From Spirochaetota bacterium (lineage in GTDB: Bacteria; Spirochaetota; UBA4802; UBA5550), in contig JAGNKX010000026.1 in assembly GCA_017999915.1 (NCBI GenBank), forward strand, positions 1-50,021: 50,021 nt of DNA, given 5' to 3'. The position numbers and the translations under genes were made by a program. The notes below the pieces were generated by a model, which saw nothing but the letters and a program-made list of their open reading frames with translations, did not search any database and was not told the origin of the DNA. Positions 1 to 50,021 of this stretch are shown here, piece after piece; positions within the stretch are counted from its first letter, which is position 1; each line of letters starts with the position of its first letter.

Positions 1-49
1 GCTCACCAAGGATCCTTACGATTTGTTCTTCTGAGAATCGTTTTTTCAT
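1..49 (-). mobile_element. IS3-family transposase OrfA, N-terminus only (cut by window edge)
   Basis: The minus strand reads MKKRFSEEQIVRILGE from an ATG at 49-47 to the window edge. This is the typical opening of the helix-turn-helix OrfA (transposase part A) of IS3-family elements, which bind the element ends before OrfAB catalyses transposition. An AGG ribosome-binding sequence lies just upstream. Only 16 residues are visible, so whether the element is intact cannot be judged. The call rests on family recognition of this N-terminus. Confidence 0.75.
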
Positions 50-100
50 TTTAACCTCGTTTCTTTCTTGTCTATTTATCGGTTAAAACTAAACTATCTC

Positions 101-127
101 ATGGTACAAATTTAAGGGGTGGGATCA
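101..127. repeat. Probable terminal inverted repeat of the IS3-family element
   Basis: Read on the minus strand from 127, the sequence begins TGATCCCACCCCTTAAATTT. It starts with TGA and has a C-rich block, as is usual for IS3-family tips, and lies about 50 bases upstream of the OrfA start. The other end is outside the window, so the repeat and any target duplication cannot be confirmed. Confidence 0.45.
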
Positions 128-323
128 CATGCATTTTAGGTCTTCTGTTGAAAATTGAATTTCTTTAAATTCTATCATGATGATTTCTCCAAGTGAACTT
201 TTATTATTATTGCTTAATTATACTATGAATTATAATAATTAAGTGGATGAATCAAACTACAAGTGATTCCTCACAAGATCACATCTATAGTGTCAACTCC
301 GTTAACCTACCACTATACTACAG
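128..323. other. AT-rich intergenic region with a weak hairpin
   Basis: No gene is seen. An AT-only inverted repeat, CTTAATTAT at 213-221 and ATAATTAAG at 235-243, lies downstream of the lipoprotein gene on the minus strand. It could be a weak transcription end, but it lacks a GC stem. Confidence 0.3.
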
Positions 324-779
324 TTACTTGTACTCGATAGACCCCTGAGCGATGATCTCGTCCTTGACAATGAAGTTGATCTTGTACTTTCCCTTTGCCG
401 TCAGATTATAGACTATCTGTAAAGTTGTCATATCAGGCATCGTATCATAATCCTTGCTAAATATAACTGATCCTCGGATACTATCGATAAGCTGCATCTT
501 TACGGTAGAAGAACCGATCGGCTTTTCAAAGCGGGTTCCCATGATAAGACATGGCTTTGTCGTTATACGGTTCTTACACCTGGTGAAGTAATCGGTATAA
601 GACTTATTCTCCTTCAGGACAGCATTGCATGCTTCGACATATGAATATGAATTGCAGTAATCATAGTTCTTCATGTTGCTGAATTGAATCTTCGACGGCT
701 TCTTCTTGCAGGCATCCAATGCAAGTACCATGAGAAAGACCAGTACGATACCCAGCACGCTGTACATCTTATGTTTCAT
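324..779 (-). CDS. Small hypothetical lipoprotein
   Basis: The gene encodes 151 residues from the ATG at 779. A GGAGGA box at 784-789 is four bases upstream, which favours this start over the ATG 12 bases further out. The N-terminus is a lipoprotein signal: basic start, hydrophobic stretch at residues 6-20 and lipobox LDAC with Cys24. The mature part has several cysteines (in the YCNSYSYVEACN segment and later) and no domain I recognise. It should be anchored to a membrane facing the periplasm. It lies in the low-GC island next to an IS end, so horizontal acquisition is plausible. Function unknown. Confidence 0.7.
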   Translation of the reverse strand: MKHKMYSVLGIVLVFLMVLALDACKKKPSKIQFSNMKNYDYCNSYSYVEACNAVLKENKSYTDYFTRCKNRITTKPCLIMGTRFEKPIGSSTVKMQLIDSIRGSVIFSKDYDTMPDMTTLQIVYNLTAKGKYKINFIVKDEIIAQGSIEYK

Positions 780-942
780 ATAATCCTCCATGTATAATAA
801 TTAATCATAATATTATAATTCAGAATTTGATTATTCTGCCAACGCATTACACTATGTTCCCAATATTAATTTATCCTTGTTTGCGCTTATAATTAAATTT
901 GTTCTTTTACAACTAATTCAAATACATTCATATATCACTATA

Positions 943-1596
943 TTAAGGATGACCCTTTAATGCTTCTACAACTGTCCAAAGTTCAGTATTTGTACCAAAT
1001 ATGCGAAATTTAACAACAGTAAACCCCATCTTAACTATTTCAACTTTTACCCCATCTTTTAAAGCTATAACCATTCCTGAATTTAATAATTGCTGTAAAG
1101 CATCGTAATCCTTTGCTACTGATAATTCTGTGACCCTATCAAGTAATTCTTCAGTAGTTGCAGCCATATAACCGCCAACAGTATATTTAATACGACTATT
1201 TGAATTTGCATTATCTGATGTTACCGAATTGATCATTTTAGTTTTTTGATTTGTATTGGTTGTTGTTTTTATGTCATCATTTGATACAATGATTGCATAT
1301 AAAATAATTAAAACAAAAAATCCAGTAATTGCAGCTGGAATAACATATGATTTTTTTTTATTTAAATTATTATTATTCAAATTTTTATTCATATTTATTG
1401 TTTTACAATATGGGCATTTTCTTGCACCTTTATAATATGGTTGTTTACAAGAAACACAAATTGTAAAATTTGATGATGGTTTGAATGTTGGTTTTTCTGA
1501 AGTATTTTTTATAGACCTTTTGAAGCCACAATGAGGACAGGCTTCCAGTGTGTCAGACATTTCCTTATTACATTCCATACATGTTATTAATGCCAT
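943..1596 (-). CDS. Double zinc-ribbon membrane protein, paralogue A
   Basis: The gene encodes 217 residues from the ATG at 1596, with a GGGGGA box about five bases upstream; a GTG 12 bases earlier overlaps that box and is unlikely to be the start. The N-terminus MALITCMEC has a first CxxC...CxxC zinc ribbon (residues about 6-27), then a second ribbon (CVSCKQPYYKGARKCPYC), one transmembrane segment (around VIPAAITGFFVLIILYAIIV) and a C-terminal domain outside the membrane of about 100 residues. The layout is that of zinc-ribbon sensors or scaffolds with a cytosolic metal-binding head. The neighbouring gene has an almost identical first ribbon. Function unknown; low GC suggests an accessory gene. 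Confidence 0.75.
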   Translation of the reverse strand: MALITCMECNKEMSDTLEACPHCGFKRSIKNTSEKPTFKPSSNFTICVSCKQPYYKGARKCPYCKTINMNKNLNNNNLNKKKSYVIPAAITGFFVLIILYAIIVSNDDIKTTTNTNQKTKMINSVTSDNANSNSRIKYTVGGYMAATTEELLDRVTELSVAKDYDALQQLLNSGMVIALKDGVKVEIVKMGFTVVKFRIFGTNTELWTVVEALKGHP

Positions 1597-1643
1597 CTTA
1601 TCCCCCACTATTTCTTTATATTTATATTATTTCGCATTACGAA

Positions 1644-2393
1644 TCATGGTTGCCCTATAACACAATCAAATATTTTGCCATTATCTGAACCTTTAACTCC
1701 CATCATAAAATCCTCATAACCGACATCCATAATTTTAATTGATCCATTATTGATATATCCTACATATCTCATCAAAGGTGTTCCAGTTGTTCCATTAAAA
1801 ACAGTATTACCGTTAATTCTCATATTATAATTGTCAAAATTAGCATATTCAATATCGAAAAACTTTCTTTTTCCATTCCCCAATGAACTAACCCAAAAAT
1901 GATTTTGTTTAAATAGATACAATCCCATTTGTAATTCTTTTAATTTTTGTTGTGATTCATTGTAATTTGGATCATTTTTGGGTGTAGAAGTTAGAATTGA
2001 GATAGCTTCATTAAGCTGACCATCGCAAAGAGCTTGGTCAACTTTATCGTCTATTGTTGATTTTGATGTAGAACCCAAATTTATTTGGAAGCCAATAATT
2101 TTTAATATAACAAATACTAGAATTATTCCGAGTATGACATATACCATAGGATGATATGTTTTTTTATTTACATTTTTCGTTTTACAATATGGACATTTAC
2201 TCGCACCTTTATAATAAGGTTTTCCACATGAAGAACAGATTGTATTATTTGGATTAACTTCTAAATTTGATTTAACTTCTGGATTTGGTTTATCTACATT
2301 TTGTATTGTAGTCCTTTTATATCCACAATGAGGACAGGCTTCTAAAGTATCGGACATTTCCTTCTTACATTCTATGCATGTTATTAATGCCAT
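1644..2393 (-). CDS. Double zinc-ribbon membrane protein, paralogue B
   Basis: The gene encodes 249 residues from the ATG at 2393, preceded by the same GGGGGATAAT-type leader as paralogue A. The first ribbon (MALITCIECKKEMSDTLEAC) is nearly identical to its neighbour and the second (CSSCGKPYYKGASKCPYCK) is close. A transmembrane helix follows (around PMVYVILGIILVFVILKIIG), and then an unrelated C-terminal domain of about 130 residues with alternating polar and hydrophobic stretches. Tandem duplication followed by divergence of the exposed domain is the simplest history. No catalytic motif is visible. Confidence 0.75.
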   Translation of the reverse strand: MALITCIECKKEMSDTLEACPHCGYKRTTIQNVDKPNPEVKSNLEVNPNNTICSSCGKPYYKGASKCPYCKTKNVNKKTYHPMVYVILGIILVFVILKIIGFQINLGSTSKSTIDDKVDQALCDGQLNEAISILTSTPKNDPNYNESQQKLKELQMGLYLFKQNHFWVSSLGNGKRKFFDIEYANFDNYNMRINGNTVFNGTTGTPLMRYVGYINNGSIKIMDVGYEDFMMGVKGSDNGKIFDCVIGQP

Positions 2394-2473
2394 ATTATCC
2401 CCCACCAGGTAAATATTTATTGACGACATGATTTCACGTCTTAATCATTTTTACTCCACTACAGACCTTGATA

Positions 2474-3106
2474 TTATTTACTTTTTACAATTTTATAGTT
2501 TAATGGCATCATCAAACTATTCTTTTCCATTTCGAATTTTCCTATAAAAACAAATTTCATTTGTTTTTCCATATTAGATATCTCACTTTTACTTGGAATA
2601 CTTTTTCCTGAATTTATCGAATCAATAAACATTCTCAATAAAATAAGTGTTGCTTCATATCCAGCTCTTTGAGCATCATTTATAAAATCATATTTTGCGA
2701 TAAATATACTCGAAGAATCCGATTTAATTTTTTTGGGAAATTTTAATAATTGAAGTTGAGCATAACCTTGTTGTGTGTCAAATATTACATAAATCTTATC
2801 ATTGGAACTATTTAAACTTAAATCTCGATTAGATTTATTCATGATCCTCACTGGAAGCAACCAAGATTGTTGGTTCGAACTTATACTTGAACTATAAAGA
2901 TCAATATCAACTTTTATGTTATTTAATTCACCACTGATATAACAATTATAAATAAAATAATTCATTGGAGCTTGCGCATGTGATACAATATCATTCAATT
3001 CTTGTTCATTTCTATTTTTTAAATAAATCGCTTTTGCTCTTTCTTCTTGAGTTGTATAGCAAGACATTAGAAGCGTTATTAATAAAATATTTAAATATTT
3101 ATACAT
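2474..3106 (-). CDS. Hypothetical lipoprotein
   Basis: The gene encodes 210 residues. Residues 1-16 form a lipoprotein signal with lipobox LMSC (Cys16). The mature part contains VDIDLYSSSISS and VRIMNKSNRDLSL segments, which suggest a beta-sandwich resembling domains that stabilise extracytoplasmic proteins. It is similar in layout to generic DUF lipoproteins, but I do not recognise a family. AT-rich, in the same strand run as the zinc-ribbon genes. Confidence 0.65.
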   Translation of the reverse strand: MYKYLNILLITLLMSCYTTQEERAKAIYLKNRNEQELNDIVSHAQAPMNYFIYNCYISGELNNIKVDIDLYSSSISSNQQSWLLPVRIMNKSNRDLSLNSSNDKIYVIFDTQQGYAQLQLLKFPKKIKSDSSSIFIAKYDFINDAQRAGYEATLILLRMFIDSINSGKSIPSKSEISNMEKQMKFVFIGKFEMEKNSLMMPLNYKIVKSK

Positions 3107-3387
3107 GGTGTTTATTCCTTAAATATTATTTAAAAGTATCAGGTATATCACTAATAAATTCTAAACACTCTATAATGCCATAAACCAGAGTGAATATTCC
3201 ATTTTTAGCATATTTATTAAATAGACAATAATATTTTTTTCTTCGCTTCTGCAAATTCATCTTCAGTCATTATATAGGAAACTCTGACCAAATAGGCAAT
3301 GGTCCAAGCGCCATAATGGGCTTTATCTTAAGTTGCCCCCTCTCAAATTGAGCCTCATTCCAGCAGAAAAAGCAATGGACAGAGGCT
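3107..3387. other. Degenerate AT-rich intergenic stretch
   Basis: No intact gene. On the minus strand around 3217-3325 a 36-codon fragment can be read that contains AHYGAWTIAYLVRVSYIM and then TEDEFAEAKKK. It begins after a stop codon and has no clear ribosome site, so it is likely gene debris. Confidence 0.35.
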
Positions 3388-3530
3388 TAAAATTTGCATT
3401 TTTCACAAAGAACTAATCCTGTTAAAAGATATGATTTTTCTCTTCGCTTCTTACTCCCGGTACTGTTCATTTTAATAATTCTTTGAATTTCTTCATATTG
3501 TTCTTCAGAAATATAAGAGGGGTGCGCCGC
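3388..3530 (-). pseudogene. Remnant of a large serine recombinase
   Basis: One minus-strand frame reads HPSYISEEQYEEIQRI, then KKRREKSYLLTGLVLCEKC, and ends at a TAA near 3388. This pattern (HPxxIxxExFxxxQxI, then a basic stretch, then YLLxGLxxCxxC) is the junction between the Recombinase domain and the zinc beta-ribbon of large serine recombinases. The catalytic resolvase domain is missing; a TAG lies just upstream in the same frame. It is therefore a decayed piece of an integrase, consistent with the mobile character of the island. Confidence 0.6.
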
Positions 3531-3653
3531 CTATATCCATGATTACAAAGCACATCAATGTAATCACAAAATAGCCTAAATTTTATTGGATTTATTATCA
3601 TGAATCATATACGTGGTGTTATGTCAATTAATATCTAAAAAATTCAAATCTTT

Positions 3654-4643
3654 TCATAACAAACCTTTATCTGTAATTCTTTTATTCATTTTTTCTAATA
3701 TTTCATAACGTGCTATCTTATGTTTGACCGGTTTTCTAATCGCATCTTGAACTTTAATTAATAAATTTTGAATATGCACATTATCATTTAAATTAAAATC
3801 TCGTTTTATTTTATTATTCTTAAAATACATATTCTTAATACATAATTCTATTTTAAACCTATCGCCAGTTTTATAATAATCTCTTTTTTCCTTCTTTGCG
3901 TCAATGTTGTAAATAAACAACTTTGAACTATTATTTGTCCAAATATAACAACTCATATCCCATATGTTTAAAACTTGATGTTCGACGGAAGCATATATTC
4001 TTTTGTTTTCATCCAAAATTCTACAACCAAAATCTGTTAATAAACAATGAGTTTCATCATCATCTAAATAACCATACATTTCCTTTTCTATATCATATAA
4101 TACTTTATCACTATAAAATGCATTCAATTCAACTTCATTAAAATTAAACTTTTTCAAATAATAATTCAGTATATGATTCTTTGAACTAACAGCTTGAATA
4201 TACTGCTTTTCAATTAAATACTTAATCACCTCCTTAACCTGTTTCTTTATATCTTTATAATTATCCAATCCATTCAATACCAACTTAATACTATTGCATT
4301 CAAATTCTATAGTCCCATATTTTATCTTTTGAAATTTCCTTTTTCGATAAATAATTTCTTTAATACTATAACCTAATGACTTATAGTATTGTATAGAACT
4401 TGGTAAAAGATAATTAAACTCCCTCCTTACCACATTACCTTTATTAAGTATCAACGTGATTATTCCATTTTTACTGTCCGGATGATTTTTTAACCGTTTT
4501 TTTATATTAGGATTAAGCTTTCTAAAACGACTTTTTTCTGCTGATAGAATGATTTTATCAAAATAGTTAAACTTTAAAGATTCCAATAATTTAATTTTAT
4601 CATTCAAATGAACAATTCTTTCTTTTAATTCAGATATTTCCAT
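3654..4643 (-). CDS. Unrecognised AT-rich protein of 329 residues
   Basis: The protein begins MEISELKERIVHLNDKIKLL, a likely coiled coil (residues 1-25), and is rich in Lys, Ile, Asn and Tyr. Basic stretches such as RFRKLNPNIKKRLKNH suggest nucleic acid contact. The middle part (IKKQVKEVIKYLIEKQYI and LTDFGCRILDENK) looks like winged-helix elements. No catalytic motif or named family is visible. Composition differs strongly from the rest of the window, which points to transfer with the neighbouring recombinase remnant and IS element. A phage or plasmid origin is possible but unproven. Confidence 0.55.
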   Translation of the reverse strand: MEISELKERIVHLNDKIKLLESLKFNYFDKIILSAEKSRFRKLNPNIKKRLKNHPDSKNGIITLILNKGNVVRREFNYLLPSSIQYYKSLGYSIKEIIYRKRKFQKIKYGTIEFECNSIKLVLNGLDNYKDIKKQVKEVIKYLIEKQYIQAVSSKNHILNYYLKKFNFNEVELNAFYSDKVLYDIEKEMYGYLDDDETHCLLTDFGCRILDENKRIYASVEHQVLNIWDMSCYIWTNNSSKLFIYNIDAKKEKRDYYKTGDRFKIELCIKNMYFKNNKIKRDFNLNDNVHIQNLLIKVQDAIRKPVKHKIARYEILEKMNKRITDKGLL

Positions 4644-5081
4644 AATTTAAAATGGCCTATATTCAAAAATACTAATAATTACTTTATCATAACCTCACTA
4701 TTATTATGCCTTCTGAAGATGAATCTGAATTAATATTTTTAAAAATTGTGTAAAAAAATAGGGGTGGGGGTAAAATTTTATGCTGGTTATAGACAGGGTT
4801 TCACTTATTCTCAATACTATATAACATGGTTTTTATAAAAATAGACATCTGATAAAATTGATAATGTTAATAATCAATATTGCAAATATTTTCATTAGAC
4901 AATTAAGTTTAATTCCCTTATAATACTTAATTCTCTTAATTATTAATTTATTTTATTAATTTAATTAATAATCTTAATAAATTATAGTTGATTAATATTT
5001 TTTATGAAGCTTTATTGTATTTAAAATAATGTAAAAGGGATAAGAGTTTAAAATCTGTTATATTACTATCATCCACCCATG
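4644..5081. other. AT-rich intergenic region at the island edge
   Basis: About 440 bases of very AT-rich sequence with no supported gene. It contains many runs of A and T and a G-rich patch at 4760-4770. The 65-codon frame at 5058-5255 covers a terminator and is not convincing. Composition changes sharply near 5080, which I take as the boundary of the low-GC island. Confidence 0.5.
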
Positions 5082-5119
5082 AAAAACAGCCCCCAAAGAC
5101 ATTGGGGGCTGTTTTTTTT
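5082..5119 (+). terminator. Strong rho-independent terminator
   Basis: A perfect 15-base stem (5082-5096 with 5102-5116), loop AGACA and a run of eight T. The stem centre is CAGCCCCC / GGGGGCTG. It can work on both strands because the other side also ends in a T run. No plus-strand gene ends just before it, so it either ends an unseen transcript from the island or insulates the radical SAM gene from island transcription. Confidence 0.85.
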
Positions 5120-5436
5120 CACACCGGCGGGATTCCGGTCGCCCGACCATCATCCCGAAATGAATATTCATTATTCCGAAACCTGCGCGGCACCCATGAG
5201 GTCGTAATCCAGCGTTCAAGTGTTTACGGCATAAAAAACAACCTCTTCCTTTCATAAATTTCCAGAACAGTATCCGTTAATGCACAAACCACTTCCAGAA
5301 TAATATTCCGCATATTTCCTGAATGTAAATTATGATATTGAATGAATTGCTGAATTGTATTCCGGAAAGATTAATGCATAGGGATATGCTATTCTATCGG
5401 CAATCACACAGGCAAAGGGTATGGAGGTTCAAATAC

Positions 5437-6867
5437 ATGAAAAAAATCCTTTTCATCAATCCCACTATTAATAATACGGTTTTCGGCAACATGAAGATGC
5501 TGGCCCTTCCTCCTATGGGCCTCGGAGTGCTGGCAAGCAGGACACCGGAACGCTACTTCGTTTCAATTGTCGATGAAAACGTCGATCCCCTCATCATCAA
5601 TTCCGAGCCGGACCTTGTGGCCGTGACCGCCACTACCGGGCAGGCCCCGCGGGCCTATGAGATCATCCATGAGTTCAAAAAGCTCGGCATACACACCGTA
5701 ATGGGGGGGATTCACGCCTCGGTCATGCCCGGAGAGGCGGCCCTTCACGCCGACACCGTCGTGACCGGCGAAGCCGACGAATTATGGCCCCGCGTTCTCG
5801 ATGACTTCGAGAAGAAAAGGATCGGCAAACGGTACGATGCCGTAACGCGTCCCGGCCTTCAGAATATTCCAAAAATCGACAGGGGCCTTTATTCGAAAAA
5901 ATACATGATCCATTCGGTGCAGACCTCCCGCGGCTGCCCCTGCAACTGCAGCTTCTGCTCGGTCACGAAATTCAACGGCGCGCAATACCGTTTCCGGAAC
6001 CTGGACCATGTAGTCGAGGAGATACAGGAGATAAGGGACCGCCGCTTTTTTATCGCCGATGACAGCATCGTGGGACTGGGCAACGACGGCATCGCCCACG
6101 CCAAGAGCCTCTTTGCCCGGCTGAAGGGCCTGGGCAAGTCCTGGGGGTCCCAGGTGTGCATAACCATCGCAGAGCACGACGACCTTCTCCGAGACGCCGC
6201 CGATGCTGGCGCCAACACCTTTTACATCGGCTTCGAGTCCATCGACGCCGAATCGCTCAAATCGGTGGACAAGAAGATCAACCTGCGTCCTATCATCCGC
6301 AACTACAAAAAAACGATACAGAAATTTCACGACCACGGTATCGGCGTCATCGGCGGCTTCATCCTTGGAACCGACGCCGACACAAGTGATATATTCGACA
6401 AGACGATCGAATTCATCCACGAAACCGGCATCGACGGGAGCCAGTTCACCATCATGACCCCCTTCCCGGGAACCAGGCTTTACGACCAGATGCACCGAGA
6501 AGGAAGGCTCATCTACACGGATTATCCTAAAGATTGGGTCAAGTACAACGCCTACGAAGCGGTCATACGGCCGCGGAACATGACCGTTGACGAGCTCGTG
6601 GAGGGCTGGCGCAGGGTCTACAATGAAACATCATCGCCGGTCCGTTCGCTTAAACGAAGCATAAAAACCCTGATGAACACGGGAAGCTTTGTCAACGCGT
6701 CCATAAACCTGTTCTGGAATTACTACAATTACAAGGCCATACAGGGCGCCAACGGAGTTGCTCAAGACTACAACGCGGAACCAGCGAGCCCGGAGGCCGG
6801 GGTCACAGCTCTTCCTGTTCGAGTTTACGGCGATAATCCGCAGGGGTCAGGCCGGTCATCTTCTTGA
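5437..6867 (+). CDS. B12-binding radical SAM protein
   Basis: The gene encodes 476 residues from the ATG at 5437, with GGAGG at 5423-5427; the 35 extra codons upstream have no ribosome site. Residues 1-130 are a Rossmann-like cobalamin-binding domain (MKKILFINPT start, VMGGIHASVMPGEA loop). The radical SAM core follows with C167-x3-C171-x2-C174 (GCPCNCSFC), the ligands of a [4Fe-4S] cluster, and IADDS and FPGTRLYDQM elements. Enzymes of this class methylate or rearrange unreactive carbons in lipids, cofactors or natural products; the substrate is not readable here. The 3' end overlaps the converging AraC gene by 65 bases. Confidence 0.85.
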   Translation: MKKILFINPTINNTVFGNMKMLALPPMGLGVLASRTPERYFVSIVDENVDPLIINSEPDLVAVTATTGQAPRAYEIIHEFKKLGIHTVMGGIHASVMPGEAALHADTVVTGEADELWPRVLDDFEKKRIGKRYDAVTRPGLQNIPKIDRGLYSKKYMIHSVQTSRGCPCNCSFCSVTKFNGAQYRFRNLDHVVEEIQEIRDRRFFIADDSIVGLGNDGIAHAKSLFARLKGLGKSWGSQVCITIAEHDDLLRDAADAGANTFYIGFESIDAESLKSVDKKINLRPIIRNYKKTIQKFHDHGIGVIGGFILGTDADTSDIFDKTIEFIHETGIDGSQFTIMTPFPGTRLYDQMHREGRLIYTDYPKDWVKYNAYEAVIRPRNMTVDELVEGWRRVYNETSSPVRSLKRSIKTLMNTGSFVNASINLFWNYYNYKAIQGANGVAQDYNAEPASPEAGVTALPVRVYGDNPQGSGRSSS

Positions 6868-7897
6868 AAGTGGAGTGAAACGCCGAATAGGAATTGAACC
6901 CCACGGCAAAGGCTATTGAAATGATCTGTCGGCCCGGCTGCTCCCGCAGCATCTTCTTCGCCTCATCGATGCGGTAGCCGTTCACGAAGTTGTTGAAGTT
7001 CTTTTCGTAGTAGGTGTTCAGAAACTGCGACAGCTGGGTTTTCGTCAGCTCCAGGGCCTCACTGAGGCGCCCCAGGGAAAGGTCCTCGTCGCAGAATAGC
7101 TTCTCTTCCTCCATGATGATCTTCAGCTGCCGCTGTATGCTTTTCCGGTTTACCTTGTCCAGGTACGACTTGGCGTATTTCTTTCTCTTCGGCGGTATCG
7201 TGCCGAACTGCATCAGGTAGGGATACCTGATCGATATCAGGTAAAACCCGACAACGATGAGGCTGATGATGATATTGTCCAGTACCAGAAGGGTTTCGGA
7301 GAGGGTCACGGAGCCCGTAATGCCGACAATGCCCAGGAAGAGCCATATGATGAGAAGCGTTATCAGGAATATCAGGGGCTGGTAGGCAAGGTTTTCGCTG
7401 GGCCTGCGGAACCATATCTGCCAGATCGAGAGGGATATGTAGAATATCGGCAGCACCACCGCGGCGATGGCCGATATCAGGATCTGGATGAATTTGTATT
7501 CCTCCTGGAGGAGGAACATTCTGACCAGGTCCCTCTTGGCGTCATCGGGGACGAAGGCGAAAGGTATCATGATAATGACGACAATGATCATCGGTATGAA
7601 ATTCACGATATCGTAGTAGTAGAACTTCTGCTTGTTCTTGATAAAGCTCAGCACGTACAGATACAGGAGCGGGCCGATGCTCAGCTCGATGGGCAGCAGT
7701 ATCAGGAAATATGACGGGTACTGCAGAATGAGCTTCGTGTGGAGCAGGTAGATGAACAGGGTGAGATAACCCAGTTCGGCGATGAACAGGGCAAGGACGA
7801 CATTCCTGAACCGCCATGGCCGGATGAGCAGACCGACGGCCATGAGGAAGCTAAGGAATATGGTCGGGTGGATGATCAGCGAAATGTCCATTGGCAT
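6803..7897 (-). CDS. AraC-family regulator with N-terminal membrane domain
   Basis: The gene encodes 364 residues. Residues 1-235 contain about seven hydrophobic helices (for example ILLPIELSIGPLLYLYVLSF). The C-terminal 100 residues are an AraC DNA-binding domain with two helix-turn-helix motifs: LTKTQLSQFLNTYYEKNF, then ISIAFAVGFNSYSAFHSTFK and the signature FKKMTGLTPADYRRKL. Membrane-embedded AraC proteins of this type are common in spirochaetes and Bacteroidetes and presumably couple a membrane signal to transcription. A paralogue lies at 25173-26255. The target is unknown; it converges with the radical SAM gene and faces away from the ZIP gene. Confidence 0.85.
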   Translation of the reverse strand: MPMDISLIIHPTIFLSFLMAVGLLIRPWRFRNVVLALFIAELGYLTLFIYLLHTKLILQYPSYFLILLPIELSIGPLLYLYVLSFIKNKQKFYYYDIVNFIPMIIVVIIMIPFAFVPDDAKRDLVRMFLLQEEYKFIQILISAIAAVVLPIFYISLSIWQIWFRRPSENLAYQPLIFLITLLIIWLFLGIVGITGSVTLSETLLVLDNIIISLIVVGFYLISIRYPYLMQFGTIPPKRKKYAKSYLDKVNRKSIQRQLKIIMEEEKLFCDEDLSLGRLSEALELTKTQLSQFLNTYYEKNFNNFVNGYRIDEAKKMLREQPGRQIISIAFAVGFNSYSAFHSTFKKMTGLTPADYRRKLEQEEL

Positions 7898-8181
7898 CCT
7901 GGATAGAGTATGTTTATATTACTGCAATTTAAACGATAATCACTCTTTATCATGAAATTTATCATGTCAAGATTTTTCCCACCTCCGACATAGAGATCGT
8001 ATAGTTCTCTTATGTTTCCCGATTGGGCTGATACCGCGACAATGCCGCTGAGCATGTCACCGTCACATTCATGGAAAACACCGGCATCGAAGATAATAAC
8101 AATGGATCAAAAACCGATATTATTCTCAGAGTGCGTCCCTGTTTTTGGGCCGCACTCTTTAATAACCGATCATCATTAGAG
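7898..8181. other. Intergenic region with an imperfect hairpin
   Basis: No supported gene. AGAGTGCG at 8128-8135 pairs with CGCACTCT at 8151-8158 and is followed by a short T run, a possible weak terminator on the plus strand. A 55-codon plus-strand frame starting near 8010 has no ribosome site and no recognisable product. Confidence 0.4.
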
Positions 8182-8209
8182 TTGACAAAATTTATTAGAA
8201 CGATCTAAT
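8182..8209 (+). promoter_or_regulatory. Promoter with overlapping dyad upstream of the ZIP transporter gene
   Basis: A TTGACA box at 8182-8187 and TCTAAT at 8204-8209 are separated by 16 bases. The dyad ATTAGA-ACGA-TCTAAT (8194-8209) covers the -10 box. That placement is typical of a repressor operator; for a metal transporter a metal-responsive repressor would be expected, but this is inference. Confidence 0.6.
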
Positions 8210-8293
8210 TGTACTTTATCATTAACTAATCAGGATTCATGCGTCGCATGGAAAATCCTGCGCAATCAAATAGATTTCCGCCGGTATTATTAT

Positions 8294-9106
8294 ATGGATA
8301 ACAATATTGCTTTTGCCTTTGCCCTGACAATAATCGCGGGATTATCCACCGGCATCGGCAGTATAATCGCTTTCTTCACAAAGCGGACCAATACAAAATT
8401 CCTCGCCATAGCCCTCGGTTTTTCCGCTGGCGTCATGATATATGTGTCCTTTATAGATATTATCATTGAATCTAATAAATTATTGATCGAGGAGATGGGC
8501 AAGCAGGGCGGTCTCTGGGCCACGGTGGCCGGCTTCTTTGGAGGCATACTCATAATTGCCGTCATCGATTACCTGGTCCCATCTTATGAGAACCCCCACG
8601 AGTCCCACATGGTGGAAGAGATCGGCACCTGTGAAACAATCCCGGTCAATCATAAGCTTTACAGGTCCGGCATCCTTGTCGCGGCAGCCATTATGATACA
8701 CAACTTTCCTGAAGGCGTGGCGACCTTCACCATGGCGTTGAAAAACCCATCCATCGGCATTGCTATCGCCTTTGCCATCGCGATCCACAACATCCCCGAA
8801 GGCATCGCCGTATCCGTGCCGGTATTCTGCGCCACGGGCAAAAGGAAGAAAGCATTTTTCCTTTCACTGCTTTCCGGTTTCTCCGAGCCCTTCGGCGCCC
8901 TCATCGCCTATGTTATCCTGATGCCCTTCCTCAATAACTTTGTCCTCGGCATCGTATTTGCCTCGGTGGCCGGCATCATGATCTATATTTCATTTGACGA
9001 ACTGCTGCCTGCCGCGCGCGAATATGGAGAGCATCACCTGTCGATGTACGGTCTCATCACGGGCATGGCCGTCATGGCCAGCAGCATCATATTGCTGGGT
9101 CAATGA
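8294..9106 (+). CDS. zupT: ZIP-family divalent metal transporter, ZupT type
   Basis: The protein has 270 residues, close to the roughly 260 of ZupT. It has about eight membrane segments and the two ZIP metal-site motifs: HNFPEG (His136) in helix 4 and HNIPEG (His165) in helix 5. A short His/Glu loop (ENPHESHMVEE) lies on the cytosolic side. ZIP proteins bring Zn2+ and often Fe2+ or Mn2+ into the cytosol. The promoter upstream carries a dyad over its -10 box, consistent with repression when metal is sufficient. The ribosome-binding site is weak. Substrate preference cannot be read from sequence. Confidence 0.9.
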   Translation: MDNNIAFAFALTIIAGLSTGIGSIIAFFTKRTNTKFLAIALGFSAGVMIYVSFIDIIIESNKLLIEEMGKQGGLWATVAGFFGGILIIAVIDYLVPSYENPHESHMVEEIGTCETIPVNHKLYRSGILVAAAIMIHNFPEGVATFTMALKNPSIGIAIAFAIAIHNIPEGIAVSVPVFCATGKRKKAFFLSLLSGFSEPFGALIAYVILMPFLNNFVLGIVFASVAGIMIYISFDELLPAAREYGEHHLSMYGLITGMAVMASSIILLGQ

Positions 9107-9452
9107 CATCATTAATAAATATATTGTCCCGGTCATGGCAACCCGAAAAGACATGCATATAATTTGTATGGCAGCTCGCTCTTCCTACCCGAATACAGGG
9201 CAGCTTCGCCGCAGCTCATCATTGATGAGCTCACCTAATCTCCGTGAGCAGATTCTTTGATTTCTGACCCATGGGTTTTCTTGCATATTACAATTTATTC
9301 ACTATTTCTTTCATGGAATATAATTTATACTTGATTTAAGTGGCAGCATAAATTAATACGGTAAAAAATTTAAAGTTAATCCTTTCGGTCTTATCAATTC
9401 AATTAAAAGTAATAATTGGCACTAACGCGCTTAATCGATTGTACAGGTCAAT
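9107..9452. other. Intergenic region between the ZIP and methyltransferase genes
   Basis: No gene is supported. It holds a perfect inverted repeat, AGCTCATCA at 9213-9221 and TGATGAGCT at 9223-9231, without a following T run. The rest is AT-rich leader sequence of the methyltransferase gene; no clear promoter boxes are assigned. Confidence 0.45.
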
Positions 9453-10553
9453 ATGAACGTTAAAGAAAATTATATCGATGTGAAGATACAAACATCGATG
9501 ATGGAAAAAATACAGCCCCTTACCTCAAAAATCTCCAGCGGCAGTGAAAAAAAACTCATCGAGGACTTCTGGCGCAAGGCAACGAGATATTTCGGGATCA
9601 TTTACGGGCTGGAAGAGGCCCTTGAAAAAGGCGACATTGGCGAAGCAGTTGCCAGCGATATTCTGATACGGGAGACTGATATAATACTTCCCGAAGGGAA
9701 AGAACTTGAAGAGGCCATCAACAATTCCGATCACATGAAGACCGTCAAAAGGATCTTCCGGGAATGCGTCATTCCCCTGGGAATCAAGTCCAGGATTGTA
9801 AAGCACGCCTTCACAAAACCGAGCGGCTATGCCGGTGATTTCGGCCTGATCGAAATAATCTACGACAATAAAATCCTTTCCGACAAGATCGGTTACTGCA
9901 TAGACAGGCGTTTCCAACTGGATGATTATGCCCGCGCAGTCAGAAGCCGCAAAGATAAAATGAAAGATATTCTCGCTGATTTTATAAAAAGCGCGCCCGG
10001 GGAAAGAAAAAATATTCTCAATATCGCCTGCGGCTCATGCCGGGAAATAAAGGAGATGTTCGAGGAGAACACCTTCGATACTTCAAAATCCATATCCTTT
10101 ACATTGATGGACCAGGACAAGGACGCTCTCGACTTTTCTCTCAACGTTCTTAAGAAATCCCCCTCCACTGTCGAATACCGCACCCAGTGCAACAGCGTGT
10201 ATGACTATATAAAAAATCCGGATATGTACCGCGGACAGCTGTTCGGCCAGGATCTTGTCTATACTATCGGCCTGGCCGATTATATCCCGGAACCGGCGCT
10301 TAAATCCCTTATCCTTTTCATGTACAGCCTCCTGAATCCCGGGGGAAAGCTTGTCATCGCCCATAAGGATTCGAAAAACTTCAGCCCCCTTGCCGCCGAC
10401 TGGTGGTGCGACTGGACGTTCCACCTGAGAAACGAGCCGGAAACGATCAGCCTGGTGAAGAGCTCCGGTATTAAGGATTTCGACCTGTCCGTCAAACGAG
10501 AAACGGAAACCAATATCATTTTCTTTATGATAATAGAAAAAAAGAAGCAGTAG
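9453..10553 (+). CDS. PhcB-like SAM-dependent methyltransferase
   Basis: The gene encodes 366 residues. A helical N-terminal part leads to TKPSGYAGDFGLIE (residues 121-134), the hallmark of proteins annotated as 3-hydroxypalmitate methyl ester biosynthesis (PhcB family). The class I methyltransferase core follows, with SAM motif I ILNIACGSCREIKEM near residue 188 and the acidic end of strand 2 in FTLMDQDKDAL. In Ralstonia, PhcB makes a fatty-acid methyl ester signal that is sensed by the kinase PhcS. Here the stop codon directly abuts the ATG of a sensor kinase, so the two are co-translated. Whether this enzyme makes such an ester is inference. Confidence 0.75.
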   Translation: MNVKENYIDVKIQTSMMEKIQPLTSKISSGSEKKLIEDFWRKATRYFGIIYGLEEALEKGDIGEAVASDILIRETDIILPEGKELEEAINNSDHMKTVKRIFRECVIPLGIKSRIVKHAFTKPSGYAGDFGLIEIIYDNKILSDKIGYCIDRRFQLDDYARAVRSRKDKMKDILADFIKSAPGERKNILNIACGSCREIKEMFEENTFDTSKSISFTLMDQDKDALDFSLNVLKKSPSTVEYRTQCNSVYDYIKNPDMYRGQLFGQDLVYTIGLADYIPEPALKSLILFMYSLLNPGGKLVIAHKDSKNFSPLAADWWCDWTFHLRNEPETISLVKSSGIKDFDLSVKRETETNIIFFMIIEKKKQ

Positions 10554-12701
10554 ATGACATATCTTGCCCTCACAGGACTGCTTAATTTTCTGGGGAGCGC
10601 ATTCCTCGCGGCGGTCGTGTTATCCAAGAATCCCCGCGGCATACTTAACCGGCATTTTTCCTACAACAGCCTGAGCATCGCCTTTTACAGCGCCGGGTAT
10701 TTTATCTGGCAGCTGAGCTCCACGCCGGAAATGGCCATGGTATGGTTCAAGGTTCTCTTCACCGGAATCATACTGATAAATCTCACCTTCATGTTCTATG
10801 TGTTCGCCCTTACCGATAAAATTGACCGGAGAAAATACGAGCTTGTCGGTTATACCGTGGTCAACGTACTATTCATCATATTGAACATATCTTCCCAGCT
10901 TTACACTCACCTCGAACCCAGGTATGGGCTCGGATACTGGCCTGCGCCGACAGTCATCTTCCATGTATACCTCGCATTCTGGATCTGGCAGCTCCTGTAT
11001 GGTTTCATTCGACTTGTCTGGAGCCTGAAAACCATTACCGGGCGCCTGCGCGAGCAGATTAAATACACAATCGTTTCCGGCCTCATAGGCTTTATCGGCG
11101 GCGCCTCGAACTGGCCCATGTGGTATAATATCAACTTCCCCCCCTACGCAAACATCCTTATTGTTTTTTATATAGCCCTTATGGGATTCGCCATAATCCG
11201 GTTCCGCCTTATGGATATAAAAATCGTACTCACGCGAACCGGCATTTTCATCGGCATATATACGCTGGTGCTCGGCAGCCCGGTGCTTATCGGGCTCCAG
11301 ACCAATTTCGGTTTTCTCTCATTCCTCTCCCTCTTCGTCCTCGCCACCATCGGCCCCGTCCTGTACCGGTATCTCCTTCGCAAAGCCGAGGACCTGCTCC
11401 TGTTCCAGCAGCGGAAATACCAGAGGAAGCTTAACGACTCCGTTGTGTTCATGCTCCGGGAACACAATCTCGACCGTCTGCTGCGCCTCATCATCTACGG
11501 CATGAAAAACATCATCAAGATCGATTATGCCGCCATCTTCCTGGAAGAAAGGGAAAATGAATGCTATTCCCTCAGGGCCGCCAGCACGGATACGGTCTTC
11601 CCTGAAGGGCTCTGCATCCCCTACGACAACCCCACTATAGACCTCTTGAAGCAGCATCAGCATCCTCTTGTCCTGGAGGAGATGTCCCATCTTTTCCACA
11701 GCGACACGAACCACAAAATAAAGATGATCGTTCCGTCCTTCATTGAAAACAGGCTCCTGGGATTCCTGGTGATGGGCGAAAAACAAAACAAATCCATTTA
11801 TACGGAAGATGACCTCCAGATCTTCGAGCTTCTTTCTCATCAGACCGCCATGGCCATCGAGAACTGTATTTTCCTTGAGGAACGCAAAAAGACGCAGGAA
11901 CGGCTTTTCCAAGCGGAAAAGCTGGCCTTCATCGGCGGCATGGCCGAGGGTGTCGCGCACCAGATACGGAACCGCCTCAACCACTTTTCCCTCGGCTCTC
12001 GGCAGATCCAGCACGAAATAGAGGACTTCAAGAGCATGCACGATGACATTGTCAGCCGGAACCCGGCGGTCAAGGAGACATTTGATTCGCTCTATGAGAT
12101 CAGCGAGTCTATTGTAGACAACGTTATACGGACAAATTCCGTGATCCAGGGAATCCTCAATTACACCCTTGCCGACGATAAGCGCAACACCTTCTTCGAC
12201 CTCCCCTTCAAGGACGTTGTCGATGGCGCCATCGACCTTGCCAAGATCAAGCACGGCATCGAGGAGCTTCCGATCAAAACCGAAATAGAGCAGGATTCCA
12301 TTATCTATGGCGTCATGACCCAGCTCATGGAATCAATGTACAATCTCATCGACAATAGCTACGAGGCCATCGAGGAAAAGAGAAATATCTTGAAAAATCC
12401 CGAGGACCGAAAGAGCTACGAGCCCGTTATCCAAATCAAGCTCAGCCGGCAGGCGGACGGGTCATTGATTGAAATAACCGATAATGGCATTGGCGTCAGC
12501 GACGATGACAAGAAGAAGATATTCGCTCCCTATTTCACGACCAAGACATCCTTCAAGACCCAGTCCGGATCGGGAATAGGGCTCTATGTAGTGCACCGTA
12601 TCATCGAGGAAAACCATAAGGGCAAAATATGGTTTGAATCCGAATTCATGAAGGGAACTACATTTTTCATCAAGCTTCCGCTTAACACCTCATTGATATA
12701 A
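10554..12701 (+). CDS. Membrane sensor histidine kinase with GAF domain
   Basis: The gene encodes 715 residues. Residues 1-230 hold about seven membrane helices of the 7TM type found at the N-terminus of sensor kinases. A linker and a GAF domain (about 300-440) follow, then a dimerisation helix with H-box VAHQIRNRLN (His469), and an ATPase domain with the N box NLIDNSYEAIEE, DNGIG, FAPYFTTK and SGSGIGLYVV. All kinase motifs are present, so it should be active. The gene starts on the base after the methyltransferase stop codon. No response regulator is adjacent on this strand; the receiver at 47387 or a distant one may be the partner. Confidence 0.9.
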   Translation: MTYLALTGLLNFLGSAFLAAVVLSKNPRGILNRHFSYNSLSIAFYSAGYFIWQLSSTPEMAMVWFKVLFTGIILINLTFMFYVFALTDKIDRRKYELVGYTVVNVLFIILNISSQLYTHLEPRYGLGYWPAPTVIFHVYLAFWIWQLLYGFIRLVWSLKTITGRLREQIKYTIVSGLIGFIGGASNWPMWYNINFPPYANILIVFYIALMGFAIIRFRLMDIKIVLTRTGIFIGIYTLVLGSPVLIGLQTNFGFLSFLSLFVLATIGPVLYRYLLRKAEDLLLFQQRKYQRKLNDSVVFMLREHNLDRLLRLIIYGMKNIIKIDYAAIFLEERENECYSLRAASTDTVFPEGLCIPYDNPTIDLLKQHQHPLVLEEMSHLFHSDTNHKIKMIVPSFIENRLLGFLVMGEKQNKSIYTEDDLQIFELLSHQTAMAIENCIFLEERKKTQERLFQAEKLAFIGGMAEGVAHQIRNRLNHFSLGSRQIQHEIEDFKSMHDDIVSRNPAVKETFDSLYEISESIVDNVIRTNSVIQGILNYTLADDKRNTFFDLPFKDVVDGAIDLAKIKHGIEELPIKTEIEQDSIIYGVMTQLMESMYNLIDNSYEAIEEKRNILKNPEDRKSYEPVIQIKLSRQADGSLIEITDNGIGVSDDDKKKIFAPYFTTKTSFKTQSGSGIGLYVVHRIIEENHKGKIWFESEFMKGTTFFIKLPLNTSLI

Positions 12702-12746
12702 TATACCTGGCGCAAAACCGTCATTTCGACGAATTTCGGCATTCCA

Positions 12747-13595
12747 TCACCGAACCGGCGCGGACGATGCGTCGCCGACCCGGAGGCGGACCGATTCAAT
12801 CCCGCCGCCCCTGCGGCAGGCTAATACCGCTGCCCCCAGGGCGCCCATAAGCTGGGGATCCAGAACCAGGGAGGCGATCTCCATCCGGAGAAGGTCTCCC
12901 AATGCCTTCATGAGGCCCGCATTCTTGGCGCAGCCGCCCGTAACGGTCAGCTTTTCCCTGACGCCGATGCGCTTCAGGAGGGTGAAGCAGCGCTTGGCCA
13001 CGGCGGCCTGTATGCCGGCGGCGACGTCGGATGGCGGCTGTTTCTTCGCCAGGAGACTTATGACCTCGCTTTCGGCAAAGACGCTGCACTGGGCCGTAAC
13101 GGGTATTGTCTTCCGGGCGTTCAACGACAGCAGTGAAAAATCATCGAGGCTCATCCGGAAGACCCTGCTCATGGCCTCGAAAAAGCGCCCGGTGCCGGCG
13201 GCGCACTTGTCGTTCATGGCGAATTCCAGCACGGACCCGTCCTCCGCCACGGAAATGCCCTTCAGGTCCTGCCCTCCGATATCCACGATCGTTTTAATGG
13301 CCGGGTCGCAGGCAAAAACGCCCATGGCGTGGCAGCTTATTTCGGAGATATTCTCATTCGCGAAAGGCACCTCGTTCCTTCCATAGCCTGTGCCCACCAG
13401 GTATGCCAGGCCGCAGCCATCCTTCACTCCATTGGCCATGGAGCACGCCTTTTCCATGACGATGCGCGAAGTCTCCTCCGGATCGATCTCGGAGGGGATG
13501 ATGACCGAGGCGGCCACGGCCCCGCTTTCATCGAGTATGACCGCCTTGCCGGTCGTTGAGCCGATGTCGCACCCGCCGAAATATCTTTTTTCCAT
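12747..13595 (-). CDS. 2-hydroxyacyl-CoA dehydratase/benzoyl-CoA reductase activator ATPase (third copy)
   Basis: The protein has 282 residues from the ATG at 13595 with an AGAGGGA box; upstream codons run through an intergenic repeat and are excluded. It is an ASKHA-fold ATPase of the BadF/BadG/HgdC family: phosphate loop CDIGSTTGKAV, VDIGGQD, and TGGCAKN. Cys131 (KCAAGTG) and Cys170 (AQCSVFAESE), 39 residues apart as in HgdC, bind one [4Fe-4S] cluster across the homodimer. Activators fire low-potential electrons into the dehydratase using ATP. It is the last gene of the operon and probably serves the dehydratase pair just upstream. Confidence 0.9.
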   Translation of the reverse strand: MEKRYFGGCDIGSTTGKAVILDESGAVAASVIIPSEIDPEETSRIVMEKACSMANGVKDGCGLAYLVGTGYGRNEVPFANENISEISCHAMGVFACDPAIKTIVDIGGQDLKGISVAEDGSVLEFAMNDKCAAGTGRFFEAMSRVFRMSLDDFSLLSLNARKTIPVTAQCSVFAESEVISLLAKKQPPSDVAAGIQAAVAKRCFTLLKRIGVREKLTVTGGCAKNAGLMKALGDLLRMEIASLVLDPQLMGALGAAVLACRRGGGIESVRLRVGDASSAPVR

Positions 13596-13631
13596 TCCAA
13601 TCCCTCTCGATGGTAAATTCTTTACTATTCT

Positions 13632-13778
13632 GTGATTGCGAGGAGTCCCGACACACTCGGGACGATGAAACATGCCTCGACAGTTCGACAAGCTCACTGC
13701 AACGCTTCGCTCAGCAGCCGCCGTGAACCGTGGTCCCCGGGCACCATCGAGGCGCACATCGCTTCGCTCGCGATGACA
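13632..13778. repeat. Intergenic palindromic repeat of the ERSDV type
   Basis: The segment separates the last two operon genes. It begins TGATTGCGAG and ends CTCGCGATGA (imperfect inverted ends). It contains the hairpin GTCCCGA at 13645-13651 with TCGGGAC at 13657-13663, plus the block GTTCGACAAGCTCACTG. Read on the minus strand it gives the CHRERSDV peptide often mis-annotated as protein in genomes that carry this repeat family. Only one copy is in the window. Confidence 0.6.
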
Positions 13779-13812
13779 CCCCATAGGGGTTGCGCACCCG
13801 CCGGTTCACAAA

Positions 13813-15255
13813 TCACTTAGTCACAGCAGCAATTCTCTCCTTCCCCGCCCCGTTCCTCCCGACCTTCATGACATTCTGCATGAAGTGATCGATCTGGCGG
13901 ATAATGCCTTCATGGGAACATATGCGCTGGTCAGACAGGTCGTATTCTATGATGAGCAGCGGCACGCCGCGCTCGCGGCACGCCTCCCGGAGCATCTGGT
14001 TGAGCGCCATGGTGTTCTTGCACCCGATATGACCGGCGACCCATACCATGTCGAGGTCGAACCGCTGATATATCCTGAAGATATCGTCGATGTAGTTTTC
14101 AGCCGGGCCCCTGGTGTGGCGCGCCATCGGGCCCTGCATGATAATTTTGCCCAGGTCGCGGAGCATGGTATCCGGCGTGGCCGTGTCTATCAGCGGCTGG
14201 GAGTTGTAGGTCATGCTGTCTATGACCAGGGTGACTCCATAGGCCTCCTCTGCCCATTGGAACAGATCTGAAAAATGGAGGAGCGGCGGATTCCAGAGGA
14301 CAGCGCGGAACCGCTCGTTGGGCACCGCTGCAACATCGGCTTCAAGGTTCCGCCTGGCCATGTCCACGAGTCGCTTAAAATGCCGGGTGGCCACGGGGTT
14401 TCCCGGATCGATATTGAAAGCCCAGAGGTGGCTCAGGTATACGGGCTCCGCCGCCAGGGGGGACGGCCTGGCGCTTATGATCTCCCAGAGCTCTATTTCA
14501 AGCTCGGCCATGCGGTTCCTCTCCTCGCAGATCCTTCGCAGCCTGTCCCAGTCCATCCTGCCCGGCGTATTCTCCTCGAGCCATGCGATCATCCTCCGGA
14601 GCTCCCCGGCGAAATAATCCGCGGCCCGGTCATCGTAAAAATTGAAGGGGATGTCGAGCCGGTAGATGGCAGCGTCGTTCCACCGCCGGGTGATCTCGTA
14701 CCCGGTCATGTTCCCGTCGCAGGGCAGGTTCGAGCTCACGATATTCGATGAGGGCGGCATTTCCCCGTTCAGGACTACGCCCAGGGTCATCTTGACGTGA
14801 CTGCACACATCCGGGGGGACCCCCTCGTTTTCGCACCGGTCGATATAGCGCTCCGCGGCGTGGGTGTCGATGATGGGCAGCAGGATTGAAAGCAGCTCCG
14901 CGGGCCACACGTTCAATCCCATGGCCTGGGATATCTCGGGAGGCACCATCTCCTGGTGAATGATGAACCTGTCATTGCGTTTCAGGGTATAAATAAGAAC
15001 GTGGACCATTCTTTTCACGATGAAAGAGATGAGCAGCTCGTTGGCTTCACGGTAGAGCCCGGTTCGGCCATGGGCAAAGCGGCCCATCAGCAGCGGCGCC
15101 TTGAGCAGCGTCAGTATCCACGGATACCGCATCATGTCCCGGATCAGCGAAAGGGGACCGCGCCGCAGCGCCAGATGGGCGAAGCTCAACAGGATGAGGA
15201 TCAAATACTTCCCATGCTTCAGGTAATCGCCCGCCGAAGGCCCGGTGTTATCCAT
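13813..15255 (-). CDS. 2-hydroxyacyl-CoA dehydratase-family large subunit, second pair
   Basis: The protein has 480 residues, with GGGAGGA eight bases before the ATG. It belongs to the HgdA/HgdB/BcrB fold by the stretch MGLNVWPAELLSILLP, CSHVKMTLGVVLNGEMPP, NLPCDGN and the C-terminal WVAGHIGCKNTMALNQMLRE. These proteins bind a [4Fe-4S] cluster through three cysteines and, with the small subunit, remove water from 2-hydroxyacyl-CoA or reduce an aryl-CoA by ketyl radical chemistry. Several candidate ligands are present, but exact ligands need alignment. It lies 50 bases after the small-subunit gene and is followed by an activator after the intergenic repeat. Confidence 0.85.
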   Translation of the reverse strand: MDNTGPSAGDYLKHGKYLILILLSFAHLALRRGPLSLIRDMMRYPWILTLLKAPLLMGRFAHGRTGLYREANELLISFIVKRMVHVLIYTLKRNDRFIIHQEMVPPEISQAMGLNVWPAELLSILLPIIDTHAAERYIDRCENEGVPPDVCSHVKMTLGVVLNGEMPPSSNIVSSNLPCDGNMTGYEITRRWNDAAIYRLDIPFNFYDDRAADYFAGELRRMIAWLEENTPGRMDWDRLRRICEERNRMAELEIELWEIISARPSPLAAEPVYLSHLWAFNIDPGNPVATRHFKRLVDMARRNLEADVAAVPNERFRAVLWNPPLLHFSDLFQWAEEAYGVTLVIDSMTYNSQPLIDTATPDTMLRDLGKIIMQGPMARHTRGPAENYIDDIFRIYQRFDLDMVWVAGHIGCKNTMALNQMLREACRERGVPLLIIEYDLSDQRICSHEGIIRQIDHFMQNVMKVGRNGAGKERIAAVTK

Positions 15256-15305
15256 GATCTGTAATCCTCCCGTTATGCACGCTGAACATCATGTTCTCCC
15301 GCCTG

Positions 15306-16436
15306 TCACTTTCCCATGCTTTCGATGAATGCCTGGACGCGCGTGCGGAGCTGCCCTTCCCCGCCATGACGGTATTCCCGCTCCAGGCGGAGCACCGGCA
15401 TGCCGGAGGAACGGAGCTCCGAGGTCATGGTGCTCCCCTCGACGCCCCAGGTATCGCAGAACTTGATCGCCTGCAGAACAACGCCGTCCGCCCGGTATTC
15501 CCTCGCTGTCTCGCGGATGGCCGCGGCCCTTTCATCGAACTCCTCCATCATGCGCGGACACAGCACCTTGGCGAGGGTGTGCTCCGCCACGGCGCGCAGG
15601 GGATCGCCCGTTTCCGGCACGGGATCCAGACCGGGGAGCGACCCGGTGCAGAACCGGTCAGCGACAACAAGGCCGCCCTGGGACTCGATGGTATCGATAA
15701 AAAAAGTATCATCGAGATCCCCCCCCGCCACCATGATCCGCGCCCTGAAGGATCCGACACCGCCGCGCTCCACCGCTTTTACGTGAAATTTTTCCACCAG
15801 CGGCAATAACAGGTTTTTCGGTGTTACCTGGGAGGCAATCATGATCCGGTGGAACTCTCCGCCGGTAATGAGGGGCGGGTCATGCTTTCTCAGGTCGCCG
15901 ATCGAACGAAGGGCCCGCGCATAGGCATTGCGGCCGCGGATCGCTTCCGATAAATCCTCCCCCGTTGCTCTGACCCCGAAATGGCCGGACAGTTTATCGG
16001 CAAGTGCCCCCAGCTCATCCATGAACCAATCCAGGGCCGGTCCGCCCCGCTTGTGGGGGACGTCCAGGGTGTGGCTGAAGGCCGGCTTTCTCAGGTACGC
16101 AAGGTTGTCCATCAGGCGGCGCATGTGGTCGCAGTTTGCCGTAAAGACCACCCCTCCCAGATGATCATAGGCCCCTGACAGGGCCGATTCGAGGAGGCTC
16201 TTAGTATAGGAACAGATAACATTGGACATGTAGGTGTCCGCAAGCTCCGTGCCTGCAATGCCGGGGGCCCGGAGGCGCACCGGGAAGAGCTTGCCGGTTG
16301 AAAGAAGCGTCTCCGGAACATAGCTGCAGGTGTAGCCCATGGGAACGCGCCCTTCGCTCATCGCCTGTTCCACGAGGCTGTTCAGCGGATCGGCCAGGAG
16401 ATCGTTAAAAAGAGAGCTGTCGGCGATCCGGTTCAT
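15306..16436 (-). CDS. 2-hydroxyacyl-CoA dehydratase-family small subunit, second pair
   Basis: The protein has 376 residues and carries the family pattern MGYTCSYVPETLL (Cys37), NVICSYTKS (Cys75) and FTANCDHMRRLMD (Cys102), the three usual cluster ligands. The C-terminal half has ILQAIKFCDTWGVEGS and LRLEREYRHGG. Length fits HgdB/BcrC-type subunits. Its ATG overlaps the stop of the CooC-like gene by four bases (ATGA), so translation is coupled. It forms the catalytic heterodimer with the next gene. Confidence 0.9.
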   Translation of the reverse strand: MNRIADSSLFNDLLADPLNSLVEQAMSEGRVPMGYTCSYVPETLLSTGKLFPVRLRAPGIAGTELADTYMSNVICSYTKSLLESALSGAYDHLGGVVFTANCDHMRRLMDNLAYLRKPAFSHTLDVPHKRGGPALDWFMDELGALADKLSGHFGVRATGEDLSEAIRGRNAYARALRSIGDLRKHDPPLITGGEFHRIMIASQVTPKNLLLPLVEKFHVKAVERGGVGSFRARIMVAGGDLDDTFFIDTIESQGGLVVADRFCTGSLPGLDPVPETGDPLRAVAEHTLAKVLCPRMMEEFDERAAAIRETAREYRADGVVLQAIKFCDTWGVEGSTMTSELRSSGMPVLRLEREYRHGGEGQLRTRVQAFIESMGK

Positions 16437-17224
16437 GTCCTCACTCCTTCGGTGCGTGTATCATTAAATGCCGCTGCCAGTCCGAAGGCCGCAATGCAAC
16501 GGCCCATACCGGTCCGGGCAGGGCCTTCAGGCAGACCAAGGATGCTTTTCCCATCAATATCAAAATCCCGTATCAGGTCATCTTCGGGAATTACGCCAAG
16601 AAGGGTAAGCCCCGGCGGCGCCACGACCTTCCCCTCCTCGCCGGAACGGACACGGTTGACGATGAGTCCGCACCGTTCAAATCCGACCGTTTTCGCCGCC
16701 ACGTCAAGGATGCTCCCTGCTACGGCAAGGCCCTTGGCCGACCGGTCGGAGACGAGCAGGAGGTGGCTCACCCGCTCCATCACCCTTCGGTTCACCTGTT
16801 CGATGCCAGCCTCCCCGTCGATCACCACGTAATCGAAATTAGATGAGATCGATTCTATGACTTCTTTCAGAAAATCATTGACCTGGCAGTAACATCCCTC
16901 CCGCTCCGGCCTGCCGATGGCGAGGAAGGCGAGATTATCCTTCTCTTCAAGGGCCCTGAACACCTCGTAATCGAGGGCAGTGGCGATCTGCTTCATGTCC
17001 TCCCTGGTCCCATCCTTCACCCTTGCAATCAAATCGTTCCTGATGTCGTCAATGGTCCGCTTTGCCGGGAAGCCCAGCGAAAGGGCAAGGCCCACCGCCG
17101 GGTCCGCATCAATGGCAAGGACCTTTTTTGAAGGGTCTTCAGCGAGAAGCGCGGCGGCCATGGCGCTAATGGAAGTCTTGCCCACGCCTCCCTTGCCGCA
17201 CACGGCTATAATTGTCGTATTCAT
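16433..17224 (-). CDS. CooC/AcsF-type nickel-enzyme maturation ATPase
   Basis: The protein has 263 residues from the ATG at 17224; AAAGGAA lies about nine bases upstream, better than the ATG at 17242. It is a ParA/MinD-like P-loop ATPase with CGKGGVGKTS (residues 9-18), AIDADP, and CxC at Cys111/Cys113 (GCYCQVN). The CxC pair marks CooC and AcsF, which bind metal between two subunits and help insert nickel into CO dehydrogenase or acetyl-CoA synthase. Here it sits between an AcsB-like gene and a dehydratase, with no complete CODH/ACS visible, so its client may be an FeS enzyme of this operon. Confidence 0.85.
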   Translation of the reverse strand: MNTTIIAVCGKGGVGKTSISAMAAALLAEDPSKKVLAIDADPAVGLALSLGFPAKRTIDDIRNDLIARVKDGTREDMKQIATALDYEVFRALEEKDNLAFLAIGRPEREGCYCQVNDFLKEVIESISSNFDYVVIDGEAGIEQVNRRVMERVSHLLLVSDRSAKGLAVAGSILDVAAKTVGFERCGLIVNRVRSGEEGKVVAPPGLTLLGVIPEDDLIRDFDIDGKSILGLPEGPARTGMGRCIAAFGLAAAFNDTRTEGVRT

Positions 17225-17228
17225 TCTA

Positions 17229-17978
17229 TCAGTTCCTTTCATAGGCCGCTTTCTCCCTGCCGCGCAGGGTTTCCCTCATTGACCTGAGGCCGGACACCTC
17301 GCCGCAGACATCGGTATAATCGCAGGTGCCGCAGTCGAAGGACATTTCACCGGCCATCTTGTTCATGGCGCCGATAAGCCTCACGGCGCGTTCGCCGATG
17401 CGCTGGAGCGACAGCACGTCCTCGGAGGACGATGTGACGATGATCGTTTCCACGGCCCGCACATAGTCCAGGGTACGGTACCTGTCCATGAGAGCCGCGG
17501 CAAGGATCTCCAGTGAGAATCCCTCCGCCACGGCCTCTCTGCTGATCCTGCTCCACTCGCGCAGGTACTGCGATACGGCCCTCATCATGTAGCCCTTCAG
17601 GTTCATGTCGTAGCGCATCAGCTCGATCTCGCGGTGCCGGTCATAGCAGTTCTCCTCGGTGAAGCCCTCAACGGCGAGGATCACGGCCTTCCCCAGCGGA
17701 AGCCTGGCACCTGCTTTGCCGGCGACCTCCGGTCCCACGAGGGTAAGATGGCCGTCCCGCACCAGGGCTTGGTCCTCTGTCCAGAGCAGGAACGACGCTG
17801 ACCCGTCCCGGGGATTGCCGAGCTCCACCGCCGTATCGCGTTGCATCACGATGTTTCCCCGCTCTCCCGCCGGCCAGGGCCTGAAGACCGCTATACGCTC
17901 CTCGTACCCATGGGGCGATCCCTTTACAGATTCGATCCATGACCGGAGATCGTCTATTATCTCTTCAAAAAGCTTCAT
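17229..17978 (-). CDS. Stand-alone homologue of the acetyl-CoA synthase (AcsB) middle domain
   Basis: The protein has 249 residues. Its order of motifs follows the middle region of the acetyl-CoA synthase beta subunit: VELGNPRDGSASFLLW, DGHLTLVGPEV, LPLGKAV, SRISREAVAEGFSLEIL and VETIIVTSSSEDV. They match, by eye, remembered AcsB segments VEMGGNRTPAFELVR, DGKIEVIGPDI, LPLGILV, RVSKDAVAKGFRF and VQVTIFTDEAKV. It ends with C216-x2-C219-x5-C225 (DCGTCDYTDVC), at the place where AcsB has the first three cysteines of its A-cluster. The nickel motif CGC and the fourth cysteine are absent, so acetyl-CoA synthase activity is not expected. A CooC-like ATPase follows directly. Role unknown; an FeS electron or assembly partner is a reasonable guess. 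Confidence 0.7.
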   Translation of the reverse strand: MKLFEEIIDDLRSWIESVKGSPHGYEERIAVFRPWPAGERGNIVMQRDTAVELGNPRDGSASFLLWTEDQALVRDGHLTLVGPEVAGKAGARLPLGKAVILAVEGFTEENCYDRHREIELMRYDMNLKGYMMRAVSQYLREWSRISREAVAEGFSLEILAAALMDRYRTLDYVRAVETIIVTSSSEDVLSLQRIGERAVRLIGAMNKMAGEMSFDCGTCDYTDVCGEVSGLRSMRETLRGREKAAYERN

Positions 17979-17984
17979 TGCGCC

Positions 17985-18806
17985 TCACCGGACAAGGGCG
18001 TCCTCTTTCAGATTCACGCTTTCCGCACCCTTTCCCCGCAAAGAGTCAAGGGCCATCAGGGCAGCCCCGATGGCGCCGTTTATCTGCGGATTTTCGACTT
18101 TTATGATATCTTTCCCCAACGCGCCTTTAAGGGCCTCGAACATCCCCGCGTTCCTCGCCACGCCGCCGGTCATGACCACGTCACCTTCGATGGTGATGCT
18201 TTTGGCCAGGGCGGCCGCCCTGTTTGCCACGGCGTTGTGGAGGGCGCGGATGATGTCGGGTATCTCGGCCCCCTCGTTCACAAGGGATATGATCTCTGTC
18301 TCGGCGAAGACCACGCACTGGTTCGACAGGGTTATCTTCTTCGTCGATTTCGCCGAGATATCGCCAAGGTCTTCGAGCCTGATTTCCAGGGCCTCGGCGA
18401 TTATTTCAAGGAACCTGCCTGTCCCGGAGGCGCACTTGTCGTTATAGATGAAACGCTTGACGTTGCCGTACGGGTCCACCTTGATCGCCTTGGCGTCCTG
18501 GCCGCCGATATCAATGATCGTTCCGGCGGTCGGCGCCTGCCACAGGGCGCCGCGGCCATGGCAGGCGATCTCGGATTCCACGGCGCTGACAAAGGACACA
18601 TGCTTCCTGCCGTACCCGGTGCCCACGCACCGGCCTATATCCTTCATGGCAATGCCGGCGCTCTCCAGGGCCAGGTCCATCACGGTCCGGGCCGATTCTT
18701 CCGGCGACCTCTTCGCCAGGGCCACCGCCGACGCCACGATGCCGCTTTCGTCCATGATGACCGCCTTCGCGGTCAGAGAACCCACATCGCATCCAGCCGC
18801 GATCAT
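17985..18806 (-). CDS. Dehydratase/reductase activator ATPase, copy B
   Basis: The protein has 273 residues of the HgdC/BadF ASKHA ATPase family: CDVGSLTAKAV, VGTGYGRKHV, IDIGGQDAK, NDKCASGTG (Cys125), NQCVVFAETE (Cys164) and MTGGVARNAG. The two cysteines are 39 residues apart as in characterised activators and bind a cluster at the dimer interface. It overlaps the upstream activator copy A by four bases (ATGA). Two adjacent, different activators recall the BcrA/BcrD pair of ATP-dependent benzoyl-CoA reductase. Confidence 0.9.
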   Translation of the reverse strand: MIAAGCDVGSLTAKAVIMDESGIVASAVALAKRSPEESARTVMDLALESAGIAMKDIGRCVGTGYGRKHVSFVSAVESEIACHGRGALWQAPTAGTIIDIGGQDAKAIKVDPYGNVKRFIYNDKCASGTGRFLEIIAEALEIRLEDLGDISAKSTKKITLSNQCVVFAETEIISLVNEGAEIPDIIRALHNAVANRAAALAKSITIEGDVVMTGGVARNAGMFEALKGALGKDIIKVENPQINGAIGAALMALDSLRGKGAESVNLKEDALVR

Positions 18807-19594
18807 ATCGTCCCTCCTTTTGCCCGTTCATTCGCGAAAAGCGCGGCGCCTATGGCGCCGGCGAGCTGCGGATCGGCCCTGGCGAGGCGCTTGATCCGGA
18901 GCCCCAGCAGCTTCTCAAGGGCGGCCACCACCCCGGCGTTCTTGGCCACGCCGCCGGTCATGACCACGTCCTTCTCGTATCCGATGTTGTTCACGATGAC
19001 GGCCATGCGGCCGGCCATGGCGCTGTTGATCCCCGCGGCTATGTCCTCCACCGGCACGCCGCCGTTCAGGTGCTGGATTACGTCCGCCTGGGCCCATACC
19101 GTGCAGGCCGACGCCAGGGTTATGGGATTCCTCGAAATCGCGGACATCGCGCCGAGGTCGTCAAGCTCCACGTGGAGCACCCTGGCCATGACTTCGAGGA
19201 ACCTTCCCGTGCCGGAAGCGCACTTGTCGTTGGCGGTGAACTTAACCATCTTTCCCTGCCCGTCAAGCCGCAGGGCCTTGCAGTCCTGGCCGCCGATATC
19301 AATTACAGTCCTGGCCGACGGTACCAGCCACTGGGCGCCCCGCCCGTGGCAGGCAATCTCCGTCAGGGCCTCGTTCACGAAGGACATCCTGTCGCGGCCG
19401 TACCCGGTGCCCACGCAGTAGGCCATGTCTTTCATGGTAAGCCCTTTTTTCGAAAGGGCCTGACCCATGACCGCGTCGGCTGAATCGCCCGGCTTAGCCT
19501 TCGATTTTATGATAACCGATTCAATTATCTTTCCGTCTTTCATAATGACCGCTTTAGACGTGAGAGAGCCCACGTCGCATCCAGCTACCATCAT
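18803..19594 (-). CDS. Dehydratase/reductase activator ATPase, copy A
   Basis: The protein has 263 residues; the start at 19594 has AAGGAGG seven bases upstream and overlaps the large-subunit stop (ATGA). It has CDVGSLTSKAV, VGTGYGRDRM, IDIGGQDCK, NDKCASGTG (Cys125) and MTGGVAKNAG. The segment after the second cysteine reads SACTVWAQADVIQHL (Cys164) where the other two copies have FAESE or FAETE. This divergence suggests copy A is specialised and may pair with copy B as a heterodimer rather than act alone. Confidence 0.9.
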   Translation of the reverse strand: MMVAGCDVGSLTSKAVIMKDGKIIESVIIKSKAKPGDSADAVMGQALSKKGLTMKDMAYCVGTGYGRDRMSFVNEALTEIACHGRGAQWLVPSARTVIDIGGQDCKALRLDGQGKMVKFTANDKCASGTGRFLEVMARVLHVELDDLGAMSAISRNPITLASACTVWAQADVIQHLNGGVPVEDIAAGINSAMAGRMAVIVNNIGYEKDVVMTGGVAKNAGVVAALEKLLGLRIKRLARADPQLAGAIGAALFANERAKGGTI

Positions 19595-21000
19595 ACCAGC
19601 AGCCTCCTTACCTTCAAGAATTCCTCCAGGCGGTCCCGGGACGCCTCCCACGATTCGACACGGTCATCGAATGCGTCGCCGTACATGATGAAGGTCGGGA
19701 ACCCGGCCTTTTCCGTATCCCTGGCCAGGAGCTTCACCATGCCCCAGGTGTTACGGCATCCCGGCGTGCCGTTGTAGATGATGCAGTCGGCCCCGTACAT
19801 CTTCGCCAGCGAGAGGGTGTCCTGGAGCCACATGTCCGGCGCGTCGTAGGGCCCGCGGATCGACTTGATCATGGGCATGCGCGAGTTGTGGTTGGCCATG
19901 GTCCTGATCATCGAGTCAAGGTCGCTCAGATCGAAGGAGTACGCCGCGTGTTCCGTGCTGTATTCCTTCACATGGGGGGCCGTGACGGCCCAGGAACGGC
20001 TGAGGATGTTCCCCTGGTAGCAGATCCCGTTCCGGTCAAGGAAATCCCAGAGCCTCAGGCTGTTAGTGTAATGGTCAATGTAACAGAAAAAGGCGCGGAG
20101 CTTTTCCTTGCCCCCGGAGAGGCCCGAAACTCCCCTGGAGGCGTTGTCCGTACCAATCCTGACCATCGACTCCAGCACCGCCGTGCACTCCTTCATACCG
20201 GAGAAGAGAAACCGCGTCGCGTACTTCATCAGGTTGAAGGAAACAGGGAAGGGATTGGGAACAATACGGGCCAGTTCTTCCATCTCCGCCACCAGCAGCT
20301 CCTGCTTCTCGATCTCATTGAGCACGGTCCGGAGCCTGTCGATATCCAGCTTTCTGCCGGTGTTTTTTTCGAGAAAGGCGATGAGCGCCTTGAAATCCCC
20401 GTTATGGTATTCATCGGTCCTGGGGTCCGCCAGGACCGGCGGCATGTCGAGAGAAAAGAACGGCACCTTCAGATAAGCCGCCGCGAAGGCGAAAGCGTTG
20501 GCGTTGGTATCGCACACGCCGGGAGTATCGGTGAGGACCATGTCCACGTCAGCCCCCACGCCGGCGAGAAAGGCCCCCAGGGTCCCCCGCTGGGAGGAGC
20601 AGGACGTTTCCGTGTATCCCACCTCGTTGCAGTAGTCGAGAAATTCCGCCGTGCCGCGGCGGTACGCGAAGGTCTGGGCCACGGACAGAACCTCGAGACA
20701 AATGGGGTACACGTCCATGGCATAAAGGATTCCAGGGGAAAAGCAAAACGTCGTAATGGCGTTATGGAATCCCTTATCGCGGGCCGTAATATAGTTCTCG
20801 AAATATTTTGCCACGCATTCGATGAAAAGCTGTCCCGGGTCTCCCGTGTCCAGCACCGCAGCGACCGTACCATTGAAATAGGGAATATACTTCATCATGG
20901 TGCGGTATTCCTTGTCAGAGCCGCTTTTCAGCTTCGCCGCGGCCGCGAAGGTACTCCAGAGCATCGTATCAAACTTATATTCCTTCAGTTCAGGTCTCAT
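19591..21000 (-). CDS. 2-hydroxyacyl-CoA dehydratase/benzoyl-CoA reductase-type large subunit, first pair
   Basis: The protein has 469 residues. Family features are PGILYAMDVYPICLEVLS, GYTETSCSSQRGTLGAFLAG, DTPGVCDTNANAF, and the C-terminal IIYNGTPGCRNTWGMVKLLA. Cysteines in these blocks are the expected [4Fe-4S] ligands. It overlaps the small-subunit stop by four bases and is itself overlapped by activator A, so subunits and activator are translated in one coupled block. Length is near that of BcrB-type subunits. Dehydration of a 2-hydroxyacyl-CoA or reduction of an aromatic or enoyl-CoA are both possible; the substrate cannot be decided. Confidence 0.88.
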   Translation of the reverse strand: MRPELKEYKFDTMLWSTFAAAAKLKSGSDKEYRTMMKYIPYFNGTVAAVLDTGDPGQLFIECVAKYFENYITARDKGFHNAITTFCFSPGILYAMDVYPICLEVLSVAQTFAYRRGTAEFLDYCNEVGYTETSCSSQRGTLGAFLAGVGADVDMVLTDTPGVCDTNANAFAFAAAYLKVPFFSLDMPPVLADPRTDEYHNGDFKALIAFLEKNTGRKLDIDRLRTVLNEIEKQELLVAEMEELARIVPNPFPVSFNLMKYATRFLFSGMKECTAVLESMVRIGTDNASRGVSGLSGGKEKLRAFFCYIDHYTNSLRLWDFLDRNGICYQGNILSRSWAVTAPHVKEYSTEHAAYSFDLSDLDSMIRTMANHNSRMPMIKSIRGPYDAPDMWLQDTLSLAKMYGADCIIYNGTPGCRNTWGMVKLLARDTEKAGFPTFIMYGDAFDDRVESWEASRDRLEEFLKVRRLLV

Positions 21001-22148
21001 GCCGTTCGCCTCCTCTGTCCGATACGCTCCAGGAACGCGTCCACCCTCATCTTCAACCGGCCCGTTTCTACCAGGGGTCCGTATTCCCGCTCGATCTTCA
21101 GGCAGGGGATGCCGGCCTCCTCAAGGTCGCGCTCGAAGAGCCCGTTCTCCGAGCCGTGGAGATCGCAGAAACGGATGTTCTGCAGTATCACGCCGTCGAC
21201 CTTCGCCTTCGCCGCCTTGTCGGTGAGCATCTTCAGCCTTCCGGCGTACTCGCCGTACATGCGGGGACACTCATTTTTAGCAAGGTACCTTTGCGCCAGG
21301 GATTCGACCGGGTCACCGCTCTCGTCCACACGGTCCACGTGGAAACGCGATCCAAAGCAGAGGTTGTCCGCCACCACGATGGCCCTGTCTCCCTCGATCA
21401 TCCTCACCAGGTTCACGTCGTCGCTGGCGCTTCCCACGAGCATGAGACGGGTCCTGTTCTTCAGGCTTCCCCCGGTCTTCCGCATTTCTTCGATAAGACC
21501 TTCCAGTAATTCAACATAGACCGCCCTGGGCATCGTGGTCCCGGACAGGATCACGGCCAGGGCCTCTGTCCCGGTAAGGGCCGTATCTTCCGCTATCCTG
21601 ATGCCATCGAAGGCGTCCAGGAGGTCCCTGCTTTTATTATAGAGCCGTATCGATTCACGGAGAGCGCCATCGGCGATGGACACGTTAAAATGATCCTCAA
21701 TGGCTTTTTTCAGTCTCATTATTTCATCGATAAACCACTTCACCGTGTAATCCGCGAACTTGTGGGGCACGCCGAAATGGAAAAAGAACTTCGGCAGGAT
21801 CCCGTCGATGTCCTCCCCCGCCTTGCGCCAGCACTCGTCGAGGCGCCGCATCGAATCGCACCCGGGAGTGATGATGGCGCCGTCGAGAAAATCGAACCTG
21901 CCTTCCCCGGCCAGTTGCAGCATCGCCTTGGGCAGGCTGCATATAAAAGGCCCGAAATACGTATCGCCGATGGTCGCTTCGGTCGCACCGAAGCCGCGCA
22001 CGCGGTACGGCAGTATCCCGGCCGCGTCGAAGAGCTCGTCGGGCACATAGGAGCAGGTGTAGCCCACGACCTTTTTCCCGGCCTTTTTCCAATCCTGTAC
22101 ATAATCGTTGTTGAGGGTTATCGCGGCTTCCATGAGCTCTTTTTTCAT
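20997..22148 (-). CDS. 2-hydroxyacyl-CoA dehydratase/benzoyl-CoA reductase-type small subunit, first pair
   Basis: The protein has 383 residues with VGYTCSYVPDELFDAAG (Cys32), GPFICSLPKAM (Cys70) and ITPGCDSMRRLDE (Cys97), the three cluster ligands of the HgdB/BcrC family. Further conserved parts are NECPRMYGEY and GVILQNIRFCDLHGSENGL, then IPCLKIEREYG. Length is close to BcrC. It overlaps the upstream helical-protein gene by four bases and the large subunit by four bases. It is about as long as its second-pair counterpart and clearly paralogous to it, so the operon carries two dehydratase systems. Confidence 0.9.
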   Translation of the reverse strand: MKKELMEAAITLNNDYVQDWKKAGKKVVGYTCSYVPDELFDAAGILPYRVRGFGATEATIGDTYFGPFICSLPKAMLQLAGEGRFDFLDGAIITPGCDSMRRLDECWRKAGEDIDGILPKFFFHFGVPHKFADYTVKWFIDEIMRLKKAIEDHFNVSIADGALRESIRLYNKSRDLLDAFDGIRIAEDTALTGTEALAVILSGTTMPRAVYVELLEGLIEEMRKTGGSLKNRTRLMLVGSASDDVNLVRMIEGDRAIVVADNLCFGSRFHVDRVDESGDPVESLAQRYLAKNECPRMYGEYAGRLKMLTDKAAKAKVDGVILQNIRFCDLHGSENGLFERDLEEAGIPCLKIEREYGPLVETGRLKMRVDAFLERIGQRRRTA

Positions 22149-23614
22149 GCCGATACCTCCCCTTTGCTGAAAAGTCCCCTGAGCCTGTCGCAGGCTTCCT
22201 TCATTTCATCCGACATTTCACCGTCCGGAGCGATAAGCTCAGCCAATCCGTTTATGACCGGCGGCATGATCTCCGGCGCGACCGGCTTCATCGACTGGAC
22301 GACGTCATCGACGAGCCACCGCGCCGTCTCGGCCAGCACCCGCTCGTCCAGGGCGCTGAAAAACTGCGACAGGAAGCTCTTTATGGTTCCCGGTGAGAGC
22401 TGACGAACCTGGTTAAAGAGGCCGCAGACGGCGCTTAGCGCCGCAGCCATCTCCTGGGCGTCGAGGTCGCCCATGCCCCGGGCGAATTCCCTCGCAATGT
22501 CCCCATCGGAGAAGACCCTCTGGAAGGTTTCCGCCTTCTGGCTCCAGGCCCGCACCCATGACACCAGGGACCTGAAATGGCTCTGGAAGAAATCCGCGGC
22601 TATGGCCGGATTATCTTCCAGCACCTGAATGACGGATATCCGCACCAGGTCCCGCAGCTCCCGGAGCATTCCCTGCGACTTAATCAGGAGGGACACATCG
22701 ATCTCTCCCAGCGTATCGATAGCCAGACGCGATACTGCCGCGGGAACGGCATGACTTGCCTTGTCTCCTATGAGGGCGCTGCCGGTATGGATTTTTCTCA
22801 CCAATTCGAAGGCCTGGTTCACGGCCATGCCGATACTTTTACCGTCAATATCCCGCACCAGTGAAAGGATTACGTCCGCGAGAAGGTCCGGGGGCATCTC
22901 ATTGATCGGCCCCAGCGTTTTCACGGACGACCGTATCAGGATGTTTCCCAGGGCAGGCAGGAGGGAGAGAAGGCAGACCATCTTTGCCGGGTACTGCCAC
23001 AGCTCCTCGTTTATCATGCCCACCAGGGAGGGGATACCGTCGGCGGAGGCATCCGCCATTTCCTTGATCTCCCCGAAATCGAGCTCGGAGAGAACGGACC
23101 GTACTTTCGGCCTGAGCGCTTCAATGATAAAAGCCGGGTCATGGCGCTCCATGTTCAGGCTTTTCACCAGGTTGGCGACTATCCCGCCGATACCCCCCAT
23201 GTCCGTATTTTCAATAAAAGCTTTCAGAAAGAAGCGGCGCTCTTCCTCCGGCATCTCCGAAAGGCCCCGCGTGAAGGCCCCCAGGGCGGCGATCACCGCG
23301 TTGATAATCCCGGGAACGTGAGCCGCGGCCTGACGCTGAAATTCGGGGTCAGAGCAGGTATCCACGACGGGACTCCCGCCGAAGCCGCTCCGGGGCGCAA
23401 ACCCCTTCGCCAGGACCCTGCCTATGATCGAGGCAAGGGTCTTTCTGATCCTGCTCTGTCCCGCCCATACTGCAAGGACCTCGGGCAGTGCTCCATACAG
23501 GATCACCCGGAATTCCTCTGTATGCACGAAGGACTTTGCGAAGCTCTCCACGAAGCCGCCCGCGTCCCGCCGGGCCACCCTATCACGGACAAAACCTGTA
23601 TCTTTCCTGTTCAT
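22145..23614 (-). CDS. Unrecognised helical protein of the dehydratase operon
   Basis: The protein has 489 residues from the ATG at 23614, preceded by GAGGAGGG; the 34 codons further upstream are not needed. It is rich in Ala, Leu and Ile with repeated amphipathic stretches (for example VVDDVVQSMKPVAPEIMPPV and GIVANLVKSLNMERHDP), suggesting an all-helical solenoid. There is no signal peptide, metal motif or known catalytic pattern. It overlaps the dehydratase small subunit by four bases, so it is probably needed with it. It could be a scaffold or chaperone; this is inference. Searching for it beside other activator genes would test the link. Confidence 0.7.
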   Translation of the reverse strand: MNRKDTGFVRDRVARRDAGGFVESFAKSFVHTEEFRVILYGALPEVLAVWAGQSRIRKTLASIIGRVLAKGFAPRSGFGGSPVVDTCSDPEFQRQAAAHVPGIINAVIAALGAFTRGLSEMPEEERRFFLKAFIENTDMGGIGGIVANLVKSLNMERHDPAFIIEALRPKVRSVLSELDFGEIKEMADASADGIPSLVGMINEELWQYPAKMVCLLSLLPALGNILIRSSVKTLGPINEMPPDLLADVILSLVRDIDGKSIGMAVNQAFELVRKIHTGSALIGDKASHAVPAAVSRLAIDTLGEIDVSLLIKSQGMLRELRDLVRISVIQVLEDNPAIAADFFQSHFRSLVSWVRAWSQKAETFQRVFSDGDIAREFARGMGDLDAQEMAAALSAVCGLFNQVRQLSPGTIKSFLSQFFSALDERVLAETARWLVDDVVQSMKPVAPEIMPPVINGLAELIAPDGEMSDEMKEACDRLRGLFSKGEVSA

Positions 23615-23642
23615 CCGGCAACCCTCCTCGCCACCCTCAGCG

Positions 23643-24986
23643 TCAATTTTCCACGGCGTAAACCGGTTGTTTTGCCCGGGTAGCTCCCTGTTTTTCGCTG
23701 GCCAGGTGCTTCCCAAGGCGTTTGCCGAGACACACCAGGGTCAGCACCGGCGGCAACCCGAAGGGCTCCGGGATGACAGAGCAGTCGCACACGTAGAGAT
23801 TTTCGTATCCTTTCACCTTAAGATTTGAATCCACTACATGGCCTATGCGAATGGTCCCACCAGGATGCGCCGCAAGCTTCCAGGTCTTGTATATCCCCTT
23901 CGCGCCGGCGTTGAGGAGTATGTTCTTCGCCATGTCATAGCCCTTCCTGAGCTTTTCCTTGTCAGCCGGCGTAAGCCGTTTCCTCACCCCGCCGCGATCC
24001 GACAGGTGCCCGGACAGATCATCCCGTATCTTGATCATTATACGGAGCGTTTTTTTCGTTTCAAGAAGCCTCCAGAATCGAAAAGCCGACGCGGTAAAAA
24101 CCTGGTCGAGCAGGAAAGGCTCCGCCATGTCGGTCATCACTATTCCCTCGTTGCGCATGACGCATCCCGCCGTCATGGGGATCTCGTCTTTCCGTTTTTT
24201 CACGTCCTTGACCTTGCCGCAAACGGTGATGAGGGGGTCGAAAAAATAATTGTATCCGACGTTCCGTATGCCGGATTTGTGAAGCACCACCGGCGAACCG
24301 ATGCCGCCCGCGGCGACAATCACCGTATTGGCCAACACCTGCGTGGTGCGGCCCTTGTATCTCACTTCAACCCCCCTTGCGATCGACCCTTCGAAGATGA
24401 CCTTCTTCACCATTGCCCTGTTTAACAGCACCGCCCCTTTTTTGACCGCTTCATCAACGTGCATTTTAGCGCTCCACTTTACCTCATGGGGGTCGCCGTA
24501 AAAACCGAAGCGGTATCCCGGCCGCCAGCGGTCCTGGTACATGAATTTATCGAGCTTCTTCCAGTCATACCCGAGGGCGCGGGCGCTTTCCATCATCCGC
24601 CTGGCCATGGGAGTCACCATTTCATCCTTGAGAGGGCCGATGGGGAGCTCCCTCCTGACCTCGGCCTCGACTCCAGTCAAATCGATGCCGTATTTTTTGA
24701 ATGCGTCATGGTTTACAGGAAATGCCGTCCCGTAATAGAATACTGAGCTGCCGCCGGTCGTGAGTCCGCGGACCATGCCGAGTAGCTCCGGCGTTAAAAG
24801 AAGGCTTTTGAAGGGAAACATCATGTGAGCCAATGCCCAGAGGAACGTTCCCTTTATCTTGTTCCCGCCGCTCCCTTCGAGAATGAGGACCTTTTTCCCT
24901 TTCGCCGCAAGATCCTTTGCAACGCTTGCTCCGCCGGCGCCTGATCCGACGATAATGGCGTCATACTTTTCCTTTATAATTTCCAT
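23643..24986 (-). CDS. GMC-family FAD-dependent oxidoreductase
   Basis: The protein has 447 residues. The N-terminus AIIVGSGAGGASVAKDLA is the FAD-binding dinucleotide fold; GLTTGGSSVFYYG is the GMC-type flavin loop; VIVAAGGIGSPVVLHKSGI is the second signature; and the C-terminus has AAHPGGTIRIG with NLYVCDCSVIPEPFGLPP. Glucose-methanol-choline enzymes oxidise alcohols to aldehydes or ketones. In this operon it may oxidise a hydroxy acid or alcohol that leads to, or follows, the dehydratase step. It is the first enzyme gene downstream of the AraC gene. Confidence 0.85.
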   Translation of the reverse strand: MEIIKEKYDAIIVGSGAGGASVAKDLAAKGKKVLILEGSGGNKIKGTFLWALAHMMFPFKSLLLTPELLGMVRGLTTGGSSVFYYGTAFPVNHDAFKKYGIDLTGVEAEVRRELPIGPLKDEMVTPMARRMMESARALGYDWKKLDKFMYQDRWRPGYRFGFYGDPHEVKWSAKMHVDEAVKKGAVLLNRAMVKKVIFEGSIARGVEVRYKGRTTQVLANTVIVAAGGIGSPVVLHKSGIRNVGYNYFFDPLITVCGKVKDVKKRKDEIPMTAGCVMRNEGIVMTDMAEPFLLDQVFTASAFRFWRLLETKKTLRIMIKIRDDLSGHLSDRGGVRKRLTPADKEKLRKGYDMAKNILLNAGAKGIYKTWKLAAHPGGTIRIGHVVDSNLKVKGYENLYVCDCSVIPEPFGLPPVLTLVCLGKRLGKHLASEKQGATRAKQPVYAVEN

Positions 24987-25172
24987 TTTTCTCCTCCATA
25001 AATAATAATATCCGGCTCCCTGAAATTGCCGTATCCTCTGTTTTGATTAAAAACCGCGATATTGCCTGGTTGATGATATAATAGGTTATTCTTAAAAAAA
25101 AGTCGTCCGGACGGATAATTCCAGAATTATCAAAAGTTCCAGATTTATAAATCCAGAATTTTTCCACTCGTA

Positions 25173-26255
25173 TTATTTTTGATACTTTCTGTACCGCGCC
25201 GGGGACATGCCGATGAATTTCGTGAAAGCCTCATAAAATGCGGACTTGCTGTTGAATCCTACCGAATAGCAGATGGCTGTTATGGACCGGTCCGGCTGCG
25301 TCTGGAGAAGATTCACAGCCTCGTCAACGCGGTATCGGTTTATATAGTAATTGAAGCTGATAGCGAGGTTCTTGTTCAGGAACTCCGACAACTGGTGGGG
25401 GGAGATGGAAAGCATTTGAGCGAGTCGCTTCAGGTTAAGGTCCTCATCGCAATACACCTTGTCTATGATCATGAGATCGTCGAGGCGGCTCTTTAACGCC
25501 TCCACGTCCAGGCCCTTGATGAGGGAGCGCTCGTAGATGTTCTTTTTAACGACACTGGTGATCAGCGATATTAGCTCCGGAAAGAGATTTCCTACGATGT
25601 AGATAAACAGGAAAGGCAGTATCATCAGGGTCATTACTATGCGGCCAAGAGTGATATTCCGCATTATGAATGCAAACAACAACATGATGGCGATCATGAG
25701 GACCATGACGATATAGACCAGGGCCACCTGGTTGACCTTGACACTGAACTGCTTTGTCATTAATAGCGATATAAAATCCTCTTTTACAAGGATGTAGATA
25801 TTATAGATGATAAATATAACGGCCGCGGAGATCAGGTAATAATAATTGCCGGCAATCAACATCGATCTGACTTCAAGGAGCGGCCCGGCCTTTATCGTTT
25901 CTGTCAGGACCATGAAAAAATCGATGCAGAGGGATATGAGGGGAGGAACGAAGTGAAAGGCATGGCTGATGTTAAAGGTAAAATCGTTGTAAAAAAGCTT
26001 CTTGTAGAAAAAGAAGATCGAAGGGCCCAGTAAAAAGGCCACGGCCTGGCCCCGCCAGAGGGAGATATCATGGTCGGGAACGGCATATACGCCATAATAG
26101 TATTGCTGGAACCCTATGGCGGATATGCAGGCGAAAAAGATAAAGAGCCATAGGTGCTTGGTGTCGCGGAATATCTGGGCAAATTGCATGAGGGCCATGG
26201 TCAGGGCGAGGCTTCCGCCATAAAAAAGCAGATGATTCAAGATGGTATCCAGCAT
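25173..26255 (-). CDS. Membrane-anchored AraC-family regulator, likely controller of the operon
   Basis: The protein has 360 residues. Residues 1-230 hold about seven hydrophobic helices. The C-terminal AraC domain has ISPHQLSEFLNKNLAISF, then AICYSVGFNSKSAFYEAFTK and FIGMSPARYRK. It resembles the regulator at 6803-7897 in layout and motif. It lies on the same strand directly upstream of the GMC oxidoreductase (about 185 bases between), and is divergent from the TRAP transporter genes, so control of either or both is plausible. The ligand is unknown. Confidence 0.87.
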   Translation of the reverse strand: MLDTILNHLLFYGGSLALTMALMQFAQIFRDTKHLWLFIFFACISAIGFQQYYYGVYAVPDHDISLWRGQAVAFLLGPSIFFFYKKLFYNDFTFNISHAFHFVPPLISLCIDFFMVLTETIKAGPLLEVRSMLIAGNYYYLISAAVIFIIYNIYILVKEDFISLLMTKQFSVKVNQVALVYIVMVLMIAIMLLFAFIMRNITLGRIVMTLMILPFLFIYIVGNLFPELISLITSVVKKNIYERSLIKGLDVEALKSRLDDLMIIDKVYCDEDLNLKRLAQMLSISPHQLSEFLNKNLAISFNYYINRYRVDEAVNLLQTQPDRSITAICYSVGFNSKSAFYEAFTKFIGMSPARYRKYQK

Positions 26256-26562
26256 CTCTCAAGTCCCCCGGCTTGATCGAGTTAATCGGAGCATTCTAAT
26301 TGACGGTTTTATCCGAACAGACACGTAGTCCATAACAACACGAATGTCATAATAACGATTGAATCACATCCCCTGTCAATAGTTAATTTAACTGACGGTC
26401 AGTATTGCACATGGTAATTGTTTTGTGATATTATTATTGACTTTCCTGTAATTATTGCTATTTTGTCATAGTTTTTTGATTTTTTCTTTATATATTATCA
26501 TTTTTACTGATTATATTCAAATATAGCATAGTCTTTTCAGGAATTGGCAGGTTAACCCTATC
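26256..26562. other. Divergent regulatory region between the AraC and TRAP genes
   Basis: About 307 bases of mainly AT-rich DNA without a gene. It holds the palindrome at 26391-26403 and a possible plus-strand promoter with TTGACT at 26437-26442 and TATTTT at 26459-26464 (16-base spacer). Confidence 0.5.
26391..26403. promoter_or_regulatory. Operator-like palindrome ACTGAC-G-GTCAGT
   Basis: A perfect inverted repeat with 6-base arms around a single G. It lies in the divergent region about 34 bases upstream of the putative TRAP -35 box and 136 bases upstream of the AraC start. TetR-family sites of fatty-acid and organic-acid regulators often look like this. No TetR gene is in the window, so the protein that binds it is unknown. 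Confidence 0.45.
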
Positions 26563-27510
26563 ATGGATAGAAGAATCGCCCGAGTCAGCCTAATCATCAT
26601 TCTTTTACTCCCCCTCTGTCTATCCTGTTCCGCCAACAGGACCGCCATGACAATGGTCGCCAACGCCCTCTCTTCGTCGACGTCCGGCACGACCTTCACC
26701 GGGGAGGACGATCCGGAGCTGGTGGGAGACGCCCTCCCCTTCGCCCTGAAGCTCTACGAGAGCCTCATTGAGGAAGTGAAGGACAATCCCCGCCTGTACC
26801 TTGCCACGGGAAGCGGCTTCATCATGTACGCCAACGCCTACGTGCAGGCGCCGGCGGACATGCTCCCCGATACCGAGGTGGACAAAAAAAGCCGGATGAC
26901 ATCGCGCGCCCGGAAGCTCTATCTGCGCGGCCGCGATTACGTTCTCAAGGGCATCGATATCTCATACCCGGGTTTTACCGCTTCCCTCGACAACGACTCG
27001 TTCAAGGGCAGCCTGGACTCAATGAAGCCCGACGATGTCCCGTACCTCTACTGGGCGGCGGCGGGTTGGATGGCCGCCTATGCCTCCGATCCCTTTGACG
27101 TGAACATCGGCATCGGCGTCAAGAAGGCCGCGGCCATGATGGAAGCCGCCCTCAGGCTGAACGAATCGTTCAACGACGGCGCCATCCATGATTTTTTCAT
27201 CCTCTATTACGGCTCCCTGCCCCAGGTCATGGGGGGCAGCGAGGAAAAGGCGCGCCACCATTTCAAGAAGGCCCTCGAGTTTTCCAAGGGGCTCACGGCG
27301 TCGCCCTACGTCGCCCTGGCATCGACGGTTTCCGTCGGCAACCAGAACGTGAAGGAATTCACCGATCTTCTCAACAAGGCCCTCGCCGTCGACGTATCAA
27401 AAAGAACCGGCAACCGGCTGGCCAATATCATAGCACAGAGAAAGGCCCAATGGCTCCTGGACCACCGGGAAGACCGGTTCCTCTCAGACACGAATGAAGG
27501 AGATAAATAA
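26563..27510 (+). CDS. tatT: TRAP transporter TatT-type periplasmic lipoprotein
   Basis: The protein has 315 residues with lipobox LCLSC (Cys22). Mature segments such as AMTMVANALSSSTSGTTF, DDPELVGDALPFALKLYESL and LYLATGSGFIMYANAYV are characteristic of the TatT family first described in Treponema (Tp0956), a helical-repeat lipoprotein that associates with the TatP binding protein. It is followed without a gap by tatP and dctQM, the same order as in Treponema. It should sit on a membrane facing the periplasm and help deliver hydrophobic or organic-acid ligands. Confidence 0.85.
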   Translation: MDRRIARVSLIIILLLPLCLSCSANRTAMTMVANALSSSTSGTTFTGEDDPELVGDALPFALKLYESLIEEVKDNPRLYLATGSGFIMYANAYVQAPADMLPDTEVDKKSRMTSRARKLYLRGRDYVLKGIDISYPGFTASLDNDSFKGSLDSMKPDDVPYLYWAAAGWMAAYASDPFDVNIGIGVKKAAAMMEAALRLNESFNDGAIHDFFILYYGSLPQVMGGSEEKARHHFKKALEFSKGLTASPYVALASTVSVGNQNVKEFTDLLNKALAVDVSKRTGNRLANIIAQRKAQWLLDHREDRFLSDTNEGDK

Positions 27511-28509
27511 ATGAAGCACTTTTCAAAAGCAATTCTCTCACTGGTCATGACCGCCGTCCTGACCGCGCCCCTCTTTTCTCTCACCATCAAGGTGGGAAGC
27601 ATCGCTCCCGGCGGGTCGCCCTGGGACACGGCCCTCAAGAAGATAGCGGCCGAATGGAAGACCATTTCCGGCGGGACCATCGACATGAAGATCTACCCGG
27701 GCGGCATCGTCGGCAACGAGCCGGACATGATACGGAAGATGCGGATCGGCCAGCTGCACGCCGCCATCTTCACCGGCGTGGGCATGAGCTATATAGCCCC
27801 CGAGGTCTTCTCCCTGAGCCTTCCATTCCTTATTCACGATGACGGCGAGCTCGAGTACATCATGAAGAAGACGACGCCGCAATTCAACCGTCTTATCGAG
27901 AAGAAGGGCTTCTCCACCCTGGTCTGGTCCAAGGCCGGATGGGTGTCCCTCTTTTCGACGAAGCCGGTCGTGTATCCCCGCGACCTCAAGCCCCTGAAGA
28001 TTTCAGTATCTGAGGGCGACGCGGAGCTCCTCCAGTCATGGCGCGTCATGGGATACAACGCCATCCCCCTGTCCACCAACGACCTGATGACATCCCTCCA
28101 GAACGGCATGATCGAGGCTTTTTACGCCCCGCCGCTGGTGAGCGCCTCGTTCCAGTGGTTCGGCATAGCCAGGCACATGTGCAACATCAAGATCGCCCCG
28201 ATGATCGGCGGGTTCGTCGTCTCCAAAAAGACATGGGACCAGGTACCGGCGGAGATGCGGCCGAAACTCCTCAGGGCGGCACAGAAAATCGTTGACAACC
28301 TCTACGTGGAAACAAACGCTCTCGAGAAGAAGGCCATCGACACGATGCTCAAGCACGGACTGAAGATTCACGAGGTCCCGGCCGACGCGGCCAGGCTCTG
28401 GCAGAAGGAAGGAAACAAGGGATATGACGTGTTCGTGGGCAAAACCTTTTCACGGGACCTGCTGGAAAAGATACAAGGTTATTTAAAAGAGTACCGTAAC
28501 AAGAAATGA
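27511..28509 (+). CDS. TRAP transporter solute-binding protein (DctP/TatP family)
   Basis: The protein has 332 residues with a cleavable signal peptide (hydrophobic to about residue 22). The TRAP-type binding fold is indicated by TIKVGSIAPGGSPWDTALKK, GGIVGNEPDMIRKMRIGQL, FSLSLPFLIHDD, KISVSEGDAEL and MIEAFYAPPLVS. It binds a substrate, typically a carboxylate, in the periplasm and passes it to the permease. It begins on the base after the tatT stop codon and overlaps the permease gene by four bases. Substrate unknown. Confidence 0.88.
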   Translation: MKHFSKAILSLVMTAVLTAPLFSLTIKVGSIAPGGSPWDTALKKIAAEWKTISGGTIDMKIYPGGIVGNEPDMIRKMRIGQLHAAIFTGVGMSYIAPEVFSLSLPFLIHDDGELEYIMKKTTPQFNRLIEKKGFSTLVWSKAGWVSLFSTKPVVYPRDLKPLKISVSEGDAELLQSWRVMGYNAIPLSTNDLMTSLQNGMIEAFYAPPLVSASFQWFGIARHMCNIKIAPMIGGFVVSKKTWDQVPAEMRPKLLRAAQKIVDNLYVETNALEKKAIDTMLKHGLKIHEVPADAARLWQKEGNKGYDVFVGKTFSRDLLEKIQGYLKEYRNKK

Positions 28510-30386
28510 TACTTAAAAAGATCAGCGCTCTTTTCAACAGACTGGAGAATTATATCGCCTACGCGGCGCTAATCCTCCTCGCCCTTCTCCCCGCCGTCGA
28601 GGTGATCGCCAGGAAGGTATTCAAAACAGGGGTGCCCAATTCCAGCGACTACCTCCAGCACCTCGTCCTCTGGCTCACTTTCATCGGGGGGATGATAACG
28701 TCCCGGGAGCGCAAGCACCTTGCCCTTGCCGCCGGTGTCGCCGCCATCAAGGAGCGGATCAGGAACTGGATATACGGGGTGACCGGCGCCGTGTCGACGG
28801 CGCTCAGCGCCGCTTTTGCCTGGTCATCCCTTTCGATGGTCATAATCGGCTTTGACCCGGCCAAGGAGATCGGTATCTTCCCCATCCGCCTCGTCACCGC
28901 CATCATGCCGATAGGCTATGCGGTCATGTGCGTCCGCTTCGTGACGAAAGCCCCGACGCACCGCGCCGGAAAGATCATCGCCGCCATGGGGATACTGGTG
29001 GGGACCTTTTTCTCCTTCCCGCAGATAGGCAACATCATCACGGCGTATTTCCCCGACGCGGGCGCGACGACCGACATGATAGCGCAGGCATCCCATTCCC
29101 TGGTGGCGTTCCTGTCGCTGCCGATAATCATCTTCCTTATCATGGCGGCCTTCTTCGACACGCCGATTTTCATTGTCCTGGGAGGCCTGGCGTACCTTCT
29201 CTTCGTCCGTTCCGGCGGCCAGCTCGAGGTCATTCCCAACGAGGCCTACACCATGCTGATCAGCAGCCCCCTGCCGGCCATTCCGCTCTTCGCCTTTGCC
29301 GGCCTCATCCTCTCCGAGAGCAAGGCCGGGGAGCGTCTCATCGATCTTTTTAGAACACTCATCGGATGGCTCCCGGGAGGCATGGCCATAGTGGTCGTCC
29401 TGGTGTGCGCCTTTTTCACCACCTTCACCGGAGCCTCCGGCGTCACGATCCTCGCCCTGGGGGGCCTCCTCTACGTCATCCTGACGAAAAGCGGTGGTTA
29501 CAATGAAAAATTCACGACAGGTCTCCTCACGGCGTCCGGAAGCATCGGCCTCCTGTTTCCGCCGAGCCTGCCGGTCATACTCTACGGCGTGGTCGCGCAG
29601 ATAAGCATCAAGCAGATGTACGCCGGCGGCATCATACCGGGCGTTTTCATGATAGTGGCCCTTTCCATCATGGGTATCGTGACGGCCGTCAGGGGCGGGA
29701 TACCGCGGGTGCCCTTCAAGGGCAAAGAGGCCCTTGTGGCGGTCAGGAAATCGATATGGGAGCTCCTGCTGCCGGTCATCATCCTGGCGGGCTTCTTTTC
29801 CGGCCTCACCACCCTGGTGGAGATCGGCGCCTTCACGGTGATCTACGCCCTGTTTATTACCATGGTTGCACACCGGGACATTCGCGTCCGCGACCTGCCC
29901 GCAGTCATGCTCAAGTGCCTGCCCATAATCGGCGGCATCCTGGTCATCCTCGCACTGGCGAAGGGCCTCTCCTATTACATCGTGGACGCCGAGATCCCGC
30001 AGACGCTGGCCCAATGGATACAGACGCATATCCATTCAAAGATAGTGTTCCTGATCCTGCTCAACATAGCCCTTCTCATAACAGGGTGCTTTCTCGATAT
30101 TTATTCGGCCATACTGGTGGTGGTGCCCCTCATCATACCGCTGGGAGAGATATTCCAGATCCACCCGGTCCACCTGGGGATCATATTCCTGGCCAACCTG
30201 GAGCTGGGGTACCTGACGCCGCCGGTGGGCCTTAACCTTTACCTTTCGTCATATCTCTTCAACAAGCCCCTGGTGAACATCTACCGGTTCGTGGTGCCCT
30301 TCCTGCTCCTGCTCCTGGTGACGGTCATTGTCATCACCTACGTACCCTGGATGTCAACGGCCCTGATCGGCTTGGTGGGAGAATAG
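28506..30386 (+). CDS. Fused TRAP transporter permease (DctQ and DctM)
   Basis: The protein has 626 residues. Residues 1-200 are the small four-helix DctQ part (PAVEVIARKVFKTG, LWLTFIGGMITSRERKHLAL). Residues about 210-626 are the large DctM part with many membrane helices and conserved GASGVTILALGGLLY, SGSIGLLFPPSLPVILYG and LGYLTPPVGLNLYLSSYLF. A QM fusion is common in spirochaetes. It works with TatP and TatT as a Na+-driven importer in the inner membrane. Confidence 0.9.
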   Translation: MILKKISALFNRLENYIAYAALILLALLPAVEVIARKVFKTGVPNSSDYLQHLVLWLTFIGGMITSRERKHLALAAGVAAIKERIRNWIYGVTGAVSTALSAAFAWSSLSMVIIGFDPAKEIGIFPIRLVTAIMPIGYAVMCVRFVTKAPTHRAGKIIAAMGILVGTFFSFPQIGNIITAYFPDAGATTDMIAQASHSLVAFLSLPIIIFLIMAAFFDTPIFIVLGGLAYLLFVRSGGQLEVIPNEAYTMLISSPLPAIPLFAFAGLILSESKAGERLIDLFRTLIGWLPGGMAIVVVLVCAFFTTFTGASGVTILALGGLLYVILTKSGGYNEKFTTGLLTASGSIGLLFPPSLPVILYGVVAQISIKQMYAGGIIPGVFMIVALSIMGIVTAVRGGIPRVPFKGKEALVAVRKSIWELLLPVIILAGFFSGLTTLVEIGAFTVIYALFITMVAHRDIRVRDLPAVMLKCLPIIGGILVILALAKGLSYYIVDAEIPQTLAQWIQTHIHSKIVFLILLNIALLITGCFLDIYSAILVVVPLIIPLGEIFQIHPVHLGIIFLANLELGYLTPPVGLNLYLSSYLFNKPLVNIYRFVVPFLLLLLVTVIVITYVPWMSTALIGLVGE

Positions 30387-30432
30387 GGTTTTTATCTCTT
30401 CCTAATTACCATTAATCGAAATACGCGATACA

Positions 30433-30522
30433 GCGTCGGGAAAAAAGCCGAAGGGCCGAGGACTGTCTGAGTCTTCCATTTCTTTGTCCGAGTTCCGCAG
30501 GCCCGGAGGCTTTTCCCGACGC
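30433..30522. repeat. Long imperfect inverted repeat between convergent genes
   Basis: Arms of about 25 and 23 bases (30433-30457 and 30500-30522) pair: GCGTCGGG with CCCGACGC, AAAAGCC with GGCTTTT, and GGGCC with GGCCC. The interior carries a small hairpin, GACT...AGTC. It lies between the convergent TRAP permease and rlmKL genes and could act as a bidirectional terminator, a MITE-like repeat or a structured RNA. No other copy is in the window. Confidence 0.6.
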
Positions 30523-30632
30523 GAAATGTTGATTTGACGTTTATAGATTCAGGCGGAATATGCTTGTATCTATCTTTCCTCTCATGCAAACAGAGCAATA
30601 AACAGGCATGCTTCGCCTTTCTGAGTAGTTAT

Positions 30633-32804
30633 TTAACTCTTCCTCTTAATAATCCAGCATGAATGAATTCTCGGATTGCGCTCGAAATCCTTCGGAATGG
30701 TCTTTGCCGTGATATCCTCGGCGACAAGGCCCTTCAACGCGCCTTCATCCATCTTGAACCTGTCGCGGTTGGTGCTGAATAAAATGGTCCCGCCCGGCGC
30801 CAGGAGCCTTGCCGAGTCATTGATGAGCTCCCCGTGGTCCCGCTGCACGTCAAAAGACCCCTTCATCCGCTTGGAATTCGAAAAGGTGGGCGGGTCGAGA
30901 AAGACGAGATCGAACCGCTCCCTGCACGCGGCGATCCATTCGCGGCAATCGGCCTGCTCAAGGCCGTGCCTGGCTCCCCGGATATCGTTCAGCTCAAGGT
31001 TGCGGCGGGCCCAGTCAAGGTACGTGGCGGAGAGGTCCACGGAAACGGTGGACCGCGCGCCGCCCAGGGCGGCATGGACCGTGGCTGTGCCGGTATAGCA
31101 GAAAAGGTTGCAGAACCTCTTGCCTTTGGCCAGGGATCCGATCAAACCGCGGGTCATCCGGTGATCAAGGAAGAGCCCTGTGTCGAGGTAGTCGGTGAGA
31201 TTCACCAGGAAGCGGCAGGGGCCCTCGGCGACCTCTATGAACTCTCCCCGGTCGTTCTGCTTATCATACTGGCTCGGGCCCTTCTGACGGCGGCGTACTT
31301 TCAGGATTATCCTCCCGGCATCGACGCCAAGCGCCTCCGGCAGGACCGTCAGGGCGTCCTTCAGCCTGGTTTCGGCCTTAACCGCATCGACCGATGGAGG
31401 CGCCGCATATTCCTGAACGTGGACCCACTCCCCGTACCGGTCCACCGCCACGGCGTATTCGGGCAGGTCCGCGTCGTAGATGCGGTAACAGGTGATCCCT
31501 TCCCGTGCCGCCCATTTGCCCGTGGTCTTCATATTCTTGCCAATGCGGTTCATGAAGGCAATGGCGCCGCGCTCCAGGGCCCGATCAAGTTTTATCTGAA
31601 TTTTTCGTGAATCAAGGGCTTCTCTATCGATGAAGCTGTCCGGCTCGACGCGGAACTGTAGCAGCCTGCATTGCAGCGGGCCGTTGAAAAAAACATTGGA
31701 CTTGTGGGCGCGGAGCCCCATGCGCTTGCCCAGCTCGGGCTCCCCGGTTATGACGGCGGCCCGCCACCCGGGAAAGCTTTTCTTTAGGGTGTCCCCCAGC
31801 TCTTCATAAAGGGAGCGCAGCCCGCCCGCGTCGCCCATGCGCTTCCCGTAAGGGGGGTTTGTAAGGATAAGGCCTTCAGCGAGACCGGGCGGCGGTCCTG
31901 CTGCCTCCAGGAGGCGTTTCTCAAAATGTGCTATCGTTTCCACGCGGGCCCGGGCGGCATTGTGCCGCGCCATCCTGAGGGTTTCCCTGTCGCTGTCGAA
32001 GCCGACGCATTTCGGCGCCCCGGTGAGCCCCCTGATCATGCGCTCCGACGCCTCGTTGACCAGATCCTCCCACAGGGAGGGGTCAAAGCCCTGCCATCCC
32101 CGGAAACCCCATCGAAGGCGGTTCAGGCCAGGGGCGATATCGGCCGCCATAAGGGCCGCCTCTATGACCATGGTGCCGGAGCCGCACATCGGGTCGAGGA
32201 AGGATCCTCCCGTGCCCGCCACCGTGGGCCACCCGGACTTTATGAGGAGCGCCGCCGCGAGGTTTTCCCTGATGGGCGCGGCCCCGGATTCAAGGCGGTA
32301 TCCCCTGGCATGGAGGCCCCCGCCGGAGAGGTCCACTCGCACCTCCAGGCCTTTCCGCGACAGGTGGCAATTCACCAGGAAATCCGGCTCCTTCGCGTCT
32401 ATTGACGGGCGCTTCCCGCGCCGGTCCCGTATGCGGTCCACCACCGCGTCCTTGACGAGCTGCGCCCCGTACATGGTGTTGTTAATGCCGGCGCCGGTCC
32501 CGCTGAAATCAACGGCCATGGTTGCCCCCGATGCGGCTAAATCTTCCCACGGCACGGTCCGCGCGGCGTCATACATGTCGCCGCTCTTTTCCACGGCGCT
32601 TTCGCCGAGGCAGAGGAAGATCCTGCTGGCCGTGCGCGACCAGAGGCAGGCGCGCAGGGCCTCCGCGAGGGACCCTGTAAAATGCACGCCCCCGGCGGTG
32701 GCCCGGCATCCGGCGGCGCCGAAATCGCGCAGCTCCTCCGCGAGAATGGGCTCGACGCCCTTCGGCGCGGAGGCAAAGAGATTCAATGGTTGCACGGGCT
32801 TCAC
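30633..32804 (-). CDS. rlmKL: Bifunctional 23S rRNA (guanine-N2/N7) methyltransferase
   Basis: The protein has 723 residues from a GTG at 32804, close to the 702 of E. coli RlmKL. An N-terminal THUMP region (LNLFASAPKGVEPILAEELR, then SFLDPMCGSGTMVIEA) leads to the RlmL methyltransferase with TNPPYGKRMGD. The C-terminal RlmK methyltransferase has RFCNLFCYTGTATVHAA and FLDPPTFSNSKRM. It modifies G2445 and G2069 of 23S rRNA in E. coli. The GTG overlaps the stop of the response regulator by four bases (GTGA), which fixes the start and shows translational coupling with an unrelated signalling gene. Confidence 0.93.
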   Translation of the reverse strand: MKPVQPLNLFASAPKGVEPILAEELRDFGAAGCRATAGGVHFTGSLAEALRACLWSRTASRIFLCLGESAVEKSGDMYDAARTVPWEDLAASGATMAVDFSGTGAGINNTMYGAQLVKDAVVDRIRDRRGKRPSIDAKEPDFLVNCHLSRKGLEVRVDLSGGGLHARGYRLESGAAPIRENLAAALLIKSGWPTVAGTGGSFLDPMCGSGTMVIEAALMAADIAPGLNRLRWGFRGWQGFDPSLWEDLVNEASERMIRGLTGAPKCVGFDSDRETLRMARHNAARARVETIAHFEKRLLEAAGPPPGLAEGLILTNPPYGKRMGDAGGLRSLYEELGDTLKKSFPGWRAAVITGEPELGKRMGLRAHKSNVFFNGPLQCRLLQFRVEPDSFIDREALDSRKIQIKLDRALERGAIAFMNRIGKNMKTTGKWAAREGITCYRIYDADLPEYAVAVDRYGEWVHVQEYAAPPSVDAVKAETRLKDALTVLPEALGVDAGRIILKVRRRQKGPSQYDKQNDRGEFIEVAEGPCRFLVNLTDYLDTGLFLDHRMTRGLIGSLAKGKRFCNLFCYTGTATVHAALGGARSTVSVDLSATYLDWARRNLELNDIRGARHGLEQADCREWIAACRERFDLVFLDPPTFSNSKRMKGSFDVQRDHGELINDSARLLAPGGTILFSTNRDRFKMDEGALKGLVAEDITAKTIPKDFERNPRIHSCWIIKRKS

Positions 32805-33433
32805 TCTATGAGGTTGTTGGAAATTACGTAATGGGTCAGCTCGGCGTTGTTCTTCATGTTCATCTTTTCCAGGATGCGCTGGCGGTAGGTGCTGATGGTT
32901 TTCACGCTCAGGAATAGCTCCTTCGCTATCTCGGTTATGGTCTTGCCCGACGAGATCATGCACATGACCTGGAACTCCCTGTCGGTGAGATACTCGTGGG
33001 GCGGCTTGCTCCGGGAGTCCGCGATGCTGTCGGCGAGCTGCTCAGCCAGTGAGGCGCTTATGTACTTCCCCCCGGCGCAGACCTTGCGAATGGCCTCGAT
33101 GAGCTTGTCCGGCGCCGTCTCCTTGGTGATGTAGCCGGACGCCCCGGCCTTGATGGTCCGCACCGCGTACTGCTCCTCGGGATGCATGGAGAGCACCAGG
33201 ACCGGGAGAGAGGGGTGCTCCATCTTCAGTTGCTTCAGTATCTCGAGGCCGCTGCGCCCGGGCATCTTCATGTCTAGGAGCACCACGTCGAACTTCTTTT
33301 TCCTCAGCGTTTCCAGCAGCTCCTGGCCGTCGCCCGCCTCCCCTTCGACCGATAGCTCCGGGTCATCGGCGATGATCTGCTTCAGGCCGGCGCGCACGAT
33401 CTCATGGTCGTCCGCTATGATTATCCTCTTCAT
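32801..33433 (-). CDS. NarL/FixJ-family response regulator
   Basis: The protein has 210 residues from the ATG at 33433 with GGAGGTG five bases upstream. The receiver domain has acidic pair DD8-9, phospho-acceptor Asp54 (LLDMKMPG) and Lys in YITKETAP. A LuxR-type helix-turn-helix follows (YLTDREFQVMCMISSGKTIT, then LFLSVKTISTYRQRILEKM). The start overlaps the stop of the kinase gene (ATGA), so it is the likely partner of that kinase. Target genes are unknown. Confidence 0.93.
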   Translation of the reverse strand: MKRIIIADDHEIVRAGLKQIIADDPELSVEGEAGDGQELLETLRKKKFDVVLLDMKMPGRSGLEILKQLKMEHPSLPVLVLSMHPEEQYAVRTIKAGASGYITKETAPDKLIEAIRKVCAGGKYISASLAEQLADSIADSRSKPPHEYLTDREFQVMCMISSGKTITEIAKELFLSVKTISTYRQRILEKMNMKNNAELTHYVISNNLIE

Positions 33434-35250
33434 GAGGCACCTCCGATCGGTATATGGGCCGTTACGACCGTTCCCCTGCCCGCGGCGCCCTCGATGGCGA
33501 TGGTGCCGCCGCATGACAGGGCGCGCTCCCGTATCCCTATGAGTCCCAGGGAGCGGGCGTTGTTTATCTCCTCGCCGGTTATGCCCCTGCCGTTGTCCCG
33601 GATGGTCAGGATGAGCTCATCCGCGTCCATGACAAGGTCGACATCCACGGCCGTAGCATTGGCATGGCGTATGATATTTGTCAATGATTCCTGGACGATG
33701 CGGTAGATATTAATGGATTTTTTCTCATCGAGCTCCGGTTCCTCGGACCCGCTCGAAACGCGGCAGGCTATGCCGGTGCGCTTTTCGAACTCCCCGGCGG
33801 ACCATTCGATGGCCGCGATGAGCCCGATGTCGTCGAGTAGGTTGGGCCGGAGCTCCGAGGAAATCCGCCTGACGGTGTTTATGGTCGAGTCGATCATCGA
33901 GGACATCGCCTCGGCGCGGGATACCAGCTCGGGCTGCGAATCCAGCCTGTTCTTTATCCACGACAGGTCCATCTTCAATGCCGTGAGGGACTGTCCCAGG
34001 GCGTCATGGATCTCCCGGGCGATCCCGGTCCGCTCCTCCTCGCGGAGCGTCTGGAGGTGCGTTGAAAGGCCCCGGAGCTCTTCCCGAGACCCGGCCAGGT
34101 CCTCGAAGGTCGTCTTGCGCTCTATGACGATGCCGAGCCTCTCCGCCACGGCGTTCACCAGGTCGCGGTCCTCCTTCGTGAAGATATCCTCGTCGCCGGG
34201 CCCCTTCATGGCGTGGAAGAGCTCCACCGAACCTGTTTTCTTCCCGAAAACCTTCAGCGGCGCCACAAGGAACAGGGCCCCGGCAATGAACTTCTGCGAC
34301 GTGAATTCCCGGTCTCCGTAACGGATCCTGACGGAAACGAGCCCCGGGCTCTGGAACGCCGTGGGAACGATCTCGACCGTCTGGGTGAATATGTCATCGA
34401 GGGGCGTATCGATGTTCCCCGAGATGGTGGAAAGGCGGTACAGGCAGTTCAGCTCCTTGACCCGCTTGATCTTTTCAAAGAACAGCGCGTCCCTGACCCG
34501 CTCGAGCCTCCGGTGGCCCGTCACGTCCCGGATGATGCCCTGGCAGTTGAATTCCGATCCGCCCCGCGTGACGATCCGCGTCATCGTCAGGAGGCATTCG
34601 GCGTCGGAGCCGTCGCTCTTTTTCATCCGGACCGGCAGGTTTTCGATGAAATCACGGTCGTTGATATCGGCGAGGACCATCGCGCCGTCCTCGCGGTTCG
34701 CGAAGAGCTCGGCGATATTCATTGCCGCCAGGCGCCCCGGGGAGTATCCCGTAAGCTCGTGCATCGCGTTATTGACCGTGGTGATCGCGCCGTCGCGGCC
34801 GCACATGAAGATGGCGTCCCTCGACTGCTCGAAGAGGGCGCGGTACTTCGTCTCGCTCTCCCTGAGCCGACGGTCGATCCAGTTCCGGTGAAGGGACGTT
34901 TCGATGGTCGAGTAGAGCTCCTGCTCGTTGTAAGGCTTTACGATATACCCGTAAGGCTCGGTGACCTTGGCACGTTCGAGGGATGATTTGTCCGACATGG
35001 CGGTGATGAAGATCACCGGCGCGTCGGTGATCGTGCGCAGCTCCCAGGCGGTGTCTATGCCGTCCATGGCGCCTTCAAGCTTGATGTCCATTATGATGAG
35101 GTCGGGCAGCAGAACGGCCACCTTGTCGATGCACTCCCGGCCCGAAATCGCGTCGCCGACCACGTCGTAGCCGAGGCGCGTCAGGATCTGCCTGAGGTCC
35201 AGGGCCTCGATCGGCTCGTCCTCGACGATGAAGATCCTCATTCTCTCCAT
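33430..35250 (-). CDS. Sensor kinase with receiver, PAS, GAF and HisKA_3 domains
   Basis: About 606 residues from the ATG at 35250; an in-frame TTG at 35286 and an ATG at 35241 are alternatives and no ribosome site decides. N-terminal receiver (FIVEDEP, Asp55 in IIMDIKLEG, Lys in YIVKPYNEQ); PAS (YRALFEQSRDAIFMCGRDG); GAF (about 280-430); then HisKA_3 with EERTGIAREIHDALGQSL and an ATPase domain with DNGRGI. The protein is soluble, so it senses a cytosolic or receiver-linked signal. It signals to the NarL-type regulator downstream. An N-terminal receiver suggests input from another kinase. Confidence 0.9.
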   Translation of the reverse strand: MERMRIFIVEDEPIEALDLRQILTRLGYDVVGDAISGRECIDKVAVLLPDLIIMDIKLEGAMDGIDTAWELRTITDAPVIFITAMSDKSSLERAKVTEPYGYIVKPYNEQELYSTIETSLHRNWIDRRLRESETKYRALFEQSRDAIFMCGRDGAITTVNNAMHELTGYSPGRLAAMNIAELFANREDGAMVLADINDRDFIENLPVRMKKSDGSDAECLLTMTRIVTRGGSEFNCQGIIRDVTGHRRLERVRDALFFEKIKRVKELNCLYRLSTISGNIDTPLDDIFTQTVEIVPTAFQSPGLVSVRIRYGDREFTSQKFIAGALFLVAPLKVFGKKTGSVELFHAMKGPGDEDIFTKEDRDLVNAVAERLGIVIERKTTFEDLAGSREELRGLSTHLQTLREEERTGIAREIHDALGQSLTALKMDLSWIKNRLDSQPELVSRAEAMSSMIDSTINTVRRISSELRPNLLDDIGLIAAIEWSAGEFEKRTGIACRVSSGSEEPELDEKKSINIYRIVQESLTNIIRHANATAVDVDLVMDADELILTIRDNGRGITGEEINNARSLGLIGIRERALSCGGTIAIEGAAGRGTVVTAHIPIGGAS

Positions 35251-35322
35251 GGATGAATCTGTATCAGCGGACGAGGAATCGGTCAATGAAAAAATAGGCC
35301 ATGCGACGACGGCCCGGCGCTA

Positions 35323-35682
35323 TTATTTTTTTGAGCGGTAATTCAGGAAGGAGAACAATCTCCTCTCTTTAAGATAATCCATGTCGTACATGCGGTCGAA
35401 TGCTTCCCTCTCGAAGATAATGTTCATGTATGCCTCGTGCCAGGCCATTCCTCGCAGGCGGCTGACGAGGAATAACAGGGCGTACCAGACGGCGAATATG
35501 ACAAGGAGAAGCTCGATCTGCTGCCGGATATGGATCCTCTCATGATTGATGGTGATGGCGGCCTCGGCGGTGCCGCGCAGCTCCTTTCGAATGATGATGA
35601 ACGGAAAGATGGTCAGCCCGGTTATGCCTGGAAACCAGGGGACCAGGAATCTGATCAGGCGCGTGCTGAAGATGGTGATCAT
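35323..35682 (-). CDS. Small membrane protein with HEXXH motif
   Basis: The protein has 119 residues. It has a hydrophobic N-terminus (residues 5-30), NHERIHIRQQ (H47-E48-x-x-H51), a membrane helix (LLLVIFAVWYALLFLVS) and then FEREAFDRMYD (E91/E93). HEXXH plus a later Glu is the zinc-ligand pattern of gluzincin metallopeptidases. Similar small proteins with this HERIHxRQQ pattern are common in Bacteroidetes genomes as uncharacterised proteins. The size is small for a protease. It lies two bases after the lipoprotein gene and 72 bases before the kinase. Confidence 0.65.
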   Translation of the reverse strand: MITIFSTRLIRFLVPWFPGITGLTIFPFIIIRKELRGTAEAAITINHERIHIRQQIELLLVIFAVWYALLFLVSRLRGMAWHEAYMNIIFEREAFDRMYDMDYLKERRLFSFLNYRSKK

Positions 35683-35684
35683 GC

Positions 35685-36074
35685 CTATTCCGTTTTAACT
35701 TTCGGAAAGGACTCGCCGGTCACGGGGCAGCCGGCGAGAATAAGGAGCCGCAGCCTGTCAAGGGAGGCGCATTCTTTTTTACGGCACTTGCCGTCTCCAT
35801 CTACGGAGGGATAGCCCTTCTTGTATGAGTCGAGGGACTGGTACAGCTCGATCCGCCTCTTGCGGTACTCGTTCATCTCCCTTTTTTTCCTCGCCCGGGC
35901 CTGGGTGCTCAGGTTGTGCCACTTCGACGTCGAGGGTTTGAGCTCGTCGTTTTCGGTGAGACATTTCTGGGACATTTTTTCCAGCTTTGTTTCGCCCCAT
36001 TTCCCCCCTAGCGTGGCGCAGGAGGCCATAAAGGCCATGGTTATGACAGCGGACAGCATTATGCGTTTCATCAT
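35685..36074 (-). CDS. Small hypothetical lipoprotein
   Basis: The protein has 129 residues with lipobox MASC (Cys19). The mature part is highly charged (ARARKKREMNEYRKRRIELY) and has four more cysteines (KCLTEN, KCRKKEC, GCPVTG). A GGAG box precedes the start. It is followed by the HEXXH membrane protein two bases later. No family recognised. Confidence 0.65.
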   Translation of the reverse strand: MMKRIMLSAVITMAFMASCATLGGKWGETKLEKMSQKCLTENDELKPSTSKWHNLSTQARARKKREMNEYRKRRIELYQSLDSYKKGYPSVDGDGKCRKKECASLDRLRLLILAGCPVTGESFPKVKTE

Positions 36075-36261
36075 AAACTCCTTTCAATGCGAATGCGCGG
36101 ATGCCCTTGTGCGAATTCGTGCGAACAGTAGGATGATAAAACCACTGTTACAACTTTTCAGTCAATCTTTTTTAGGAATTATTGTTCTTTAAACCCGCCC
36201 GGCCGGGATTTGACTTCATAATAAATTTTCCAATTAATTTTAAAAAAATATTCCAAAAAAT

Positions 36262-36298
36262 TTGACGATCGCGATTTTATTATATTATATTATATGGT
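36262..36298 (+). promoter_or_regulatory. Possible promoter of the small coiled protein gene
   Basis: TTGACG at 36262-36267 is followed, after 17-18 bases, by a TTATAT/TATATT stretch inside a repetitive TATTATAT run. The exact -10 box cannot be fixed. Confidence 0.4.
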
Positions 36299-36440
36299 TT
36301 GATTAAATATGGGGTCCCTGATAATTCCAGGGAAAGCTGGTTCCGGAATCACGGAGTTTGACATTATAAAAACAACAGTCAAACAATCAAAAATCAAGGT
36401 GGCCCCGAAAGATTATAAAGGATTGAATGGAGGTTCGTAT

Positions 36441-36629
36441 ATGAAAAGAGAAAAGGTTTCAAACAAGGCCAACAAGATCGAGCAGGAGATCATCAGAAAA
36501 GAGCGGCTTGCGCGGGACGCGAAAAACAAGGGGATGCATGCGGTATACAGCAACTACGTCATGGATATCTCCGTTTTGAAGTCCCAGCTTCAGAAGCTGT
36601 CGACCGGACCGCTCAGCAGCGCAAGCTGA
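36441..36629 (+). CDS. Small coiled-coil protein
   Basis: The protein has 62 residues from the ATG at 36441, with GGAGG eight bases upstream; the longer frame from 36309 lacks a ribosome site. It is rich in Lys, Arg and Glu with a heptad-like pattern (KANKIEQEIIRKERLARD), then LKSQLQKLSTGP. It is a soluble helical hairpin or coiled coil. A terminator follows at 36744. No family recognised. Confidence 0.6.
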   Translation: MKREKVSNKANKIEQEIIRKERLARDAKNKGMHAVYSNYVMDISVLKSQLQKLSTGPLSSAS

Positions 36630-36743
36630 TTTCGCCGATCAACGGCCCGAAGGACCTTTCCTTACACCGAACTGTCCCGGCCAGGCGTGCCATGGGCAAG
36701 ACCTGACGGGATACGATTAAGCCGCGGATTCACATCCGCCCCC

Positions 36744-36776
36744 ACACAGAAACCCCCTCCCGGGGGTTTTGTGTTT
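36744..36776. terminator. Bidirectional rho-independent terminator
   Basis: ACACAGAAACCCCC pairs with GGGGGTTTTGTGT around the loop TCCC (one bulged G), followed by TTT. It ends the small coiled protein transcript on the plus strand and the sirtuin gene on the minus strand. Confidence 0.75.
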
Positions 36777-36788
36777 CAGGCAATGCCC

Positions 36789-37610
36789 TCATTTTTTACA
36801 GCAGTTCTTGATGGCGCCCAGTATGGCGGGGATCGCTTCACCGGTCTTCATCGGCAGATACACATCGGTGACATCCTCAAAAGCGTTTTCATTGGGATTT
36901 ATGACAATGATTTCAGAGCCAAGCCTCTTGGCGTCAAAGGGAATCTCCGCCGCGGGATAGACGACGCCGGACGTTCCCAGGACGAGCATCACGTCGCAGT
37001 CATGGGCTGCGGCAAAGGCGCGGGGCAGCTGCAGCACCGCCTCTCCGAACATGACCACATCGGGCCTCGTGAGAGACCCGCAGGCCTCGCAGTGCGGGAC
37101 CAGGCCGAGCAGCGCCTGCAGGGAGAATTCCCTGGCGGCGCCGAGCTTTGCCTTGAGTTCTGACACGAAGGGCTTCCGGGAGAATTCCGCTTTTTTCCCA
37201 CAGGAAACGCACACCATGCGGAAAAGATTGCCGTGCACCTCGATCACCGACCTGCTGCCCGCCTCCTGCTGAAGATTATCAATATTCTGCGTAATGATAT
37301 TTTTCAATATTCCCAATTTCTCAAGCTCAGCCAGCGCCCTGTGGCCAGGATTACAATCGGCCTTCTCAAAAACGTCGAGCAATTCCATGAGAATGGAAAG
37401 GATGCGGCCGGGGTGTTTCTTGAGGGTGGAAATAATGCCTTCCGGCGTGCCCATCTCCATGGGATTGATGCGGTCCCAGATTCCGCCCGGATCTCGGAAG
37501 GTGGCTATACCGCTTTCAGCGGAAACGCCGGATCCGCAAAAGGCGGCGGCGTTTTTTGTGCCGGATAATAGTTCAGCCGCCCGCGATATCTCGTTTCGGT
37601 ACTGTTCCAT
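36789..37610 (-). CDS. cobB: Sir2-family NAD-dependent protein deacylase
   Basis: The protein has 273 residues. NAD loop FCGSGVSAESGIATFRDPGG (residues 25-44), TQNIDNLQQEAG, catalytic His126 in VIEVHGN, and four zinc cysteines C134, C137, C174 and C177. The family removes acyl groups from lysines using NAD and, in bacteria, regulates acyl-CoA synthetases. The usual His after TQNID is Gln here (TQNIDNLQQ), a change in the NAD site worth noting. An acyl-CoA ligase is encoded at 44121, a possible target. Confidence 0.88.
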   Translation of the reverse strand: MEQYRNEISRAAELLSGTKNAAAFCGSGVSAESGIATFRDPGGIWDRINPMEMGTPEGIISTLKKHPGRILSILMELLDVFEKADCNPGHRALAELEKLGILKNIITQNIDNLQQEAGSRSVIEVHGNLFRMVCVSCGKKAEFSRKPFVSELKAKLGAAREFSLQALLGLVPHCEACGSLTRPDVVMFGEAVLQLPRAFAAAHDCDVMLVLGTSGVVYPAAEIPFDAKRLGSEIIVINPNENAFEDVTDVYLPMKTGEAIPAILGAIKNCCKK

Positions 37611-37844
37611 GAAAGGTCTGCCGGTTAGTTATTTATACAGCGCTATGGCGCTAACGCCACGTGAAGATAACTATCCGTCCAGGCGTCCGGTTGTCAAATA
37701 ATTATTTATTCTTTTTGATTGAAATGTAATGATGCGATTGCTACCGCGCAAAACCAGGGATGGATCCCCGAAAAAGAATTGACTTCCCCCCTAATTGATA
37801 TTCACTTTTGAAAGAATGTCAATTCTCGCTACCGGGAGAACCAA
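37611..37844. other. Divergent intergenic region
   Basis: No gene in 234 bases between the divergent sirtuin and hydrolase genes. A TTGACT at 37779-37784 could be a -35 box of the hydrolase gene, but no good -10 box follows. Confidence 0.35.
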
Positions 37845-38771
37845 ATGAAGATTCTGAAATACCTTTCCATTTTTCTTTTCATAATAATCGTCTTCCCTCT
37901 GGCGTTCCTCTACCTTGCCCCGGCGAAGGCCACTGGATCCATCCATTGGGCCGGTCAAAAGATGTCCGGCGTCGAGCGCAGGGAGATCACCCTTCCCGGC
38001 GGATTGCGATATGTCTACCTCGAAGGCGGCAAAGGCGAGCCCCTGATGCTCTTCCACGGCTTCGGCGGCGACAAGTATAACTTCATGCTGATTGCCCGGT
38101 ACCTGACGTCCCATTACCGGGTCATCATTCCCGACCATATCGGCTTCGGCGAATCAGCCCACCCGGCCGACGCCGATTACACCACCAGGGCCCAGGCTGA
38201 GCGCCTCCATGGCCTGGCAAAGGCCCTGGGCATCGAGAATCTCCATGTAGGCGGCAACTCCATGGGAGGCCATATAGCCATGGCCTATGCATCCCTGTAC
38301 CCGAAAGAGGTCAAGAGCCTCTGGCTCCTGGACCCGGGCGGCGTCTGGTCCGCGCCTGAAAGCGACCTGAGGAAGATCATCCGCGAAAAAGGAAAGAACC
38401 CCCTCATGGCGAGCACCGAAGAGGAATTCGCGGAGATATTCAAGTTTGTCATGAGCGATCCGCCTCCCATCCCGCGGCCCATGCTCAATGTCATGGCCCG
38501 AGAGCGTAAAAAGAACTTCGATCTGGAGGCACGCATATTCAAGCAGCTGACCGGCGATACCGTGGAAAAAGTGATAAAAGGATCCACCGTGCCCGCCCTC
38601 ATAGTCTGGGGAAAAGAGGACCGTGTGCTCAGCCCGGCATCTGCGGAGATCCTTCATAAGCTCATGCCTAACTCACGGGTGATCATGATGCCCGGCATAG
38701 GCCACCTGCCGATGATCGAGGATCCGGGCAAGTGCGCCGAAGACTACCTGAAATTTCGCGCCTCCCTGTGA
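37845..38771 (+). CDS. Alpha/beta hydrolase with N-terminal membrane anchor
   Basis: The protein has 308 residues. A hydrophobic N-terminus (residues 5-25) is a signal anchor. The hydrolase core has oxyanion HGFGG, nucleophile elbow GNSMGG (Ser139), Asp259 in GKEDRVLSP and His287 in PGIGHLPM, a complete triad. A cap region lies between about residues 165 and 245. It is most likely a lipase or esterase in the periplasm or on the membrane. It lies before the third dehydratase pair, on the same strand, with 190 bases between. Confidence 0.85.
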   Translation: MKILKYLSIFLFIIIVFPLAFLYLAPAKATGSIHWAGQKMSGVERREITLPGGLRYVYLEGGKGEPLMLFHGFGGDKYNFMLIARYLTSHYRVIIPDHIGFGESAHPADADYTTRAQAERLHGLAKALGIENLHVGGNSMGGHIAMAYASLYPKEVKSLWLLDPGGVWSAPESDLRKIIREKGKNPLMASTEEEFAEIFKFVMSDPPPIPRPMLNVMARERKKNFDLEARIFKQLTGDTVEKVIKGSTVPALIVWGKEDRVLSPASAEILHKLMPNSRVIMMPGIGHLPMIEDPGKCAEDYLKFRASL

Positions 38772-38813
38772 CGGTAAAAGCGCCATGCAATAGCAATTTG
38801 AATTCACTTTGAC

Positions 38814-38841
38814 TTGACTTTGCCGCACTTGATTGTATCTT
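38814..38841 (+). promoter_or_regulatory. Possible promoter of the third dehydratase pair
   Basis: TTGACT at 38814-38819 and TATCTT at 38836-38841 with a 16-base spacer, about 120 bases before the gene. Two overlapping TTGACT-like boxes make the exact -35 uncertain. Confidence 0.45.
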
Positions 38842-38961
38842 TTGGAAAAATGTTGAAACAGCGGGCCAGACAGTTCTTTCATAGAAAACAGAGTATGCAT
38901 TAACCGGCGCCCGGCGTTTCCGGTCGCCATATCATTGAGCAGGAACAGGTTCGGTTCTCCC

Positions 38962-39993
38962 ATGAAAACGATAGCGTATTTCGACTCCTCCCATGACATG
39001 CCTGAAGAGATCATCATGGCCGCCGGGTTCGTCCCGTACAAGATCTTTGGCGACGTCCATAATTCCAACGCCCCGGCCGACCAGTACCTCCAGGCCTTCT
39101 TCTGCCCGGCGGCGCGGAGCTTCCTCACAGAGGCGCTGGCGAAATCCTCCCAGTGGGAAGGCATCATCGTCGCCCAGGGCTGCAACGCCACCAACCGCCA
39201 TTACGATGTGTGGAAACGCCACGTGGAAACGCCTTTCCTCTACTGGTTCAACGGCCCCATCAAGGACGACGCCATGGCCCTCCGCTTCATGAAAACCGAG
39301 CTGTGGCGGCTCATCGATTCTTTGAACAGCCGGTACAAGGTGTCCATAACCGATGACATGATCGCGGGCGCCATCCGCGAGTCCAACGAGGTTAAGAAGA
39401 GACTCCAGGCCCTTTCTATCCTGAGGAGCAAAAAGGACATCCCCAACAGGGACTATCTCGATGCGCTTATAAAAAGCATGACGATGCCAAAGAAAGACGC
39501 GGTCGCGACTATCGACGCAATGATCGCCAAGGCGGAAAAGAGCGGGCCATTCCCGAACAACAAGAAGAAGGTGCTTCTCACCGGCTCCGACGTGACCTAC
39601 CCGGAGCTCATGGACCAGATCGACGAGTCCGGATTCAGGGTGGTCCGCGACGATCTTTCCGTCGGGGAGCGGTATTACGCCAACCTTATACCGGAGGACG
39701 GGAGCCCCGTGGACGCCCTGGCCCGCTACTACCTGGCGGTGCCGAGGCCCGCCACCAAGGTGGGACTCCGCAAGAGGATAGAGTTCCTGGAAAAGTCCCT
39801 GTCGGAGTCTAACCTGGACACGGTCATTTCCCAGAACATCAAGTTCTGCGAGCCCTTCGCCTACGATTCGGTCCTGGTGAACGGAGAGCTCAAGGACAGG
39901 GGGACCCGCGTCCTCCACCTGGAACGCGAATTCACGCCCGGCCCGGACCACCAGCTCATGAACCGGCTCGCCGCATTTTCCGAGATGCTATAG
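38962..39993 (+). CDS. 2-hydroxyacyl-CoA dehydratase-family small subunit, third pair
   Basis: About 343 residues from the ATG at 38962 (a TTG at 38935 is possible). It has the family blocks AGFVPYKIFGDVHN, QAFFCPAARSFLTEAL (Cys48) and VAQGCNATNRHYDVW (Cys74), then DTVISQNIKFCEPFAYDS and VLHLEREF. Where the other two small subunits have TCSY, this one has FDSSHDMPEEI, so the first cluster cysteine is missing. The cluster may be coordinated differently or be absent. It is paired with the next gene. Confidence 0.8.
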   Translation: MKTIAYFDSSHDMPEEIIMAAGFVPYKIFGDVHNSNAPADQYLQAFFCPAARSFLTEALAKSSQWEGIIVAQGCNATNRHYDVWKRHVETPFLYWFNGPIKDDAMALRFMKTELWRLIDSLNSRYKVSITDDMIAGAIRESNEVKKRLQALSILRSKKDIPNRDYLDALIKSMTMPKKDAVATIDAMIAKAEKSGPFPNNKKKVLLTGSDVTYPELMDQIDESGFRVVRDDLSVGERYYANLIPEDGSPVDALARYYLAVPRPATKVGLRKRIEFLEKSLSESNLDTVISQNIKFCEPFAYDSVLVNGELKDRGTRVLHLEREFTPGPDHQLMNRLAAFSEML

Positions 39994-40002
39994 GTGATTA
40001 CC

Positions 40003-41292
40003 ATGAACCAGCAACAAGCAACGCAATCAACGCAGGAAGCGCCCCAGGTCAGGATCGACACCCTGCCCCATGCCAAGGACCTCAAGTGGCCCATGCTCTG
40101 GTACCTCCTGGTGGGCCAGCTCTATTCGATGCTCCCCTGGAAAAAGACCGCGTGGACCTGCGCCGGCTTCCCGGTGGAGCTCCTCTGGGGCTTCGACATC
40201 TTCCCCCTGCACCCGGAAAACATGGCCACCGTGGCCGCCGCCCAGAAGCAGGCCCAGAGACTGATAGAGCACGCCGAGAGCATGGGATACTCACGGGACC
40301 TCTGCTCCTACTGCAAGACCAATTTCGGCGCCGTGGACACTAACATCAAGACCACCCTGGGCGGCATTGCCAGGCCCGACATCATAACCTGCACCAACAC
40401 CATCTGCGACACCCACTGGAAATGGTTCCAGATACAGGCCGAAAAGCTGAAGGTGTCCATTTTCGTCTTCGACTGCCCGAAGATCGTGAGCGGCACCGAC
40501 GAGCGCACCATCGAGGGCTACATCAATTACATGGTGGAGCAGTTTTACGATTTCTTCGAATTCGTGAAAAAGCACACCGGGAAGAAGCTCAACATCGAAC
40601 GGCTGAACAGGGCCTGCGAGGAATCGGAATACATGAGCGTCCTCTGGAGGGACATCTACGAATACCGCAAGAGCGTTCCCAGCCCCTACAGCTCGGCCGA
40701 GACGTCGGCGTCGTTCTTTCCCCTCGTGGTATTGCCCGGCAAGAAGGTGGGTATCAATTTCTTCAAGAAGATCAGGGCCGACATCAAAAAGCGCGTCGAG
40801 AGCGGCGCGGGAACCCTTTCCGGCGGCGCCCCGGAGAAATACCGCCTCCTCTTCGAGGGTATCCCCTTCTGGTACAAGATGCGGTTCATGTACGACCTGG
40901 CGAAATACAACGCCGTGGTGACCTATGAGCCCTACACCTTCTCCTTCGCGCCCCCGAAGCCGGTGGGTAAGGATTACACTGAGACCCTCAGGGACGTGGC
41001 CCGCATCATGATGGACCTTCCCTACTCCTATAACCTGGAAAAACGCATCCAGTACTTCGAGCAGGCCGTGCGCGATTTCAAGATCGACGGCGTCATTCTC
41101 CACGAAAACCTTTCGTGCCGGCCGTCGAGCACCGGAATGATCGATTTAAAAAACGCCATCCAGGAGGACCTGGGGGTTCCGGTCCTTATCATCCAGTGCG
41201 ACATGAACGACCCCCGCGCCTATTCGGAGGCGCAGATGAAGACCAGGACCGAAAGCTTCATCGAAGTGATGGAGAAAAACCGGAAGCGATAG
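40003..41292 (+). CDS. 2-hydroxyacyl-CoA dehydratase-family large subunit, third pair
   Basis: About 429 residues from the ATG at 40003 with AGGTG six bases upstream. Family blocks are WTCAGFPVELLWGFDIFPLH, SRDLCSYCKTNFGAV, ITCTNTICDTHWKWF, VFDCPKI and the C-terminal LHENLSCRPSSTGMIDL. Cysteines in the first two blocks are the usual ligands. No activator lies next to this pair, so it must borrow one of the three at 12.7-19.6 kb or act without. Substrate unknown. Confidence 0.83.
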   Translation: MNQQQATQSTQEAPQVRIDTLPHAKDLKWPMLWYLLVGQLYSMLPWKKTAWTCAGFPVELLWGFDIFPLHPENMATVAAAQKQAQRLIEHAESMGYSRDLCSYCKTNFGAVDTNIKTTLGGIARPDIITCTNTICDTHWKWFQIQAEKLKVSIFVFDCPKIVSGTDERTIEGYINYMVEQFYDFFEFVKKHTGKKLNIERLNRACEESEYMSVLWRDIYEYRKSVPSPYSSAETSASFFPLVVLPGKKVGINFFKKIRADIKKRVESGAGTLSGGAPEKYRLLFEGIPFWYKMRFMYDLAKYNAVVTYEPYTFSFAPPKPVGKDYTETLRDVARIMMDLPYSYNLEKRIQYFEQAVRDFKIDGVILHENLSCRPSSTGMIDLKNAIQEDLGVPVLIIQCDMNDPRAYSEAQMKTRTESFIEVMEKNRKR

Positions 41293-41440
41293 GTATTCGT
41301 TCTGCCGCCGTTCGACAAACAGGCCTCATGCCGGCCGGCAAAGCCACGGTGTCGGATGCTTTTCCCATATACTGCCCGGTCGTCCCTGAATAACTTTTTT
41401 TCTTGCTAAATGAGCTGCCCTGAATTATATTATTCAGATA

Positions 41441-42127
41441 GTGAAAAGCATAAAAAAAATCGCTCCCGCTTTTCCTGCGGCCCCACCGGGATGGACTATC
41501 GTGGCTAAGACCGCCATCCCCGTGATAATAACGCTTTTACTTTTCATCATAACCACCCATGTCGTTTCGATCCCTTCCTTTAAAAGCGCTCTTCTTGAAT
41601 CCAAAAAGCAGCTCCCCATCGACCTCTCGATGACGGTATTGAGCCTCCTCTCCAATTACGAATCCCGCGTGCGCCTTGGAGAGATATCCCCGGCGGAGGC
41701 CAGGAAAAGGGCGATCCTTCGCATAAGGGATCTGCGCTACGGCCCGGAGAACAAATACTATTTCTGGATAAACGATACGACCCCCAGGATGGTCATGCAT
41801 CCCTATCGTTCGGAACTGGAGGGAAAAGATTTGACGTATTACGCCGATTCCTCGGGCAAGCGCCTCTTCGTTGAGATGGTCGACGTCGCAAAGAAAAATA
41901 AATCCGGTTTCGTCGAATATATTTGGCAATGGACCGATAAAACGGACCTTGAGACAAAAAAAATATCATATGTCGTTCTCTTTGAACCATGGCAGTGGAT
42001 AATCGGCACCGGCGTCTATTACAGGGATGTGGAGCATGTTATCAACGACCTGACGAAAAACATCAACAGGGCCTTCACCGCCATCATTATCATCGTGGCC
42101 ATGGTTTCGTCCTTCGTAATCATCTAG
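41441..42127 (+). pseudogene. Cache sensor half of a histidine kinase, ended by an in-frame amber codon
   Basis: From a GTG at 41441 the frame encodes a cytosolic start, a membrane helix (AIPVIITLLLFIITTHVVS), an extracytoplasmic Cache domain (KYYFWINDTTPRMVMHPY, YVVLFEPWQWIIGTGVYY) and a second helix (AFTAIIIIVAMVSSFVII). It stops at TAG 42125-42127. The same frame continues directly with SLVREKKRMTAEENLRK and a complete kinase domain. A single base change would restore a 455-codon sensor kinase. It may be a recent pseudogene, a sequencing error or a readthrough site. Single Cache domains bind small organic acids. Confidence 0.7.
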
Positions 42128-42805
42128 TCCCTGGTCCGAGAGAAAAAGAGAATGACGGCGGAAGAGAACCTGAGAAAGCTGTTGACCGAGAAAGAGGTAT
42201 TGATCAAGGAAGTCCACCATCGCGTCAAGAACAACCTGCAGATCATCTCGAGTCTCATCAACCTGCAGTCCTACTCGATAAAAGACGAGGGAATGACCGC
42301 GATATTCAAGGAAACCCAGGGGCGTATATTGACGCTGTCGGCGATACATGAGCTGCTCTACGGTTCGGACGACCTGTCCGTCATCAGCATGAGAACCATC
42401 ATCCAGAATCTCATCGGCAATATTTCATATCTCACCGGGATCAGCGAGCGGAAGATATCCGTTGTCTATGACATCCAGGACCTTGCCGTCTCCATGGACA
42501 TCGCGATACCCGTGTCTTTGATCATCAACGAGGTGGTTACAAATTCATTTAAACACGCTTTCCCGGACAGAAGCGGGACCGTACGCATCGTATTCAATGT
42601 GTTTGATAAAAAGTATTATTCCCTGGTCATAGCGGACGACGGCGTCGGGATGGCGTCCAGCGGCAAAACCGAAGTATCGGAGACACTGGGTGTTCAACTC
42701 ATCGGCGCCCTTGTGGGGCAGCTCAATGGCAGGTATGAAGTCATCACGAAAGGAGGCACCGAGTATCGCTTTATCTTCCCTCAATCCGCCGACGGCCGAG
42801 GCTGA
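42128..42805 (+). CDS. HisKA_2 histidine kinase domain, downstream of the amber codon
   Basis: An internal ATG at 42152 would give 217 residues. H-box EVHHRVKNNLQIISSLINLQ is the HisKA_2 type; the ATPase domain has NEVVTNSFKHAFPDRSG, DDGVGM and LIGALVGQLNGRYEV. The reading frame is the same as that of the Cache half. If the amber codon is real, this soluble kinase could be made separately from 42152 but would lack its sensor. Partner regulator unknown; the single-domain receiver at 47387 is a candidate. Confidence 0.8.
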   Translation, partial: SLVREKKRMTAEENLRKLLTEKEVLIKEVHHRVKNNLQIISSLINLQSYSIKDEGMTAIFKETQGRILTLSAIHELLYGSDDLSVISMRTIIQNLIGNISYLTGISERKISVVYDIQDLAVSMDIAIPVSLIINEVVTNSFKHAFPDRSGTVRIVFNVFDKKYYSLVIADDGVGMASSGKTEVSETLGVQLIGALVGQLNGRYEVITKGGTEYRFIFPQSADGRG

Positions 42806-42879
42806 CAGCCTACGGCCAGTGTCCATGCGGCACTATTGGACATGGCGGCACGTTAAGCCAGGGATACCCTGCGCTTCGT

Positions 42880-43263
42880 TCAGCCTAAATCGGCTTTCTT
42901 CAACTCCATCCTGAGATTGACCGGCCCCGACGGGCCTGCGGCGATAAAGGGAAGGTCCACCTTGGTCTTCCCTTTATCGGCGATCTCGCGGGCAATACGC
43001 TCCGACACTTCGGTGATGCGCTCCATGGCCAACTGGTCATCGGCCAGGTTGATCTTGTTCGTTTCAAGAAAGCGGGCGATAATCACTTCGGCAACCCTGC
43101 GGCCGGCCGGGGTGCCGCCGCGCTTCACTACGGGCCCGCCAGCCGGCGGATTCTCGAAGTTGAGCTCCGATCCGCAGCCTGAGCATGTAATGACAGTGCC
43201 TGCCGCGATGGGTGCGCCGCAGACGGGGCAGGATAGGGGAACCTTTATATTGGGTGTAAACAT
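42880..43263 (-). CDS. Zinc-ribbon protein of unknown function
   Basis: The protein has 127 residues. It starts with a zinc ribbon (LSCPVCGAPIAAGTVITCSG, then CG), followed by a Pro/Gly linker and a helical C-terminal half (LADDQLAMERITEVSERIAR). GAGGAGA precedes the start. It is likely cytosolic. No family recognised. Its 5' side is the palindrome array at 43289-43508. Confidence 0.7.
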   Translation of the reverse strand: MFTPNIKVPLSCPVCGAPIAAGTVITCSGCGSELNFENPPAGGPVVKRGGTPAGRRVAEVIIARFLETNKINLADDQLAMERITEVSERIAREIADKGKTKVDLPFIAAGPSGPVNLRMELKKADLG

Positions 43264-43288
43264 GGCATTCTCCTCTAACAGTTTCCTG

Positions 43289-43508
43289 AAAAACTCCCTC
43301 CTTGGAGTTTTTGCCGACGCTTTTTAGCGCATCCTGCGCAGCGTCGGCATTCGGACATCTTGTCCAGCACATGTCGGTTTTACGAAGTGAATTCGTAAAA
43401 CCTCACATTTTTCTCGGCTAATGCCTCGAAAAATGGCGATACATCCATGTATCGTTTAGCAGTTTGCTGATTTTCATCAAACTGCTAATGATTACCGTCC
43501 CGTTCGGG
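43289..43508. repeat. Array of eight consecutive palindromes
   Basis: Eight hairpins follow one another with almost no gap: AAAAACTCC/GGAGTTTTT (43289-43312); GCCGACGCT/AGCGTCGGC (43313-43348) with GCGCA-TCC-TGCGC nested inside; GGACA-TCT-TGTCC (43353-43365); GGTTTTACGAA/TTCGTAAAACC (43376-43402); CATTTTTC/GAAAAATG (43406-43435); CGATACAT-CC-ATGTATCG (43437-43454); TTAGCAGTTTG/CAAACTGCTAA (43456-43488); CCCG-TT-CGGG (43499-43508). It fills the space between two minus-strand genes. ACATCCATGT occurs here and in the later repeats. Confidence 0.85.
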
Positions 43509-43512
43509 CGCG

Positions 43513-43977
43513 CTATTTCGGAAACCGGGAAGTATCCCAGACGAAATCACCGGTGACAAGAACCCTTTTCCCCTTGGCATCTTTCAGGGGAATCGCGCTT
43601 TTGAAAAACCCGAGAAGAGTCGGGAATTTCGGGCTCGCCTTCAGGTTCTGCGTCGTCTCCCCGGTGTAGCTTTCCGCAAACTTTTTCCCATCATGCCTTT
43701 TCAGCACGAGAAGCATATTGGCCTTGCCGGGACTCCTGGTAACGCCGGTTAGGTCCATCATCCAGAAGCTTCCCTTGAAATCCATCTGTATGAGCAGATA
43801 GGCCGGTCCCGCGTTGTGGACGATCTCGCACTTGATGCTTTTCACCTTGACATTGTCAACGGTGCCATTGAACAGGCAGGGCTGCTTTGCCTGGGAAAAT
43901 CCGTTATTTGCCATTAAAAATAATGACACCGCCACAAAGGACAGGAATGCGAAAATCTTGAACAAACCCTTTGCCAT
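43513..43977 (-). CDS. Secreted protein of unknown function
   Basis: The protein has 154 residues with a signal peptide (FKIFAFLSFVAVSLFLMANN, cleaved near FSQA). The mature part is beta-rich (VKSIKCEIVHNAGPAYLLIQ) with two cysteines that could form a disulfide. Downstream on the same strand is the palindrome array. No family recognised. Confidence 0.65.
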   Translation of the reverse strand: MAKGLFKIFAFLSFVAVSLFLMANNGFSQAKQPCLFNGTVDNVKVKSIKCEIVHNAGPAYLLIQMDFKGSFWMMDLTGVTRSPGKANMLLVLKRHDGKKFAESYTGETTQNLKASPKFPTLLGFFKSAIPLKDAKGKRVLVTGDFVWDTSRFPK

Positions 43978-44086
43978 CTTGTTTCTCCTCAGTGAAGTTA
44001 TTCATTAATGAATTAATTTGTTAAAAAATATATTCAAGCATCAGAAATATCAAGGAAATTTTTTTGCGGGAATATATGGGGCTGAA

Positions 44087-44110
44087 GGCCCCTGCCGGGC
44101 GGCAGGGGCC
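44087..44110. terminator. Strong hairpin after the acyl-CoA ligase gene
   Basis: GGCCCCTGCC pairs perfectly with GGCAGGGGCC around GGGC. It lies 11 bases after the stop codon of the minus-strand ligase gene. The T run needed for a classical terminator is missing, so termination may need another factor. Confidence 0.55.
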
Positions 44111-44120
44111 GGTAATCAAT

Positions 44121-45959
44121 TTATACCAAAAAGCTTTCGCGGCCGTTCTTCCTGAACCCTTCCTTGATCTCGAGAAATTTTTCCTTCGTCAGGGGATTAT
44201 AGGTGCTCCCGCCGCGCTCCCGGAAATAAACCTTCATATCCGGATTTTTCTCGACATTGAAGTAATCCTTCTTGTAAGGCCGCACCATGATCTTCTGCGT
44301 GTCCGTGACCGGGAAGTGATCGATGATGCGGATGTAATCAGGCATCCATTTCGGGTCCATGCCCCCTTCCTTCTGCTGCCGGAGGAGCCATTCATGGGCC
44401 TCCTCCGGGTTGAAGGCGCAGTTCTTCTTGAGCTGGACCGTCACCATGACGCGCTCGTCCGCCACGTGGCAGGGAGCGCCGTAGGCCACGGCGATATCCA
44501 CGCCGGGGATCTCCTGGGCGAAGTGGAGCACGTTCTCGGCCGAAAAGTTCTCTCCGTCCTTGCGGATCCAGTCGTCGGTGCGGCCGTTGAAGTAGAGGTA
44601 GCGCTTGCCGTTGACGACGCGAACATGGCCCAGGTCGCCCGAATGGTACATGCCGTTGCGGAACTTCTGGCTGGTGGCGCCCTTGTTGTCGAAATAGCCG
44701 TCGAACCTGAGGTTGTCCGTGCCGACCTTCCGGCATATCTCGCCGACCGCCTCGTCGTAGTTGGCGAGCTTTCCATTGGCGTCCGCCTGGCCCGGCGGGC
44801 ATTCCTTCCCCTCCTCGTCAAGGATCAGGACGTCCTTCGGCGCCTGCCCCACGCACTCGATCGGGTCGCCGGGCCTGTTGGCGGTGGTGATGACCGCCTC
44901 CGTGGAGCCGTAGATCTCGAAGATATGCTCCATGCCGAGATAACGCTTCAGGTTGATCCTGTCTATGATCGAGGCGCCGTTGCCGTAGGCCACGCGGAAC
45001 CTGTTTTTCGGATTATTGGCAAGGGCCTTCTCGATGGCCTCGCCGCTGCCATATTTCTTCTCCAGCGCGTCGATGATATAGTGGAGCGGCTGACCGACGT
45101 AGTTCAGGAAGGTCACGCCATACTCCAGCATGTCCTTTTCGAAGGCGCTGGCGCTGAATTTTCTCTTGAGCACGAAGCTGCCCCCGGCGATGAGCTGGGG
45201 CAGGATGCCGATGTACCAGGCGTTGGAGTGGAACAGCGGCATCGAGATGTATCCGCGGTCCTTGTTGGTGAGCTTCACCGCGCCCTGTACCACGAAGCCG
45301 GCGCCCACGAGCTTGATATGGGTGCAGGGAACGCCCTTGGGCATCCCCGTTGTTCCGGAGGTGTATATGACGATGACCGGGCTGAAGTTGTCCACCGGCA
45401 CCCTGTAGCGCGCGGGAACCTTCGGTTCCGATTCTTGAATGGCCTTTTCGAGGCTTCCGTACCCGGTCTTCTTTATCTCGTCGTCGGTGCCGACGCAGAG
45501 AAAGTCTTTTGGTGTTATGACAGTCATCTCGCAGGCGACCTTCGCCACTTCCTCGGCCGAATTGGTGTTGAGGATAAGGAATGACACCTTAGCCTGGTCG
45601 ATCACCTTCGCCAGTGTCTCTCCCCGGAAGCCGGTGTTGATGGCGAAGAGAATGGAGTTGCTGAGGCCCGCGGCCAGGGAGGCGAACACGTATTCCGGCG
45701 TGTTCTCCATGTAAATGCCGACGGCGAGGCGGTCATTCCTGCCCAGCTTCCCCTCCTCGACCTTCTTCTTGCGAACCGCAAGGAAGAAGTTCGCGTAGCG
45801 GCACGCCTCACGGTAGGCCTCGCCGTAGGTGTATTCACGGCCTTCGAATATAAAGAGAACGCGCTTTCTGCGCGTGATCATCAGCCACATGGTCAGCTTG
45901 ATCATGGAACGAAAATTGACAAACCACAAGAAACGCCGGAGAAAAGTTTTCAGATTCAT
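44121..45959 (-). CDS. Long/very-long-chain fatty acid-CoA ligase (FATP type)
   Basis: The protein has 612 residues. AMP-binding motif VIVIYTSGTTGMPKGV, core motif EIYGSTEAVITTANRPG and the C-terminal GRTDDWIRKDGENFSAENVL are complete. An N-terminal hydrophobic part and the length fit the FATP/very-long-chain acyl-CoA synthetase group. It activates fatty acids to CoA esters with ATP. The sirtuin at 36789 is of a type that regulates such ligases. The gene is monocistronic by its neighbours. Confidence 0.88.
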   Translation of the reverse strand: MNLKTFLRRFLWFVNFRSMIKLTMWLMITRRKRVLFIFEGREYTYGEAYREACRYANFFLAVRKKKVEEGKLGRNDRLAVGIYMENTPEYVFASLAAGLSNSILFAINTGFRGETLAKVIDQAKVSFLILNTNSAEEVAKVACEMTVITPKDFLCVGTDDEIKKTGYGSLEKAIQESEPKVPARYRVPVDNFSPVIVIYTSGTTGMPKGVPCTHIKLVGAGFVVQGAVKLTNKDRGYISMPLFHSNAWYIGILPQLIAGGSFVLKRKFSASAFEKDMLEYGVTFLNYVGQPLHYIIDALEKKYGSGEAIEKALANNPKNRFRVAYGNGASIIDRINLKRYLGMEHIFEIYGSTEAVITTANRPGDPIECVGQAPKDVLILDEEGKECPPGQADANGKLANYDEAVGEICRKVGTDNLRFDGYFDNKGATSQKFRNGMYHSGDLGHVRVVNGKRYLYFNGRTDDWIRKDGENFSAENVLHFAQEIPGVDIAVAYGAPCHVADERVMVTVQLKKNCAFNPEEAHEWLLRQQKEGGMDPKWMPDYIRIIDHFPVTDTQKIMVRPYKKDYFNVEKNPDMKVYFRERGGSTYNPLTKEKFLEIKEGFRKNGRESFLV

Positions 45960-46260
45960 GCACTACCTCTTCAAGACTTGATAATTAACGCCTGCCGCTG
46001 ATAATCCATATTGAATTATGCCGACACGGTCATGGATATAATGTCCCATCAATACATCAATAATTAATTATGGATGCTGTAAAACTCCATAATCAATCGT
46101 ATTGACTCACGCCGCCGGAGGCGGCGGGAGCAGGCACATTATTTATTAGCATTTATGCTACAGGTTTAAAATTAATCTTATCAAAATCAATCCGAATTGG
46201 ATTTGAGAGGGGGATTTGCATCATGTACATTAGCCCGGGGTTTAAACCCCGGGCCAAGAA
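45960..46260. other. Intergenic region with two palindromes
   Basis: No gene. It contains the hairpin CGCCGCC-GGA-GGCGGCG at 46110-46126 and the 22-base palindrome at 46233-46254, which lies just after the stop codon of the minus-strand membrane protein gene. Confidence 0.5.
46233..46254. repeat. Perfect 22-base palindrome
   Basis: GCCCGGGGTTT followed directly by AAACCCCGGGC. It lies seven bases from the stop codon of the minus-strand membrane protein gene. Similar palindromes occur as intergenic repeats in other bacteria. It may end transcription or be a mobile element trace. Confidence 0.7.
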
Positions 46261-46995
46261 TTACATGGATGGCGCTGCCGGTGGCGGGGCAACGTCCGGG
46301 GAGGGAGCCTGAACAGCCGCAGCCGGGCCATCGGGTTTGAGCTTCGTATAGGCCGCAGCAAACACTATCATGGTAAGGGGCATGGCGAAGAGGAGGCCTA
46401 TGAACAGGAGCAAAATCCCCCCCAGTATCATCAATCCGTTGACCATCGCCAGGAGGAACAGTTTCCCGGTGAAGCCCTTCGTGATGCGGGCGCTTTCCTT
46501 GAAGGCGTCCATCACCGCCAGGCCGTCGATGATGAGGTATGTTACCATGGAAAATCGTAAGACTACTGCGATAAGAACAACGAGGGAAACAGCGGAAACC
46601 ACAATAGTCACATAGGGAAAGAAGTTGGTAAAGCCACCATGGATTACCACGTCGATTATGAAGCCGATAAGGGGCGGCACGAACGCGGCGGCCACGATGG
46701 CCACGAAGAGCCAGTAGGCGCCGATGAAGCTGCCGAACCAGTCACCGTTAAATCCGGCGAAGAGGTCCTCGATCCGGCCCTCCCCGCCCCTGGCCGCCTT
46801 CAGCGCGAACATGGCCAGGCCCGCCGACATGACCGGCGTGACTACCACGGCGACGGCCAGGTTCACGATGGGGATGACATTCCCGATCGAGGTGATGATC
46901 CCGTATACCACGACTATGCCTATGGCGGTACCGGCGTTTTTCTTGAAGCCCTCCCACCCGCTCCTGATACAGTCACCGACGCGCAATTGTGTCAT
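46261..46995 (-). CDS. Integral membrane protein with about six helices
   Basis: About 244 residues; the second ATG at 46995 has GGAGG seven bases upstream and is favoured. The N-terminus has LRVGDCIRSGWEGFKKN, a motif of small multi-helix membrane proteins related to DUF975 and similar glycerophosphodiesterase-type membrane domains. A Pro/Ala-rich tail ends the protein. Role unknown, possibly membrane organisation or stress. Confidence 0.65.
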   Translation of the reverse strand: MTQLRVGDCIRSGWEGFKKNAGTAIGIVVVYGIITSIGNVIPIVNLAVAVVVTPVMSAGLAMFALKAARGGEGRIEDLFAGFNGDWFGSFIGAYWLFVAIVAAAFVPPLIGFIIDVVIHGGFTNFFPYVTIVVSAVSLVVLIAVVLRFSMVTYLIIDGLAVMDAFKESARITKGFTGKLFLLAMVNGLMILGGILLLFIGLLFAMPLTMIVFAAAYTKLKPDGPAAAVQAPSPDVAPPPAAPSM

Positions 46996-47109
46996 CATGG
47001 CACCTCCTGGCGCAAAGTATATGCCTCAACCATAGGCAATCAATTTTATTTTGTAAATCATTTTATTAGAGCCTGCCAAAACCCCGCGACCGGTAGCAGT
47101 CGTAAATTA

Positions 47110-47273
47110 GGGGGGCTTGGGCCATCCCGCTCGTCCGCCTCGTATAAGCAGAGCCAAATGCGACATCCTGTCGCGGCTCTGCACTCGGACCTCCTGTCCA
47201 GCGCACCATGTTGACTCGGCGGAATCGGCGACATCCGTGTCGCCTGCTCGCCGGGATGGCTCCATGCCCCCCC
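47110..47273. repeat. Composite nested palindrome, long form
   Basis: Outer arms GGGGGGC (47110-47116) and GCCATCCC (47121-47128) pair with GGGATGGC (47253-47260) and GCCCCCC (47266-47272). Inside are CCGCC/GGCGG (47135-47139 with 47218-47222), GCAGAGCC/GGCTCTGC (47148-47155 with 47175-47182) enclosing CGACA-TCC-TGTCG, a GGAC/GTCC hairpin, and GGCGACA/TGTCGCC (47227-47244). It is homologous to 49534-49639 but has an extra module at 47148-47205. Confidence 0.85.
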
Positions 47274-47328
47274 AAAAATTATACTGCTAACCCCGCAACC
47301 CGCCGCCAATACACTTTGAATTATTGAG

Positions 47329-47357
47329 TTGACTGGATGGTGTAAAACATATACATT
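47329..47357 (+). promoter_or_regulatory. Promoter of the single-domain response regulator gene
   Basis: TTGACT at 47329-47334 and TACATT at 47352-47357 with a 17-base spacer, 29 bases before the ATG. Confidence 0.55.
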
Positions 47358-47386
47358 TTAGTTATATGTATTCCGCATGAGGGGAT

Positions 47387-47779
47387 ATGGGAAAAAAAGC
47401 GATCCTGTGCGTTGATGACGAGGCGATAATCCTCAAGTCCCTTGAGTTGGAGCTGCGCTCCAACCTTGGCGGCGATTACATTTATGAATCAACCCAGAGC
47501 GCCGATGACGCCCTCCGGCTGATCGCCGGACTATCACAGGAAGGAGCCATCGGGATAACTGTGATTACCGACTGGCACATGCCGGGGGTCAAGGGCGACG
47601 ATTTCCTCGCTATTATCCGGGACAGGTATCCTTTCGTTAAAATAATCCTCATTACAGGCCAGGTTGATGACGCCTTCCTTGATCATGTTCAAAAAAACGG
47701 GATCGCTTCAAGAATTCTTCTCAAACCATGGACGACCAGGCAACTCCTGCAGGCAGTTGAAGGCTGCGATGATACATAG
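47387..47779 (+). CDS. Single-domain response regulator
   Basis: The protein has 130 residues: a receiver domain alone. CVDDE (Asp10, Asp11), phospho-acceptor Asp62 (ITDWHMPG), Thr in LITGQV and Lys in LLKPWTT are all present. There is no output domain, so it acts by protein contact or as a phosphorelay step. It may serve one of the two orphan kinases in the window (10554 or 42128). GAGGGGAT precedes the start. Confidence 0.88.
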   Translation: MGKKAILCVDDEAIILKSLELELRSNLGGDYIYESTQSADDALRLIAGLSQEGAIGITVITDWHMPGVKGDDFLAIIRDRYPFVKIILITGQVDDAFLDHVQKNGIASRILLKPWTTRQLLQAVEGCDDT

Positions 47780-48131
47780 AATTTTTCAATGTTGACGCAT
47801 TGATTTTATTAAATTTAGCTATGATCATCATTAATTCAACAAAATATTGATTATTGTTCAATTAAAATAATAATTGACTATATTGTGTTTACTGCATATA
47901 ATTGCTTAATTCATCCAGTATTAAAAAGCAATCGTACATTAAAGGATTGCTAACTGTTTTAATTGACACGGAAGAATTGAACGTGGTAATGTGTACAATA
48001 TAATAAATACATAATTGCGTCTTCAGGGGATATATTTAATTTTATATTTTATCATTATACCATTACAACAGAAATATAAATCTGTAGATGGCACTATTGT
48101 TATTTTGTATGGGGATTGTTAGGTGAGCTTT
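47780..48131. other. AT-rich leader of the vWA lipoprotein gene
   Basis: No gene in about 350 bases. It is much more AT-rich than the surrounding DNA. A TTGACA occurs at 47963-47968, but no good -10 box stands at the right distance. The long AT-rich leader may hold regulation. Confidence 0.4.
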
Positions 48132-49442
48132 ATGAAAAATAAACTGGCTGCTTTATTTTCGGCAATACTTATAGGATTACTACTACTAACGGCATGTAAA
48201 TCCGGCAAGAGACAAAGTTTATCGATACCCTTCATGCTGGTCCAGCTCGGTCTCACTGAAACAGCCTACAACTATTCCAACATTGTAATAGGCAACTACG
48301 CAGACCGAAGCTTTACCATAACCAATACCGGGAACAAAGACGGCCTCCAGGTGACTGGTTTTACTTCAAGCGATTCCGCATTCACGGTTCTTACCAACGA
48401 AGATTCTACTGACACAAAAGAAACCTGCACTACCCAATCCCTCGCCGCAGGAGCCAGTTGCACCTTCACCGTCCATTTTAAACCGACAGAGCAGAAGGAA
48501 TATAATAATGCCAATATAGCCATAGCATCAAACAATATCCTTCCGTCTTCTGTTGCAGTGTCAGGGGAAGGATGCCGTCTCAACGTTTGGATGAACAATG
48601 CCAATTTTACAAATTGCAGCGATGGTGTTGTCACAGTTGATGTTACGGCCACAAATTCCGCTGGCGCGGTTGATTTAGACTCCTTCAATCTATCACGAAT
48701 TGACGCTCCATGGCCATGGCCAACTGTTCCTTTAACTATTTCCTATGTAACACCAAGATATAATGATGATCCAATTTCCGTGGTGTTAGCGCTGGATTTT
48801 AGCAGCAGTCTCACATCGAACATAGATACCATCAGGAGCAGTGCCAAGTATTTTATTAATAATTTGAACGATAATAATGAAGCCGCTATATACTCATTTA
48901 AAATCAATATAATAAATTATCCTTCGTCATCATTTGAAAGTATTTCAACAGGAAAGAGCAATTTAACAAGTTTTATAGATACTACGCCCCCTCTTCCCGA
49001 GGGAACCGCTTTATTTGATGCCCTCTATGACTCGATAACCAGGGCAGCCTCTGGATCAAAAACCAAAAAAGCAGTTGTTGTATTATCCGACGGGGACGAC
49101 CGGGATTCCTCGAACCACACAATGGCGCAAGTGATTGCCTACGCAAAATCATTGAATATACCGATATTTACAATATTCTATGTTGATTCTGATTTTGCCA
49201 ATTTAGCAAAACCACAATACATGCATCAAATAGCGGTTGAAACCGGCGGTCAGGATTACTACACGGATACTACTACTACAACAATGGAATCGATATTCGG
49301 CCAGATCAGGAATATTATGGGGAGCAAATACGTCGTTCATTTCAGCACTGGGTCCGTCTGTACAGGTTCATTTTCTTTTAAGGTAAAGGCTGTCAGTGGA
49401 ACCGACTATGGCATCGATACGAGGACATTTATCGTGCCGTAA
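48132..49442 (+). CDS. Lipoprotein with immunoglobulin-like and von Willebrand A domains
   Basis: The protein has 436 residues from the ATG at 48132 (AGGTGA at 48121-48126; the GTG at 48123 lies in this box). Lipobox LLTAC (Cys22). Residues about 40-150 form a choice-of-anchor-D/ASH-like beta-sandwich (GNYADRSFTITNTGNKDGL, FTVHFKP). Residues about 215-400 are a vWA domain with the metal site DFSSS, a Thr in EGTALFDAL and LSDGDD. A beta domain ends the protein. vWA domains bind proteins through the metal site, so a surface adhesion or protein-contact role is likely. Lower GC than its neighbours. Confidence 0.82.
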   Translation: MKNKLAALFSAILIGLLLLTACKSGKRQSLSIPFMLVQLGLTETAYNYSNIVIGNYADRSFTITNTGNKDGLQVTGFTSSDSAFTVLTNEDSTDTKETCTTQSLAAGASCTFTVHFKPTEQKEYNNANIAIASNNILPSSVAVSGEGCRLNVWMNNANFTNCSDGVVTVDVTATNSAGAVDLDSFNLSRIDAPWPWPTVPLTISYVTPRYNDDPISVVLALDFSSSLTSNIDTIRSSAKYFINNLNDNNEAAIYSFKINIINYPSSSFESISTGKSNLTSFIDTTPPLPEGTALFDALYDSITRAASGSKTKKAVVVLSDGDDRDSSNHTMAQVIAYAKSLNIPIFTIFYVDSDFANLAKPQYMHQIAVETGGQDYYTDTTTTTMESIFGQIRNIMGSKYVVHFSTGSVCTGSFSFKVKAVSGTDYGIDTRTFIVP

Positions 49443-49533
49443 GGATGTGTTGCGGTTGTAGATACGCCTAACGAATCATCTTTCTCTGCTATTATCTCAC
49501 ATCTATCATTTCACGGTAGCTATTGTAAATTGT

Positions 49534-49639
49534 GGGGGCATGGGCCATCCCGCTCGTCCGCCTCGTATAACATCCATGTTGACTCGGCGGAATCGGCGAC
49601 ATCCATGTCGCCTTCTCGCAGGGATGGCGCCATGCCCCC
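49534..49639. repeat. Composite nested palindrome, short form
   Basis: Outer arms GGGGGCATG (49534-49542) and GCCATCCC (49544-49551) pair with GGGATGGC (49621-49628) and CATGCCCCC (49631-49639). Inside are CCGCC/GGCGG (49558-49562 with 49586-49590) enclosing AACAT-CC-ATGTT, and GGCGACAT-CC-ATGTCGCC (49595-49612). It is the short version of the repeat at 47110-47273. Confidence 0.88.
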
Positions 49640-49691
49640 CTGAAATTATACCGCTACCTCATTTCACAACCGCCAAGCGCCTGAAAAAATA

Positions 49692-49720
49692 TTGACACAA
49701 ACCGATGCTGTCTATAGGTT
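49692..49720 (+). promoter_or_regulatory. Promoter of the tRNA genes
   Basis: TTGACA at 49692-49697, then TATAGG or TAGGTT at 15-17 bases spacing. It is followed by the tRNA-Pro gene at 49730, and possibly also serves tRNA-Arg. Confidence 0.5.
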
Positions 49721-49729
49721 GATTTTTCT

Positions 49730-49804
49730 CGGGGTGTAGCTCAGCCCGGTTAGAGCGCCTGCTTTGGGAGCAGGAAGTCGGAGGTTCGAATCCTCTCACC
49801 CCGA
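49730..49804 (+). tRNA. tRNA-Pro (anticodon TGG)
   Basis: Complete cloverleaf of 75 bases: acceptor CGGGGTG/CACCCCG, D stem GCTC/GAGC, anticodon stem CCTGC/GCAGG with loop TTTGGGA giving anticodon TGG, and T loop TTCGAAT. The T stem GGAGG/CCTCT has one G-U pair. CCA is not encoded. Confidence 0.97.
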
Positions 49805-49814
49805 AAAAGCGGCT

Positions 49815-49917
49815 AATCGCGGAGGCTCATCATTCGCCCGCCTCGTAAAAACCTCGTGTTTACTCGGCGGGACCGGCGACATCCATGTCGCCTGCTCATT
49901 GATAAGCCTCCACGATT
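49815..49917. repeat. Composite nested palindrome between two tRNA genes
   Basis: Outer arms AATCG, GGAGGCT and ATCA (49815-49832) pair with TGAT, AGCCTCC and CGATT (49900-49917). Inside, CCCGCC/GGCGGG (49837-49842 with 49866-49871) encloses GTAAA/TTTAC, and GGCGACAT-CC-ATGTCGCC lies at 49875-49892. The inner part matches the other composite repeats; the outer arms differ. Confidence 0.85.
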
Positions 49918-49946
49918 GATGCCTGAAGAGAAGAATTGATTGATAT

Positions 49947-50019
49947 GCGCCAGTAGCTCAGTGGATAGAGCAACGGCCTTCTAAGCCGTTGGTCGCTGGT
50001 TCGATCCCAGCCTGGCGCG
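49947..50019 (+). tRNA. tRNA-Arg (anticodon TCT)
   Basis: Complete cloverleaf of 73 bases: acceptor GCGCCAG/CTGGCGC, D stem GCTC/GAGC, anticodon stem ACGGC/GCCGT with loop CTTCTAA giving anticodon TCT, and T stem GCTGG/CCAGC. The discriminator base is G; the window ends two bases later, so an encoded CCA cannot be judged. Confidence 0.96.
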
Positions 50020-50021
50020 CA

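Follow-up and report, generated by a model that had tools for sequence, protein, structure and literature searches.

What is the row of hairpins that lies between two genes near position 43289 of the window (the whole stretch of 50,021 nucleotides analysed here, from a bacterium of the Spirochaetota)? A preliminary description of the sequence counted eight palindromes end to end over the entire 220-base gap (43289-43508) and took them as possibly a larger relative of the composite repeats further along the window or a structured RNA or, failing further copies and conserved pairing in relatives, as a local curiosity. The row is very probably a transposon of the non-autonomous DNA type (MITE) that exists in a short form of about 150 bp and a long form of 206 bp.

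The stretch 43274-43489 folds far beyond chance, both as DNA (z = -13.6) and as RNA (z = -10.9), and none of 200 shuffles is equally stable, in agreement with the earlier remark that random DNA would not give such a row. Alignment of 21 copies from the same genome, together with a profile match, places the limits of the element at 43275-43488 (+ strand, long form), including a 4-bp duplication on each side and 206 bp between them. All the stems first described are present, but the element comprises seven hairpins, one of them nested, and the final palindrome of the earlier count (about 43499-43508) falls beyond its limits and is absent from the other copies. The duplicated CTAA occupies 43275-43278 on the left and 43485-43488 on the right. 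The left terminal inverted repeat, CAGTTTCCTGAAAAAC (43279-43294, + strand), is found unchanged at the end of IS1182/IS5-like insertion sequences in related genomes, and the right one (43469-43484, - strand) has the consensus CAGTTTGCTGAAAAAC in the copy alignment. Hairpin 1, AAAAACTCC/GGAGTTTTT, has a 9-bp stem confirmed by a stem check (43289-43312). It is followed by a two-hairpin unit with C-NTCC-TG loops, here called module M (43313-43373, + strand), which is delimited by alignment of long and short forms, by a covariance model (model R1, 85.3 bits) and by covariation. The 10-bp outer stem of its nested hairpin (43312-43349) encloses GCGCATCCTGCGC at 43327-43339, seen in the fold and the stem check, and the fold gives the second hairpin, GGACATCTTGTCC, at 43353-43365. 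The remaining hairpins are supported by both covariation and the stem check: GGTTTTACGAA/TTCGTAAAACC with 11 bp and the strongest covariation (43376-43402), CATTTTTCTCGGC/GCCTCGAAAAATG (43406-43435), CGATACATCCATGTATCG with 8 bp (43437-43454) and a 15-bp hairpin formed by the right end itself, TTAGCAGTTTGCTGA/TCATCAAACTGCTAA (43456-43488). Elsewhere in the window, a sensor histidine kinase gene (41441-42805, + strand) is apparently split by an in-frame TAG at 42125-42127, its two halves (41441-42127 and 42152-42805) sharing one frame.

The element is far from a local curiosity. A search of its own genome (G000, 5.46 Mb in 29 contigs) with this stretch, in which copy numbers are lower bounds, recovers at least 21 near-complete copies of this family (family 1), at least 16 of them short (150 bp) and at least 5 long (206 bp), together with truncated and solo-hairpin derivatives. 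The 21 near-complete copies share a mean pairwise identity of 93%. Their flanks, one weak stretch excepted, are unrelated to one another and to the flanks of copies in relatives. Neither the orientation nor the position of the copies relative to genes is fixed: most lie between co-directional genes, in either orientation, and few between convergent ones. Relatives of the same genus carry both forms at 83-90% identity, and in more distant genera the copies are diverged or partial. The named neighbours of a gene adjacent to the element are uncultured Spirochaetota MAGs. An exact pattern scan of the genome contigs and searches of plasmids and phages gave no match.

The ends of family 1 are 16-bp terminal inverted repeats, CAGTTTCCTGAAAAAC/GTTTTTCAGCAAACTG, with a single consensus mismatch. 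Directly outside them, the 4-mers are identical in 15 of 21 copies and match at three or more of the four positions in 19, against 0-1 identical pairs among the 21 in shifted registers. The duplicated sequence is CTAA in most copies, so often that it could be mistaken for part of the element were it not for one copy with CTAT/CTAT and for the partly changed cases. Orthologous sites free of the element are found in a sister species (G003) at two loci, L028 and L014, where G003 has 155 and 149 bp less, respectively (the element with one duplication being 150 + 4 bp). At L028, the G003 alignment runs continuously from the upstream to the downstream gene except for the element (GATAATAT|CTAA-element-CTAA|TTTTTC), and in G000 the duplicated CTAA includes the stop codon that ends the upstream gene. 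This comparison comprises two loci whose neighbouring intergenic DNA has diverged, and the sister-species alignment contains no clean single CTAA. The empty sites are taken from these two copies rather than from the one in the window because the 154-aa protein beside the latter has no homolog in 20 relatives. At L014 (about 1176-1198), an operator-like palindrome, TTAATGAACGACCATTAAT, adjoins the family 1 insertion in the gap that separates a TetR-family gene from one for an enoyl-CoA hydratase, and both G004 and G015 have this motif close to a TetR gene. The CTAA beside the palindrome in these two genomes was considered as a target and rejected, being a similar motif elsewhere and not an orthologous site.

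The left 22 bases of family 1 also terminate insertion sequences elsewhere in the order (genomes G002, G003, G016, G020, G023, G031, G039 and G045). Beside one such end in G002 begins a 219-aa transposase fragment with a Pfam DUF772 domain (1.7e-23), which matches the NCBIfam models IS1182 (1.8e-39; 136 bits against a cut-off of 270) and IS5_4 (1.8e-38; 132.6 against 140 bits). As the scores of the fragment fall under both cut-offs, its assignment to the IS1182 or the IS5 family is tentative. G003 contains a 480-bp internal-deletion derivative of such an insertion sequence with both ends kept. A transposase of this IS1182/IS5-like group would have bound the ends of family 1 and moved the element in trans. 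We infer this movement from the shared ends, and it may be past: a search of G000 found no relative of the G002 transposase, so the copies may now be immobile. Dispersed copies, terminal inverted repeats, target duplications, ends shared with insertion sequences and orthologous empty sites are among the marks of a MITE, and these are all found here.

The interior of the element is maintained as paired structure. Among 33 short copies, 92.6% of the cells pair, dropping to 34-50% when the structure is shifted. Changes on both sides occur at 19 pairs against a shuffled mean of 6.6, a number reached in none of 500 shuffles, and in 63 cells against 12.1; both the further copies and the conserved pairing whose absence would have made the row a local curiosity are thus present. 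In a separate profile alignment, G-U wobbles (46 cells) are exactly as frequent as A-C cells (46), which are G-U on the other strand. Selection on an RNA should favour one strand, and the absence of such a bias argues for DNA. The inner hairpins, conserved in structure and not in sequence, would most likely act as DNA, in the form of cruciforms or single strands. Such hairpins could protect the element, aid its excision or serve as landing sites.

Where the short form has CAGG, the long form carries 60 bp (43313-43372). A module that aligns with it (47148-47207) replaces CATC in an ACATCCATGT hairpin of a second MITE family (family 2), whose long form spans 47090-47290 (+ strand), as defined by copy comparison and the covariance model. 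The net gain is 56 bp in both families (206 against 150 bp in family 1, typical lengths of 200 against 144 bp in family 2). A short form of family 2 without the module lies at 49514-49656 (+ strand; copy comparison) within a perfect 9-bp duplication, TCATTTCAC. The ends of family 2 are GGTAGCAGT...ACTGCTACC, and its 9-bp duplications are perfect in 7 copies and match at 8 of 9 positions in 6 more, the best register within 2 bases having been chosen. Families 1 and 2 differ in ends and duplications (CAGTTTCC.. with 4 bp, GGTAGCAGT.. with 9 bp), and by these sequence features they are considered different mobile families that carry one module. The kinship first proposed with the composite repeats thus holds for module M, common to 43313-43373 and 47148-47207, and for the recurring ACATCCATGT-type hairpins, but not for the elements as wholes. 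By sequence reading, a third composite repeat (49810-49920, + strand) has the inner hairpins of family 2 and a different outer stem; it lies between two tRNA genes (49730-50019). Family 2 copies at L129, L130, L131, L134, L136-L139 and L147 carry another module in the second hairpin (CTGCCAGGATGGCAG...GGGCACGGATGCCC...GTGAGCGAC), which also adjoins module M in G007 and G015. In those at L153, L155 and L156, the module M site holds other, unrelated hairpin sequences, as if it were a hot spot.

Module M extends well beyond these two families. A covariance model built from 15 sequences, with a capped number scored per genome, recognises it in at least 34 of the order's roughly 45 genomes; elsewhere in the phylum, matches occur in a minority of genomes and have weaker scores. 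In the window, the model recovers only the two known copies, and over 366 kb of other loci it gives no convincing match. Pairing holds for 98.7% of cells in 38 matches, and 140 cells are changed on both sides, against 37.6 in shuffles. The alignment of these matches is biased towards the structure to which it was fitted, but the unfitted alignment of the 15 sequences agrees. Of 586 cells, 571 are Watson-Crick, 7 G-U and 5 A-C. The C-NTCC-TG loop sequence and the order of the hairpins are conserved across the order. In other genomes, the module has varied palindromic surroundings and sometimes forms tandem or inverted pairs; at L149, L150 and L151, it appears in a third setting (GCAAAA-M-CNTGTTTTGC), part of neither family. 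In the long form of family 1, this separate, order-wide module occupies one position, having replaced 4 bp of its host element.

Several other explanations of the hairpins were weighed. A structured RNA (a regulatory leader, an sRNA or a processing signal), with hairpins selected on the transcript, would account for the very stable fold and the strong covariation, and was named as one option in the preliminary description. It is nevertheless very improbable: wobble is balanced between the strands in family 1 and nearly so in module M, the copies sit at unrelated loci in no fixed orientation or position to genes, and an Rfam search of the window, which covers described RNA families, returned tRNAs and nothing at the element. 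A literature search with the hairpin sequences gave no relevant match among the papers listed. Bidirectional terminators are suggested by the A and T runs that flank hairpin 1 and make it terminator-like on either strand. The prevalence of copies between co-directional genes makes this reading extremely unlikely, and one terminator needs neither seven hairpins nor a duplicated target; any termination may be incidental to the element. Just as remote is the idea that the elements are REP/BIME-type palindromes mobilised by RAYT/Y1 transposases encoded in this genome. Six Y1_Tnp genes are present and the elements are indeed palindromic and intergenic, but those Y1 genes that were inspected have different, perfect palindromes on their flanks (e.g., GGGTGGGGTTTAAACCCCACCC and GGGACAGAACAGTGTTCTGTCCC) and not family 1, which has inverted ends and a 4-bp duplication. 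Such features are not known to arise from HUH transposition. The palindromes beside Y1/RAYT-like genes at L044, L045 and L049 are long and perfect, with arms of up to 28-bp, and differ from gene to gene. A window palindrome at 46224-46255, AGCCCGGGGTTTAAACCCCGGGCC, closely resembles those flanking the L045 gene and is probably a REP-like element of the system to which that gene belongs.

A further reading is compatible with the MITE, since it applies only to the hairpins of the interior. Template switching (quasipalindrome correction) could keep the stems paired, so that covariation would record a mutational process without function. The near-perfect Watson-Crick pairing, the few one-sided intermediates and the strand symmetry all fit, and the symmetry of wobble does not distinguish such correction from selection on DNA folds. 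By itself, however, template switching leaves unexplained the C-NTCC-TG loops and the hairpin order conserved across the order, and it is a possible explanation that we consider less likely than not to suffice. For the row as a whole, the MITE remains the preferred explanation. A bolder proposal goes further and takes module M itself to be mobile: a DNA module recognised by its shape, a single strand folded into two hairpins whose loops are C-NTCC-TG, which would insert into the hairpins of other elements by 4-bp replacement, and which would have spread through this order of Spirochaetota, building hairpins within hairpins across unrelated MITE families. This proposal is speculative and rather improbable on present evidence.

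The element illustrates how long rows of hairpins can originate, namely from a transposon interior enlarged by added hairpin modules. A dispersed DNA structure is revealed as well, with stems that vary freely, yet remain Watson-Crick, and loops that are constant across the order. Free stems with constant loops are what one would expect if a site is recognised by its shape, as is known for few DNA sites, and module M provides a concrete case in which to test structure-targeted mobility among uncultured bacteria.

How does family 1 compare with known systems? Its 4-bp, YTAR-like duplication and the DUF772 transposase of its presumed partner recall IS5-family MITEs. These have short TA-centred duplications. 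The likeness is qualified by the transposase fragment, which scores just under the IS5_4 cut-off. Bacterial MITEs with an insertion sequence partner include Correia elements, RUP/IS630-Spn1 and Nezha/ISNpu3 (PMC3049150). Like them, family 1 is short and non-coding, with IS-like inverted ends, a target duplication, a base-paired interior and many dispersed copies. In contrast to them, its ends are IS1182/IS5-like, seven hairpins follow one another with one nested, and an optional 60-bp module also occurs in an unrelated MITE family. When IS1272, a member of the IS1182 family, inserts, it takes the place of a stem-loop, removing 21-85 bp of target and making no duplication (PMC5678879). It is a probable relative of the transposase that shares its ends with family 1, its insertion is tied to stem-loops and its loss of target is reminiscent of the 4 bp that module M replaces. 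Insertion directed by hairpins is therefore plausible for the module. Family 1 itself makes a 4-bp duplication and thus does not follow the stem-loop-replacing mode. Integron attC-like sites differ in that family 1 copies are dispersed and not set in cassette arrays. The nearest parallel to family 1 and module M is the Streptococcus BOX element; in S. suis, two end types enclose one boxB module (PMC3049150). Both are modular stem-loop repeats with an optional middle module, and module M likewise lies within two end families. The likeness is one of architecture only. As differences, the stems of module M change freely across the order while its structure is kept, the module also occurs outside both families and it replaces 4 bp. 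Family 1 is most readily viewed as a new MITE family with an unusual shared hairpin module, conserved in structure and comparable to BOX.
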